Positions 1 through 36,511 of a DNA stretch of 36,511 nt are shown one piece after another. Positions within the stretch are counted from its first letter, which is position 1, and each line of letters opens with the position of its first letter. The translations under genes were made by a program, and so were the position numbers. The notes under the pieces are model-generated. The model did no database searches, had not been told where the DNA came from, and saw only the letters and a program-made list of their open reading frames with translations. Origin of the DNA: a virus; the IMG/VR virus record IMGVR_UViG_3300042392_000256, positions 1 through 36,511 of that record; one strand, 5' to 3'.

Positions 1-48
1 CTTTTGCGCAAATACAACATTTTTTAGTTTTTGAAACCAAAAGGCTTA
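1..48. other. Left end: palindrome and half of a junction-spanning inverted repeat
   Basis: No gene here. TTTGCGCAAA at 3-12 is a perfect 10-bp palindrome. CAAAAGGCTT at 38-47 is the exact reverse complement of the 10 bases formed by the last four bases of the window (36508-36511) plus the first six. The hairpin therefore exists only if the two ends are joined. It would lie just after the HNH stop codon on the minus strand, as a terminator-like or cos-region structure. The sequence shows the repeat; its role is inferred. Confidence 0.55.
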
Positions 49-486
49 CTATTCCAACCCTGCGTTGTATTGATGCAACATATACGCATAGTCATGCTTA
101 CTGTAGTCTTTTACACCGCCTTGGGCGTAATGCCTGTAGATGCCTTGCTTTTCTAGCCCTGATTTTTGGCTATGGCAATTGTGGCAAAGGCTTTGGAATA
201 TGTTGTGTGAAAAGGCTTGCCCGCCTATGTGTTTCCATGCAAACAAATGGTCAATGTGTTTGGCTGCTGTCACTATCCCACGCGCTAAACAACCTTGGCA
301 TAGGGGTTGTTTGCTAATTTGTGCTGCCCTAATTGTTTTCCATAACGGGGTTTGGTAGGCGCTATCGGTTTCCCGCCTTGCCATGTTGTCTATGCCCCCG
401 TGTTCTAAGCAGTAGGTGTTTATCTTACTTCTAGGGTTCTTACATCCTAATGATGAACACTTACTGTTAGTGGGTACTGATGGCAT
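49..486 (-). CDS. HNH endonuclease
   Basis: Protein of 145 aa. A zinc-bound HNH core is visible: C63-x2-C66, the H77-I-D79-H80 motif, H94-N95, and C101-x2-C104. An extra N-terminal Cys/His cluster (C10, C15, C26, H29) may bind a second zinc. HNH proteins of this type sit beside the terminase genes of HK97-like cos phages and help cut the packaging site. Here it is the last gene of the minus-strand early operon, and the small terminase is the first minus-strand gene met when the window is circularised. Its ATG overlaps the upstream gene's TAA by one base. Nicking at cos is inferred from family and position. Confidence 0.88.
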   Translation of the reverse strand: MPSVPTNSKCSSLGCKNPRSKINTYCLEHGGIDNMARRETDSAYQTPLWKTIRAAQISKQPLCQGCLARGIVTAAKHIDHLFAWKHIGGQAFSHNIFQSLCHNCHSQKSGLEKQGIYRHYAQGGVKDYSKHDYAYMLHQYNAGLE

Positions 487-884
487 TAGGCTAGGAATCG
501 CAGTTTGTATAGCGTACTGTTGATAAGGTTAGCAATGGTATCTACCTCATTTTGCAATTCGCTATCTTGGGGGAATTCGGGCATACGGCGCAGGGTTGCT
601 ACTTCATCTTTAAGGTAGGTCAAGTAAACAACGGGGTTGCTATCGGGTAGTTGGTAATCGGATTGGTACTTAGTCAGTAGCCCGTACTTACCTTGAAACG
701 CCTCTACAAAGCCATCTACTAAGTCGCTTACTTCATCGTAATAAGCGCCCAAGGCCATGTGCTGTGAGTAACTCAGGCTTTGAAAATGTAGGATGTGGGC
801 GTTTGTGACGCTATGCAGTAGGCACATTACAAACTGCATTACGGGGTCGGTTTTAACCGCTTCAGCACGAAATTTAACCATCAT
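486..884 (-). CDS. Ferritin/Dps-like helical phage protein (DUF5856-like)
   Basis: Protein of 132 aa, almost entirely helical in appearance. The N-terminal half (LLHSVTNAHILHFQSLSYSQHMALGAYYDEVSDLVDGF, quoted by parts: LLHSVTNAHILHFQ, YSQHMALG, YYDEVSDLVDGF) resembles a phage family recalled as DUF5856, thought to have a ferritin/Dps-like bundle. No complete di-iron site can be asserted by eye. The start overlaps the YbcO-like gene by ATGA and the stop overlaps the HNH start, so all three are translationally coupled. Function unknown. The domain name is from memory and should be confirmed by profile search. Confidence 0.6.
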   Translation of the reverse strand: MMVKFRAEAVKTDPVMQFVMCLLHSVTNAHILHFQSLSYSQHMALGAYYDEVSDLVDGFVEAFQGKYGLLTKYQSDYQLPDSNPVVYLTYLKDEVATLRRMPEFPQDSELQNEVDTIANLINSTLYKLRFLA

Positions 885-1207
885 AATCCTTCGGGTATTG
901 GAACATCAACGGGCCATAAGCCCAATGCCTGTAATTTTCGCACCGTTTCTTTATGTGCCGCAAGCCAAATCTGTTGCCTTTGCGATTTATCTAACTTACC
1001 GCCTTGGTCAATTTCCATGTGGCAATGATGGCATAGGCTTGCAATTAAGTTGTCATCGGCTTTGATGCCCCGACCTTTCCCGCCTTGCCAGTTTGTATGT
1101 GCTGCTACTACCGTGCCATCATCAGCGCCGCAATATTGGCATGGAATTGCACGGGCGTTGCGCAATAAGGTTTGGCTACGGATGTATTGGTGTTTTGGGA
1201 ATCTCAT
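881..1207 (-). CDS. YbcO-like (DUF1364) nuclease
   Basis: Protein of 108 aa. C23-x2-C26, then AAHTNW with H37, then C59-H-H-C62-H63 and D67 follow the pattern of the lambdoid YbcO/DUF1364 metal-dependent nucleases, which sit in nin-type regions with recombination genes. The GGKGRGIKADDNLIASLCHHC stretch (by parts: GGKGRGIKADD, SLCHHC) is the most diagnostic part. It is coupled by ATGA overlaps to both neighbours. A role in processing replication or recombination intermediates is inferred from the family. Confidence 0.78.
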   Translation of the reverse strand: MRFPKHQYIRSQTLLRNARAIPCQYCGADDGTVVAAHTNWQGGKGRGIKADDNLIASLCHHCHMEIDQGGKLDKSQRQQIWLAAHKETVRKLQALGLWPVDVPIPEGL

Positions 1208-1662
1208 TCAATTTCGACCACTAAGTTACCGTTTGATTTTATGTAATCCCGTGTTTTTTGCACATATCGTTCAAATTCCGCACGGGTTACGCTTCCCTGC
1301 TGCAAATCGGCATATTCCAACAAATCCCTAACGGCTTGGATGCCAAGACCATCTAAACCCATTTGCATGGTTTCTTGATAGCGCAAGGCGGCTTTATGTA
1401 GGCTTTCCTGTACTTTTTGGCATATTGGCAATACTTCAGGGCCAACCCCGTTTTTAGCCATCATTTCAGAAAGGTTTAGTACATCCACCAATGTTCGCCA
1501 ATCTTGAATTGTGCCAACGCCTTTTGTGATTGATTCCAAAGCGGCATATTCGGTTAGCCGCAGTTTGTCCAAAGTTTGCCGCGGTGTGTAAGATGCCCCA
1601 ACAATGCTATGGGCTATTGGGTCTAACAATGCCCAAATCTTGCGCTTAGTTCTTTTTCGCAT
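1204..1662 (-). CDS. Conserved phage protein of unknown function
   Basis: Protein of 152 aa, not recognised. The N-terminus is very basic (MRKRTKRKIW), which could contact nucleic acid. The rest is predicted helical, with a hydrophobic helix around residues 65-100 and an acidic C-terminus ending LVVEIE. No metal-binding or catalytic motif is seen. The start lies 17 bases inside the 3' end of the zinc-ribbon gene and the stop overlaps the YbcO-like gene by ATGA, so it belongs to the same polycistronic unit. An antitermination-like or regulatory role is possible but unsupported. Confidence 0.7.
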   Translation of the reverse strand: MRKRTKRKIWALLDPIAHSIVGASYTPRQTLDKLRLTEYAALESITKGVGTIQDWRTLVDVLNLSEMMAKNGVGPEVLPICQKVQESLHKAALRYQETMQMGLDGLGIQAVRDLLEYADLQQGSVTRAEFERYVQKTRDYIKSNGNLVVEIE

Positions 1663-1837
1663 TTTTGCGGTTTTGCTGTAGATTTTTACCCGTGATTCGT
1701 TTATTCCAACAAATCTGACAAATCCATTTAGCGCCCATTTCTATCCCGCCTTCGGGCGGTTTAGCGGTTTCGCATTTGGTGCATAACTTGAACTTATGGG
1801 TTGAATGTGTCGCGCCCAAATCAATCGATGGCATCAT
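1646..1837 (-). CDS. Small zinc-ribbon protein
   Basis: Protein of 63 aa from the ATGATG at 1837. An upstream in-frame ATG at 1873 was rejected because the ATG at 1837 overlaps the stop of the 29-aa gene as ATGA. Two knuckles, C19-x2-C22 and C40-x2-C43, enclose a PPEGG turn and imply one structural zinc. The C-terminus is basic (KRITGKNLQQNRKNAKKN), fitting nucleic-acid binding. The size and Cys pattern recall phage Mu Com, the translational activator of mom, and this phage has a Mom-like gene in the same operon, but that link is only a hypothesis. Confidence 0.7.
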   Translation of the reverse strand: MMPSIDLGATHSTHKFKLCTKCETAKPPEGGIEMGAKWICQICWNKRITGKNLQQNRKNAKKN

Positions 1838-1923
1838 ATTGCGCCCTTTGTTATAAAAATTACCCAACCCCAAAAGGCAATCAGCATTGCAAACAACGCC
1901 GCATAAATTGTTTTATTACTCAT
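1834..1923 (-). CDS. 29-aa membrane microprotein
   Basis: The ORF encodes [20 protein letters not shown] followed by VIFITKGAI. It is one hydrophobic helix (about residues 6-25) with short polar ends. The ATG overlaps the upstream stop (ATGA at 1920-1923) and its own TGA overlaps the next ATG (1834-1837). Two such couplings in a row make chance unlikely. Function unknown: it could be a small early inner-membrane protein. Confidence 0.65.
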
Positions 1924-2165
1924 GGTTCTTGCGCCCTATCTTTTTCTTCTGCAAGATGTTGCCGCAATTTGTTAACGCCAACCATTTCTAGGTCGGCAAA
2001 TTGTTCTTCAGAAATTAAGCCCGTAACTTCTACGCCTTCAAACTTTACGGTTTCAATGTTTTCAAAGTACGGGCCATGTTCATCGCGTTCGTATGACATA
2101 AGGCAAGTAACAGTTTCGCCCGCTGCGCCTGTTGTCGCGTTAAAGGTAAATTCGTAGTCGTTCAT
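1920..2165 (-). CDS. Small conserved phage protein, unknown
   Basis: Protein of 81 aa. The first half looks like a beta-sheet domain ([20 protein letters not shown], then a strand containing FEGVEVTGL) and the second half is acidic and helical ([20 protein letters not shown]). No catalytic motif is seen. Start and stop overlap both neighbours by ATGA. It is the second gene after the minus-strand operator-promoter at 2297-2324. Confidence 0.65.
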
Positions 2166-2254
2166 AGTGGTGCATCTTCAAAGTTGTCGGGGTTGAACTT
2201 AGGAACTTTGTTACCCTTGTCTTTAGGGTTTGGAAATGGGGGAAAAGGCCACAT
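2162..2254 (-). CDS. 30-aa microprotein, first gene after the minus-strand cassette promoter
   Basis: The ORF begins [20 protein letters not shown] and ends [10 protein letters not shown]. It is Pro/Asn-rich with an acidic end and its stop overlaps the next ATG as ATGA. An in-frame ATG at 2290 would give 42 aa. That ATG is the ATGCC found at the base of the leader hairpin in every copy of this promoter cassette, and none of the other copies uses it. Here GAAAGC at 2261-2266 gives a ribosome-binding site six bases before the ATG at 2254. Function unknown. Confidence 0.5.
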
Positions 2255-2260
2255 TGCATT

Positions 2261-2324
2261 GCTTTCGTTTAGACCGTGATGTAACGGCATACACGGATTA
2301 TAAGCGGGCTAATACACATTTCAA
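2261..2324 (-). promoter_or_regulatory. Minus-strand operator-promoter-hairpin cassette
   Basis: Read on the minus strand: -35 TTGAAA (2319-2324), 16-bp spacer, -10 TATAAT (2297-2302). The operator palindrome TATTAGCCCGCTTATA (2299-2314) overlaps the -10. The leader contains ATGCCG and a hairpin CCGT-TACATC-ACGG (2274-2287), then the GAAAG ribosome-binding site. This is the same architecture as the four plus-strand cassettes at 5461-6889, without their upstream AT-rich box. It should start a second minus-strand transcript covering 49-2254. Confidence 0.75.
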
Positions 2325-2335
2325 CACTTTGTTGA

Positions 2336-2668
2336 TTATTCTGTTGCTTTTATGCCTTGGCGTTCGTTAGCCGATTCGGTGCGCCATATTTCCGTTTTTA
2401 AAGTAGCCGCGGTTAAAGTCCATTTGTAGGCTTCTTCCGTTTCTATGGCAACGGCTAACCCGCGCAATAATTCCTGATATTCGGGATGCGCATAGGCTTC
2501 GCGTTCCTGTGCCGCCGCGCTTTCGTAACCCATTTGCATCGCGTCTTTCATTAGCAACGCTTTTTTGGTCTTACGGAATTCTTCCAAGTAAATGCGTTCG
2601 GCTTTTGCTTTGGCGTACTTGGGCGCGTTTTCAATGATGTAGTCAACGGCTTTGTAAGGTGCGTTCAT
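2336..2668 (-). CDS. Conserved helical phage protein, unknown
   Basis: Protein of 110 aa, almost all helix: a basic N-terminal half (KYAKAKAERIYLEEFRKTKK) followed by EYQELLRGLAVAIETEEAYK and a C-terminal ANERQGIKATE. The pattern is familiar from early regions of phages carrying ERF/YqaJ modules, but I cannot name it. It overlaps the nuclease start by one base (TAATG type). The -35 of the downstream cassette promoter begins just after its stop. Coiled-coil DNA-associated role is possible but unproven. Confidence 0.7.
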   Translation of the reverse strand: MNAPYKAVDYIIENAPKYAKAKAERIYLEEFRKTKKALLMKDAMQMGYESAAAQEREAYAHPEYQELLRGLAVAIETEEAYKWTLTAATLKTEIWRTESANERQGIKATE

Positions 2669-2931
2669 TAGATTACCCCAATCATTCGTAGTGCGGCTTC
2701 AGGGCTATCAATGCGGCAAAGTGTCCCACCGTGCCAAGTTTCAAAGAAGTCGGCTTGTAGCCCCGTCAAACGCGCTTTATTTGTGCTTTTAATTTCTACC
2801 AAGAATGTGTGACCGTGATAGCCAACCAACAAGTCAACGGGTAGGCTAATAATCCATACCGATGCACCCGCGGCGCGCAAGGCACTAACGATTTGTGTTT
2901 GGTTTGCATCAACCCTTGCGGCGTATCGCAT
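2668..2931 (-). CDS. VRR-NUC / PD-(D/E)XK resolvase-like nuclease
   Basis: Protein of 87 aa. The core is PVDLLVGYHGHTFLVEIKS, giving the catalytic set D33, E46 and K48 of the PD-(D/E)XK fold as seen in VRR-NUC and archaeal Holliday-junction-resolvase-like proteins. The length is that of a minimal VRR-NUC domain. The likely role is cutting branched DNA during replication or packaging; this is from the family. It overlaps the DUF7696-like gene by 23 bases. Confidence 0.82.
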   Translation of the reverse strand: MRYAARVDANQTQIVSALRAAGASVWIISLPVDLLVGYHGHTFLVEIKSTNKARLTGLQADFFETWHGGTLCRIDSPEAALRMIGVI

Positions 2932-3121
2932 TTTTATCCTTTACTGTATTCATTCTTTGCTTTAATTCATCAGCGGCTGCTTGCCCGCGTTTGTTGGCAA
3001 TGTCTTTAATTATCTTGTTCCACCATTCAATTGCTTCGCCCTTTCCTTCTTCCAGTTGCTTTTTGCGAAAACGCGCAACCCATTCCCGCGCTTCACAATC
3101 TTTAAAGTGTTCCATGTCCAT
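2909..3121 (-). CDS. Small helical protein (DUF7696-like)
   Basis: Protein of 70 aa from the ATG at 3121; a TTG three bases upstream is a poorer start. The N-terminus (MDMEHFKDCEAREWVARF) and the later ANKRGQAAADELKQRMN segment resemble small phage proteins that I recall as DUF7696. It is rich in Lys and Glu and probably a helical hairpin. It overlaps the 40-aa gene upstream by 20 bases and the nuclease downstream by 23. Function unknown. Confidence 0.6.
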   Translation of the reverse strand: MDMEHFKDCEAREWVARFRKKQLEEGKGEAIEWWNKIIKDIANKRGQAAADELKQRMNTVKDKNAIRRKG

Positions 3122-3224
3122 CAATATCGCCAGTTAATTCCAAGGCTTTGAGAATTACCCATTGCGGGTAATGCACACCTTCGCGCACCCTGTCTAGGAT
3201 TCTCATAGCCGTTTCGTATGTCAT
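3102..3224 (-). CDS. 40-aa conserved phage microprotein
   Basis: The ORF encodes MTYETAMRILDRVREGVHYP followed by QWVILKALELTGDIDGHGTL. It is coupled to the Mom-like gene by an ATGA overlap at 3221-3224. The pattern M-x-YETAxRILxRVREGxHYP followed by a helix ending LELTGD looks like a small phage family seen in early operons (recalled, not checked). It may be a small helix-turn-helix-like or adaptor protein; no function assigned. Confidence 0.65.
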   Translation of the reverse strand: MTYETAMRILDRVREGVHYPQWVILKALELTGDIDGHGTL

Positions 3225-3877
3225 GCAAATAAAAGTTGTTGTGTTTTGACAATGCCGCCCGCATCGTAGCGTTTAGATTCGCCCTTGGGGTACGGCAATA
3301 CGGGATAGGTTAGTTCACGCCGCAATTTCTGTTTATGGGTTTTGCTGCCCACAAAATATACATAACGATGTTTACGCGCCCGTTCGACAAAATAAACATT
3401 TTCTTCACCAAACTTTTCGATTACTTGGGCGTTGGTCATCCCATGCGCAAAGGTTGTATGGTGCAAGTGTTCCAAGCCTTTTACACGCGGGTCTTTAAAC
3501 TTTGAACTTAGGCCCGTGTAAATGAAGTTTGTGGCTTGGTAAACATAACCTATGTGGCCTTGTTCTGAATCAGCGTAAGAAACCACAATTGCGGGCTTGG
3601 GCAACATTTCCATTGATTTGGCGACCAATTCCGATGCAATGTTTTTTTTGTTCAAGCAAACAAGGCGGTTTAGTTCGATTACATTTTCTTCCCATTTCTT
3701 TCCGCATACGCCTTGGCGTAGGGTAGAACTTGCTGATGTGCCGTATGTCACTACGCCAATCAATTGGTCATCGATGTAAGCGCCAAACGCATACGAAATT
3801 GATGGCATACGCTTGGCATAGTGTTTTTCAAGTAACCAAGGTTCGGTTTCAAAAGTGTTAATGGGCAGAACTTTCAT
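3221..3877 (-). CDS. Mom-like adenine-modification protein (GNAT-fold)
   Basis: Protein of 218 aa. The layout matches phage Mu Mom and its relatives, GNAT-fold enzymes that alter adenine in phage DNA (methylcarbamoylation in Mu) to resist host restriction. Visible blocks: HYAKRMPSISYAFGAYID (residues 19-36), the GVVTYG strand (41-46), VIELNRLVC (66-74), IASELVAKSMEMLP (80-93), and VVSYADSEQGHIGYVYQATN (98-117), followed by FIYTG. The C-terminus carries PYPKGESKRYD. It lies in the early operon between a 40-aa protein and the P-like loader and overlaps both by four bases. Anti-restriction use here is inferred from family. Confidence 0.82.
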   Translation of the reverse strand: MKVLPINTFETEPWLLEKHYAKRMPSISYAFGAYIDDQLIGVVTYGTSASSTLRQGVCGKKWEENVIELNRLVCLNKKNIASELVAKSMEMLPKPAIVVSYADSEQGHIGYVYQATNFIYTGLSSKFKDPRVKGLEHLHHTTFAHGMTNAQVIEKFGEENVYFVERARKHRYVYFVGSKTHKQKLRRELTYPVLPYPKGESKRYDAGGIVKTQQLLFA

Positions 3878-4269
3878 GCTTCGCCCTTAAACTGTTTTTT
3901 CAAGTCGGCAAGTTTTGCCAATGCTTCGGCTTTAACCCTATCGGCTTCGATTTGCTCATGCAGCGTTTTCTTGCGTTCAATCTGAACCAATGGCTTAACG
4001 GGAATTTCAGGGCCGCTATTGCAAAGGTTTCTAAACTTGATTGCGCTTGGCACAAATTCACCGTCAAGTTTTGCTATGGCAAAGTCCATGCTTGGGCGGT
4101 ATGTCAGGAATCTACCTAGTTGGTTTTTCCATTCTTCGCGTACAAATTCAGGGTCTAAGCCATCAAAGTGACGATTAAACGGCGCACCAAATATTGCCAT
4201 CATTCGACCAAAAATATAGTCTAGCCCTTGGTCTTGGGTGCAAAAATCAGTTTCCAAGTAGTTTGACAT
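3874..4269 (-). CDS. Replication protein P-like helicase loader
   Basis: Protein of 131 aa from the ATG at 4269. The Shine-Dalgarno GGAGGT at 4277-4282, seven bases upstream, decides this start over a GTG at 4278. The block FGRMMAIFGAPFNRHF, then EEWKNQLGRFL and FVPSAIKFRNLC, matches the pattern of lambda P/DnaT-like loaders, where a helical domain ends in F-x-PSxxxFxxxC. The C-terminus is a charged helix that could contact DnaB. It follows directly on the DUF1376 replication gene, as P follows O in lambda. Host DnaB recruitment is from family knowledge. Confidence 0.72.
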   Translation of the reverse strand: MSNYLETDFCTQDQGLDYIFGRMMAIFGAPFNRHFDGLDPEFVREEWKNQLGRFLTYRPSMDFAIAKLDGEFVPSAIKFRNLCNSGPEIPVKPLVQIERKKTLHEQIEADRVKAEALAKLADLKKQFKGEA

Positions 4270-4975
4270 TGCTACCACCTCCGATTAAGCCACGCGTTAA
4301 ACCTGAAATAACCCGTTGGTTCATTTGGCCTGTCTTGCTTAAATTGCGTTCATCAGGTTTAAGCCAATCTGCTTGCAGCCCTTGCGAACCTCTAGCGCAC
4401 CAAACACTTAAAAAATCTTGAAACGCCATGTTTGCTTTGGTCGCTTCTTTTCTTGCGCTGTTAACCACGGTTTCGGTTACGGGTGCTTTCTTGGCTTTGC
4501 GCAATTGTTTCCAATCATCCCAAATTTGTTGTTCAACATCGGGGGGGCAATCAACGCCAGTTGATTTATCTTTCTTTAGTTTATGGTTTATAGTTTCTAG
4601 TTCTTGGTTTATAGTTGCCTTAACGATGGGTTGCGAATCGTTACCCATTGGGTTAGCGGTTGGGTTCTTTTTCCTACCGCCTAGCCGCCCATTGGCCCTA
4701 TTTTTCTCAGCCATCGCGTGATATTGCTGAATAACATCTTGGCATCGGGCATTGAACCAACCATCTTCATGCCTAACAAACATATCACTTAGCACGGTTT
4801 CAACCGTTTTGGTATCCAACCGCAACCGCCTTGCAACCCATTGGGTATCCAACGGTATTTTGTTTTCGCTGTCGTAGTACATATCAAGCAAACGCCGATA
4901 TGCCAAATCTTCATCGTTTGATAGATGAACCGTTGCCGACCGATAGTCGGAAATATTAAATTGGTAATAGTGCAT
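4247..4975 (-). CDS. DUF1376/YdaU-type replication initiator
   Basis: Protein of 242 aa from the ATG at 4975, which has GGAG eight bases upstream; a TTG at 5047 would add 24 residues and was rejected. The N-terminal ~90 residues (MHYYQFNISDYRSATVHLSN, then EDLAYRRLLDMYYD) are the DUF1376 winged-helix domain of phage O-like replication proteins. A basic link (RLGGRKKN) precedes a low-complexity segment (TINQELETINHKLKKDK) whose DNA holds two 19-bp repeats, the probable origin. The C-terminal part (QIWDDWKQLRKAKKAPVTET onward) is the usual DUF1376-protein tail domain. Confidence 0.85.
   Translation of the reverse strand: MHYYQFNISDYRSATVHLSNDEDLAYRRLLDMYYDSENKIPLDTQWVARRLRLDTKTVETVLSDMFVRHEDGWFNARCQDVIQQYHAMAEKNRANGRLGGRKKNPTANPMGNDSQPIVKATINQELETINHKLKKDKSTGVDCPPDVEQQIWDDWKQLRKAKKAPVTETVVNSARKEATKANMAFQDFLSVWCARGSQGLQADWLKPDERNLSKTGQMNQRVISGLTRGLIGGGSNVKLLGN
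4577..4616. repeat. Putative origin iterons inside the initiator gene
   Basis: Two 19-bp direct repeats at 4577-4595 and 4598-4616, each TAGTT-NN-TGGTTTATAGTT, match at 17 of 19 positions and have a 21-bp period (two helical turns). The region is AT-rich. In lambda the origin iterons lie within gene O, and here the repeats lie in the low-complexity linker of the O-like gene. Origin function is inferred. Confidence 0.5.
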
Positions 4976-5034
4976 TTCTGCATCTCCGCAAAACTCCCAA
5001 AAAGAAACGGCGGCAGGCGGGGAGTACGCTTTTC

Positions 5035-5056
5035 GGTTGGGTAGCAACTCCCAACC
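5035..5056. other. 7-bp stem hairpin upstream of the initiator gene
   Basis: GGTTGGG (5035-5041) pairs with CCCAACC (5050-5056) around an 8-base loop. It lies in the 103-base gap between the 65-aa gene and the DUF1376 gene, on the minus-strand transcript. No U-run follows, so a plain intrinsic terminator is unlikely; attenuation or mRNA processing is possible. The rest of the gap holds only the initiator's ribosome-binding site. Confidence 0.45.
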
Positions 5057-5078
5057 TAGCCGTGTTTCAAAAATTGTA

Positions 5079-5276
5079 TCAAAGAATCATCATCGTGTGC
5101 AAATCTTTGCGTTCTTCATGGGTCATAAAATAATAAAACCCTTGCGTGTAATCCTTGTGCAAGTGATAGCAAATCAGGTGATACAAAGAATCTTCCATCG
5201 ATTGATTTGCATAAGCAAACCCAAGGTGTTCCATCATCAAAGATTTGTGATGTAGGTACTTTTCTATTTTTGTCAT
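5079..5276 (-). CDS. Small protein coupled to the repressor gene, unknown
   Basis: Protein of 65 aa from the ATG at 5276 (MTKIEKYLHHKSLMMEHLGF at the start). That ATG overlaps the repressor stop as ATGA; a longer start at 5285 would lie inside the repressor gene. It is rich in His, Tyr and Met, with HLICYHLHKDYTQGFYYFMT in the second half, but has no clear zinc pattern. It could be a partner of the repressor or an early regulator. No homologue recognised. Confidence 0.6.
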   Translation of the reverse strand: MTKIEKYLHHKSLMMEHLGFAYANQSMEDSLYHLICYHLHKDYTQGFYYFMTHEERKDLHTMMIL

Positions 5277-5425
5277 TTGAACCAATCAGGTTTGAGTAAC
5301 TTTAATTGCCAAAGCCTAGCCGTAGGAATTTCTTTCCATTGGCTAATTGCCGATTGCGAAACGCCAAGCAATTCCGCTAATTCGGTTTGATTGCGTACCT
5401 TGGTTAACAATTCTTGTTTAGTCAT
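5273..5425 (-). CDS. 50-aa Cro/YdaS-like HTH repressor
   Basis: The ORF starts MTKQELLTKVRNQTELAELL and continues GVSQSAISQWKEIPTARLWQ, ending LKLLKPDWFK. QTELAELLGVSQSAISQWK (residues 13-31) is a classical helix-turn-helix of the Cro/YdaS type. At 50 aa it is smaller than lambda Cro (66 aa) and has little beyond the HTH, so it should bind palindromic DNA as a dimer. It is the first gene of the minus-strand early operon. Its own promoter carries one of the seven copies of the 16-bp palindrome, which makes it the obvious candidate binder (inference). No second CI-like gene or integrase is visible. Confidence 0.82.
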   Translation of the reverse strand: MTKQELLTKVRNQTELAELLGVSQSAISQWKEIPTARLWQLKLLKPDWFK

Positions 5426-5430
5426 GCCTT

Positions 5431-5459
5431 ATTATAAGCCAACTTATAGATTGTGGCAT
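5431..5459 (-). promoter_or_regulatory. Repressor promoter with operator; probably leaderless mRNA
   Basis: On the minus strand the -10 is TATAAT (5431-5436) with a weak -35 ATGCCA (5454-5459, 17-bp spacer). The operator TATAAGCCAACTTATA (5433-5448) covers the -10 and most of the spacer. The -10 ends only five bases before the ATG at 5425, so transcription should begin at or very near the start codon, as for lambda cI from PRM. Autoregulation is inferred from the operator position. Confidence 0.65.
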
Positions 5460-5460
5460 A

Positions 5461-5568
5461 GGTGAAACTACTTAGAAAATATTTTTAAAAAGTTGTTGAC
5501 ATGGCTATTAGCTAGCTTATAATTTACCCATGCCCTAAACAAACAGGGTCTTTTAAAAGGAAACAAAA
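5461..5568 (+). promoter_or_regulatory. Cassette 1: UP-like box, promoter, operator, leader hairpin
   Basis: The AT-rich upstream box spans 5461-5480 (GAAACTACTTAGAAAAT core). The -35 is TTGACA (5496-5501), spacer 16 bp, -10 TATAAT (5518-5523). The operator TATTAGCTAGCTTATA (5506-5521) fills the spacer and -10. The leader begins ATGCCCT and has a hairpin CCCT-N8-AGGG (5533-5548), followed by a purine-rich AAAAGGA ribosome-binding site before the ATG at 5569. Four sister copies exist, three on this strand. Confidence 0.85.
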
Positions 5569-5802
5569 ATGGCTTACTCAACAACATCACACACACAACA
5601 AATGGTCATTGCAGATTTCATTGCTACTGCACAAACCAACGGTATCTGCAACCTGTGGGCTTGCTTGCCAAAAACACACAAATTAGTTTTGACAAACCGT
5701 GTTGGTCAAATCCGCAAAGTTACCGATGCAATCGCTTTTGGTTTTGATGAACTTGGCAACCGTGTACGTTTGACCCCTGACCTCCGCGTACTGCAAGATT
5801 AA
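5569..5802 (+). CDS. Cassette 1 cargo: 77-aa unknown protein
   Basis: The protein starts MAYSTTSHTQQMVIADFIAT and includes LPKTHKLVLTNRVGQIRK and a C-terminal FDELGNRVRLTPDLRVLQD. It looks like a small mixed alpha/beta protein with a basic middle. No homologue recognised. It is the only gene between its own operator-controlled promoter and a GCAA-loop hairpin at 5807-5820, so it is a one-gene transcription unit. Strong consensus promoter and early position suggest a host-takeover, anti-defence or regulatory protein (inference). Confidence 0.75.
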   Translation: MAYSTTSHTQQMVIADFIATAQTNGICNLWACLPKTHKLVLTNRVGQIRKVTDAIAFGFDELGNRVRLTPDLRVLQD

Positions 5803-5806
5803 AAAC

Positions 5807-5820
5807 GGGGCGCAAGCCCC
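5807..5820 (+). other. GCAA-tetraloop hairpin after cassette 1 gene
   Basis: GGGGC (5807-5811), GCAA loop (5812-5815), GCCCC (5816-5820). The loop is of the stable GNRA type. No U-run follows, so it could be a weak terminator, a 3'-end stabiliser or a processing signal. An almost identical hairpin lies at 7059-7074. Confidence 0.55.
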
Positions 5821-5823
5821 ATT

Positions 5824-5932
5824 AGGGAAACTACTTAGAAAATAATTTAAAAAAAGTGTTGACCTGAATATTAGTTGGCTTATAATTCACCCATGCCCCG
5901 AACTTCTTGGGGACTACTAGAAAGAAATCAAA
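5824..5932 (+). promoter_or_regulatory. Cassette 2: UP-like box, promoter, operator, leader hairpin
   Basis: The upstream box lies at 5824-5843. -35 TTGACC (5859-5864), 16-bp spacer, -10 TATAAT (5881-5886). Operator TATTAGTTGGCTTATA (5869-5884). Leader hairpin CCCCGA-ACTTC-TTGGGG (5896-5912), with one G-U pair, then AGAAAG as ribosome-binding site before the ATG at 5933. The box-to-promoter distance equals that of cassette 1. Confidence 0.85.
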
Positions 5933-6175
5933 ATGACAAACGCAACACTCAAACAAGTAATCGAAACAAAGCGCAACGAACGCGCTGCTACTGAAGTTCG
6001 CTTTGCAAAAGCCAATGCCGCCCAAGCAGCCAAGATTGCTAAATTCACACCCCGTACAGATTTGCACCCCGCAGTTGGCGTATTGATTAACGCCAAGGGT
6101 GTTCGTTACTACGCGTTTGTTGGCGGTGTGTATCGTGAGGGTACGCCCGAACACTTGGCGGCTTTGTTGGCTTAA
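5933..6175 (+). CDS. Cassette 2 cargo: 80-aa unknown protein
   Basis: The N-terminal half is a basic, Ala-rich helix (MTNATLKQVIETKRNERAAT, then AKANAAQAAKIAKF). The C-terminal half (VGVLINAKGVRYYAFVGGVY, then REGTPEHLAALLA) looks like a small beta domain. No family recognised. First gene of the cassette 2 transcript, followed after 13 bases by an 81-aa gene. A nucleic-acid or protein-binding inhibitor is plausible but not shown. Confidence 0.75.
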   Translation: MTNATLKQVIETKRNERAATEVRFAKANAAQAAKIAKFTPRTDLHPAVGVLINAKGVRYYAFVGGVYREGTPEHLAALLA

Positions 6176-6188
6176 TTAGGGGGCTAGG

Positions 6189-6434
6189 ATGTACGACAAA
6201 ACAACCCATGCCCGCGTAGTTGCTGCAAACTACTTTTGGAATGGCATTACAGAAGAACAATTGTGGGCAAACATAAATGGCATTTGGGACAAGCCTACAA
6301 ACTATGCTTTGTCACACATCAAAGCAGGGATTGCGCAATTAGAAAGCCGCGGCATTTTGACAAAAGAAGAAGCGCAAAATTGCCTTAAAGAAACTTTAAA
6401 AATGCGTAAAAACAACACTAGGGAAAATACTTAG
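6189..6434 (+). CDS. Second gene of cassette 2: 81-aa unknown protein
   Basis: The protein starts MYDKTTHARVVAANYFWNGI and includes ITEEQLWANINGIWDKPTNY and a helix LSHIKAGIAQLESRGILTKEEAQ, given in parts as LSHIKAGIAQLESRG and ILTKEEAQ. GGGGGCTAGG just before the ATG serves as ribosome-binding site. The last codons (encoding RENT and stop) lie inside the upstream box of cassette 3, so insertion or duplication of that box seems to have reset this gene's C-terminus. No function recognised. Confidence 0.72.
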   Translation: MYDKTTHARVVAANYFWNGITEEQLWANINGIWDKPTNYALSHIKAGIAQLESRGILTKEEAQNCLKETLKMRKNNTRENT

Positions 6435-6519
6435 AAAATAATTGTTGACCTACATATAAGTTGGCTTATAATTACACCATGCCCCAAACTTCTTGGGGTC
6501 TTATAGAAAGGCAAATTAA
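6420..6519 (+). promoter_or_regulatory. Cassette 3: UP-like box, promoter, operator, leader hairpin
   Basis: Box at 6420-6439, only five bases before the -35, ten fewer than in cassettes 1 and 2. -35 TTGACC (6445-6450), 16-bp spacer, -10 TATAAT (6467-6472). The operator TATAAGTTGGCTTATA (6455-6470) is a perfect palindrome in its arms. Leader hairpin CCCCAA-ACTTC-TTGGGG (6482-6498), then GAAAGG before the ATG at 6520. Confidence 0.87.
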
Positions 6520-6780
6520 ATGACCGCAATCCTTAAAGCAGCAATGGCAATCGATGAATTGGCTAACACCCTTCAGCAAATTGCCCGCGATGACAATAAG
6601 CAAGTTACCGATTACACCAATGCCGAAATCGTGCATGAAGCCAAGTATGTTCTTAGTTGTTTCCATGAAGATGGTCACTTAAACAATGAAGATTACAAAG
6701 GTGAAAACGGTGAAGAACAATACAAATGGGCAGTTGGTCAAGTTCGCAAGTTGAACGCGTTTATTAAGAAATTTGCATAA
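6520..6780 (+). CDS. Cassette 3 cargo: 86-aa acidic unknown protein
   Basis: The protein starts MTAILKAAMAIDELANTLQQ and continues with helices (NAEIVHEAKYVLSCFH), an acidic loop (EDGHLNNEDYKGENGEEQYK) and a C-terminal basic helix (VGQVRKLNAFIKKFA). It is the only gene of its transcription unit. The acidic, helical make-up could suit a DNA-mimic or protein-binding inhibitor, but no family is recognised and this is speculation. Confidence 0.75.
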   Translation: MTAILKAAMAIDELANTLQQIARDDNKQVTDYTNAEIVHEAKYVLSCFHEDGHLNNEDYKGENGEEQYKWAVGQVRKLNAFIKKFA

Positions 6781-6790
6781 AACACACACT

Positions 6791-6889
6791 AGGGAAAATA
6801 CCTACAAAATAATTGTTGACCTGTATATAAGTTGGCTTATAATTCACCCATGCCGCAAACATCTTGCGGTCTTTTAGAAAGAAACCAAA
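6791..6889 (+). promoter_or_regulatory. Cassette 4: UP-like box, promoter, operator, leader hairpin
   Basis: Box at 6791-6810, five bases before the -35. -35 TTGACC (6816-6821), 16-bp spacer, -10 TATAAT (6838-6843). Operator TATAAGTTGGCTTATA (6826-6841), identical to cassette 3. Leader hairpin CCGCAA-ACATC-TTGCGG (6853-6869): the C-to-G and G-to-C changes relative to cassette 3 keep the pairing. Ribosome-binding site AGAAAG precedes the ATG at 6890. Confidence 0.87.
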
Positions 6890-7051
6890 ATGACACGCTC
6901 AGTTATCAAAACATCTTCAGGCTTTGTAGTTTATGGCGCGTTCACTTGCATGATGCGTTTAGACATAAACGGCAATGTAATTTATTCCAACATGACCCCC
7001 GATTCAAAAGAATACAAAGCCATGTTGCGCACCTTCAAAAAATCAATCTAA
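6890..7051 (+). CDS. Cassette 4 cargo: 53-aa unknown protein
   Basis: The ORF starts MTRSVIKTSSGFVVYGAFTC and continues MMRLDINGNVIYSNMTPDSK, ending with a basic helix EYKAMLRTFKKSI. It looks like a three-stranded sheet followed by a helix. The ATG sits at the same distance after the leader hairpin and AGAAAG as in the sister cassettes, which is the main reason to call it. No homologue recognised. A GCAA-loop hairpin follows its stop. Confidence 0.72.
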   Translation: MTRSVIKTSSGFVVYGAFTCMMRLDINGNVIYSNMTPDSKEYKAMLRTFKKSI

Positions 7052-7058
7052 ATTAAAC

Positions 7059-7074
7059 GGGGGCGCAAGCCCCC
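7059..7074 (+). other. GCAA-tetraloop hairpin after cassette 4 gene
   Basis: GGGGGC (7059-7064), GCAA (7065-7068), GCCCCC (7069-7074), a 6-bp GC stem with a GNRA loop. It is the longer twin of 5807-5820 and separates the small-gene cluster from the Rmf-like gene. No U-run follows. Confidence 0.55.
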
Positions 7075-7082
7075 ATCTAAAA

Positions 7083-7238
7083 ATGAACAAATACTTTACC
7101 GACAAAGAATTTCGCAATGGTTTTGATGCTGCTGCATCATGCGAACCTTGCGACAAAACAAAATCCGCTAATTGGGTTGCGGGTTGGATGCACTATCAGG
7201 ACAAGATGGATGCAAGTGAAACGGCTAGTTATTACTAA
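7083..7238 (+). CDS. 51-aa Rmf/CrpP-like microprotein
   Basis: The ORF starts MNKYFTDKEFRNGFDAAASC and continues EPCDKTKSANWVAGWMHYQD. The pattern F-x2-G-x2-A-A, C-x2-C, then N-W-x2-GW-x3-Y resembles the ribosome-modulation-factor/CrpP-like fold (F/YxxGxxA...CPY...WxxGW), in which small proteins bind ribosomes or other partners. Assignment is by pattern only. It heads the run of genes into the recombination module and has no cassette promoter of its own. It may alter translation in the infected cell (inference). Confidence 0.55.
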   Translation: MNKYFTDKEFRNGFDAAASCEPCDKTKSANWVAGWMHYQDKMDASETASYY

Positions 7239-7252
7239 TAGGACAAAACAAA

Positions 7253-7345
7253 ATGAAACAAAAAATCATTACAACTTTAATTGAATGTGCTTTGGCAATC
7301 ATCATCTTTGGTGGTTGGGGCGTACTGTTGGCTTGGAGGGGTTAA
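7253..7345 (+). CDS. 30-aa single-helix membrane microprotein
   Basis: The ORF encodes MKQKIITTLIECALAIIIFG followed by GWGVLLAWRG, a basic start and one strong transmembrane helix. AGGAC lies eight bases before the ATG, the same ribosome-binding site type as used at 9269. It ends two bases before the start of the 63-aa gene. Function unknown. Confidence 0.6.
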   Translation: MKQKIITTLIECALAIIIFGGWGVLLAWRG

Positions 7346-7347
7346 GC

Positions 7348-7539
7348 ATGAACTTTATTAACCGTGTTCAATCCCTGTGGCAATTGCCATCACCCAAAGA
7401 AATGGCGGCAAAAGAATTAGAAGAAGCCAAGCGCCGTTTTCTTGATGCACAAAGCGGCATGGAATACGCCAAGCGAATGTCGGATTACCACGCCGACCGA
7501 ATTAAACGCCTAACCAATTATTTAGAAAGCGCAGAATGA
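7348..7539 (+). CDS. 63-aa helical protein upstream of the ERF gene
   Basis: Start chosen at the ATG at 7348 because GGAGGGG lies just upstream (7336-7342); an ORF from 7285 would overlap the 30-aa gene. The protein starts MNFINRVQSLWQLPSPKEMA and is then one long charged helix (KELEEAKRRFLDAQSGMEYA). Similar small helical proteins sit beside ERF genes in other phages (recalled). The stop overlaps the ERF ATG by four bases. It could be a coiled-coil partner of ERF, which is unproven. Confidence 0.7.
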   Translation: MNFINRVQSLWQLPSPKEMAAKELEEAKRRFLDAQSGMEYAKRMSDYHADRIKRLTNYLESAE

Positions 7540-8084
7540 AACAAATTGCAACCGCATTGGTGCAAGCACAAAAGGCATTTGCACCCGCTTTAAAGAACGC
7601 CTATAACCCGCATTTTAAGAATAAGTATGCTGACCTTGCCGCGTGTGTTGAAGCGGTTATAGACGCGCTAAACAATAACGGTATTGCCCTTGTGCAAAAG
7701 TCTTACGATTGTGTTGGCGGCATCATGGTAGAAACTGTATTTGTTCACGAATCGGGTGAAATGCTTGAATGTGGCATCTTGCAATTTCCTGTAGTCAAGA
7801 ATGACCCGCCCGCTTATATGTCGGCATTGACCTACGCCCGCCGCGGTTCGCTGATGGCGGCTTGCGGTATTGCACCTGAAGATGACGATGGCGCGTTAGC
7901 AACTATCCCTGCAAAAAATGTAGATGAAAGCGCCCTTATAGACCATTTGGCGGTTATTGACGCATCAACCGACCAAGACGGTTTAAAGAACGCCTACAAA
8001 GCCGCGTATGCCGCTTGTAATGGCAATTCTGATTGGCAAAAGAAAGTGATTGCCGCCAAAGATAAAGCAAAGGCAAAACTATGA
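7536..8084 (+). CDS. erf: ERF-family single-strand annealing protein
   Basis: Protein of 182 aa. ALVQAQKAFAPALKNAYNPH (7-26) with the NKYADLAACVEAV that follows, and DPPAYMSALTYARRGSLMAA (89-108) with CGIAPEDDDGA, are the standard ERF blocks. The C-terminal part (DQDGLKNAYKAAYAACNGNS) is a small helical domain common in ERF proteins. ERF proteins anneal complementary single strands in phage recombination. The YqaJ exonuclease and SSB-like gene follow in the same operon, giving a complete annealing module. Confidence 0.9.
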   Translation: MKQIATALVQAQKAFAPALKNAYNPHFKNKYADLAACVEAVIDALNNNGIALVQKSYDCVGGIMVETVFVHESGEMLECGILQFPVVKNDPPAYMSALTYARRGSLMAACGIAPEDDDGALATIPAKNVDESALIDHLAVIDASTDQDGLKNAYKAAYAACNGNSDWQKKVIAAKDKAKAKL

Positions 8085-8335
8085 AAGAAGAACCAATTAT
8101 CGAAACAATCCGTTTTGATGAACAATCATCAGGTGAAATTTACAAAGCCGCAGGTAAATATTCTTGGATATTGCCTGAAAGGTCTGAATGGGCTTGCTAT
8201 ATGTTTGGCAACAAACCCGACATCAATGATGGAATTAAATTCATTCCAAAAAAAGGATGCGAACCTAATTGGTTTGTTCGTTGGATGATGAAAGTTTGTT
8301 TTGATTGCACTTGGGTTAAGGAAAAAAATACATGA
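8081..8335 (+). CDS. 84-aa unknown protein in the recombination operon
   Basis: The protein starts MKEEPIIETIRFDEQSSGEI and is rich in aromatic residues (SWILPERSEWACYMFGNKPD). It ends WFVRWMMKVCFDCTWVKEKN and one more residue. Two C-terminal Cys (CFDC) are too few for a zinc site alone. It overlaps ERF and YqaJ by four bases on each side, so it is co-translated with both. No family recognised. Confidence 0.68.
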   Translation: MKEEPIIETIRFDEQSSGEIYKAAGKYSWILPERSEWACYMFGNKPDINDGIKFIPKKGCEPNWFVRWMMKVCFDCTWVKEKNT

Positions 8336-8964
8336 TAGAAAAAGTTGAACAAGGTACGCCTGAATGGTTTGCCGCCCGATTGGGTAATGTCACGGCATCA
8401 CGCGTTGCTGATGTAATCGCCAAAACCAAAAGCGGTTATTCAGCATCCCGCGATAACTACATGGCGCAACTTATTTGCGAACGCATGACCAATACGGTTG
8501 CAGAATCGTATAGCAATGCGGCTATGCAATGGGGTACGGAAACCGAACCGTTGGCCCGTGCTGCATACGAATCTTATGCCGATGTATTGGTTGACCAAGT
8601 AGGGTATGTTCCTCATCCCATCATTGAACGCGCAGGGGCTTCGCCTGATGGCTTGGTAGGTGCTTATGGATTGTTAGAAATCAAATGCCCAAACACCGCC
8701 ACGCACATTGATACATTGTTAAACAATCAAGTGCCGACAAAATACTTTACACAAATGCAATGGCAAATGGCTTGTACACACGGCGAATGGTGCGATTTCG
8801 TATCGTTTGACCCACGATTGCCAAACGGGTTACAACTGTTTGTTAAACGCGTTGAACTCGATGCGGAATATGTAGCAATGTTAGAAGAAGAAGTAGAAAA
8901 GTTCCTTTACGAACTTAATAACAAAATTTTTAAACTGAACGAAAGATTGAACCATGTCAACTAA
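8332..8964 (+). CDS. YqaJ / lambda Exo-like recombination exonuclease
   Basis: Protein of 210 aa. The N-terminus has Q7-GTPEWFAARLGNVTAS, the usual YqaJ start. The catalytic core shows S104-P-D106-G and E116-I-K118-C-P, the PD-(D/E)XK triad of lambda Exo-type 5'-3' exonucleases. FTQMQWQMACTHGEWCDFVS is the conserved helix after the core. It would resect DNA ends so that ERF can anneal them. Slightly short for the family but no key residue is missing. Confidence 0.92.
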   Translation: MIEKVEQGTPEWFAARLGNVTASRVADVIAKTKSGYSASRDNYMAQLICERMTNTVAESYSNAAMQWGTETEPLARAAYESYADVLVDQVGYVPHPIIERAGASPDGLVGAYGLLEIKCPNTATHIDTLLNNQVPTKYFTQMQWQMACTHGEWCDFVSFDPRLPNGLQLFVKRVELDAEYVAMLEEEVEKFLYELNNKIFKLNERLNHVN

Positions 8965-9199
8965 ATTAGACCTTATCGCTGTTGTTGGTGAATACACCGA
9001 TGCCCAAGGCAACAACAAAAAACGCTTTTCCAAAATTGGTACGCTTTGGGATAAAGGGCAACAAGGTATTAGTTTGAAAATTGACCACATCCCCGTTAGT
9101 TGGGATGGTTGGTTAAGTGCTAAACCGCCGCTTGAACCACGCACACCGCAGCGCCAAGCCGCGCCTATGCCTGATGAAATGGATGATGTGCCGTTTTGA
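8954..9199 (+). CDS. Putative single-stranded-DNA-binding protein
   Basis: Protein of 81 aa. A compact beta-rich body (KLDLIAVVGEYTDAQGNNKK, then RFSKIGTLW and ISLKIDHIPV) is followed by a Pro-rich linker and an acidic tip, DEMDDVPF, like the DDDIPF tail by which SSB recruits partners. It overlaps the exonuclease gene by 11 bases. An OB-fold cannot be proven by eye, but the tail and the location after ERF and YqaJ support the call. Confidence 0.58.
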   Translation: MSTKLDLIAVVGEYTDAQGNNKKRFSKIGTLWDKGQQGISLKIDHIPVSWDGWLSAKPPLEPRTPQRQAAPMPDEMDDVPF

Positions 9200-9268
9200 A
9201 CAATGGGGGGAACGCGGGCAATTCTGCCGGACGAACGCTAGTACCCCCGCCTTATAGGACAACACAAA

Positions 9269-9763
9269 ATGAACGATTTATTTGAAGCAGAATATTTAGC
9301 CAAGATTAGCCAAGATTATTTGAAAGTTCTACAAGGCAAAGGCGGCAATTGCCCATGCTGCAAACGGTTTGGCAAGTACAACGGGTTCACCATTACGCAA
9401 AAGAACGCGCAAGCCTTAGTATGGATTCATAAAAGCGGGGGCGTTGATGGTTGGGCTAACACCGCTAAAAATGCACCGCGTGAATTTATGCGGGCTAAAA
9501 CTTTTACTAATATGCGCTATTGGGGATTGATTGAGCCGCACCCAAACGACATAAAAGAAAAGAAAGGGTCGGGCTATTGGCGCGTTACCCAAAAAGGCAT
9601 TAACTACATCAACGGTCAAATGCGCTTGCCAAAGAAAGTGTTTGTTTACAATCGCAAGTTAGTTGGCTTTGGCGAACAACAAGTTTACTTTAGAGAATGT
9701 TTTAAACAACAATTCAATTTTGAAGAAGTAATGAACACAACATTTATCGGTGCAACAAAATGA
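9269..9763 (+). CDS. 164-aa protein with CPCC motif, possibly DNA-binding
   Basis: The N-terminal part holds GGNCPCCKRFGKYNGFTITQ, a rubredoxin-like knuckle. The middle (REFMRAKTFTNMRYWGLIEP) followed by GSGYWRVTQKGINYINGQ looks like a winged helix. No second Cys pair is present, so zinc binding is uncertain. TTATAGGAC precedes the ATG by about ten bases. The 69-base gap upstream (9200-9268) holds no gene, only G-rich and C-rich runs that could pair. A regulator role is inferred weakly. Confidence 0.65.
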   Translation: MNDLFEAEYLAKISQDYLKVLQGKGGNCPCCKRFGKYNGFTITQKNAQALVWIHKSGGVDGWANTAKNAPREFMRAKTFTNMRYWGLIEPHPNDIKEKKGSGYWRVTQKGINYINGQMRLPKKVFVYNRKLVGFGEQQVYFRECFKQQFNFEEVMNTTFIGATK

Positions 9764-10065
9764 GTTACGCAAATACAGAAATAGCAGTTATCCAATGGGG
9801 TGAAGCCCGCGGCATCGTACAGAATAGTACGCCTTACGCGCAAGCAATCAAAACCCAAGAAGAACTAAACGAATTGTTTGAAGCAATTGAAGATAAAGAT
9901 ATTGCTGCAATGAAAGATGCCTACGGCGATATTTTGGTTACGCTGATTATGGGTTGCGCTTGTGCTGATTTGGATTTGGTCGAATGTCTTAAAGGCGCAT
10001 ACGATGAAATCAAGCACCGCAAAGGCCATCTAACTAAAGATGGCATCTTTGTGAAAGAAGTTTAA
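9760..10065 (+). CDS. MazG-like nucleotide pyrophosphohydrolase
   Basis: Protein of 101 aa. IKTQEELNELFEAIEDKDIA, followed by MKDAYGDILVTLIMG, carries the E-E-x2-E ... D-x3-D pattern of the all-alpha MazG/dUTPase-like family. Members hydrolyse (d)NTPs or (p)ppGpp and are common in phages. It is the last plus-strand gene; its TAA overlaps the TAA of the converging endolysin gene in TTAA. Confidence 0.83.
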   Translation: MSYANTEIAVIQWGEARGIVQNSTPYAQAIKTQEELNELFEAIEDKDIAAMKDAYGDILVTLIMGCACADLDLVECLKGAYDEIKHRKGHLTKDGIFVKEV

Positions 10066-10490
10066 GAGTAAATCCGCGTACCCTGTTTATCAATAATCAA
10101 CGCTTGTTTGCGGGGTGCGCGTACCGCTTCATTAGGGATGCTAATGTGTGTCCAACGGTCAAATTCTCTAATCACTTGGTCATAGCCTAAATCCGATGCA
10201 ATGACCGCCTTAACCACTTGGTCGGGGGTCATGCTAGGTACGCGAATATCGGCAGCACAACCAATGCGATGTTGTGATGTGTCTTTACTTCCAACCGCAT
10301 CATTAACCGCTTTAGAACGAAACGCCGAATTAACCATGATGGGTTTGCCGCCCAAAAGTGTTTTAAGTTCTTCTAGAAATTCGGCAAGGCGCTTTATGTT
10401 TTCTAGTTCTGCATCGTTTGGCGTATTGTCTAATGTGCGATGGTCAGTATGCGTTAGTTCTTCTAAAGTAAAGTGTTCAGTTAAGTTCAT
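10062..10490 (-). CDS. Peptidase M15 endolysin
   Basis: Protein of 142 aa with no signal peptide. Zinc ligands H74, D81 (in SQHRIGCAADI) and H115 (in DRWTHISI) match the M15_3 D,D/L,D-carboxypeptidase-like family; SAFRSKAVNDAVGSKDTSQH is the diagnostic stretch. It should cut peptidoglycan cross-links at lysis. It lies directly after the 3TM holin gene with a four-base overlap. Last gene of the minus-strand late block. Confidence 0.92.
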   Translation of the reverse strand: MNLTEHFTLEELTHTDHRTLDNTPNDAELENIKRLAEFLEELKTLLGGKPIMVNSAFRSKAVNDAVGSKDTSQHRIGCAADIRVPSMTPDQVVKAVIASDLGYDQVIREFDRWTHISIPNEAVRAPRKQALIIDKQGTRIYS

Positions 10491-10990
10491 TTTTTCCCCT
10501 GCATTGCTTCAGTTTTTGCCGCACTACTAGATGATGAACCGTAGTAGTAATAAATTACCGCCATCAGCACCGCATCTAAAGTTCCCAAGGCACGGGCTAC
10601 AAGTTCCCGCATATCGCCGTTGATTGTGCCGTTAAACAATTTGTAGTTAACTGCACCCCAAACAATAAACACCACCAAGGCCATGATTCGCGGTGTCCAT
10701 ACATCGCCAGTTCTAGCAGCCATTTCACGCGCAGAATTTCTATCGCCCGCGTGTACCTTTTCCATATCGATTTCTAATTCTTTCATGCGAACCTTTAGGC
10801 TTGCATCGGCTTGTTTAATGCTTGCCATTTGGTCGCTAGTTAATGTGCCGCTTGCAAGCAAATCCTTAACTTGTTCTTTGGTTGCGTCTTTCATGCCCAA
10901 CGCGTTACCAATAGCATCAACCGCCATGCCCGCCAAAGGGCCGCCCATCGCTGTGGCAATCGTAGGCGCAATAGTTTTTAACCAATCCAT
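10487..10990 (-). CDS. 3TM-type holin
   Basis: Protein of 167 aa. An N-terminal hydrophobic region (IAPTIATAMGGPLAGMAVDA) is followed by a long amphipathic segment (MKELEIDMEKVHAGDRNSAR) and two C-terminal membrane helices (RIMALVVFIVWGAVNYKLF; LDAVLMAVIYYYYG). The DRNSAREM...TGDVWTPR signature is typical of the holin-3TM/GTA-holin family (Pfam PF11351 as recalled). The C-terminus is Ser-rich then Lys-rich. Position before the endolysin gene fits. Confidence 0.85.
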   Translation of the reverse strand: MDWLKTIAPTIATAMGGPLAGMAVDAIGNALGMKDATKEQVKDLLASGTLTSDQMASIKQADASLKVRMKELEIDMEKVHAGDRNSAREMAARTGDVWTPRIMALVVFIVWGAVNYKLFNGTINGDMRELVARALGTLDAVLMAVIYYYYGSSSSSAAKTEAMQGKK

Positions 10991-11000
10991 AACTGTTCCC

Positions 11001-11612
11001 TTACTGTTTACTTTTACTTAACATCGTACTGGCAATTTGCAGCATACTTTTTGCCTTATCTAAGTCGGTCGGTTCTTTTGCCCAACCCACGGTAATTTGT
11101 CCAACAAAACGCCCTTGTTCGGGCGGTACGCTTATTCGGCATCCAAAGGTTACGCCCTTTTCAATGTACCAAAGCCCAATTTCACTTTGCGCTACGGCGT
11201 ATTCGCTACATGGCATTTCGTTAGCCATCAATGCTACAACATCGCGGTTATTAGCAGAACTTTGCGTAAACAATCCAACATCTAAACCTTCATGCGTTTT
11301 GTCGCGACCATCGCGGGTATAAGCCCTAAACAAAACCCTTGTGCCAAATAAAGGGTTAACTTTAAAGATTGCAATAACGGTCGCATCGGTGTTTTTAAAC
11401 AAATGCGCTACAACATCTTCAGCACGGTCATCGGCAATCATCGGCAACTTTTTGTTTTCTTTGTATGCCTCAAATAAGAAAGATTGATTTTGCCAAATGA
11501 AGTAGCCCGAAAAAGCAAATACCGCCATCAGCAACAAGGCAAACAATTTAAAAGGGCTATCAGCATAAGATAAAACCTTACTCAATATGTCTGATGGTTT
11601 TTCTTCGCTCAT
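11001..11612 (-). CDS. Membrane-anchored protein of the lysis region
   Basis: Protein of 203 aa: a short cytoplasmic start, one transmembrane helix (FKLFALLLMAVFAFSGYFIW, 21-40), then a ~160-residue periplasmic domain. That domain has two Cys (in NEMPCSEYAV and TFGCRISV) that could form a disulfide, and ends in a helix (DLDKAKSMLQIASTMLSKSK). The block FVGQITVGWAKEPTDLDKA looks conserved in aquatic phages, recalled only. Possible signal-anchor lysis protein or superinfection-exclusion protein; function unknown. Confidence 0.75.
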   Translation of the reverse strand: MSEEKPSDILSKVLSYADSPFKLFALLLMAVFAFSGYFIWQNQSFLFEAYKENKKLPMIADDRAEDVVAHLFKNTDATVIAIFKVNPLFGTRVLFRAYTRDGRDKTHEGLDVGLFTQSSANNRDVVALMANEMPCSEYAVAQSEIGLWYIEKGVTFGCRISVPPEQGRFVGQITVGWAKEPTDLDKAKSMLQIASTMLSKSKQ

Positions 11613-11761
11613 GCTAACCCAATCATTGACAAAAATTTAGAAACCACCTTATCGGCAAGCGCATCAGGCAAAAATTTCAGGAATCCAACGGCATACCACG
11701 CCACACATAACCGAACAAATACCTTGCAAAACAAATCAAATTGTTTTTGGTACTCATTCAT
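11609..11761 (-). CDS. 50-aa membrane-associated microprotein
   Basis: The ORF starts MNEYQKQFDLFCKVFVRLCV and continues AWYAVGFLKFLPDALADKVV, ending SKFLSMIGLA. The middle is hydrophobic (FVRLCVAWYAVGFLKFL). Its ATG overlaps the upstream TGA and its TGA overlaps the next ATG, both as ATGA, which is the main evidence that it is real. It may assist the holin; unproven. Confidence 0.65.
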   Translation of the reverse strand: MNEYQKQFDLFCKVFVRLCVAWYAVGFLKFLPDALADKVVSKFLSMIGLA

Positions 11762-12252
11762 CGACCACACTTTGTTTTAGCGCACATATCTTGTATCTCA
11801 GCGATACCCCAACCTATTGCGCCAAGAAAAATAACGATGATGACAATGCCAACCGCCCACATCATTTGTTCTTGTTCTTGTTCTTTGCGTTTCTTTTCAT
11901 CGGCTTTGGCTTGACGCGCTAAATGAGCATCTTCAATGTCCATTTGCTGCTGCCGTTCTTTAATCTTTTGCCACACATCCGCACGGCCGGTAGCCTGAAA
12001 TAACATCATCAATTCGGCTTCAAAACGCTTCGCTTCATCAAGCGCCATTTCAATTTGAAGTGCTGTACCAAGGTTAGATTTATTACCCGAACGCTTGGCT
12101 TCTACCATTGCCTTTGTTGCAACGCTTTTAGCATCGAACATTTTGGCAATCATGGGCGTTAGGCCCGCTAAATCGTTAGCGACCTTACTAGCCTTCTTCA
12201 CAAGCCCAATCGCTTGCTGTAGCCCTTCTAACGCGGTTATGGGGTCTATCAT
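11758..12252 (-). CDS. Coiled-coil protein with C-terminal membrane helix
   Basis: Protein of 164 aa from the ATG at 12252; an ORF start at 12282 was rejected because the ATG at 12252 overlaps the upstream TGA as ATGA. It begins MIDPITALEGLQQAIGLVKK and contains a long helical region, a highly charged segment (QAKADEKKRKEQEQEQ), a C-terminal membrane helix (WAVGIVIIVIFLGAIGWGIA) and an end with two Cys (DMCAKTKCGR). Similar proteins are common in marine and freshwater phages (recalled). A spanin-like or structural role is possible. Confidence 0.72.
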   Translation of the reverse strand: MIDPITALEGLQQAIGLVKKASKVANDLAGLTPMIAKMFDAKSVATKAMVEAKRSGNKSNLGTALQIEMALDEAKRFEAELMMLFQATGRADVWQKIKERQQQMDIEDAHLARQAKADEKKRKEQEQEQMMWAVGIVIIVIFLGAIGWGIAEIQDMCAKTKCGR

Positions 12253-12383
12253 TTCCGTACAACCTTTTGCCATTCTAGGCAAACAACCTTGCGGTTATAA
12301 ACATCACCCGACCATGCCCATCGGATACATCGATATTCTGTCTTATCGGAAATTGCCAGTATTAGTATCAGTACGGCTACCAT
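12249..12383 (-). CDS. 44-aa exported microprotein
   Basis: The ORF starts MVAVLILILAISDKTEYRCI and continues RWAWSGDVYNRKVVCLEWQK. A hydrophobic start acts as a short signal or anchor. Two Cys flank WAWSGDVYNRKVV and could form a disulfide in the periplasm. The SGDVYNRKVVCLEW block resembles small proteins of aquatic phages (recalled). It overlaps the 164-aa gene by ATGA. It may be an outer-membrane lysis partner; the lipobox of an Rz1 protein is absent. Confidence 0.6.
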   Translation of the reverse strand: MVAVLILILAISDKTEYRCIRWAWSGDVYNRKVVCLEWQKVVRK

Positions 12384-12466
12384 GCCCAAACAACAATGTA
12401 GGCGCAATAAATAACTAACAATGTAAGAAGTGTTGCCGCAATAAATGCGATAACAAAATCTTTCAT
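12377..12466 (-). CDS. 29-aa membrane microprotein
   Basis: The ORF encodes MKDFVIAFIAATLLTLLVIY followed by CAYIVVWAW, one strong transmembrane helix. Its start overlaps the 58-aa gene stop as ATGA and its stop lies inside the start of the 44-aa gene. It could be an antiholin or pinholin-like peptide, inferred only from size and place. Confidence 0.6.
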   Translation of the reverse strand: MKDFVIAFIAATLLTLLVIYCAYIVVWAW

Positions 12467-12639
12467 TTCAAGTTTACTAAAGAAGAATAAATTACGCCCG
12501 CCATACCAATAAGCATAGCGCCGCAAGCCCTAATCAATAAACTTTCTAAGCGCTTAAGCCGCGCACAAAGCATTTCATAACGCAATGTGCAAACGGCTTC
12601 ATGGCTATCTAAACGCGATTCAACATCATTGGATGGCAT
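12463..12639 (-). CDS. 58-aa XhlA-like membrane protein
   Basis: The ORF starts MPSNDVESRLDSHEAVCTLR and continues YEMLCARLKRLESLLIRACG, ending with AMLIGMAGVIYSSLVNLK. A charged amphipathic helix is followed by a single membrane helix near the C-terminus, as in the XhlA/hemolysin-like cofactors of phage holins. ATGA overlap with the next gene supports it. The family match is by architecture only. Confidence 0.65.
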   Translation of the reverse strand: MPSNDVESRLDSHEAVCTLRYEMLCARLKRLESLLIRACGAMLIGMAGVIYSSLVNLK

Positions 12640-12784
12640 CTTCCGATACTTTCATTTGCTGCTCGGCTTGGCCCTTGATTTTTACCACCAAGTTCCATGC
12701 GCCTGTTTTGGTAGGCAAATCGCCCAACACTTGCAGGATTGCGTTTGTTTCTTCAACGGTCAAAGTTAGTGTAATGTCTTGCAT
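12626..12784 (-). CDS. 52-aa conserved phage microprotein
   Basis: The ORF starts MQDITLTLTVEETNAILQVL and continues GDLPTKTGAWNLVVKIKGQA. It is predicted as a strand, a helix and a second helix. AAGGA lies nine bases before the ATG, and the terminator T-run ends just upstream. Similar short proteins with TLTVEE...VLG.LP are frequent in aquatic phages (recalled). First gene of the lysis block; function unknown. Confidence 0.68.
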   Translation of the reverse strand: MQDITLTLTVEETNAILQVLGDLPTKTGAWNLVVKIKGQAEQQMKVSEDAIQ

Positions 12785-12796
12785 TATCGTTTCCTT

Positions 12797-12824
12797 AAAA
12801 AAAGCCCGCCATTAGGGTTGGCGG
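12797..12824 (-). terminator. Intrinsic terminator between tail and lysis genes
   Basis: On the minus strand CCGCCA pairs with TGGCGG (12806-12811 with 12819-12824) around a 7-base loop and is followed by GC and then seven T (12797-12803). It sits between the DUF7936-like gene and the lysis block and would lower lysis-gene transcription from the tail operon. The lysis ribosome-binding site follows directly after the T-run. Confidence 0.78.
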
Positions 12825-12838
12825 TTTACCCATATATA

Positions 12839-13171
12839 TTATGGCGCAGGAGTTGCCCAAGGCAAAGGCGGTTGCACAATTGGGGGGTTAATTTGATTGT
12901 CAATGTTGGCTTGAATAGCCGCTTCTGTAGCGTCTTTATCAACGCCATTAGCCCAACACCATCCCAACACTTGTTCTTGCGTCAAATCAGCGTATGGCGT
13001 GAACTGACCTTCAGCGGGCATAGGGAATGAGCAAGTTGAATAAATGGTTGCGTTATAGGTGTCTTGAACACCATTGCAACGCCATCCCGCAGTAACCACT
13101 ACATCGGTTAAAGAACCCTCTGTAGGTTTGCAATTCATCCATTCAATAATCCATGTTGTTGTTGCTGACAT
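12839..13171 (-). CDS. Tail-associated DUF7936-like protein
   Basis: Protein of 110 aa. It starts MSATTTWIIEWMNCKPTEGS and continues LTDVVVTAGWRCNGVQDTYN. The TWxIxWMxxKP...VxxAGWRCN pattern is that of a family I recall as DUF7936, usually found after tail-fibre genes. The middle (LTQEQVLGWCWANGVDKDAT) and a Pro-rich C-terminus also fit. GAAAGG precedes the ATG by six bases. Probably a fibre accessory or adhesin-tip protein (inference). Confidence 0.7.
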   Translation of the reverse strand: MSATTTWIIEWMNCKPTEGSLTDVVVTAGWRCNGVQDTYNATIYSTCSFPMPAEGQFTPYADLTQEQVLGWCWANGVDKDATEAAIQANIDNQINPPIVQPPLPWATPAP

Positions 13172-13192
13172 AATTTACCTTTCAAAAAATTT

Positions 13193-16100
13193 TTAAATAC
13201 TCCAAGAAACCACAACTCCAAAAACCTCAACAACAACCTGAACATGGCTATCACCTGAATAGTTAACAATAACATCAAGAGTTGCTGTACCACCTGAACC
13301 AACTGTTGAAACTGTAATTGTGGGATATGTTCCCGCGCTATAAATAAGATTTGCTGTTGCAGATGAATTTGTTGTAACCATGTATTGAGCATAGTTATTT
13401 CCGGGGCTTCCACCGCGATATTGATATGAAGTTGTAACCCTTACTAATCCACCGCCGCTATATGCACCATTAGGGCTAGAAATTCTGCAAAGTGTTTGTG
13501 TACCGCTTGATGCAACATAAGAAGATGCCCATGTTCTTGTATCTGTTCCCGAATATTGCAATGTGTTACCAGCACCTCCGCCAATCATTGAAATACCATT
13601 GCTTACAGTCAATACATCTTTAGAAGTTGTAGTTCCAACAAGCAATTGCCCCGATGAATTTATTCTTGCTTTTTCTGAACCACTTCCTACTTTGAAAATA
13701 ATTGTATTATCTTCGTAAAGACTAATCATTTCATTGCCGTAAGAGCGCAATGATAAAGAAGCACCGCCTACACAAACAATAGATGCGTTTGCAGTATTAG
13801 AAGCATTATTAAAATATAAAGTCTTGCCGTTAAAAATTGCAACATCACCTGAACCTGTAATACTTAATCGTTGCGTACCATCAGTACTGAAAACAATAGG
13901 GTACGCCCCACTTCTATAAATTGCACCCGCATAAGCCGATGTTCCGTAAAAAGTTCCTGCGCTGTTATCAATGCCAAAATAGAAAGAACCACCTGAGTTC
14001 TTCATTTCTAAACCATTGAAATTTGTACCTGTAGTAGAAGTAACATCAACAATACAAGCACTTGCCGCAACGGAAAGATTTTGAGTAGGATTATTTGTGC
14101 CAATACCAACATTGCCATTGTTACTGATACGCATTTTTTCATTTGCTAAACCACCACTCCCCGTATAAAAACGATGTGATGCCCCTGCACTAGTGCGAGG
14201 GATGTAAATTAAATCACCATTTACTCCGCCAAATGTAGAATCATTGCCCCACAGTACATAAGCATTAACATCATTTGATGGAACGCCTGATGGTGCTAAA
14301 CCAAAAATAATACCTGTTGCTGATTCATAACCCGCTTTGATGTTGCCAACTACAGTAAGCGCAGTAGATGGTGAACTTGTGCCAATACCTACATTGCCTG
14401 TGCTTGAAATACGCATCCGCTCAACAGGGCTACCGCCATCAGATGGAGTAGTAATAAACCGTAAATAACCACTATAGTCGCCAGCGGTTGCGGATGCTTT
14501 TGCTCCTTGGATAAAAGCAAACGGGTATGGCGAATACGTGTTTCCACTTTTACCGCCAAAAGTTAATATAGGCCCAACATCAGCGGCGGCTGTTTCTGTT
14601 GAAAACAAACCAACGGTTCCAATAGACGAACTAATTGAACTTGTGCCATAAAAAGTAGCCGTTGTGGGTATGCCAAGAGCGGCACCAGAAGAATCGCCAA
14701 CTGTTAATTTTGCATTTGGCGAACTTGTACCAATACCAAAATTCCCTGCGTTATCTATCCTTGCCTTTTCCGATAGCGTTCCAGTAATGGTGTTGCGGAA
14801 AACAATAGCACCGCCTGAATCACTTGATTGGTTATCAATGTAAAGCGTTCTAGTTCCCGCAACAGAATACATCCCCATGCTGTATTGGGAATCAAAATAC
14901 CAACCAAGTGAAGTAGTTCCCCACTCCATCTTAAAGTTACCGCTTGAATCAAATCTAGCACGTGATGTGTTGTTAGTACCAAAAACAAGAGCGGCAGAAG
15001 TTGTATTTGTTAGTTCTAAATTACCAGTAGTGCTATTGCGATAAATTAACTGAGCCTTTACTGAGCCAGCCGCATCACTCAAATTAATAGCAGGTGTGGT
15101 GTTGTCGCCAACAGTTAATTTAGATGAAGGCGAACTTGTACCAATACCTAGATTGCCTGAGGAATCGAGGCGCATTAATGCGGCTGTGTCTGCGTTGTTT
15201 CTCCACTCCAATGCGGTAGTACCTGCGTACAAGTACGACATTGACGCACCACCCCTTGCAAACATTGGTTGCCCACCAACAAGGTGAATTGTGTTGTCAG
15301 CAAAATTTGCTACGCCATTTACATCCAACTTGTAAGCAGGCAAACTTGTACCAATACCCAACCCTGTTGAGGTGAGGCGCATTTGTTCTGCACTGTTTAC
15401 AATAAATTGAATTGGATGATTGCTTGTTGTTCCAAGATAAAGACCAACACTATAAGAACCAAAATAAGAGGTAATACCAGTGCTTGATTCTGTTGACCTA
15501 AAAAATGGCCCAGTTGCACGAGTAAATCCAAATTCAGCCCCATCAAAAGTAAGCGCAGAACCTGTAGTTAATGCGCTTGATGATGAAGCATAAACAACAC
15601 CATTAGCGGTAAACGATGTAAGCCCTGTGCCACCGCTAGTAGTAGGCAATGCAGTACCCGACAAACCAAACGCCAATGTGCCGCTTGTTGTGATGGGTGA
15701 ACCGCTGATAGACAAGAACGATGGAACAGTAGCCGCAACGCTAGTTACTGTACCTAATGGGTTTGATGCCCAAGATGTGTCAGTACCATCGGTTGTAAGG
15801 TACTTGCCGCTATTTCCTGTTTGGCTAGGTGCTAAAGCATTGAACGCCGCGTTAGCCGTTGTTTGCCCTGTACCGCCTGATGCAATACCAATAGCGGTAG
15901 ATGCCGTTAAAGTAGTAAATGCACCCGCCCTAGGCGTTGTACCGCCAATAGCCATGTTGTCCATCGTACCCACATTGGTTGGGTTGATTTCAACACCACC
16001 GCTTCCTGTAGGTTTGATGTGAACATGACCTGTCCCTGTGGGGCTAATGTCAATCTGAGCATTTGCGCCATTCATGTTTGTGGAAACATCTAATGAGAGA

Positions 16101-18457
16101 TTATTTCCACCACCACCGCCCCATTGAAGTTGAGCAGTTCCGCTTGCATTGCGTAATGCGCCGCCCGCAGAACTTACCGCATCAACATAAGGCGTAGCAA
16201 TTTTTGTACTTGCCGTTATTGTTGTGCCACCCAAAGTTGTAAATGCACCCGTTGTTGCTGTTGTTGCGCCAATGGTTGTGCCGTTAATTGCACCACCTGT
16301 AATTGCTACAGAACTTGCATTTTGCGTTGCAATAGTACCTAAACCAAGATTTGTTCGCGCATCAGGGGCGGTACTTGCACCCGTACCACCATCGGCAATA
16401 GCCAAATCGGTAATGCCCGTAATGCTACCACCTGTGATGGCAACGCTGTTGGCGTTTTGGGTTGACATAGTGCCAAGCCCTGAAACTTGCGTGTTTGTAA
16501 TCGCAATGTTTACATCAGCGGCAGCGGTTAATTGACCTTGACCATTTACCGTAAATGTAGGAACTGCGCTTGCAGTACCGTAAGAAGCCGCTGTAACCGC
16601 TGTATTAGCGATTGAAATGGTACGGTTAGTAGTTAGGTTGCCCCCGCCAGTTAAACCCGTTCCCGCGCTAATTGTTAGGCTAGTAGATGGCGCACCAACA
16701 TCGGTATTAGTCAGAACAACAACGCCCGTGTAGCCGTTAACGCTTGCCACTTGGTCGGTGTTATCGATTTTTTCCCATGCTGTACCGTTGTAAATTGCCC
16801 AATCGCCTACCAACCAATCGGTTACACCGTTAAGGTTTGTGTTACCCGCAACGGAAACAACATAGTAATGCCCTTTTGTACCAACGCTAGAAGTTAGCGT
16901 AGGCGTGTTTGTGGATGCGTTCCATGCGCCTTGATAACTTACGCCGCCCTGAATACTTGCAGGGATTTGCGACAAAGGAACTGTACCGCCCGCATCTAGC
17001 GTAGCAACGCCCAAGGCAACGCCCGCGTTCAATACTGCCGCAGTACCCAAGCCAAGGTTAGAACGCGCATCAGCGGCGTTTGAAGCACCTGTACCACCGT
17101 CTGCAATAGCAAGGTCGGTAATTCCTGTAATGCTTCCACCCGTAATAGTTACGGAATTGGAATTTTGCGTTGACATAGTACCCAAGCCGCTGACCTGAGT
17201 ATTTGAAATTGCAATCGGTGTTGCCGCCAATGCTGTTAGTTGACCTTGCGCATTTACTGTTGCGGTCAAAGTATTGGATGAAGAACCATACGCACCCGCT
17301 GTTACCGAAGTGTTAGCGATAGACAAAGTACGGTTAGCAGTTAAATCACCGCCGCCCGATAGCCCTGTACCCGCGCTAATCGTAATTGCTGATGCCGCCG
17401 CACCTAAGTTTGTTCGTGCGCCTGACGCATCACTAGCACCCGTGCCGCCATCAGCAACCGCTAAATCTGTGATGCCTGTGATTGAACCGCCTGTAATCGC
17501 AACCGCGTTAGCATCTTGCGTTGACATTGTGCCTAAACCCGAAATTTGGGTGTTGGCAATAGCAATAGGCGTATCGGCTAAAGCGGTTAATTGACCTTGT
17601 GCATTTACCGTTGCTGTTAGCGTTTTAGATGCCGCGCCGTATGCGCCCGCAGTAACAGTTGTGTTGGCAATGCTCAATGTTCGGTTAGCAGATAAATCAC
17701 CACCACCTGACAAGCCCGTACCCGCGCTAATGGTTGTTGCTTGGTCGGCAGCATTAAGGTTAGTTCTTGCACCCGCAGCAGTTGTAGCGCCTGTACCGCC
17801 GTTGTCAACATCCAATGTACCGCTTAATGTGATTGTGCCGCTAGTGGTGATTGGGCCGCCCGTGAACGACAAACCCGTAGTGCCGCCTGATACATCAACC
17901 GATGTAACAGTACCGCCGCCATCCGTTACCCATTCCAAGCCTGTAGCCGTGCCATCTAAAGAAAGGCGCTTGTTTGCGTTGCCTGTATATGATGGCAACA
18001 AATTAACCATTGCACCCGCTGCGGTGCTTGCGCCTGTACCACCATCAGCAACCGCTAGGTCGGTAATGCCCGTAATAGTGCCGCCAGTAATAGAAACTGC
18101 ATTTGCATTTTGTGTAGCAATCGTACCCAAACCTAAGTTGGTACGCGCACCGCTTGCGGTAGTTGCGCCCGTGCCGCCCAAGTTAACGGGTACGGTGCTT
18201 AAACTGATTGTCGAACCAGTAACAACAATTGGTGATTGACCAATGTATTGAATCGTACCGACAGGGCCAACCAATTCGGTTGTGCCATCAGTAAATGTAA
18301 ATTCAAGATAAAGCGCGTTATCAATTTCAACGGCGGTAACATCCGCTACGCCCCGACCCGCTACACCGCGGCTAATCGCAATTGTTTGAATTGGTACGGG
18401 CGTAACTTCTAACAGAACATTGTTTTCGTTCTGAACGGTAACTTTAATATTTGACAT
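13193..18457 (-). CDS. Giant repetitive tail fibre protein
   Basis: Protein of 1754 aa. The N-terminal ~100 residues are a unique attachment domain. Residues ~100-760 hold repeated blocks ([32 protein letters not shown] and [19 protein letters not shown]). The second half holds at least five copies of GIGTSSP-like followed by LTV, a coiled beta repeat also seen in other fibres. No S74 chaperone ends this protein. The C-terminal ~120 residues (from [16 protein letters not shown]) are unique and probably bind the receptor. It follows the J-like and Ig-like genes in tail order. Confidence 0.85.
16340..17740 (-). repeat. Three ~110-residue repeats inside the tail fibre gene
   Basis: Three related segments of about 330-350 bases lie near 17740-17400, 17400-17040 and 16680-16340; the last is separated from the others by a unique insert ([20 protein letters not shown] region). 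Each encodes [38 protein letters not shown] and [14 protein letters not shown] blocks in order. Boundaries are approximate. Such repeats may change number by recombination and alter fibre length. Confidence 0.65.
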
Positions 18458-18466
18458 GATTTCCCC

Positions 18467-18949
18467 TTAAACAACAACAACACCATCCGAACGAACCAAG
18501 AACATTAAAAAGATAATGTTATCTTGTGCGGGTGTAGGCGTGTTAGCGGGAAAACTAATCTTGATGCGCCCTGTAAAACAAACAGGGTCAACGGCATCAA
18601 TATCTAATTCGGGGTCGGTTGTAATCAAACTCCAAGCAGAATCATCAATTACCAAAGTAAAAGAACCTTGGGCATCTACTTGGTTTGTGATTGTCAAACT
18701 GATTGGCGTAGGTGTAGGCGTGTAGTTGGCTACATCAAACGATAAACCGTTACGCGTATCAATCAAATTGGAAACTGTACGGCGAACAATTGACGCGGTG
18801 ATTGTTGTGCCTGTTAAATCAACGGGTGCGCCTTCTGAAGTCATTTGCAGATTCCAGTAAGTTCGTTGGTTATAGACAAGTTCACCAGTAATCAAGGGGT
18901 TATCAAACCCGCTTACTTGCGTGATTACATTTTTGGAAAATAGCGCCAT
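18467..18949 (-). CDS. Putative baseplate/fibre-linker beta-sandwich protein
   Basis: Protein of 160 aa from the ATG at 18949 (MALFSKNVITQVSGFDNPLI); the ORF opens ten residues earlier but that start has no better ribosome-binding site. The body (VDLTGTTITASIVRRT, ... ITNQVDAQGSFTLVIDDSAW) resembles the Ig-like upper-baseplate proteins (BppU-like) that join fibre to tail tip. It lies between the J-like and fibre genes, which fits. The 83-base gap upstream contains a 5-bp GC hairpin at 18980-18993. Confidence 0.6.
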   Translation of the reverse strand: MALFSKNVITQVSGFDNPLITGELVYNQRTYWNLQMTSEGAPVDLTGTTITASIVRRTVSNLIDTRNGLSFDVANYTPTPTPISLTITNQVDAQGSFTLVIDDSAWSLITTDPELDIDAVDPVCFTGRIKISFPANTPTPAQDNIIFLMFLVRSDGVVVV

Positions 18950-19032
18950 GTTAGCGTTCCCTATACATAGGTCGAACATCCGCGTACCCGCGGGCGGTTA
19001 TGTCTTATCTTTTCAATATTTTAATGCCCAAT

Positions 19033-22000
19033 TTAAATCTTGGGAATCTGTTTCTTCAATTCTTCAACTTGTGCTGAAAGTTCTTGTACGGCTTTAATTA
19101 AAACCGCAACATACGATGGATAGTGAATTGTTTTAAAACCAACTTCATCGCCAACTTTCCAATCAGGTTCTTCGTAAACCAAGGATGAACCAAGCGGAAT
19201 AATATCTTCTACTTCATCAGCAATTAAGCCGTAACCTTTTTGGTGTTTGGGGTCGGCTTTAAGTTTGTAAGAAACGGGGCGCAATTGTTTGACAAATGCC
19301 AAACCTAAATCGCAATCTGTAATTTCTTCTTTTAGTCTTACATCCGATGGGCTTGTTGTACGAACATCTAAAGTAACGGTGTTACCCGAACCAGTTGTTC
19401 CTACATACGCGTTAACAATGCCTGTAGTGCTTGAACCTAAAATGTTAATTCCTGAACCCGCGGCATTTGCTGTTCCGCTGTTGCAAGGGAAAATACGCGC
19501 CCATGATGATGCACTATAGCCATCCATTCGGGCGGTATCGTAGGCTTGACCCGTTGTTGATAACGGCGTATAGCCCAAAGCCGTTGTAACGGTTGAACTT
19601 GTGATAGATACCGCGCCCCAAGTTCCGTTACCCCGCAGCACATCGGTTACTGAGCCTGTAGGTACTGCAAATGTATAGGCATCCCATTTAAAAGGGCCGT
19701 TACACCAAACGGCAGGGCCACTTGCTGAAATGCCATAAACACCCGCACCCGAACCATTGGATAAACCAAATACACCAACGCCCGCAGAACCGTTACCGTA
19801 ACCTTTAACGCCTACGCCACTTGTTCCGCTTGCGTTGCCTTCGATGCCCGCGAATGGCCCGCTACCAAAAACGCCTGTACCACCCGAACCAAAAGATACG
19901 CCGCGTACACCAAACGCATTGTTATCGCCATAACCATAAACGCCCGCGGCTTCAATAACGGGGTTGTAAGGTGCGTTATCAGCAAATGCAATGATGCCAA
20001 ATTTTTGCGCATAAGTTACATTGGCTGTAACCGCGGCAGTTCCCGCAATAGTTGTAACTGCACCATTGAACTTAGCAGAACCAGTAATCTCAATGTTACT
20101 AGCGCCAATTAAGTTGCCCCTAAAAATACCGTTGTTAAAAAATACATCGCCTGTAGATTGCTGAATGTAATAACCCAAAGTTCCATAAGTTGCGGGCGTA
20201 CCGTATATCGGCGGTGTTGACCCGTTCCAGTTATCCGAACGAATGTCTTGGAAAATGCTTGCCGCTACTGGCCCTGTCCATGCCGTGCTATTAGCGGGAA
20301 CGCTATTTACAGTAACCGCGTTGCTGTTGTATTGGCCTTGGATGTACCACATCACTTGACCAACCGAAACGGTAGGCGCTGTTAATGTCCAACCTGTAGG
20401 CGCTGTAGCACCGCTTGTAGGCGTTGTAAATGTTGGGGCTGCGCTTGATTGGCTTTGAACTTTATAAGCAGTTATAAAACTAATGCCCGCTGTTCCCGCC
20501 GTTCCTGTTGGCGACCAAACAAATGCTGAACTGTTAGAACTTTTTTGCGATGACGCAATTTCATTTCCAACCGTGTAGGTAAAGTAGAAAGTTCCCGCGG
20601 GCAATACTTGATTGGCAAATGTGTAAGTAGTGCCATTTGCTACGGGTGTATTGTTAGGCGAAACCGCAGTATTAAGAACTTTCCAACTTGTTGAATCAGC
20701 GGGCGTAGATGTATAAAACAAAGTGCCAAAAGTTACGCGCCCCGTTGCAGGGATTGATACTTGCACATCAAAACTAGGCACGGCATCCGATGGGCGTGAT
20801 GCTGTAACCGTAGGCGCTGTTAATGCTGAAAAGTAAACGGGCGATGCTAAGTTACTATTTGGAACGGGCGTAAATTGCGTTATGTCTTGGTCATCATAAA
20901 CTTGCGCGTTGTATTCGCTAAGTTCTAAACGCGCACCTAAATTCCCATCAGGCAATGACGCTTCGTTAACCTTCATCACGCGGAAAAGTTTTGCGTTCCA
21001 ACCATAATCAGAATTGGTGACGCTAACAACATCACCCGCATCAACTTGGATGCCGTAATAGGTTGTGTTGAAACCTACAATTAAATCTTCGCGGGCTTGT
21101 TCCAACAAACGGTTTGCAAGGTAATGCGCTTGCACGGAATCGTTAACCATGTCGTAAGTAATTGAATACTTGTTAACGGGTTCGTTGGGATACAGTAAAC
21201 CGCTAGGTGTTTCAATGTTGACAAATGCGGCTTGGTCGCGGTTTTCCTTGAATGGGAAACGCGCTTCAACTTGGTTAATTGAACTTGTAATGTCGGTTGC
21301 GCTAACGCGAATTTCGCCAATGATGTTGTCATCATCAAACGCATAGGCTGTTGATTCGGCTTTGTTAATAACTACCGACCATTGACCCAATGCCGCGTTG
21401 TATGTCATCCACGAATCGCAAGCCGACATGATGCGGTCAATATTAGAAAGAACCGATTGCCCTGCATCCAACACGCCGTTAATGCGGTAACGCGGTTGCG
21501 TAGATGGTGAGCCACTACTATTTGTAAATGTTATGTTTTGGTCGCCGTAAGTGTTTAACGCTGTTGCGCTTGAACTATTAACAAACGCTGCATCTACTGC
21601 GCCGCCGTAAACTGAATTGGTAATGTAGTCATACCAAACATCACCCGCTTTTGCTACGCCTGTGCCATTAAGTGTATGGGCTACTTTAAATGTAATTGGT
21701 TGCAGTTGGGTTGTATCGGCATCGCGGTTGTAAATAAGTTTGACAATAGCAAAACCCAAACCATTCATTTGGCGCGTACCTGTCCAACGCTGTGCGCTTG
21801 CAATGTCAGAGCCACCCATTACGGTGCTAGGTGCTGATGCGCCGTTTGCGGATGTGATTGTGCCGCCCGCGGTAGATGTATAAAGACTGATGTAAAGGTT
21901 GCCGCTAATCTTTGTATCTACATTGCCCGCTTCATCGGTCAGGCTAACAACTTTAGTTAAATCTGTACCATCAAAAGTTACTTTTCTATCACCGTAGTAC

Positions 22001-22317
22001 ATATCGGCGGTATCAAAAGTAAATTGCCCATTAGGGCTAATACTTGAAATAGCCAACACATAGTACATTGTCTTTTGGTCGGTTGTCAGAACCGCATCAA
22101 CGAATGTGCCGCCCATGTACGCATTACCGTACACAATAGGGATAGCATTAACACCGCTTGGGGGTACTTGCTGCCTTACGCCCATGTCTTGTTGTTGTTC
22201 GGGGTTGTCGGCAAACGCACGGGTAACAACATAGGAAACGGCAAAGTTAACGGCAAAGGTTGCCATTGCTGTTGAAAAGCCAATTACTTCTAAGCCCGCA
22301 ATTAAAGTTGCAACCAT
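19033..22317 (-). CDS. J-like tail tip/host specificity protein with S74 chaperone domain
   Basis: Protein of 1094 aa. The N-terminal hydrophobic stretch (IAGLEVIGFSTAMATFAVNF) precedes a hub region (QVPPSGVNAIPIVYGNAYMG) like gpJ/phage-tail-3 proteins. The hub continues through LLEQAREDLIVGFNTTYYGI. Fibronectin-like and Gly-rich repeats (GVGVKGYGNGSAGVGVFG) follow. The C-terminus (residues 991-1094, SDVRLKEEITDCDLGLAFVK onward) is a Peptidase S74 intramolecular chaperone with its Ser-Asp cleavage junction. This domain trimerises then cuts itself off. It binds the host surface at the tail tip. Confidence 0.9.
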   Translation of the reverse strand: MVATLIAGLEVIGFSTAMATFAVNFAVSYVVTRAFADNPEQQQDMGVRQQVPPSGVNAIPIVYGNAYMGGTFVDAVLTTDQKTMYYVLAISSISPNGQFTFDTADMYYGDRKVTFDGTDLTKVVSLTDEAGNVDTKISGNLYISLYTSTAGGTITSANGASAPSTVMGGSDIASAQRWTGTRQMNGLGFAIVKLIYNRDADTTQLQPITFKVAHTLNGTGVAKAGDVWYDYITNSVYGGAVDAAFVNSSSATALNTYGDQNITFTNSSGSPSTQPRYRINGVLDAGQSVLSNIDRIMSACDSWMTYNAALGQWSVVINKAESTAYAFDDDNIIGEIRVSATDITSSINQVEARFPFKENRDQAAFVNIETPSGLLYPNEPVNKYSITYDMVNDSVQAHYLANRLLEQAREDLIVGFNTTYYGIQVDAGDVVSVTNSDYGWNAKLFRVMKVNEASLPDGNLGARLELSEYNAQVYDDQDITQFTPVPNSNLASPVYFSALTAPTVTASRPSDAVPSFDVQVSIPATGRVTFGTLFYTSTPADSTSWKVLNTAVSPNNTPVANGTTYTFANQVLPAGTFYFTYTVGNEIASSQKSSNSSAFVWSPTGTAGTAGISFITAYKVQSQSSAAPTFTTPTSGATAPTGWTLTAPTVSVGQVMWYIQGQYNSNAVTVNSVPANSTAWTGPVAASIFQDIRSDNWNGSTPPIYGTPATYGTLGYYIQQSTGDVFFNNGIFRGNLIGASNIEITGSAKFNGAVTTIAGTAAVTANVTYAQKFGIIAFADNAPYNPVIEAAGVYGYGDNNAFGVRGVSFGSGGTGVFGSGPFAGIEGNASGTSGVGVKGYGNGSAGVGVFGLSNGSGAGVYGISASGPAVWCNGPFKWDAYTFAVPTGSVTDVLRGNGTWGAVSITSSTVTTALGYTPLSTTGQAYDTARMDGYSASSWARIFPCNSGTANAAGSGINILGSSTTGIVNAYVGTTGSGNTVTLDVRTTSPSDVRLKEEITDCDLGLAFVKQLRPVSYKLKADPKHQKGYGLIADEVEDIIPLGSSLVYEEPDWKVGDEVGFKTIHYPSYVAVLIKAVQELSAQVEELKKQIPKI

Positions 22318-22319
22318 TT

Positions 22320-22766
22320 TTATTCCCTAACAAAAGTTGCGCCAAGGGCTTTGTATCCCCTGCGCGTGTAATCAATCAACGGCCCGTTAGCCGAAATCGA
22401 TGTGCAAATAATATCTATTTCACCCATGTTTAGCATTGCATTTGCGCGTTCATCAAATGCTTTCCAAAGCCTACCGCCAACCGTACCATTGCGATATTCG
22501 GGTTCAACCCACCACAATAGTTCGTTTAACTCTTTTACTTTTGGCGACCAAATGTTCGAAGTTTTGTAAGCGACAATCGCACCGCGCAAATGCGAATCCA
22601 CAAAAATGAACCCACGCCCTTGAATGATGCTAAACAATAGTTCTTCAACATAGCGGGGAAAGTGATTATGCGATTGACCAAGTTTTTTAATTGGGTTTTC
22701 ATAGGCGTATGCCTCCACGATTTCTAACAGTCTAGGTATGTCGTATCTTGTCGCTTGTCTTATCAT
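22320..22766 (-). CDS. GNAT-family acetyltransferase in the tail module
   Basis: Protein of 148 aa. VEPEYRNGTVGGRLWKAFDE (88-107) is the acyl-CoA-binding R-x2-G-x-G loop region of GNAT enzymes, with an N-terminal MIRQATRYDIPRLLEIVEAY. Such enzymes occur between tail hub genes in some siphoviruses; the substrate is unknown. It overlaps the L-like tail gene by four bases. It may be a modifier of tail or host protein; nothing in the sequence decides this. Confidence 0.82.
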   Translation of the reverse strand: MIRQATRYDIPRLLEIVEAYAYENPIKKLGQSHNHFPRYVEELLFSIIQGRGFIFVDSHLRGAIVAYKTSNIWSPKVKELNELLWWVEPEYRNGTVGGRLWKAFDERANAMLNMGEIDIICTSISANGPLIDYTRRGYKALGATFVRE

Positions 22767-23413
22767 GGTATTTCTTTGGCGCTTGAATTTTCCGTTGTAA
22801 CTGTAGTTTCGCTTGCTTGTGTTTGTGTTTTTGGCGGTGAACCAAAGTCAAAGAATGTATTAGAAATTTCACTTACGCGGTTCATTGATGTATCACCCGC
22901 ATAAATAAATTGCCAATTGTTTTGATTGGTTTTTACGCCTGACAATCTGTTTTCCAAAACACGGCGCATTGATGAACAAGAAATAGAACAAGTTGCAATC
23001 CGTGTACGCGCATCAGTATTGAAATCTTCAGTAATTGAAACGCTGTTAATGATGCCTTGGTAGCGTTTAAAAAACTGTGTTGTAGGCGTAGTAATGATTT
23101 GGTTGTTTGAATTAAAAAACCCGCGCCATACTTCTACCAATGAACCTTTAATGTCGCTGCTAAGAATCAATGCAACATTGCTTGGATTGATGCCCGTCAA
23201 TTGGATTGTCATATCATCCGATGTGGCTTTAATGTCGCGCTGAACATCGCCAACACTAAGTAGCGCCCCAAGGTTTGAAAAGGTAGTGCCGCCAACCGTA
23301 ATAGGTGCAGCAGCGTTACAGAATGTATAAACCGTTCCCGCATTACCAACGGTTAGTTTTACAAATTCTGCATGGTTAATCTGCGAACCAGTTACCGCGT
23401 TAATTGTTGTCAT
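22763..23413 (-). CDS. Tail-tip assembly protein (DUF2163/L-like)
   Basis: Protein of 216 aa. It starts MTTINAVTGSQINHAEFVKL and contains YQGIINSVSITEDFNTDART, then CSISCSSMRRVLENRLSG. Position before the J-like gene and the beta-rich fold match the minor tail protein L/DUF2163-like class of baseplate hub proteins. A cluster of Cys (C-S-I-S-C) may be structural, as in lambda L which binds an Fe-S cluster, but the motif is not complete here. The C-terminus is Thr/Ser-rich. Confidence 0.65.
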   Translation of the reverse strand: MTTINAVTGSQINHAEFVKLTVGNAGTVYTFCNAAAPITVGGTTFSNLGALLSVGDVQRDIKATSDDMTIQLTGINPSNVALILSSDIKGSLVEVWRGFFNSNNQIITTPTTQFFKRYQGIINSVSITEDFNTDARTRIATCSISCSSMRRVLENRLSGVKTNQNNWQFIYAGDTSMNRVSEISNTFFDFGSPPKTQTQASETTVTTENSSAKEIP

Positions 23414-24006
23414 ACGATGTATTCTCTAAAAACAAACGGCGAATCCCATTGCACAAATGCGCCATCGGTCATAGGGTTAAGTGTATATGTTGGGCATGAT
23501 TCCGCAACAACGGTAAATGTGCAAGCATTGCCTATAGAAACTGTTGCGCCTGATGATGGCGTACCAATCAACGGTCGGTTAATGCTTACTGATGAACCCG
23601 CGCTATCGGCAGTCACTTTGTAGGTGTAGCCGCTAATCATAATAAAGTCACCCGCCTTAAATGTCCCGTTAGAAGTTAAAGCAAGTGTTTGCGTGTTTGG
23701 CGTAGGCGTACCGTTTAGCGTAGCCGCTGTAGCCGTGCCGCGCATTTCGGTAAACCAAGAAAGGTTAGAACTATTGAAAGTAATAGTTTCGGGCAATTGC
23801 CTATCAAGGTTATCGATTGTTTGAATTACATCCCGAACTTGCGGATAGTACAAATAGTTGTGCGGCGTTACTGTAAACACCCAAGGCACGGCAGTTAAGT
23901 ATTGCGCAACGGTAATATAACCCGAACGCGCAACTTGTTGCCCAACCATACGGCGATTGTTCACCGTCATTGATTGCTGAATGTTAAAAATGGTTTGGAA
24001 ACTCAT
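23410..24006 (-). CDS. Minor tail protein (distal-tail/M-like)
   Basis: Protein of 198 aa. It starts MSFQTIFNIQQSMTVNNRRM and contains VRDVIQTIDNLDRQLPETIT and, in the second half, FKAGDFIMISGYTYKVTADS, a beta-barrel insertion. It lies between tape measure and L-like gene, where lambda has M. It probably forms the ring at the tape-measure end. Assignment is by position and fold only. Confidence 0.6.
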   Translation of the reverse strand: MSFQTIFNIQQSMTVNNRRMVGQQVARSGYITVAQYLTAVPWVFTVTPHNYLYYPQVRDVIQTIDNLDRQLPETITFNSSNLSWFTEMRGTATAATLNGTPTPNTQTLALTSNGTFKAGDFIMISGYTYKVTADSAGSSVSINRPLIGTPSSGATVSIGNACTFTVVAESCPTYTLNPMTDGAFVQWDSPFVFREYIV

Positions 24007-26003
24007 GCGCGACCCCTGTTAACCGCCAATGATTTATTAGCGTACTGATTTGCCGCCCAAATCGCGTTAGAACTACCATACAAGCGTTCTTCAAACGATT
24101 TGGTATCAATGGCGTTAATGTAGTTGTTTGTAACATTGGTAGTACCTCCCGCGCCCGCTAAAGCATGGTTAGGAATTACTGTACCCGATGAACGGGGAAC
24201 AAACAGTTCAGGCCCGCGTTCACCTACAACATAAGGCGTATTGGCATTAGCAGAACCGCCATCGGCTAAGAACCCGCCAAGGTCTTGATTGCCAAAAGCA
24301 TTGCCAGTACCAAAACCACCGCCCGCGTACATACCAAACAACGATTTAAACAAACCCGTTGCTGATGCGCGTAATTGAATTGCAATCAAATCTTGAATGA
24401 TGCTACGGGCCAAAGATTTAAACGATAACTTACCCGTGCGCACAAAGTTATCTAACGCGCTTTCCATGTTGCCCATTACGGATTGAAAAGCCTTTGCACC
24501 GTTTTCTAATTCTGTTGGCAAGTCGCGGAAAAACTTAGCGCCTTCTTTAAAGAAACCTTGTTCGCCCGTGCCTTCGCGCTGCGCTTTAACCGCTTGGTTT
24601 TGTGCGCGTAGATAGCGTTCGGTTGCATCGGCTAATGCGTTTTCTCTTTGTACTAATTGTTCTTTAGCATCGGCATCTAACATATTGTTGCGGTTAATTT
24701 CTTGTATAGCATCTAACCGTTTTTGTTCTGACAAATACAAATCCTTTGTTAGTTGCGCATCTTCCGAACGCATACCCATTGTTTTTTGGTCAATAAATAA
24801 CAATTGATTTTTAATTTGCAAATTGCGTTCTTCATTTTCAATACGCTTTGCTTCTTTTGTATATGCGGCTACTTGTTGACCTTCAATTTCAAAAAGTGTT
24901 TTCGCATATTTTTGCGCTTCACGGTTTGCGTCTTGAATTGCTTTTAATCTTGCTTTTTCGGCGGCTTCAGCATCTTTATTACGCGCTTCAATTACTTTTC
25001 TTCCACCACTAGCGGCAGGGGATTTATTGTCGGTGCGGCGTTCATCAACACCACTACGCCCGTAACTTGTCCCCATTACTTGCGCTTCAAAAAAATCTAA
25101 ATTTTGGCGTTGTGCATTTCTATACGCATCGTATTTTTTGTTTGCCGCAATAGCCGCATCAACACCTTTAGTAACCAAGGTAACGGCGTTGTTATAAGTA
25201 TGCTGAATTTCATCAGCAATGCCTTTAAAAACAAACGCAACATTTGCACCAAGTACGGCAACGGTTTGGAATACAACTTTAAAAATGCCGCCAAGCGAAA
25301 CCCCGTAATCACTCATTGTTTTTATGTAATCAATGGTAGATTTCAGGATTGGGCCAAGTTGGGTAGCCAACACTAACATCACATCACGCGATGTTTGCGC
25401 TAACAAATCGTAGGTATCTGCGGCGGCTTTAATTGCTTTTTCTTGTTCTGCAATCAGCGGGTTTGCTTGTGCCATCTTTTCAGCAAAGCCAACCATGTCA
25501 ACGCCTTTGGCGGCTTTGCCAAAAACTTCCATTGCTTTAGCGTTGCGGGTAATCGGGTCCTCAACCGCCGCCAAGTTGGTAGCCAACTTATTTAGCAATT
25601 CTTCTTGGGAAAGTTTGCCCAAGTCTTGCAAAGTAACGCCCAAAGCCTTGGCGGTTTTCTGCGCTTGTTCTGAACCGCCCGCGGCTTCGTCAATAAACTT
25701 GGCAAACGCCGATAGCATCTTGCCCGCGTTATCCGCTTTGCCGCCTGAATTAGCAAGCGCGTTAGATAACTGTAAAACCGTGCCTATGGCTACTTCGTTG
25801 GCTTCGGCTACATCGGCTAGTTCATCGGCATATTGAAGCGCCGCGGCACTAGCAGCAACCAAAGCAGTTGCGCCAATCTTGCCAAACTTTTCAGCGGATT
25901 CGCTAAACTTTTCTAATTTCTTTCCCGCGGCTTCAATGCCTTTATTGAATTCCGCGGTATCTATACCAAGGGCTACGCCAAGGCGGGCAATCATATTAGC
26001 CAT
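24003..26003 (-). CDS. Tail tape measure protein
   Basis: Protein of 666 aa, mostly helix and coiled coil. The start (GIDTAEFNKGIEAAGKKLEK) is typical of tape measure proteins. The C-terminal block (LDNFVRTGKLSFKSLARSII, then QDLIAIQLRASATGLFKSLF) is the lambda tail-tape-measure domain, followed by a Gly-rich region (YVVGERGPELFVPRSSGTVI). Using about 0.15 nm per residue, the tail should be near 100 nm. It overlaps the T-like frame by eight bases. Confidence 0.93.
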   Translation of the reverse strand: MANMIARLGVALGIDTAEFNKGIEAAGKKLEKFSESAEKFGKIGATALVAASAAALQYADELADVAEANEVAIGTVLQLSNALANSGGKADNAGKMLSAFAKFIDEAAGGSEQAQKTAKALGVTLQDLGKLSQEELLNKLATNLAAVEDPITRNAKAMEVFGKAAKGVDMVGFAEKMAQANPLIAEQEKAIKAAADTYDLLAQTSRDVMLVLATQLGPILKSTIDYIKTMSDYGVSLGGIFKVVFQTVAVLGANVAFVFKGIADEIQHTYNNAVTLVTKGVDAAIAANKKYDAYRNAQRQNLDFFEAQVMGTSYGRSGVDERRTDNKSPAASGGRKVIEARNKDAEAAEKARLKAIQDANREAQKYAKTLFEIEGQQVAAYTKEAKRIENEERNLQIKNQLLFIDQKTMGMRSEDAQLTKDLYLSEQKRLDAIQEINRNNMLDADAKEQLVQRENALADATERYLRAQNQAVKAQREGTGEQGFFKEGAKFFRDLPTELENGAKAFQSVMGNMESALDNFVRTGKLSFKSLARSIIQDLIAIQLRASATGLFKSLFGMYAGGGFGTGNAFGNQDLGGFLADGGSANANTPYVVGERGPELFVPRSSGTVIPNHALAGAGGTTNVTNNYINAIDTKSFEERLYGSSNAIWAANQYANKSLAVNRGRA

Positions 26004-26361
26004 CTTTTACCCCAAACTTTGTTTTATCAAATCCGTTTGCCTGTGACATGAACGCCAATAGACTATCGTTTACCGCCGCCTTTTGTTGTTCTGCGGTCAA
26101 AGGCGGGTAGATGTAATCATACGCACTACCCAAAATGTTGGCTAGTTTATAAGGCGATGAATTTGCGGGGCGCATATAGTTAAACACGCCATTGGTTAGG
26201 GTCGCCAATTGCGTAAGAATCCCGTAATTCCCAATCAACCCATCGGCATACATCGTTTGAATGTTTGCCAAGGTTACATCGTCTAATTCTTCAATTGTTT
26301 CTAGGGTATGCCCGTTGAAAATCATTGCTGCTAGGCATTGGCTTTTCAACGAGCCTATTAG
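25996..26361 (-). CDS. T-like part of the tail assembly chaperone, made by -1 frameshift
   Basis: This frame encodes 121 aa after the slip and has no proper start of its own; the first possible start is a TTG at 26349 with no ribosome-binding site. It is open through the G-frame stop, so ribosomes slipping at GGGAAAC (26361-26367) make a G-T fusion of about 281 aa. The segment includes CLAAMIFNGHTLETIEELDD and SAYDYIYPPLTAEQQKAAVN. In lambda, gpG and gpGT load the tape measure for tail assembly. Confidence 0.8.
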   Translation of the reverse strand, partial: LIGSLKSQCLAAMIFNGHTLETIEELDDVTLANIQTMYADGLIGNYGILTQLATLTNGVFNYMRPANSSPYKLANILGSAYDYIYPPLTAEQQKAAVNDSLLAFMSQANGFDKTKFGVKDG

Positions 26362-26840
26362 TTTCCCCGCGCTTCCCTATAGGTTGGGCTAATCACTTCG
26401 CCAATCTTTTCCACAATCATCATTTGTACGGAAATTGGGAATTCTTCTTCAATGTCGGCATAAGTCAAATCTTCTAAACTTACGCCTTCCATTTCAGGAA
26501 TTAGCAGTTTAAAAAATTCAGTAATACGGGCTTCGGTGATGGCTTTGTTTTTGGCGGCTTCGCGCATAGAACGACCTTCAACCAAAATATCGTTATGCGT
26601 AAATTGGAAATCTTCAGTTTGGTTATTCTCAAACTGTCGCAATGGTGCGGTAATTTCTTGGTAAACCTTTTCTACAGTTTGTTCATCAGGGTCTGAAACC
26701 CTTTTGTAGATAGCATCAGATTCGGCAACCAAAGGGATGCGAACTTTAAAGGTATGCCCATTCAACACAAACGAACGGGTCAAAAGGTCTTTTCTTTTTG
26801 CTTGGTACTTTTCACCAAATGCAGAACCTAGTTTTGTCAT
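26358..26840 (-). CDS. G-like tail assembly chaperone
   Basis: Protein of 160 aa. It starts MTKLGSAFGEKYQAKRKDLL and has a beta-rich N-terminal half (FVLNGHTFKVRIPLVAESDA) and a helical C-terminal half (AITEARITEFFKLLIPEMEG). Position between tail-tube-side genes and the tape measure matches gpG. The last codons GGA-AAC-TAA contain the slippery heptamer. It overlaps the HK97-gp10-like gene by four bases. Confidence 0.82.
   Translation of the reverse strand: MTKLGSAFGEKYQAKRKDLLTRSFVLNGHTFKVRIPLVAESDAIYKRVSDPDEQTVEKVYQEITAPLRQFENNQTEDFQFTHNDILVEGRSMREAAKNKAITEARITEFFKLLIPEMEGVSLEDLTYADIEEEFPISVQMMIVEKIGEVISPTYREARGN
26361..26367 (-). promoter_or_regulatory. GGGAAAC -1 ribosomal frameshift site
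   Basis: On the minus strand GGGAAAC (zero-frame codons GGA AAC) lies right before the G-frame TAA. The G-GGA-AAC pattern obeys the X-XXY-YYZ rule and differs from lambda's GGGAAAG only in the last base. A small hairpin (GGCT with AGCC, 26340-26355) follows six bases downstream and may help stalling. Confidence 0.85.
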
Positions 26841-27397
26841 TTATTTTTTATCCTATATTTACTTATACGCCTTGCCAAAATTTCCCCTAGCCGCTTGGCG
26901 GTTTGGTCGGCTTGGGATTCTAAAGCAGGGCGTAGGAACGGTTGCGCACCATTTCTAGCCGTGCCAAATTCTTGTGCAATTGCACGGGCATCCGATAGAA
27001 CGCCCACTTGCCGTTTTGCTTCTTTTAGTTTGCGGTTGTAAGCGGCTTTATCGCTTTCATACAACGCTGCATTAGATTCGTAAAACTCTTTTTTAAGTTT
27101 CTTCTTAAATGCTTTTGTTGTTACCACCGCAATTACGGCATCGTTTTCGTTGATGTACTTAGAACGAATGTCTTTTTTTGTTGGTCGGCGGGCTTCTACT
27201 TGCATTGTTCTAGCCAAGTCGCCTGTATCTTTTGGCGCGTTCATTTGCGCCATCAACAACACGGGTTTCATTGCTTCCCGTGCGGCGGGTACAAGAATAG
27301 AACTTCGTGCTTTCTTGTCGCCAATCTCATCGGCTAGTTCCCCAAACGCGGCTAGAACATCTTTCAAGCCTTCGATTTTGTAGGTAACGCCCGACAT
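26837..27397 (-). CDS. HK97-gp10-like tail completion protein
   Basis: Protein of 186 aa. It starts MSGVTYKIEGLKDVLAAFGE; LMAQMNAPKDTGDLARTMQV and AQEFGTARNGAQPFLRPALE are the marks of the HK97 gp10/minor tail Z family. A basic insert (TTKAFKKKLKKEFYES) is longer than usual. It helps finish the tail end that joins the head. The position, before G-like and after the tube genes, is slightly shifted from HK97 order but common in aquatic phages. Confidence 0.83.
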   Translation of the reverse strand: MSGVTYKIEGLKDVLAAFGELADEIGDKKARSSILVPAAREAMKPVLLMAQMNAPKDTGDLARTMQVEARRPTKKDIRSKYINENDAVIAVVTTKAFKKKLKKEFYESNAALYESDKAAYNRKLKEAKRQVGVLSDARAIAQEFGTARNGAQPFLRPALESQADQTAKRLGEILARRISKYRIKNK

Positions 27398-27399
27398 GA

Positions 27400-27630
27400 T
27401 TAACCCATTGGCTTAATAATCTTTTGGTACAACGCGTTATTCAGAGTATGAACATACTCTACGATTTCATCGGGTGTAAATTTATCTGCATGGTTTGCAG
27501 CAATTTCATGGGCCAATGTAATCGCGGTTAGTTTCTGCTGAGTAAACCCAAACCAATCCTTTCGGGTATCGGTTTGGGTTACTAGAAAACTCAATAAGTC
27601 GCTACTGTCTTTTATTGTTGTGTTTGTCAT
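27400..27630 (-). CDS. Small tail-region protein, unknown
   Basis: Protein of 76 aa from the ATG at 27630 (MTNTTIKDSSDLLSFLVTQT), one base after the tube protein's stop. The ORF is open 42 residues further upstream but that would overlap the tail tube gene by 125 bases. It is helical (FGFTQQKLTAITLAHEIAAN, then EIVEYVHTLNNALYQKI). Its place between tube and gp10-like genes suggests a tail assembly role; not identified. Confidence 0.65.
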   Translation of the reverse strand: MTNTTIKDSSDLLSFLVTQTDTRKDWFGFTQQKLTAITLAHEIAANHADKFTPDEIVEYVHTLNNALYQKIIKPMG

Positions 27631-27631
27631 A

Positions 27632-28153
27632 TTAAGTGTTGTTTGACCAACCGTATTGATTACCGCGGGGGTGAATTGTGAAGTTGCATTTTGCTTCGGC
27701 GCTTGGGCTTGCATCAATTGTGAATTGAGAAACGCGACCATTGAAAGCATAGGCAACGGTGTTTGTACCCGCTGTAGCAGTCACTACAAAAGTGCGGTCA
27801 ATAACACCTGATTCAGCATCGCCACGAATCAACAACAATGCTGCATCGCTAGGATTCCAAGCGGCAGTAATGCTAAGTGATGTAGGGGCAGATTGCGTTG
27901 GGATTTTGTCAGATTGACGCGAACCCGCAACGCTGAAGTTTGCAACCGCATCATCTTGACCAAATGCGGGTACGGCTTCAACGGGAACTAAGATACCGTC
28001 AGTACCAGTACCATTAGCGGCAGTACCTACAATGTCGCCAATGTCGCCTGTCCAAACATCCAAGTTTGCGGCTGCAATTGCAGTAGGCGTAGCGCCTGTT
28101 TGCATCCATAACGCGGCAGAAAATCCGGGCAATATTTTATTTGGGAGAGCCAT
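27632..28153 (-). CDS. Major tail tube protein
   Basis: Protein of 173 aa, beta-rich and Ala/Thr-rich. It starts MALPNKILPGFSAALWMQTG and ends AKCNFTIHPRGNQYGWSNNT. The body (SAPTSLSITAAWNPSDAALL, then VIDRTFVVTATAGTNTVAYA) matches the lambda V-like/HK97 tube fold. It is the next gene after the tail terminator-like gene, as expected. Some 40 bases upstream hold only a weak hairpin and the ribosome-binding site. Confidence 0.82.
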   Translation of the reverse strand: MALPNKILPGFSAALWMQTGATPTAIAAANLDVWTGDIGDIVGTAANGTGTDGILVPVEAVPAFGQDDAVANFSVAGSRQSDKIPTQSAPTSLSITAAWNPSDAALLLIRGDAESGVIDRTFVVTATAGTNTVAYAFNGRVSQFTIDASPSAEAKCNFTIHPRGNQYGWSNNT

Positions 28154-28194
28154 TTTCGTATTCCTTTAAAAGAATGGTTAATCGAACTATCTTG

Positions 28195-28614
28195 TCAGGT
28201 TGGTATATCTAGTGTGCAATCAAGAAAAACCTGTGCTAGTTTTTCATCATTGTCGTAAGTGTTGTACAGCCAAAAAACATCGGCTTTAGACACTTGAAAC
28301 CCATTAGTCGCACCACCAAACAAACCACTATATCCGTGCAAGGATTGTAGTATCTGATTGGAAATAGTGAAACCATCTTCTATTTGTTGCGTAAAAATAC
28401 TTATCTGAAATGTTGGGCGGTCAATACCCTTAACGGATTGAACAGGCCCTGTATAAACATCCTGATGCACATTTCGCAGCATCCAAACAATGAACTTAGG
28501 TTCTGTTGCAAAGTTACGGTTAAACGCGGCGTAAACGGGTACGGGCGTAACAATGCTTTGCAATTGGTATTGAATTGCTTTGCCATACTGAACGGGATTT
28601 TGTTGCGTTGCCAT
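28195..28614 (-). CDS. Tail terminator-like protein (gpU-like)
   Basis: Protein of 139 aa. It starts MATQQNPVQYGKAIQYQLQS and contains ISIFTQQIEDGFTISNQILQ, then a C-terminal strand AQVFLDCTLDIP. Such a small alpha/beta protein between head-tail joining and tube genes is normally the DUF3168/gpU-type terminator that ends tube growth. It starts one base after the stop of the adaptor gene. Assignment by position and fold. Confidence 0.65.
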   Translation of the reverse strand: MATQQNPVQYGKAIQYQLQSIVTPVPVYAAFNRNFATEPKFIVWMLRNVHQDVYTGPVQSVKGIDRPTFQISIFTQQIEDGFTISNQILQSLHGYSGLFGGATNGFQVSKADVFWLYNTYDNDEKLAQVFLDCTLDIPT

Positions 28615-28959
28615 TTATACCGCCGTAACTGGGTCAGTTCTGTAAGCAATGATAACCACCATCATCCTATCGTCAGATTCGCGGATGTTGTCAATGCGCC
28701 AATCAAACCCGTTATAAGTGATTGAATACAAGTTTTGATTACGCACCATTTCACGCGTGTTAGGCGTGTAGTTCAAAGTAAAGTTAACCACATCTTGATA
28801 AAGGCGGTACTTTTCAGAAATCTTTAAACTGTTTGCAACGGAATGAACACGCGCACGGGTGCGAAACCAAGTGGTTTGCGCTGTACTTTGTTCGCCAAAA
28901 TCGCTTTTAGCAAACGCCAAGTTGTTTACCGTAATCTGTTCAAACCGTGCAATTGCCAT
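28615..28959 (-). CDS. Head-tail stopper/joining protein
   Basis: Protein of 114 aa. It starts MAIARFEQITVNNLAFAKSD and ends RMMVVIIAYRTDPVTAV. The F...I.YN.F.WRI..I.E.DDRMM pattern near the C-terminus is typical of SPP1 gp16/HK97-like head-tail joining proteins, small beta barrels that seal the connector. It starts one base before the stop codon edge of the gp6-like gene. Confidence 0.72.
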   Translation of the reverse strand: MAIARFEQITVNNLAFAKSDFGEQSTAQTTWFRTRARVHSVANSLKISEKYRLYQDVVNFTLNYTPNTREMVRNQNLYSITYNGFDWRIDNIRESDDRMMVVIIAYRTDPVTAV

Positions 28960-29631
28960 TTACATCACCAAAGGTTTGTATGGGCGCAACAATTGCGCAA
29001 CGCCAAACGGAATTTCTTTCAATTGGTTATCCGTTGTATTGCTACGATTGTTATACAAATGCGTAAACAAAAGCAAGCCCGCTTGTTTAATCACGGGGTA
29101 TGTTTGCAACGGATTAGGTGCGGTTGTGTACTCGCAAATAATCGGTGCTGTCATTTCGCTATTGATGCTTGTAGGCAGCGTTTGAATGATTACCTTGTTG
29201 CCGCTTGCATCATAGTAATATTCGCTAGGCGATACCACCGTTAAAACGCTTGGGGTGTTGTTGTTCCAGTACGCTACGCGGTCAATCGTAACGCCTGACA
29301 TATCGGGGTATTGGTTTTGCGATACTTCGGGCAAATCCAAACACACGGGAGAATTGGCTAAGTTTCCTGAACCATACCAAACACGGTATGTAACAGAAAA
29401 AATAGAAAGCCCTATGTAATCTTCAATGGCTTGGCGTACCGCTAGTTCTAGCGCCTGTAAATAGCCATCTTGCGATTCATCTTGAAACAAGTTAATTTGA
29501 TTCGTGATTTCATCTAAGGTTAGCCAAGGCGTTACAACATCGCGCCCAATCTGTTCAAACTTTACATAGTTAAACGGATTGCGTGAAGCCGCCCCGTAGG
29601 GCGCACCAAGAATAGGGTTTTCTACTGACAT
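28960..29631 (-). CDS. gp6-like head-tail connector
   Basis: Protein of 223 aa. WLTLDEITNQINLFQDESQD (37-56) with YLQALELAVRQAIEDYIGLS (58-77) is the helical connector core of HK97 gp6/phiE125 gp8-like proteins. The long beta insert in the middle and the ending FGVAQLLRPYKPLVM are also typical. It should form a ring below the portal. It lies right after the capsid genes. Confidence 0.85.
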   Translation of the reverse strand: MSVENPILGAPYGAASRNPFNYVKFEQIGRDVVTPWLTLDEITNQINLFQDESQDGYLQALELAVRQAIEDYIGLSIFSVTYRVWYGSGNLANSPVCLDLPEVSQNQYPDMSGVTIDRVAYWNNNTPSVLTVVSPSEYYYDASGNKVIIQTLPTSINSEMTAPIICEYTTAPNPLQTYPVIKQAGLLLFTHLYNNRSNTTDNQLKEIPFGVAQLLRPYKPLVM

Positions 29632-29642
29632 TCAAGCCCCCT

Positions 29643-30659
29643 TTAGGCGGCAGACATACGAACACCCGCGAACGGGTCGCGCACGGTGCTTACCATTCGT
29701 TTTTCCGCGTACATAGTCACGAAACCCGCTTGTGTTTGTTCAAACATTTGCACCGACATTTGTTCTGTATCGCCGATTGTCAAAAAGCGATTCCAGTTTG
29801 CCAAGTAAATCGGGAAATCTGTAGAAAGGTATGGGTTGGGGATAACGGGCCAACCAAACACGCGACCAACGGCAGCACCATCAGCATCGCCAATTTCCAA
29901 GAACAAAGGCAAGCCTTGGCTATCTTTCAATTGACGTAATGTTTGAATCATTGCAGGGCTAATTTGCCAAGCGGTAGATTCTAGCGACCAATATTGGGCG
30001 GGCAACGCGTTAGCCATGTTGACCATCTTGTTGTATGTCACCGCAACGCCGCCGTTACTAACCGTAGCGATAGTATGTATGCCATCTGTAATAGCCGTAC
30101 CACTAGAACCATAAGCGCTAGTAGCGCCGCTAGTGTAACTATCCAAACCACGCAAACCATCAGTAGCGCCAGTTGATGTAGTTGTGCTACCCGATTGGTC
30201 ATCGTTAAGAACCATTGATTGGCCTTCAAGTTGCGCAAATTCAAGCGCCAAATCTTCAACCAATGTTGCATCAAGTCCATTAACATCACTTAGCACCGCC
30301 GTTCTGATGGGCAATTGTGCAACCAACACGCGCACGGGCAATTGCCAAATAGAAGTGTCAACATTAGGTGAACCGCTATTAGGCGTAAATGTGTAACCCC
30401 AAGGGTTTGTAGAATTTGCGGCGTTACCAGTCTTGGCAACGAATTGGGCATCAGAGCCGTTAACCGCGATTTGGCGTGAGCCTTGACGCAAAGGATTTGC
30501 TTGGCGCAAAGCCGCAAACGCATCATCAAATACAACATTACCACCAACACCCGAACCCGAACCAGTAATGGCGCTTGCTTCACGCAAATCGATATTTACT
30601 TTGCCGCCTTCGGTGATGGCCTGTTTGATTCCGTTCAAGATTTTTTCGGTGATAGACAT
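29643..30659 (-). CDS. Second HK97-fold major capsid protein, no long delta domain
   Basis: Protein of 338 aa, clearly paralogous to the 446-aa capsid gene upstream. Shared blocks include FAALR.ANPLR..SR, DTSIWQ, FPIRTA..D..GL, GLRGLD.Y, LP.QYW, and SVRDPFAGVR at the C-terminus. The paralogues align from REASAITGSG (27-36) onward, so only ~26 residues precede the mature fold instead of ~105. AGGAA precedes the ATG. A role as minor or vertex capsid subunit, or a cement-like subunit, is inferred. An intrinsic terminator separates it from its paralogue. Confidence 0.88.
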   Translation of the reverse strand: MSITEKILNGIKQAITEGGKVNIDLREASAITGSGSGVGGNVVFDDAFAALRQANPLRQGSRQIAVNGSDAQFVAKTGNAANSTNPWGYTFTPNSGSPNVDTSIWQLPVRVLVAQLPIRTAVLSDVNGLDATLVEDLALEFAQLEGQSMVLNDDQSGSTTTSTGATDGLRGLDSYTSGATSAYGSSGTAITDGIHTIATVSNGGVAVTYNKMVNMANALPAQYWSLESTAWQISPAMIQTLRQLKDSQGLPLFLEIGDADGAAVGRVFGWPVIPNPYLSTDFPIYLANWNRFLTIGDTEQMSVQMFEQTQAGFVTMYAEKRMVSTVRDPFAGVRMSAA

Positions 30660-30674
30660 TTTGAATTCCTATTT

Positions 30675-30704
30675 AAAAAAAGCGGGGGATTTTCGCCCCC
30701 CGCT
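30675..30704 (-). terminator. Intrinsic terminator between the two capsid genes
   Basis: On the minus strand AGCGGGGG pairs with CCCCCGCT (30697-30704 with 30681-30688) around eight bases and is followed by seven T (30675-30681). It is the strongest terminator-like structure seen in the window. It lies after the 446-aa capsid gene and just before the ribosome-binding site of the 338-aa paralogue. Partial read-through would lower the second capsid protein and all tail genes relative to the first. Confidence 0.85.
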
Positions 30705-30720
30705 AATGGCAACGCAATAA

Positions 30721-32061
30721 TTAGGTCGCTGTGCCTGTGGAACGGTAACGCACACCCGCGAATGGGTCACGAACCGATGTAGCCAAACGCTTTTCGCCGA
30801 AGAATGTGATAAATCCGGGGGCTGTTTGGTCGTAGCGGCGCATAACCATGTTCAAACGGTCAACGATTGTGTGGAATCGTGACCAGTCAGCAAAGTACAT
30901 TGGGTACAAACTAGAAGTACCCGCAGAACCTGTTGTTGTCTGTGATGGTGTATCGCAATACTTGTTAACCACAACATCAAAGCCCATCAATTGGCCTACG
31001 ATACCTTCAACCGACAAACCTTCGTTACGGTTAAAGATAGGTGCGCCGTTGTTGTCTTTCAATGCACGAATTGCGTTCAACAAGATTGGGCTAATAACAA
31101 ACTTAGCGTTTGCAGTCCAGTATTGTTGTGGCAATTGGTAAATGAAGTTAACCACATCGGTATAAGTGATGTTGTTAGCGCCAACGGTGTTAGCGTTAGT
31201 GGTCAATTGGTCATAAGTAGCAAGGCTATGCAAACCGCTTGTAGAACCAGTACCGCTAGTACCAAATGCCGCTGTAGTGCAAGTGCCGCCTGTGTAGGTG
31301 CTGTTAGAACCCGCGTATTGGTCAAGGCCACGCAAACCGTTAGAACCGCCGTATGGCAAAGATGTAGAACCTTGGTCGTTGTTCTGAATCATTGACAAGG
31401 CTTCAGCTTGGCTGAATTCCATCAACATATCGTCAACCACATTGGCTTCCAAACCATCAATATCATCCAATGCAGCAGTACGGATTGGGAATTGTACATT
31501 CAAGTCTTGCAAAACGATTTGCCAGATAGATGTATCTTCAGTTGTAGCCGCGCCGTTGTTCTGAATTGCATAGCCCCATGCTGCGCCCGCATTTCCGATT
31601 TTTGACCGGAATTGATAGCTTGAACCATCGGTTGCTACGGTGCGTGACACGCCGCGCAGGGGATTAGCCAAACGCAATGCAGCAAACACGGGGTCATAAG
31701 CGGTGCGACCACCTTGGTTGTTACCTGAACCTGTCAAAGCGGATGCCTCGGTCAAGTAGGCTTGCATTTGTGATTCGTCAGCAAAGATTTTCAATTCTTT
31801 TTCTACGCGGTTGTTACCTTTGTAGAAAGAAGCCAATTGTTCTTTAACAGAACGGTTCACATCGCCGCGCACGGTTGTAGCGGGCTTGACGATTGCAGGG
31901 GCTTGAATAGATGCTACTTTGGCTTCCAAAGAAGCTACCAGTTCGCTAAATTCTGCTTTAACCGCTTCAACGGCGGCGGGGATTTTTGCTTCAACGGCGG
32001 CAATGCTTTCGCTTTGCTTGGCTTCGATAGCATCCAGTTTTTCGATAATTGCTGTGGACAT
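30721..32061 (-). CDS. Major capsid protein, HK97 fold with N-terminal delta domain
   Basis: Protein of 446 aa. Residues 1-~105 are a coiled-coil scaffold (delta) domain (IEKLDAIEAKQSESIAAVEA, then AVEAVKAEFSELVASLEAKV). The HK97 fold follows from TEASALTGSG. Marks of the fold include DPVFAALRLANPLRGVSR, LQDLNVQFPIRTAALDDIDG and the C-terminal KRLATSVRDPFAGVRYR. The protease gene upstream should remove the delta domain during maturation. It starts three bases after the protease stop. Confidence 0.93.
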   Translation of the reverse strand: MSTAIIEKLDAIEAKQSESIAAVEAKIPAAVEAVKAEFSELVASLEAKVASIQAPAIVKPATTVRGDVNRSVKEQLASFYKGNNRVEKELKIFADESQMQAYLTEASALTGSGNNQGGRTAYDPVFAALRLANPLRGVSRTVATDGSSYQFRSKIGNAGAAWGYAIQNNGAATTEDTSIWQIVLQDLNVQFPIRTAALDDIDGLEANVVDDMLMEFSQAEALSMIQNNDQGSTSLPYGGSNGLRGLDQYAGSNSTYTGGTCTTAAFGTSGTGSTSGLHSLATYDQLTTNANTVGANNITYTDVVNFIYQLPQQYWTANAKFVISPILLNAIRALKDNNGAPIFNRNEGLSVEGIVGQLMGFDVVVNKYCDTPSQTTTGSAGTSSLYPMYFADWSRFHTIVDRLNMVMRRYDQTAPGFITFFGEKRLATSVRDPFAGVRYRSTGTAT

Positions 32062-32064
32062 GAT

Positions 32065-32844
32065 TTAACCTTTAAGTTTGGTATCAAGTAATTTTAGAAG
32101 TTCGCGGGCTTCGAGAGCCGCAAGAATTTCCGCTTCGGTAGCCTCCGCATTTGAATCACTCAAAATAGGCGCAATTTCAATAGGTGCTGTAACTACATCG
32201 CGCAGTTCTAACACTTTCTTGAATGTAGATGCGGCGGCTACCGCATCCTTTTTAGATAGCCCAACTTCACGCAAGGCTTGTTCCAAAACTTTTAAATCTG
32301 CCGTGCCATCAGGTCGGAAATATTCCAACTTGCTAACTTCGGCTTGTGGGTTGTTGGGGTACATCACTACGGATACTTCGCGCAAACCGCCTTTAGTGAT
32401 TTGGAAATATGCTTCATCAGATTGGTCGGGTTCGCCATCAGCATTTACCATTTGGTATTCTTCAGCGTATGCACCAACGGAAACGCCGCCAAACATTTCG
32501 GGCGATTCTTGCATTACTTTGTAAAGGTCTGAACCCATCGTAGTGTTGACATACAAACGCCCTTCGGCTTTCATTCCTGTATCGTCAAACTCAAATGCAG
32601 TCCATTCACCAACGGGGATAGCATCCGCATTGTGATTTACAAACATTGGTAATGGTCGGCCCGATTTAGAGAAATCTTCGGCCCATTGCATGAAGCCTTC
32701 GGGTTGGTAGTTAAACCGCCTACCGTCTGCGCCTTCACGCGCACCCCATGTAGTTACGGTTGCTTCAATTTTGCCTGTGCTTGCGCCTTGCTTTTCCAAA
32801 ACTAGTTTGGCTTCGCAAACCATCATCAGGTTTTTTGTGGTCAT
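32065..32844 (-). CDS. HK97-type prohead protease (S78)
   Basis: Protein of 259 aa. Catalytic residues are visible: H71 in MFVNHN and S122 in GGVSVGA, with REVSVVMYPNNPQAEV as the conserved strand after them. The third member of the triad is probably an acidic residue further on. The C-terminal ~80 residues are a helical extension (ALREVGLSKKDAVAAASTFK), seen in several HK97-like proteases. GAGG precedes the ATG by six bases. It cleaves the delta domain and itself. Confidence 0.9.
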   Translation of the reverse strand: MTTKNLMMVCEAKLVLEKQGASTGKIEATVTTWGAREGADGRRFNYQPEGFMQWAEDFSKSGRPLPMFVNHNADAIPVGEWTAFEFDDTGMKAEGRLYVNTTMGSDLYKVMQESPEMFGGVSVGAYAEEYQMVNADGEPDQSDEAYFQITKGGLREVSVVMYPNNPQAEVSKLEYFRPDGTADLKVLEQALREVGLSKKDAVAAASTFKKVLELRDVVTAPIEIAPILSDSNAEATEAEILAALEARELLKLLDTKLKG

Positions 32845-32977
32845 GGATTACCTCATCAACTTTAGTTCGGTCGATGTCATATATTGTTTTAGGCGGTCGC
32901 CCTCTTTTCGGGGGCGGTTCTGTATTCGGCTTGTAAGTTGCCAACGATGCTATCACAATCTTAAAAATGTGTGACAC
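32765..32977 (-). CDS. Small basic protein with AT-hook-like motif
   Basis: Possible protein of 70 aa from a GTG at 32977, eight bases after the portal stop. PPPKRGRPPKTIYD contains RGRPP, the AT-hook minor-groove motif; the C-terminus is basic (FGKARRKHRQN). It overlaps the protease gene by 80 bases, and no strong ribosome-binding site is seen, so it may be spurious. It fills the only gap between portal and protease. A DNA-binding head protein is possible. Confidence 0.45.
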   Translation of the reverse strand: MSHIFKIVIASLATYKPNTEPPPKRGRPPKTIYDIDRTKVDEVIHDHKKPDDGLRSQTSFGKARRKHRQN

Positions 32978-32984
32978 TTTATTT

Positions 32985-34382
32985 TTACTTGCCGATATTC
33001 ATTTTTCGGGTCTGATTTCCACCACCGCCGCCAGTATCTTGCGGTGATGTTCCCGCGATGGGTTTATCTTTGCCGCCCTTATCAATCAATTCATCAGCAC
33101 CGTCAATATTGGGCATACCCAAATATTCACGCGCTTCGTTGGGGGTCATAATCCCGTTAGTAACACCCGCGGTAGCAAAATTCATTTGGTCTAATGGTGC
33201 GCCTTTTAAGAAATTGCGCGTATCAAACTCAATAGACAAATTGGGGTAGCCAACAAACAAATGTTGTTTTAATTTCTGCTGAATGTTAATCAGCGTTGGG
33301 TACATTGTGGATTTATAGAATTCATCCATCATTGTTTGCGTATTGTTGTACTTTGAATCGCCAATACCAATCATTGCAGCGGGTACGCCAAACAAGCCGC
33401 AAATACGCTTCATGGTTTGTTCTTTCAACTTAGCCGCATCGGTATCTTGTAGGGTCAACATATCCAAAGGCGTGTACTTCATGCCTTGGTCAAGTAACAT
33501 ACCTTGACCCGCCTTGCTTGGGTCGCTTGGGCGGCTAGAAACCATTGCCGACCATGCTTCTTTCAAACGGGCGGCGATTTCTTTGTATTTGGCATCAGGA
33601 ATAACTTGTTCACTAGTAAACATACCGCTTGGTTTTGCGCCGTTTTGCATAATGTAGTTCGCGTACAAATCAATATCTTGGTCAAGTGAAACAAGTTCAG
33701 CCGCCAAGATGCCTTTGTTAAAACCCGCAGAACCTTGCCAGTTCATTTCTTTAATGTGCATCACTTGGTTAAAGTTCAGCGGTTCATCACGGTTAAAACC
33801 GTAACTTGGCGTACTCAAACGATACGATGGGTAGCGCGCAGGGGTGATTGTTACGGCAATCAAGGTTGAATCAAGCAAATACATTTCTAACGGGGTTTCC
33901 GTTGTGCTTGCTTGGTCTTTTCTCCACCAAAGGGTAAACGCTTCGCCCGCAAGTTCGTACCACATCAACCATTGATACCAAAATTCGTAGGTGCTTTGGA
34001 AATGGTTAGGTTGGGCCAAAAGGTTTGCCACTTGCTTGGCTTTAGCCTTATCCCGTGCGCCTACCAAATCAGATTTAACGGCATCAACATAAGTGCCATC
34101 TTCGGATTGGCTAACAACGCGAATAGGCAATTGGGACAATGCACGGGCCTTTGCTGCAACGCAAGCAATCACGGTTGAATTGCGCGTTAGCAATGACATA
34201 TCCACGGGGCGACCCGCGTTATTGGTCGAACCTGTGGTTACATAAAGTATTTGGGTATTGACATTCGGGGCTTGTTTAGCGCCCTGAAAAACAATGTTAT
34301 TACCTAGCGCAGATTGACCAAATAGCACATTGCTTTCATTTTTTTGGTCTTTATTGCGCTTGAAAATATCAAATATAGCCAT
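32985..34382 (-). CDS. Portal protein, HK97 family
   Basis: Protein of 465 aa from the ATG at 34382 (MAIFDIFKRNKDQKNESNVL); a TTG four codons upstream was rejected. Portal marks include RNSTVIACVAAKARALSQLP (near 72-91), NPLEMYLL-type strand, and the stem region TMKRICGLFGVPAAMIGIGD, with KYNNTQTMMDEFYKSTMYPT after it. The C-terminal IMTPNEAREYLGMPNIDGAD is the classical HK97 portal ending. It forms the DNA channel at one vertex. Confidence 0.94.
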   Translation of the reverse strand: MAIFDIFKRNKDQKNESNVLFGQSALGNNIVFQGAKQAPNVNTQILYVTTGSTNNAGRPVDMSLLTRNSTVIACVAAKARALSQLPIRVVSQSEDGTYVDAVKSDLVGARDKAKAKQVANLLAQPNHFQSTYEFWYQWLMWYELAGEAFTLWWRKDQASTTETPLEMYLLDSTLIAVTITPARYPSYRLSTPSYGFNRDEPLNFNQVMHIKEMNWQGSAGFNKGILAAELVSLDQDIDLYANYIMQNGAKPSGMFTSEQVIPDAKYKEIAARLKEAWSAMVSSRPSDPSKAGQGMLLDQGMKYTPLDMLTLQDTDAAKLKEQTMKRICGLFGVPAAMIGIGDSKYNNTQTMMDEFYKSTMYPTLINIQQKLKQHLFVGYPNLSIEFDTRNFLKGAPLDQMNFATAGVTNGIMTPNEAREYLGMPNIDGADELIDKGGKDKPIAGTSPQDTGGGGGNQTRKMNIGK

Positions 34383-34406
34383 GTTTTTACCCAATTTCCT
34401 GATGGT

Positions 34407-36086
34407 TTACCATTCAAAACTTCTAAACCCAAATGTATCAGAAACAAAAACATTGTCTAGATGGCAATGCAAAGCCATAATCATTGCAATAATTCCGTCA
34501 ACTTTTGCGGATGTATCGGCTTCATTCTTGCGAACTTTGACATTTCCGTTTACATCGGTGTAAACCTCGGCGTTCCCTAGTTGCCAACCAACAAACGGGT
34601 TGCCATCGTGCATGATTCCCTTTTTCAGAATCAATTGTTCAGCGGTTTTGGATGGATTGGAAAGAACCGCCATACCCTGACCAACTTTCTTTACGGGCAA
34701 ACCCTCGGCATAAAGATTAGCCACTAATGACGCGGCGTTGTAAGGGTCATAACCAATTTCTTTCACATCGTACTTTAGGCATTGCTGCTTTATGTACCCT
34801 TCCACTTCATTCAGGTCGGTCACATTGCCTTGCGTTAACCGTAATATGCCGCTTGCATGGGCTTGCTGAAAAATTGATTTGTAGTGATTCGGGATTAGGT
34901 CTAGGCTTTCAATTGGTAAGAAAAATTGAAATTCTGCAAAGAACTTTTCTTCAGCGTATCGGTGCAAAGTGCATACGGCGTTCAAGTCGCGGCTATACGC
35001 CAAGTCAAACGCAATAAAGGTTGATTCGGGTTTATCTTCGGGCATTGTGCTAACGGCATCATCCCAATACCTACGGTCAACCCATGCACTATTAGCCGAA
35101 ACATAAATGTTCAATTGCTTGCATAGGAATTCGTTTAGGCTTGCGGGCTTGGCTTGGGCTTCTTGGGCCATGTGCCTAATGTGTTCGGCAGTAACCGATA
35201 CGCCAAGCATAGGGTTTGCTTTGCCCCATGTTTCTTCATTTGACCATTCATCGCCCGCATCAATGCTATACAGTAGGCCAAACCAACGGTAGTTATCTTC
35301 CGCAGCACCGCGCAGCACATTGCGCAAGTGGTTTAAATCTTCGTAGAACTTGGTTTCTTTGGTAAACGATGCGGTAGTTAGGTACATACGCAAAGGGTTT
35401 TTCCGCGCACCCATACCCGAATGTAAAACCTCAATTGAGCCGCGTTCCACAATCTGCGCCGCTTCATCAATCATTGCGCACGATGGGTTTTTACCATCGC
35501 CTGTTTTCCTGTTTTCACGGGACAAGGCACGGTAGGTAGAAGTTGAATCGCCCGCCTTCTTTAACTCACTTCGGTACACAACAAACTTTTGCTGAAACTC
35601 ATGCACCATGTTTTCAATGATGGCCTTTGATGAATCAAAGCAAATGCTTGCCTGTTCGCGATTGGTCGCCAATGTAAATACTTCAGCGCCCGCATCGCCA
35701 AACTGTAGTTCATACAAAGCAATGATTGATGCTAGGGTTGTCTTACCCGATTTACGCGGCACAAACAAGATTACATCCGTTACCCAACGAACGGTTTTAT
35801 CTTTCCTATCCCTGAACCCGTAAATAGCCGCCAAGAACAAAACTTGAAACGGTTGCAGGGTGATAGGCTTGCCCGCTTCAGCGCCTTTAACATGGCGGCA
35901 AAACTTGGCAAACTTTAGGATGTGTTCGGCTTTTTCGGGTACGAATTCATAAGGCGCATCCCGCCGTTCCACCATATCTAGGAATCGTTGGGCTGCTAAC
36001 TTTACATCTTCACACGCGTTAATGTCGCCAAGGGTTACGCCCCTAGCATATTGGAAAGCGGGTTCAAGCAGTTGCGAATAACTCAT
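34407..36086 (-). CDS. terL: Terminase large subunit
   Basis: Protein of 559 aa. Walker A VPRKSGKTT (109-117), Walker B CAMIDEA (about 203-209), and the motif III TTASFTKETKF are present. The RNase H-like nuclease begins at FIAFDLAYSRDLNAV (near 350) with D residues at the right places and ends near KVDGIIAMIMALHCHLDN. Terminase_1 family. It cuts and packages phage DNA with the small subunit and probably the HNH protein. It overlaps the small-subunit gene by 23 bases. Confidence 0.95.
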   Translation of the reverse strand: MSYSQLLEPAFQYARGVTLGDINACEDVKLAAQRFLDMVERRDAPYEFVPEKAEHILKFAKFCRHVKGAEAGKPITLQPFQVLFLAAIYGFRDRKDKTVRWVTDVILFVPRKSGKTTLASIIALYELQFGDAGAEVFTLATNREQASICFDSSKAIIENMVHEFQQKFVVYRSELKKAGDSTSTYRALSRENRKTGDGKNPSCAMIDEAAQIVERGSIEVLHSGMGARKNPLRMYLTTASFTKETKFYEDLNHLRNVLRGAAEDNYRWFGLLYSIDAGDEWSNEETWGKANPMLGVSVTAEHIRHMAQEAQAKPASLNEFLCKQLNIYVSANSAWVDRRYWDDAVSTMPEDKPESTFIAFDLAYSRDLNAVCTLHRYAEEKFFAEFQFFLPIESLDLIPNHYKSIFQQAHASGILRLTQGNVTDLNEVEGYIKQQCLKYDVKEIGYDPYNAASLVANLYAEGLPVKKVGQGMAVLSNPSKTAEQLILKKGIMHDGNPFVGWQLGNAEVYTDVNGNVKVRKNEADTSAKVDGIIAMIMALHCHLDNVFVSDTFGFRSFEW

Positions 36087-36435
36087 CTACTTCGGATGCC
36101 TTATTTTTAATCTTTGGGCGACCCCTTGCCACTAACGCTAATTCGGCAAGTATCTTTATGGCCTTATCCATTGATTCGGTTCTTATCTTGTAGTACGGGC
36201 TTGGCGCATCACCCGCGTTGTAATGATAAATCGCGCCATTTTCCAAAAGTCCAATGTGCGCCTGTACCAAAGTATCCACCACCAAAACCAACGAACCAAC
36301 TAACAGTTCATCGGATGCTGTTAGTGCGCCTGTTGAATTTTCAACTTCGTTTCTGATGGCGGTTTCAAATGCGTCTGCGTTCCAAGTGCTTGGATTACGC
36401 AAAAAGCCAATGATTTGTTTGGGTGCTTTTTTCAT
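36064..36435 (-). CDS. terS: Terminase small subunit, P27-like
   Basis: Protein of 123 aa. It starts MKKAPKQIIGFLRNPSTWNA and has a helical core (LTASDELLVGSLVLVVDTLV) and the ending ALVARGRPKIKNKASEVDEL typical of P27-type small terminases. It recognises the packaging site and recruits TerL. Only a weak AAGAT precedes the ATG. First gene of the late minus-strand block; the packaging site should lie close by, in 36436-36511 or 1-48. Confidence 0.78.
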   Translation of the reverse strand: MKKAPKQIIGFLRNPSTWNADAFETAIRNEVENSTGALTASDELLVGSLVLVVDTLVQAHIGLLENGAIYHYNAGDAPSPYYKIRTESMDKAIKILAELALVARGRPKIKNKASEVDELFATA

Positions 36436-36511
36436 TTTTTTATCTTAAACGGTTTGTTGCGTATTAGCAACCTTATAACCCCCCCTAACTTTGTCTTTCT
36501 ACGAAAGAAGC
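36436..36511. promoter_or_regulatory. Right-end region with operator-like palindrome and hairpins
   Basis: No gene. TATTAGCAACCTTATA (36462-36477) fits the TATWAG-N4-CTTATA operator exactly. No good -35 exists at the expected distance on either strand, so it is an operator-like site rather than a clear promoter. GTTGC-GTATTA-GCAAC (36456-36471) forms a hairpin overlapping it. A run of seven C lies at 36479-36485, and CTTTC-TAC-GAAAG (36495-36507) is a second inverted repeat. The cos site may be here. Confidence 0.6.

Follow-up and report, generated by a model that had tools for sequence, protein, structure and literature searches.

A single small, autoregulated Cro protein most probably governs the promoters of a set of repeated cassettes in a freshwater phage of lambdoid layout in which no CI was found. 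We studied the whole stretch of 36,511 nucleotides of the virus record IMGVR_UViG_3300042392_000256 (the window), for which an original prediction made from the sequence had proposed seven copies of the 16-bp palindrome TATWAG-N4-CTTATA as the operators of such a repressor. All seven palindromes are where they had been placed, with an exact match on at least one strand, and the pattern read backwards as a control has no matches.

When a matrix built from the six promoter-linked sites (symmetrised) is scanned over the window, the top seven matches are exactly these sites, with 15.2–23.3 bits, followed by a match at 25994 with 14.3 bits and thereafter by one of 9.9. Markov shuffles of order 1, 2 and 3 yielded 0.085, 0.04 and 0.02 matches per shuffled genome, respectively, at or above the score of the weakest site. 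We rejected the match at 25994 as an eighth operator: it is weak and falls where the tape-measure gene begins, a conserved region in which all genomes keep the mismatch. Many equal matches inside structural genes, named beforehand as evidence against a regulon, appeared neither in the scan nor in seven near-complete genomes including the window: ORFs of 60 aa or more take up about 95% of the DNA there, and 36 of the 38 sites are found outside them. Six of the seven sites in the window overlap a promoter −10. Five do so, as had been proposed, in promoters of the form TTGAC/TTGAA-N16-TATAAT (5506, 5869, 6455 and 6826 on the plus strand and 2299 on the minus strand), and the sixth, at 5433, covers the cro promoter.

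The remaining site (36462..36477, minus strand) is the weakest of the seven in the matrix scan. A candidate promoter for terS, TTGCTA-N17-TAAGAT, overlaps it with the −35 rather than with the −10. The full palindrome is found in five of eight distinct terS upstream regions, with the right half decayed in the other three. This site belongs to terS rather than to an early cargo gene, and also lies outside the range of coordinates given for the regulon. Binding of Cro at terS, which is predicted, is hard to fit with a pure turn-down of early genes.

Though the operators are present as proposed, the original prediction missed that the operator is one part of a wider, duplicated promoter-leader cassette of about 100 bp. 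The order of parts is an upstream dyad, an A-tract, the −35, the operator over the −10, a +1 at an AUG, a 5′ hairpin, a ribosome binding site and a small gene. Four plus-strand cassettes are clear duplicates. Cassette 1 (5458..5568) consists of the dyad, A-tract, promoter, an operator (5506..5521) covering spacer and −10 in the first cargo promoter, a leader with the 5′-terminal hairpin GCCCT..AGGGT (5532..5549) and the ribosome binding site. Cassette 2 (5821..5932) has the same parts with the hairpin GGGGCGCAAGCCCC in front, its operator at 5869..5884 and its leader hairpin, CCCCGA..TTGGGG, at 5896..5912. Similar arrangements are found in cassette 3 (6418..6519; operator 6455..6470; hairpin GCCCCAA..TTGGGGT, 6481..6499) and cassette 4 (6789..6889; operator 6826..6841; hairpin GCCGCAA..TTGCGGT, 6852..6870). 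A further cassette on the minus strand has its operator (2299..2314) on the promoter TTGAAA-N16-TATAAT and the leader hairpin GCCGT..ACGGT (2273..2288); in relatives the counterpart of this operator lies +2.1 to +3.5 kb from cro.

The leader hairpins covary, and it is from this covariation that their support comes, single-sequence folding of the leaders being not significant when compared to shuffles (z −1.5 to +1.2). The dyad TAGGGAAANTACYTA is conserved upstream of most cassettes, which points to a possible second regulator beside Cro. When TAGGG-N5-CCCTA is considered as a genome-wide motif, 15 matches with up to two mismatches are found in the window against 15 expected, and the dyad is thus distinctive only by its fixed position in the cassette. 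We also considered whether the leader AUG opens a conserved upstream ORF and rejected this: 41 of the 77 leaders reach a stop ahead of the cargo start, and each of the three frames is represented. When the cassette DNA was compared with named phages and plasmids, the matches were all short and partial, none covering more than 32% of the query, and we read them as A-tract matches.

In agreement with the original prediction, every cargo gene or small operon is served by an operator and promoter of its own. Cassette 1 precedes a gene of 77 aa (family 5; 5569..5802, plus strand) with no PHROG or Pfam match, and cassette 2 a gene of 80 aa (family 2; 5933..6175, plus strand) followed by a second of 81 aa (6189..6434, plus strand), neither with an assigned function. 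The genes behind cassettes 3 and 4 encode 86 aa (family 3; 6520..6780, plus strand) and 53 aa (family 8; 6890..7051, plus strand), and that of the minus-strand cassette 30 aa (2162..2254, minus strand). Overall, 77 distinct cassettes carry first genes from 23 families, of which those in the window have no known function, and cargo is reshuffled behind different leaders. These small proteins are probably directed at the host.

The cro gene (5273..5425, minus strand) encodes a P22-type Cro repressor of 50 aa (MTKQELLTKVRNQTELAELLGVSQSAISQWKEIPTARLWQLKLLKPDWFK), with a recognition helix starting from Q24; the window has no other HTH_3 match. The protein scores 36.7 bits against P22_Cro (PF14549; cut-off 30.2), and its structure model has the five helices of the all-alpha Cro fold (pLDDT 86.6). 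The best match in the PDB, by sequence as well as by fold, is P22 Cro (PDB ID: 1rzs; probability 1.00, TMq 0.77), with a Foldseek E-value of only 0.15 for this very short chain. Operators of P22 have an AAG-N4-CTT core and are close to TATAAG-N4-CTTATA, and the symmetric operator here has the same core. The copy over the cro promoter (TATAAGTTGGCTTATA; 5433..5448, minus strand) is a perfect palindrome. This promoter is without a good −35, and the cro AUG follows 5–7 nt after the −10, so that the mRNA is predicted to be leaderless. TATAAG/TATTAG-N4-CTTATA is found at the cro promoter in all 21 close relatives, and at the divergent promoter all 21 keep the operator with at most one changed base. 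A search for a host by looking for Cro in genome contigs gave one weak match in Pseudomonas and no host. Judged by TerL, the closest named phage is Methylophilaceae phage P19250A, at 60.5%.

The operator half-site varies with the first residue of the recognition helix. Q24 is found with TATWAG, R24 with GTTAAN or GTAAAN, and L24 with TGTAAG, while the 6-N4-6 layout is constant across the three classes. When paired 6-N4-6 dyads were searched blind, leaving the Cro sequence unused, GT-type half-sites were found in 8 of 9 R24 helix/operator pairs compared to 0 of 20 non-R24 pairs (Fisher p 2e-6, without correction for relatedness), and TGTAAG was found for the L24 Cro. The R24 residue needs only about two changes on a poorly resolved tree, and the covariation thus rests on few independent events; a tree-based independent-pair test, with too few columns and events, did not reach significance. 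In the R24 clade L062–L066 the operator is changed, with the upstream dyad, hairpin leader and leaderless cro start shared. A particular example is the family 3 cargo gene, which lies behind TATAAG-N4-CTTATA in the window and has a homologue (61% identity, E 2e-35) behind GTTAAT-N4-ATTAAC in L154, where Cro has R24 and this R-type cargo operator lies 1.25 kb from cro. The −10 boxes at R-type operators (AACAAT, TACACT) resemble TATAAT less closely, as though the operator took precedence over the promoter sequence. In subclades with the helix KQPAVAQ or QPAVAA the dyads are degraded or unrecognised. This covariation, the autoregulatory position and the lack of another HTH_3 match in the window make it very probable that the sites are bound by the 50-aa Cro, as had been proposed from position and symmetry.

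A lambdoid immunity switch (cI/cro) has a CI divergent from cro and an integrase; here we found no such CI and no tyrosine integrase. The tyrosine integrase family (PF00589) has no match in 8 records, with the control detected in 14 of 14 genomes; no S24/CI repressor was found in the 8 records, and the window has neither an S24 repressor nor a second HTH_3 protein that could be a CI-type repressor divergent from cro. These absences fall short of proof, owing to the fact that the records are metagenomic and possibly incomplete.

We suggest that Cro, probably as a dimer, binds TATWAG-N4-CTTATA, and since the operator sits in the spacer, overlapping the −10, in the four plus-strand cassettes and the minus-strand one, binding would block RNA polymerase. 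Early after infection there would be no Cro, and thus all cassettes would fire together from their near-consensus promoters, giving mRNAs that begin with a hairpin and encode small proteins. Cro would build up from its own promoter and leaderless mRNA, and as it rises would turn down all early promoters together and, at its own promoter, limit its own synthesis.

It is very unlikely that the palindrome is instead the site of a host regulator, borrowed to time early genes to the state of the host. The separate upstream dyad does suggest that a second factor may act, but the half-site varies in step with the recognition helix of the phage's own Cro, and a perfect palindrome lies on cro's own promoter. 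Even less credible is that the palindrome is a by-product, with TATAAT making the right half and recent promoter duplication copying the left: the right half overlaps the −10 and the four plus-strand cassettes are duplicates, but the sites at cro, 2299 and terS differ in their flanks, the left half is outside any promoter box, and R-type operators stay symmetric while the −10 departs from consensus.

There is perhaps a slim chance that the main role of Cro and the operators matched to it is that of an immunity tag between CI-less phages that co-infect, with the Cro of a resident phage shutting off the early cassettes of any later arrival in its own class. Related phages fall into three or more specificity classes, which is typical of immunity systems, and the early cassettes of one phage are all of the same class; however, there is no sign of lysogeny or of Cro before infection, and turn-down by feedback needs no immunity role. 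More tentatively than the Cro regulon itself, these phages might be seen as carrying a plug-in array of early genes, built by duplication of a portable promoter-operator-hairpin unit. Cargo would move between units when the repeats recombine, and the operator would be an address that has to match the resident Cro, so that the classes form separate cassette pools.

The Cro regulon suggests how a phage in which no CI is found might keep its early programme synchronised and self-limiting, and how new small genes might join it without rewiring. The 50-aa repressors and their matched operators are a natural series in three specificity classes in which to test how helix and site change together, and the cassette signature (operator, +1 AUG and covarying hairpin) can be used as a search key for early, possibly anti-host, genes.

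Several known systems are similar in part. Beyond the shared family and fold, P22 Cro has 61 aa compared to 50 here, and its operators are only at OL and OR, whereas here they are at separate cargo promoters and no partner CI/C2 was found. In phiC31, a single repressor binds inverted repeats of about 17 bp (CIBs) at early promoters throughout the genome, though this temperate actinophage repressor is unrelated to the Cro here. Dispersed operators as such are not new and have precedents. The C1 repressor of phage P1 also acts from many dispersed operators, 22 over the genome (PMC8546580), but these are asymmetric 17-mers rather than symmetric 16-mers, and C1 is a lysogeny repressor, whereas here we found a Cro and no lysogeny genes. 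Repressor sites are likewise scattered, more than 20 of them, over promoters and intergenic gaps in mycobacteriophages L5 and TipsytheTRex (PMC9283540). Those stoperators are asymmetric, transcription-oriented 13-mers for a monomeric repressor of about 180 aa and also stop elongation, in contrast to the symmetric sites placed at promoters here. The SAS/ESAS elements of Cluster K mycobacteriophages similarly recur at the starts of some of the genes, and about half of the elements contain inverted repeats (PMC3203893), but SAS has a proposed role in translation initiation, and the repeat here includes a full promoter and operator. A search of one literature library found no paper on Cro-only virulent phages or on the phiC31 CIBs. 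What is new here is the CI-less, Cro-only and cassette-based form of a distributed operator regulon.

Every one of the seven 16-bp palindromes that the original prediction had proposed as operators of a single small repressor (starting at 2299, 5433, 5506, 5869, 6455, 6826 and 36462) is borne out as an exact TATWAG-N4-CTTATA on at least one strand of the complete 36,511-bp IMG/VR record, and the pattern read backwards does not occur in the window. When the window was scanned with a symmetrised matrix built from the six promoter-linked sites, the seven took the top seven ranks; shuffles of order 1, 2 and 3 gave 0.085, 0.04 and 0.02 matches scoring no lower than the weakest site. Seven near-complete genomes (35–39 kb, including the window) hold 38 such sites, 36 of them centred outside all ORFs (ATG-started, at least 60 aa, six frames), which cover about 95% of the DNA. 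This placement and the matrix ranking go against the outcome that the original prediction had named as refuting, many equally good matches within structural genes. An operator-like sequence with one mismatch at the start of the tape-measure gene (25994–26009), kept in all seven genomes, was rejected as an operator and read instead as coding constraint.

The putative ligand, the 50-aa product of 5273–5425 (minus strand), lies above the Pfam cut-off for P22_Cro and is the sole HTH_3 match in the window. P22 Cro is the top PDB match for the profile of its relatives. The protein's AlphaFold2 model has five helices (pLDDT 86.6), and its leading Foldseek matches are P22 Cro and N15 Cro, with probabilities of 0.98–1.00 and poor E-values, as expected for a chain of only 50 residues. 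The gene order is lambdoid: from one short control region diverge an arm with cro, a small gene and a DUF1376/O-like replication gene, and an arm with small cargo genes, an ERF annealing protein and a YqaJ exonuclease. Searches of eight records, which are metagenomic and may be incomplete, turned up neither an S24/CI repressor nor a tyrosine integrase. The cro AUG lies 5–7 nt from the -10, with a Shine-Dalgarno-like motif in none of 84 cases, from which a leaderless cro mRNA is predicted.

Operator and recognition helix vary together. A scan of viral contigs gave 21 close (82–98% identity) and five more distant full-length Cro relatives, plus weaker partial matches; the palindrome, with at most one base changed, occurs at cro and the divergent promoter in all 21 and is absent from all five, which instead carry GTAAAT-N4-ATGTAC or a one-base variant. 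Of the 158 relatives that a subsequent profile scan confirmed, the 80 best were retained. In a blind search for paired 6-N4-6 dyads upstream of cro, made without protein information, half-sites were mostly TATAAG, TATTAG or TATAAC where the first recognition-helix residue is Q24, GTTAAN, GTAAAN or GTACAT where it is R24, and TGTAAG or CGTAAG where it is L24. GT-type half-sites accompany 8 of 9 R24 helix/operator pairs versus 0 of 20 others (Fisher p = 2e-6, relatedness ignored). On a poorly resolved tree built without the helix columns R24 requires about two changes and is compatible with a single origin, so the argument stands on few events. It is strengthened by an R24 clade (L062–L066) whose operator differs while upstream dyad, hairpin leader and leaderless cro start are held in common, and by the phage L154, where a homologue (61% identity) of the window's 86-aa cargo gene (6520–6780) sits 1.25 kb from cro behind the operator GTTAATTTAGATTAAC, which fits that phage's R24 Cro. 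As cited in PMC4488713, Hall et al. (2005) reported a correlation between Cro helix and operator half-site in lambdoid phages; the rule is thus already known and the series is new.

Aligned copies define a cassette of about 100 bp, made up of TAGGGAAANTACYTA, an A-tract, TTGAC, the operator, AUGCC, a hairpin, GGTCTTTTAGAAAG and the start codon. The operator occupies most of the spacer and extends over the opening bases of the -10, and AUGCC falls at the expected +1, exactly six bases separating the -10 from its A in 71 of 77 distinct cassettes. This leader AUG does not open a conserved ORF. The hairpin stem varies in a compensatory way, with all 115 cells pairing; its covariation score of 0.391 (0.140 in shuffles) is reached by none of 500 shuffles and is lost with slid partners. 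By analogy with 5′ stem-loops known to stabilise mRNA (PMC7509114), the hairpin may do likewise. The dyad TAGGGAAANTACYTA lies upstream of the plus-strand -35s (5459–5473, where cassette 1 has the variant TAGGTGAAACTACTTA, 5823–5837, 6419–6433 and 6790–6804); it is retained across Cro specificity classes and may bind a second regulator.

The first genes of the 77 cassettes encode 69 distinct proteins, which fall into 23 families. Up to six different leader types stand before a single family, so reshuffling of genes and leaders has taken place. Cargo proteins of the window gave no match above the curated Pfam cut-offs and very weak PHROG matches only; their position suggests an early, host-directed role. 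One cargo family (family 6; 129 aa, MAYKFNDGGRKDAGYKGVCGDCGVRAMAIA..; L050:8931, L058:5342 and G010:24888 in related records) has Cys and His residues of enzyme-like appearance. Also in the window are a Mom-like DNA modification protein (3221–3877; phrog_1384, PF25680) and two adjacent genes (29643–30659 and 30721–32061) each matching phrog_10, a major head protein family. The sampled R24 and L24 phages mostly have a single cassette, at the divergent region, and multi-cassette arrays are therefore typical of the window's clade; a second cassette is present in L154 and in the Q-type L155 and L160.

Most likely, all cassettes would fire freely early in infection, and autoregulated Cro would later accumulate and shut them down jointly. 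The scheme builds on the observed sites, their placement, the protein family and the covariation, from which we infer Cro binding, dimerisation, repression and timing. Its weak points are the terS site, the upstream dyad and the perhaps incomplete metagenomic records. At terS, a candidate promoter (TTGCTA-N17-TAAGAT, 36435–36480), its spacing conserved among relatives, places +1 at the AUG, so that this mRNA too is predicted to be leaderless. The record ends (36480–36511 and 1–50) lie in the intergenic HNH–terS stretch, which is continuous in the related record G005, contains a CTTTC-TAC-GAAAG hairpin and is possibly a cos region.

In the open-licence literature we found no CI-less phage described as having a regulon run by Cro alone and made up of repeated promoter-operator-hairpin units with exchanged cargo. 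The closest named phage by TerL is P19250A (60.5%), in which tblastn found no Cro and whose divergent region has a VRR-NUC nuclease as first plus-strand gene. Distributed operators are themselves not new, being preceded by P1 C1 (PMC8546580) and the L5-type stoperators (PMC9283540), in each of which one repressor has many scattered sites.
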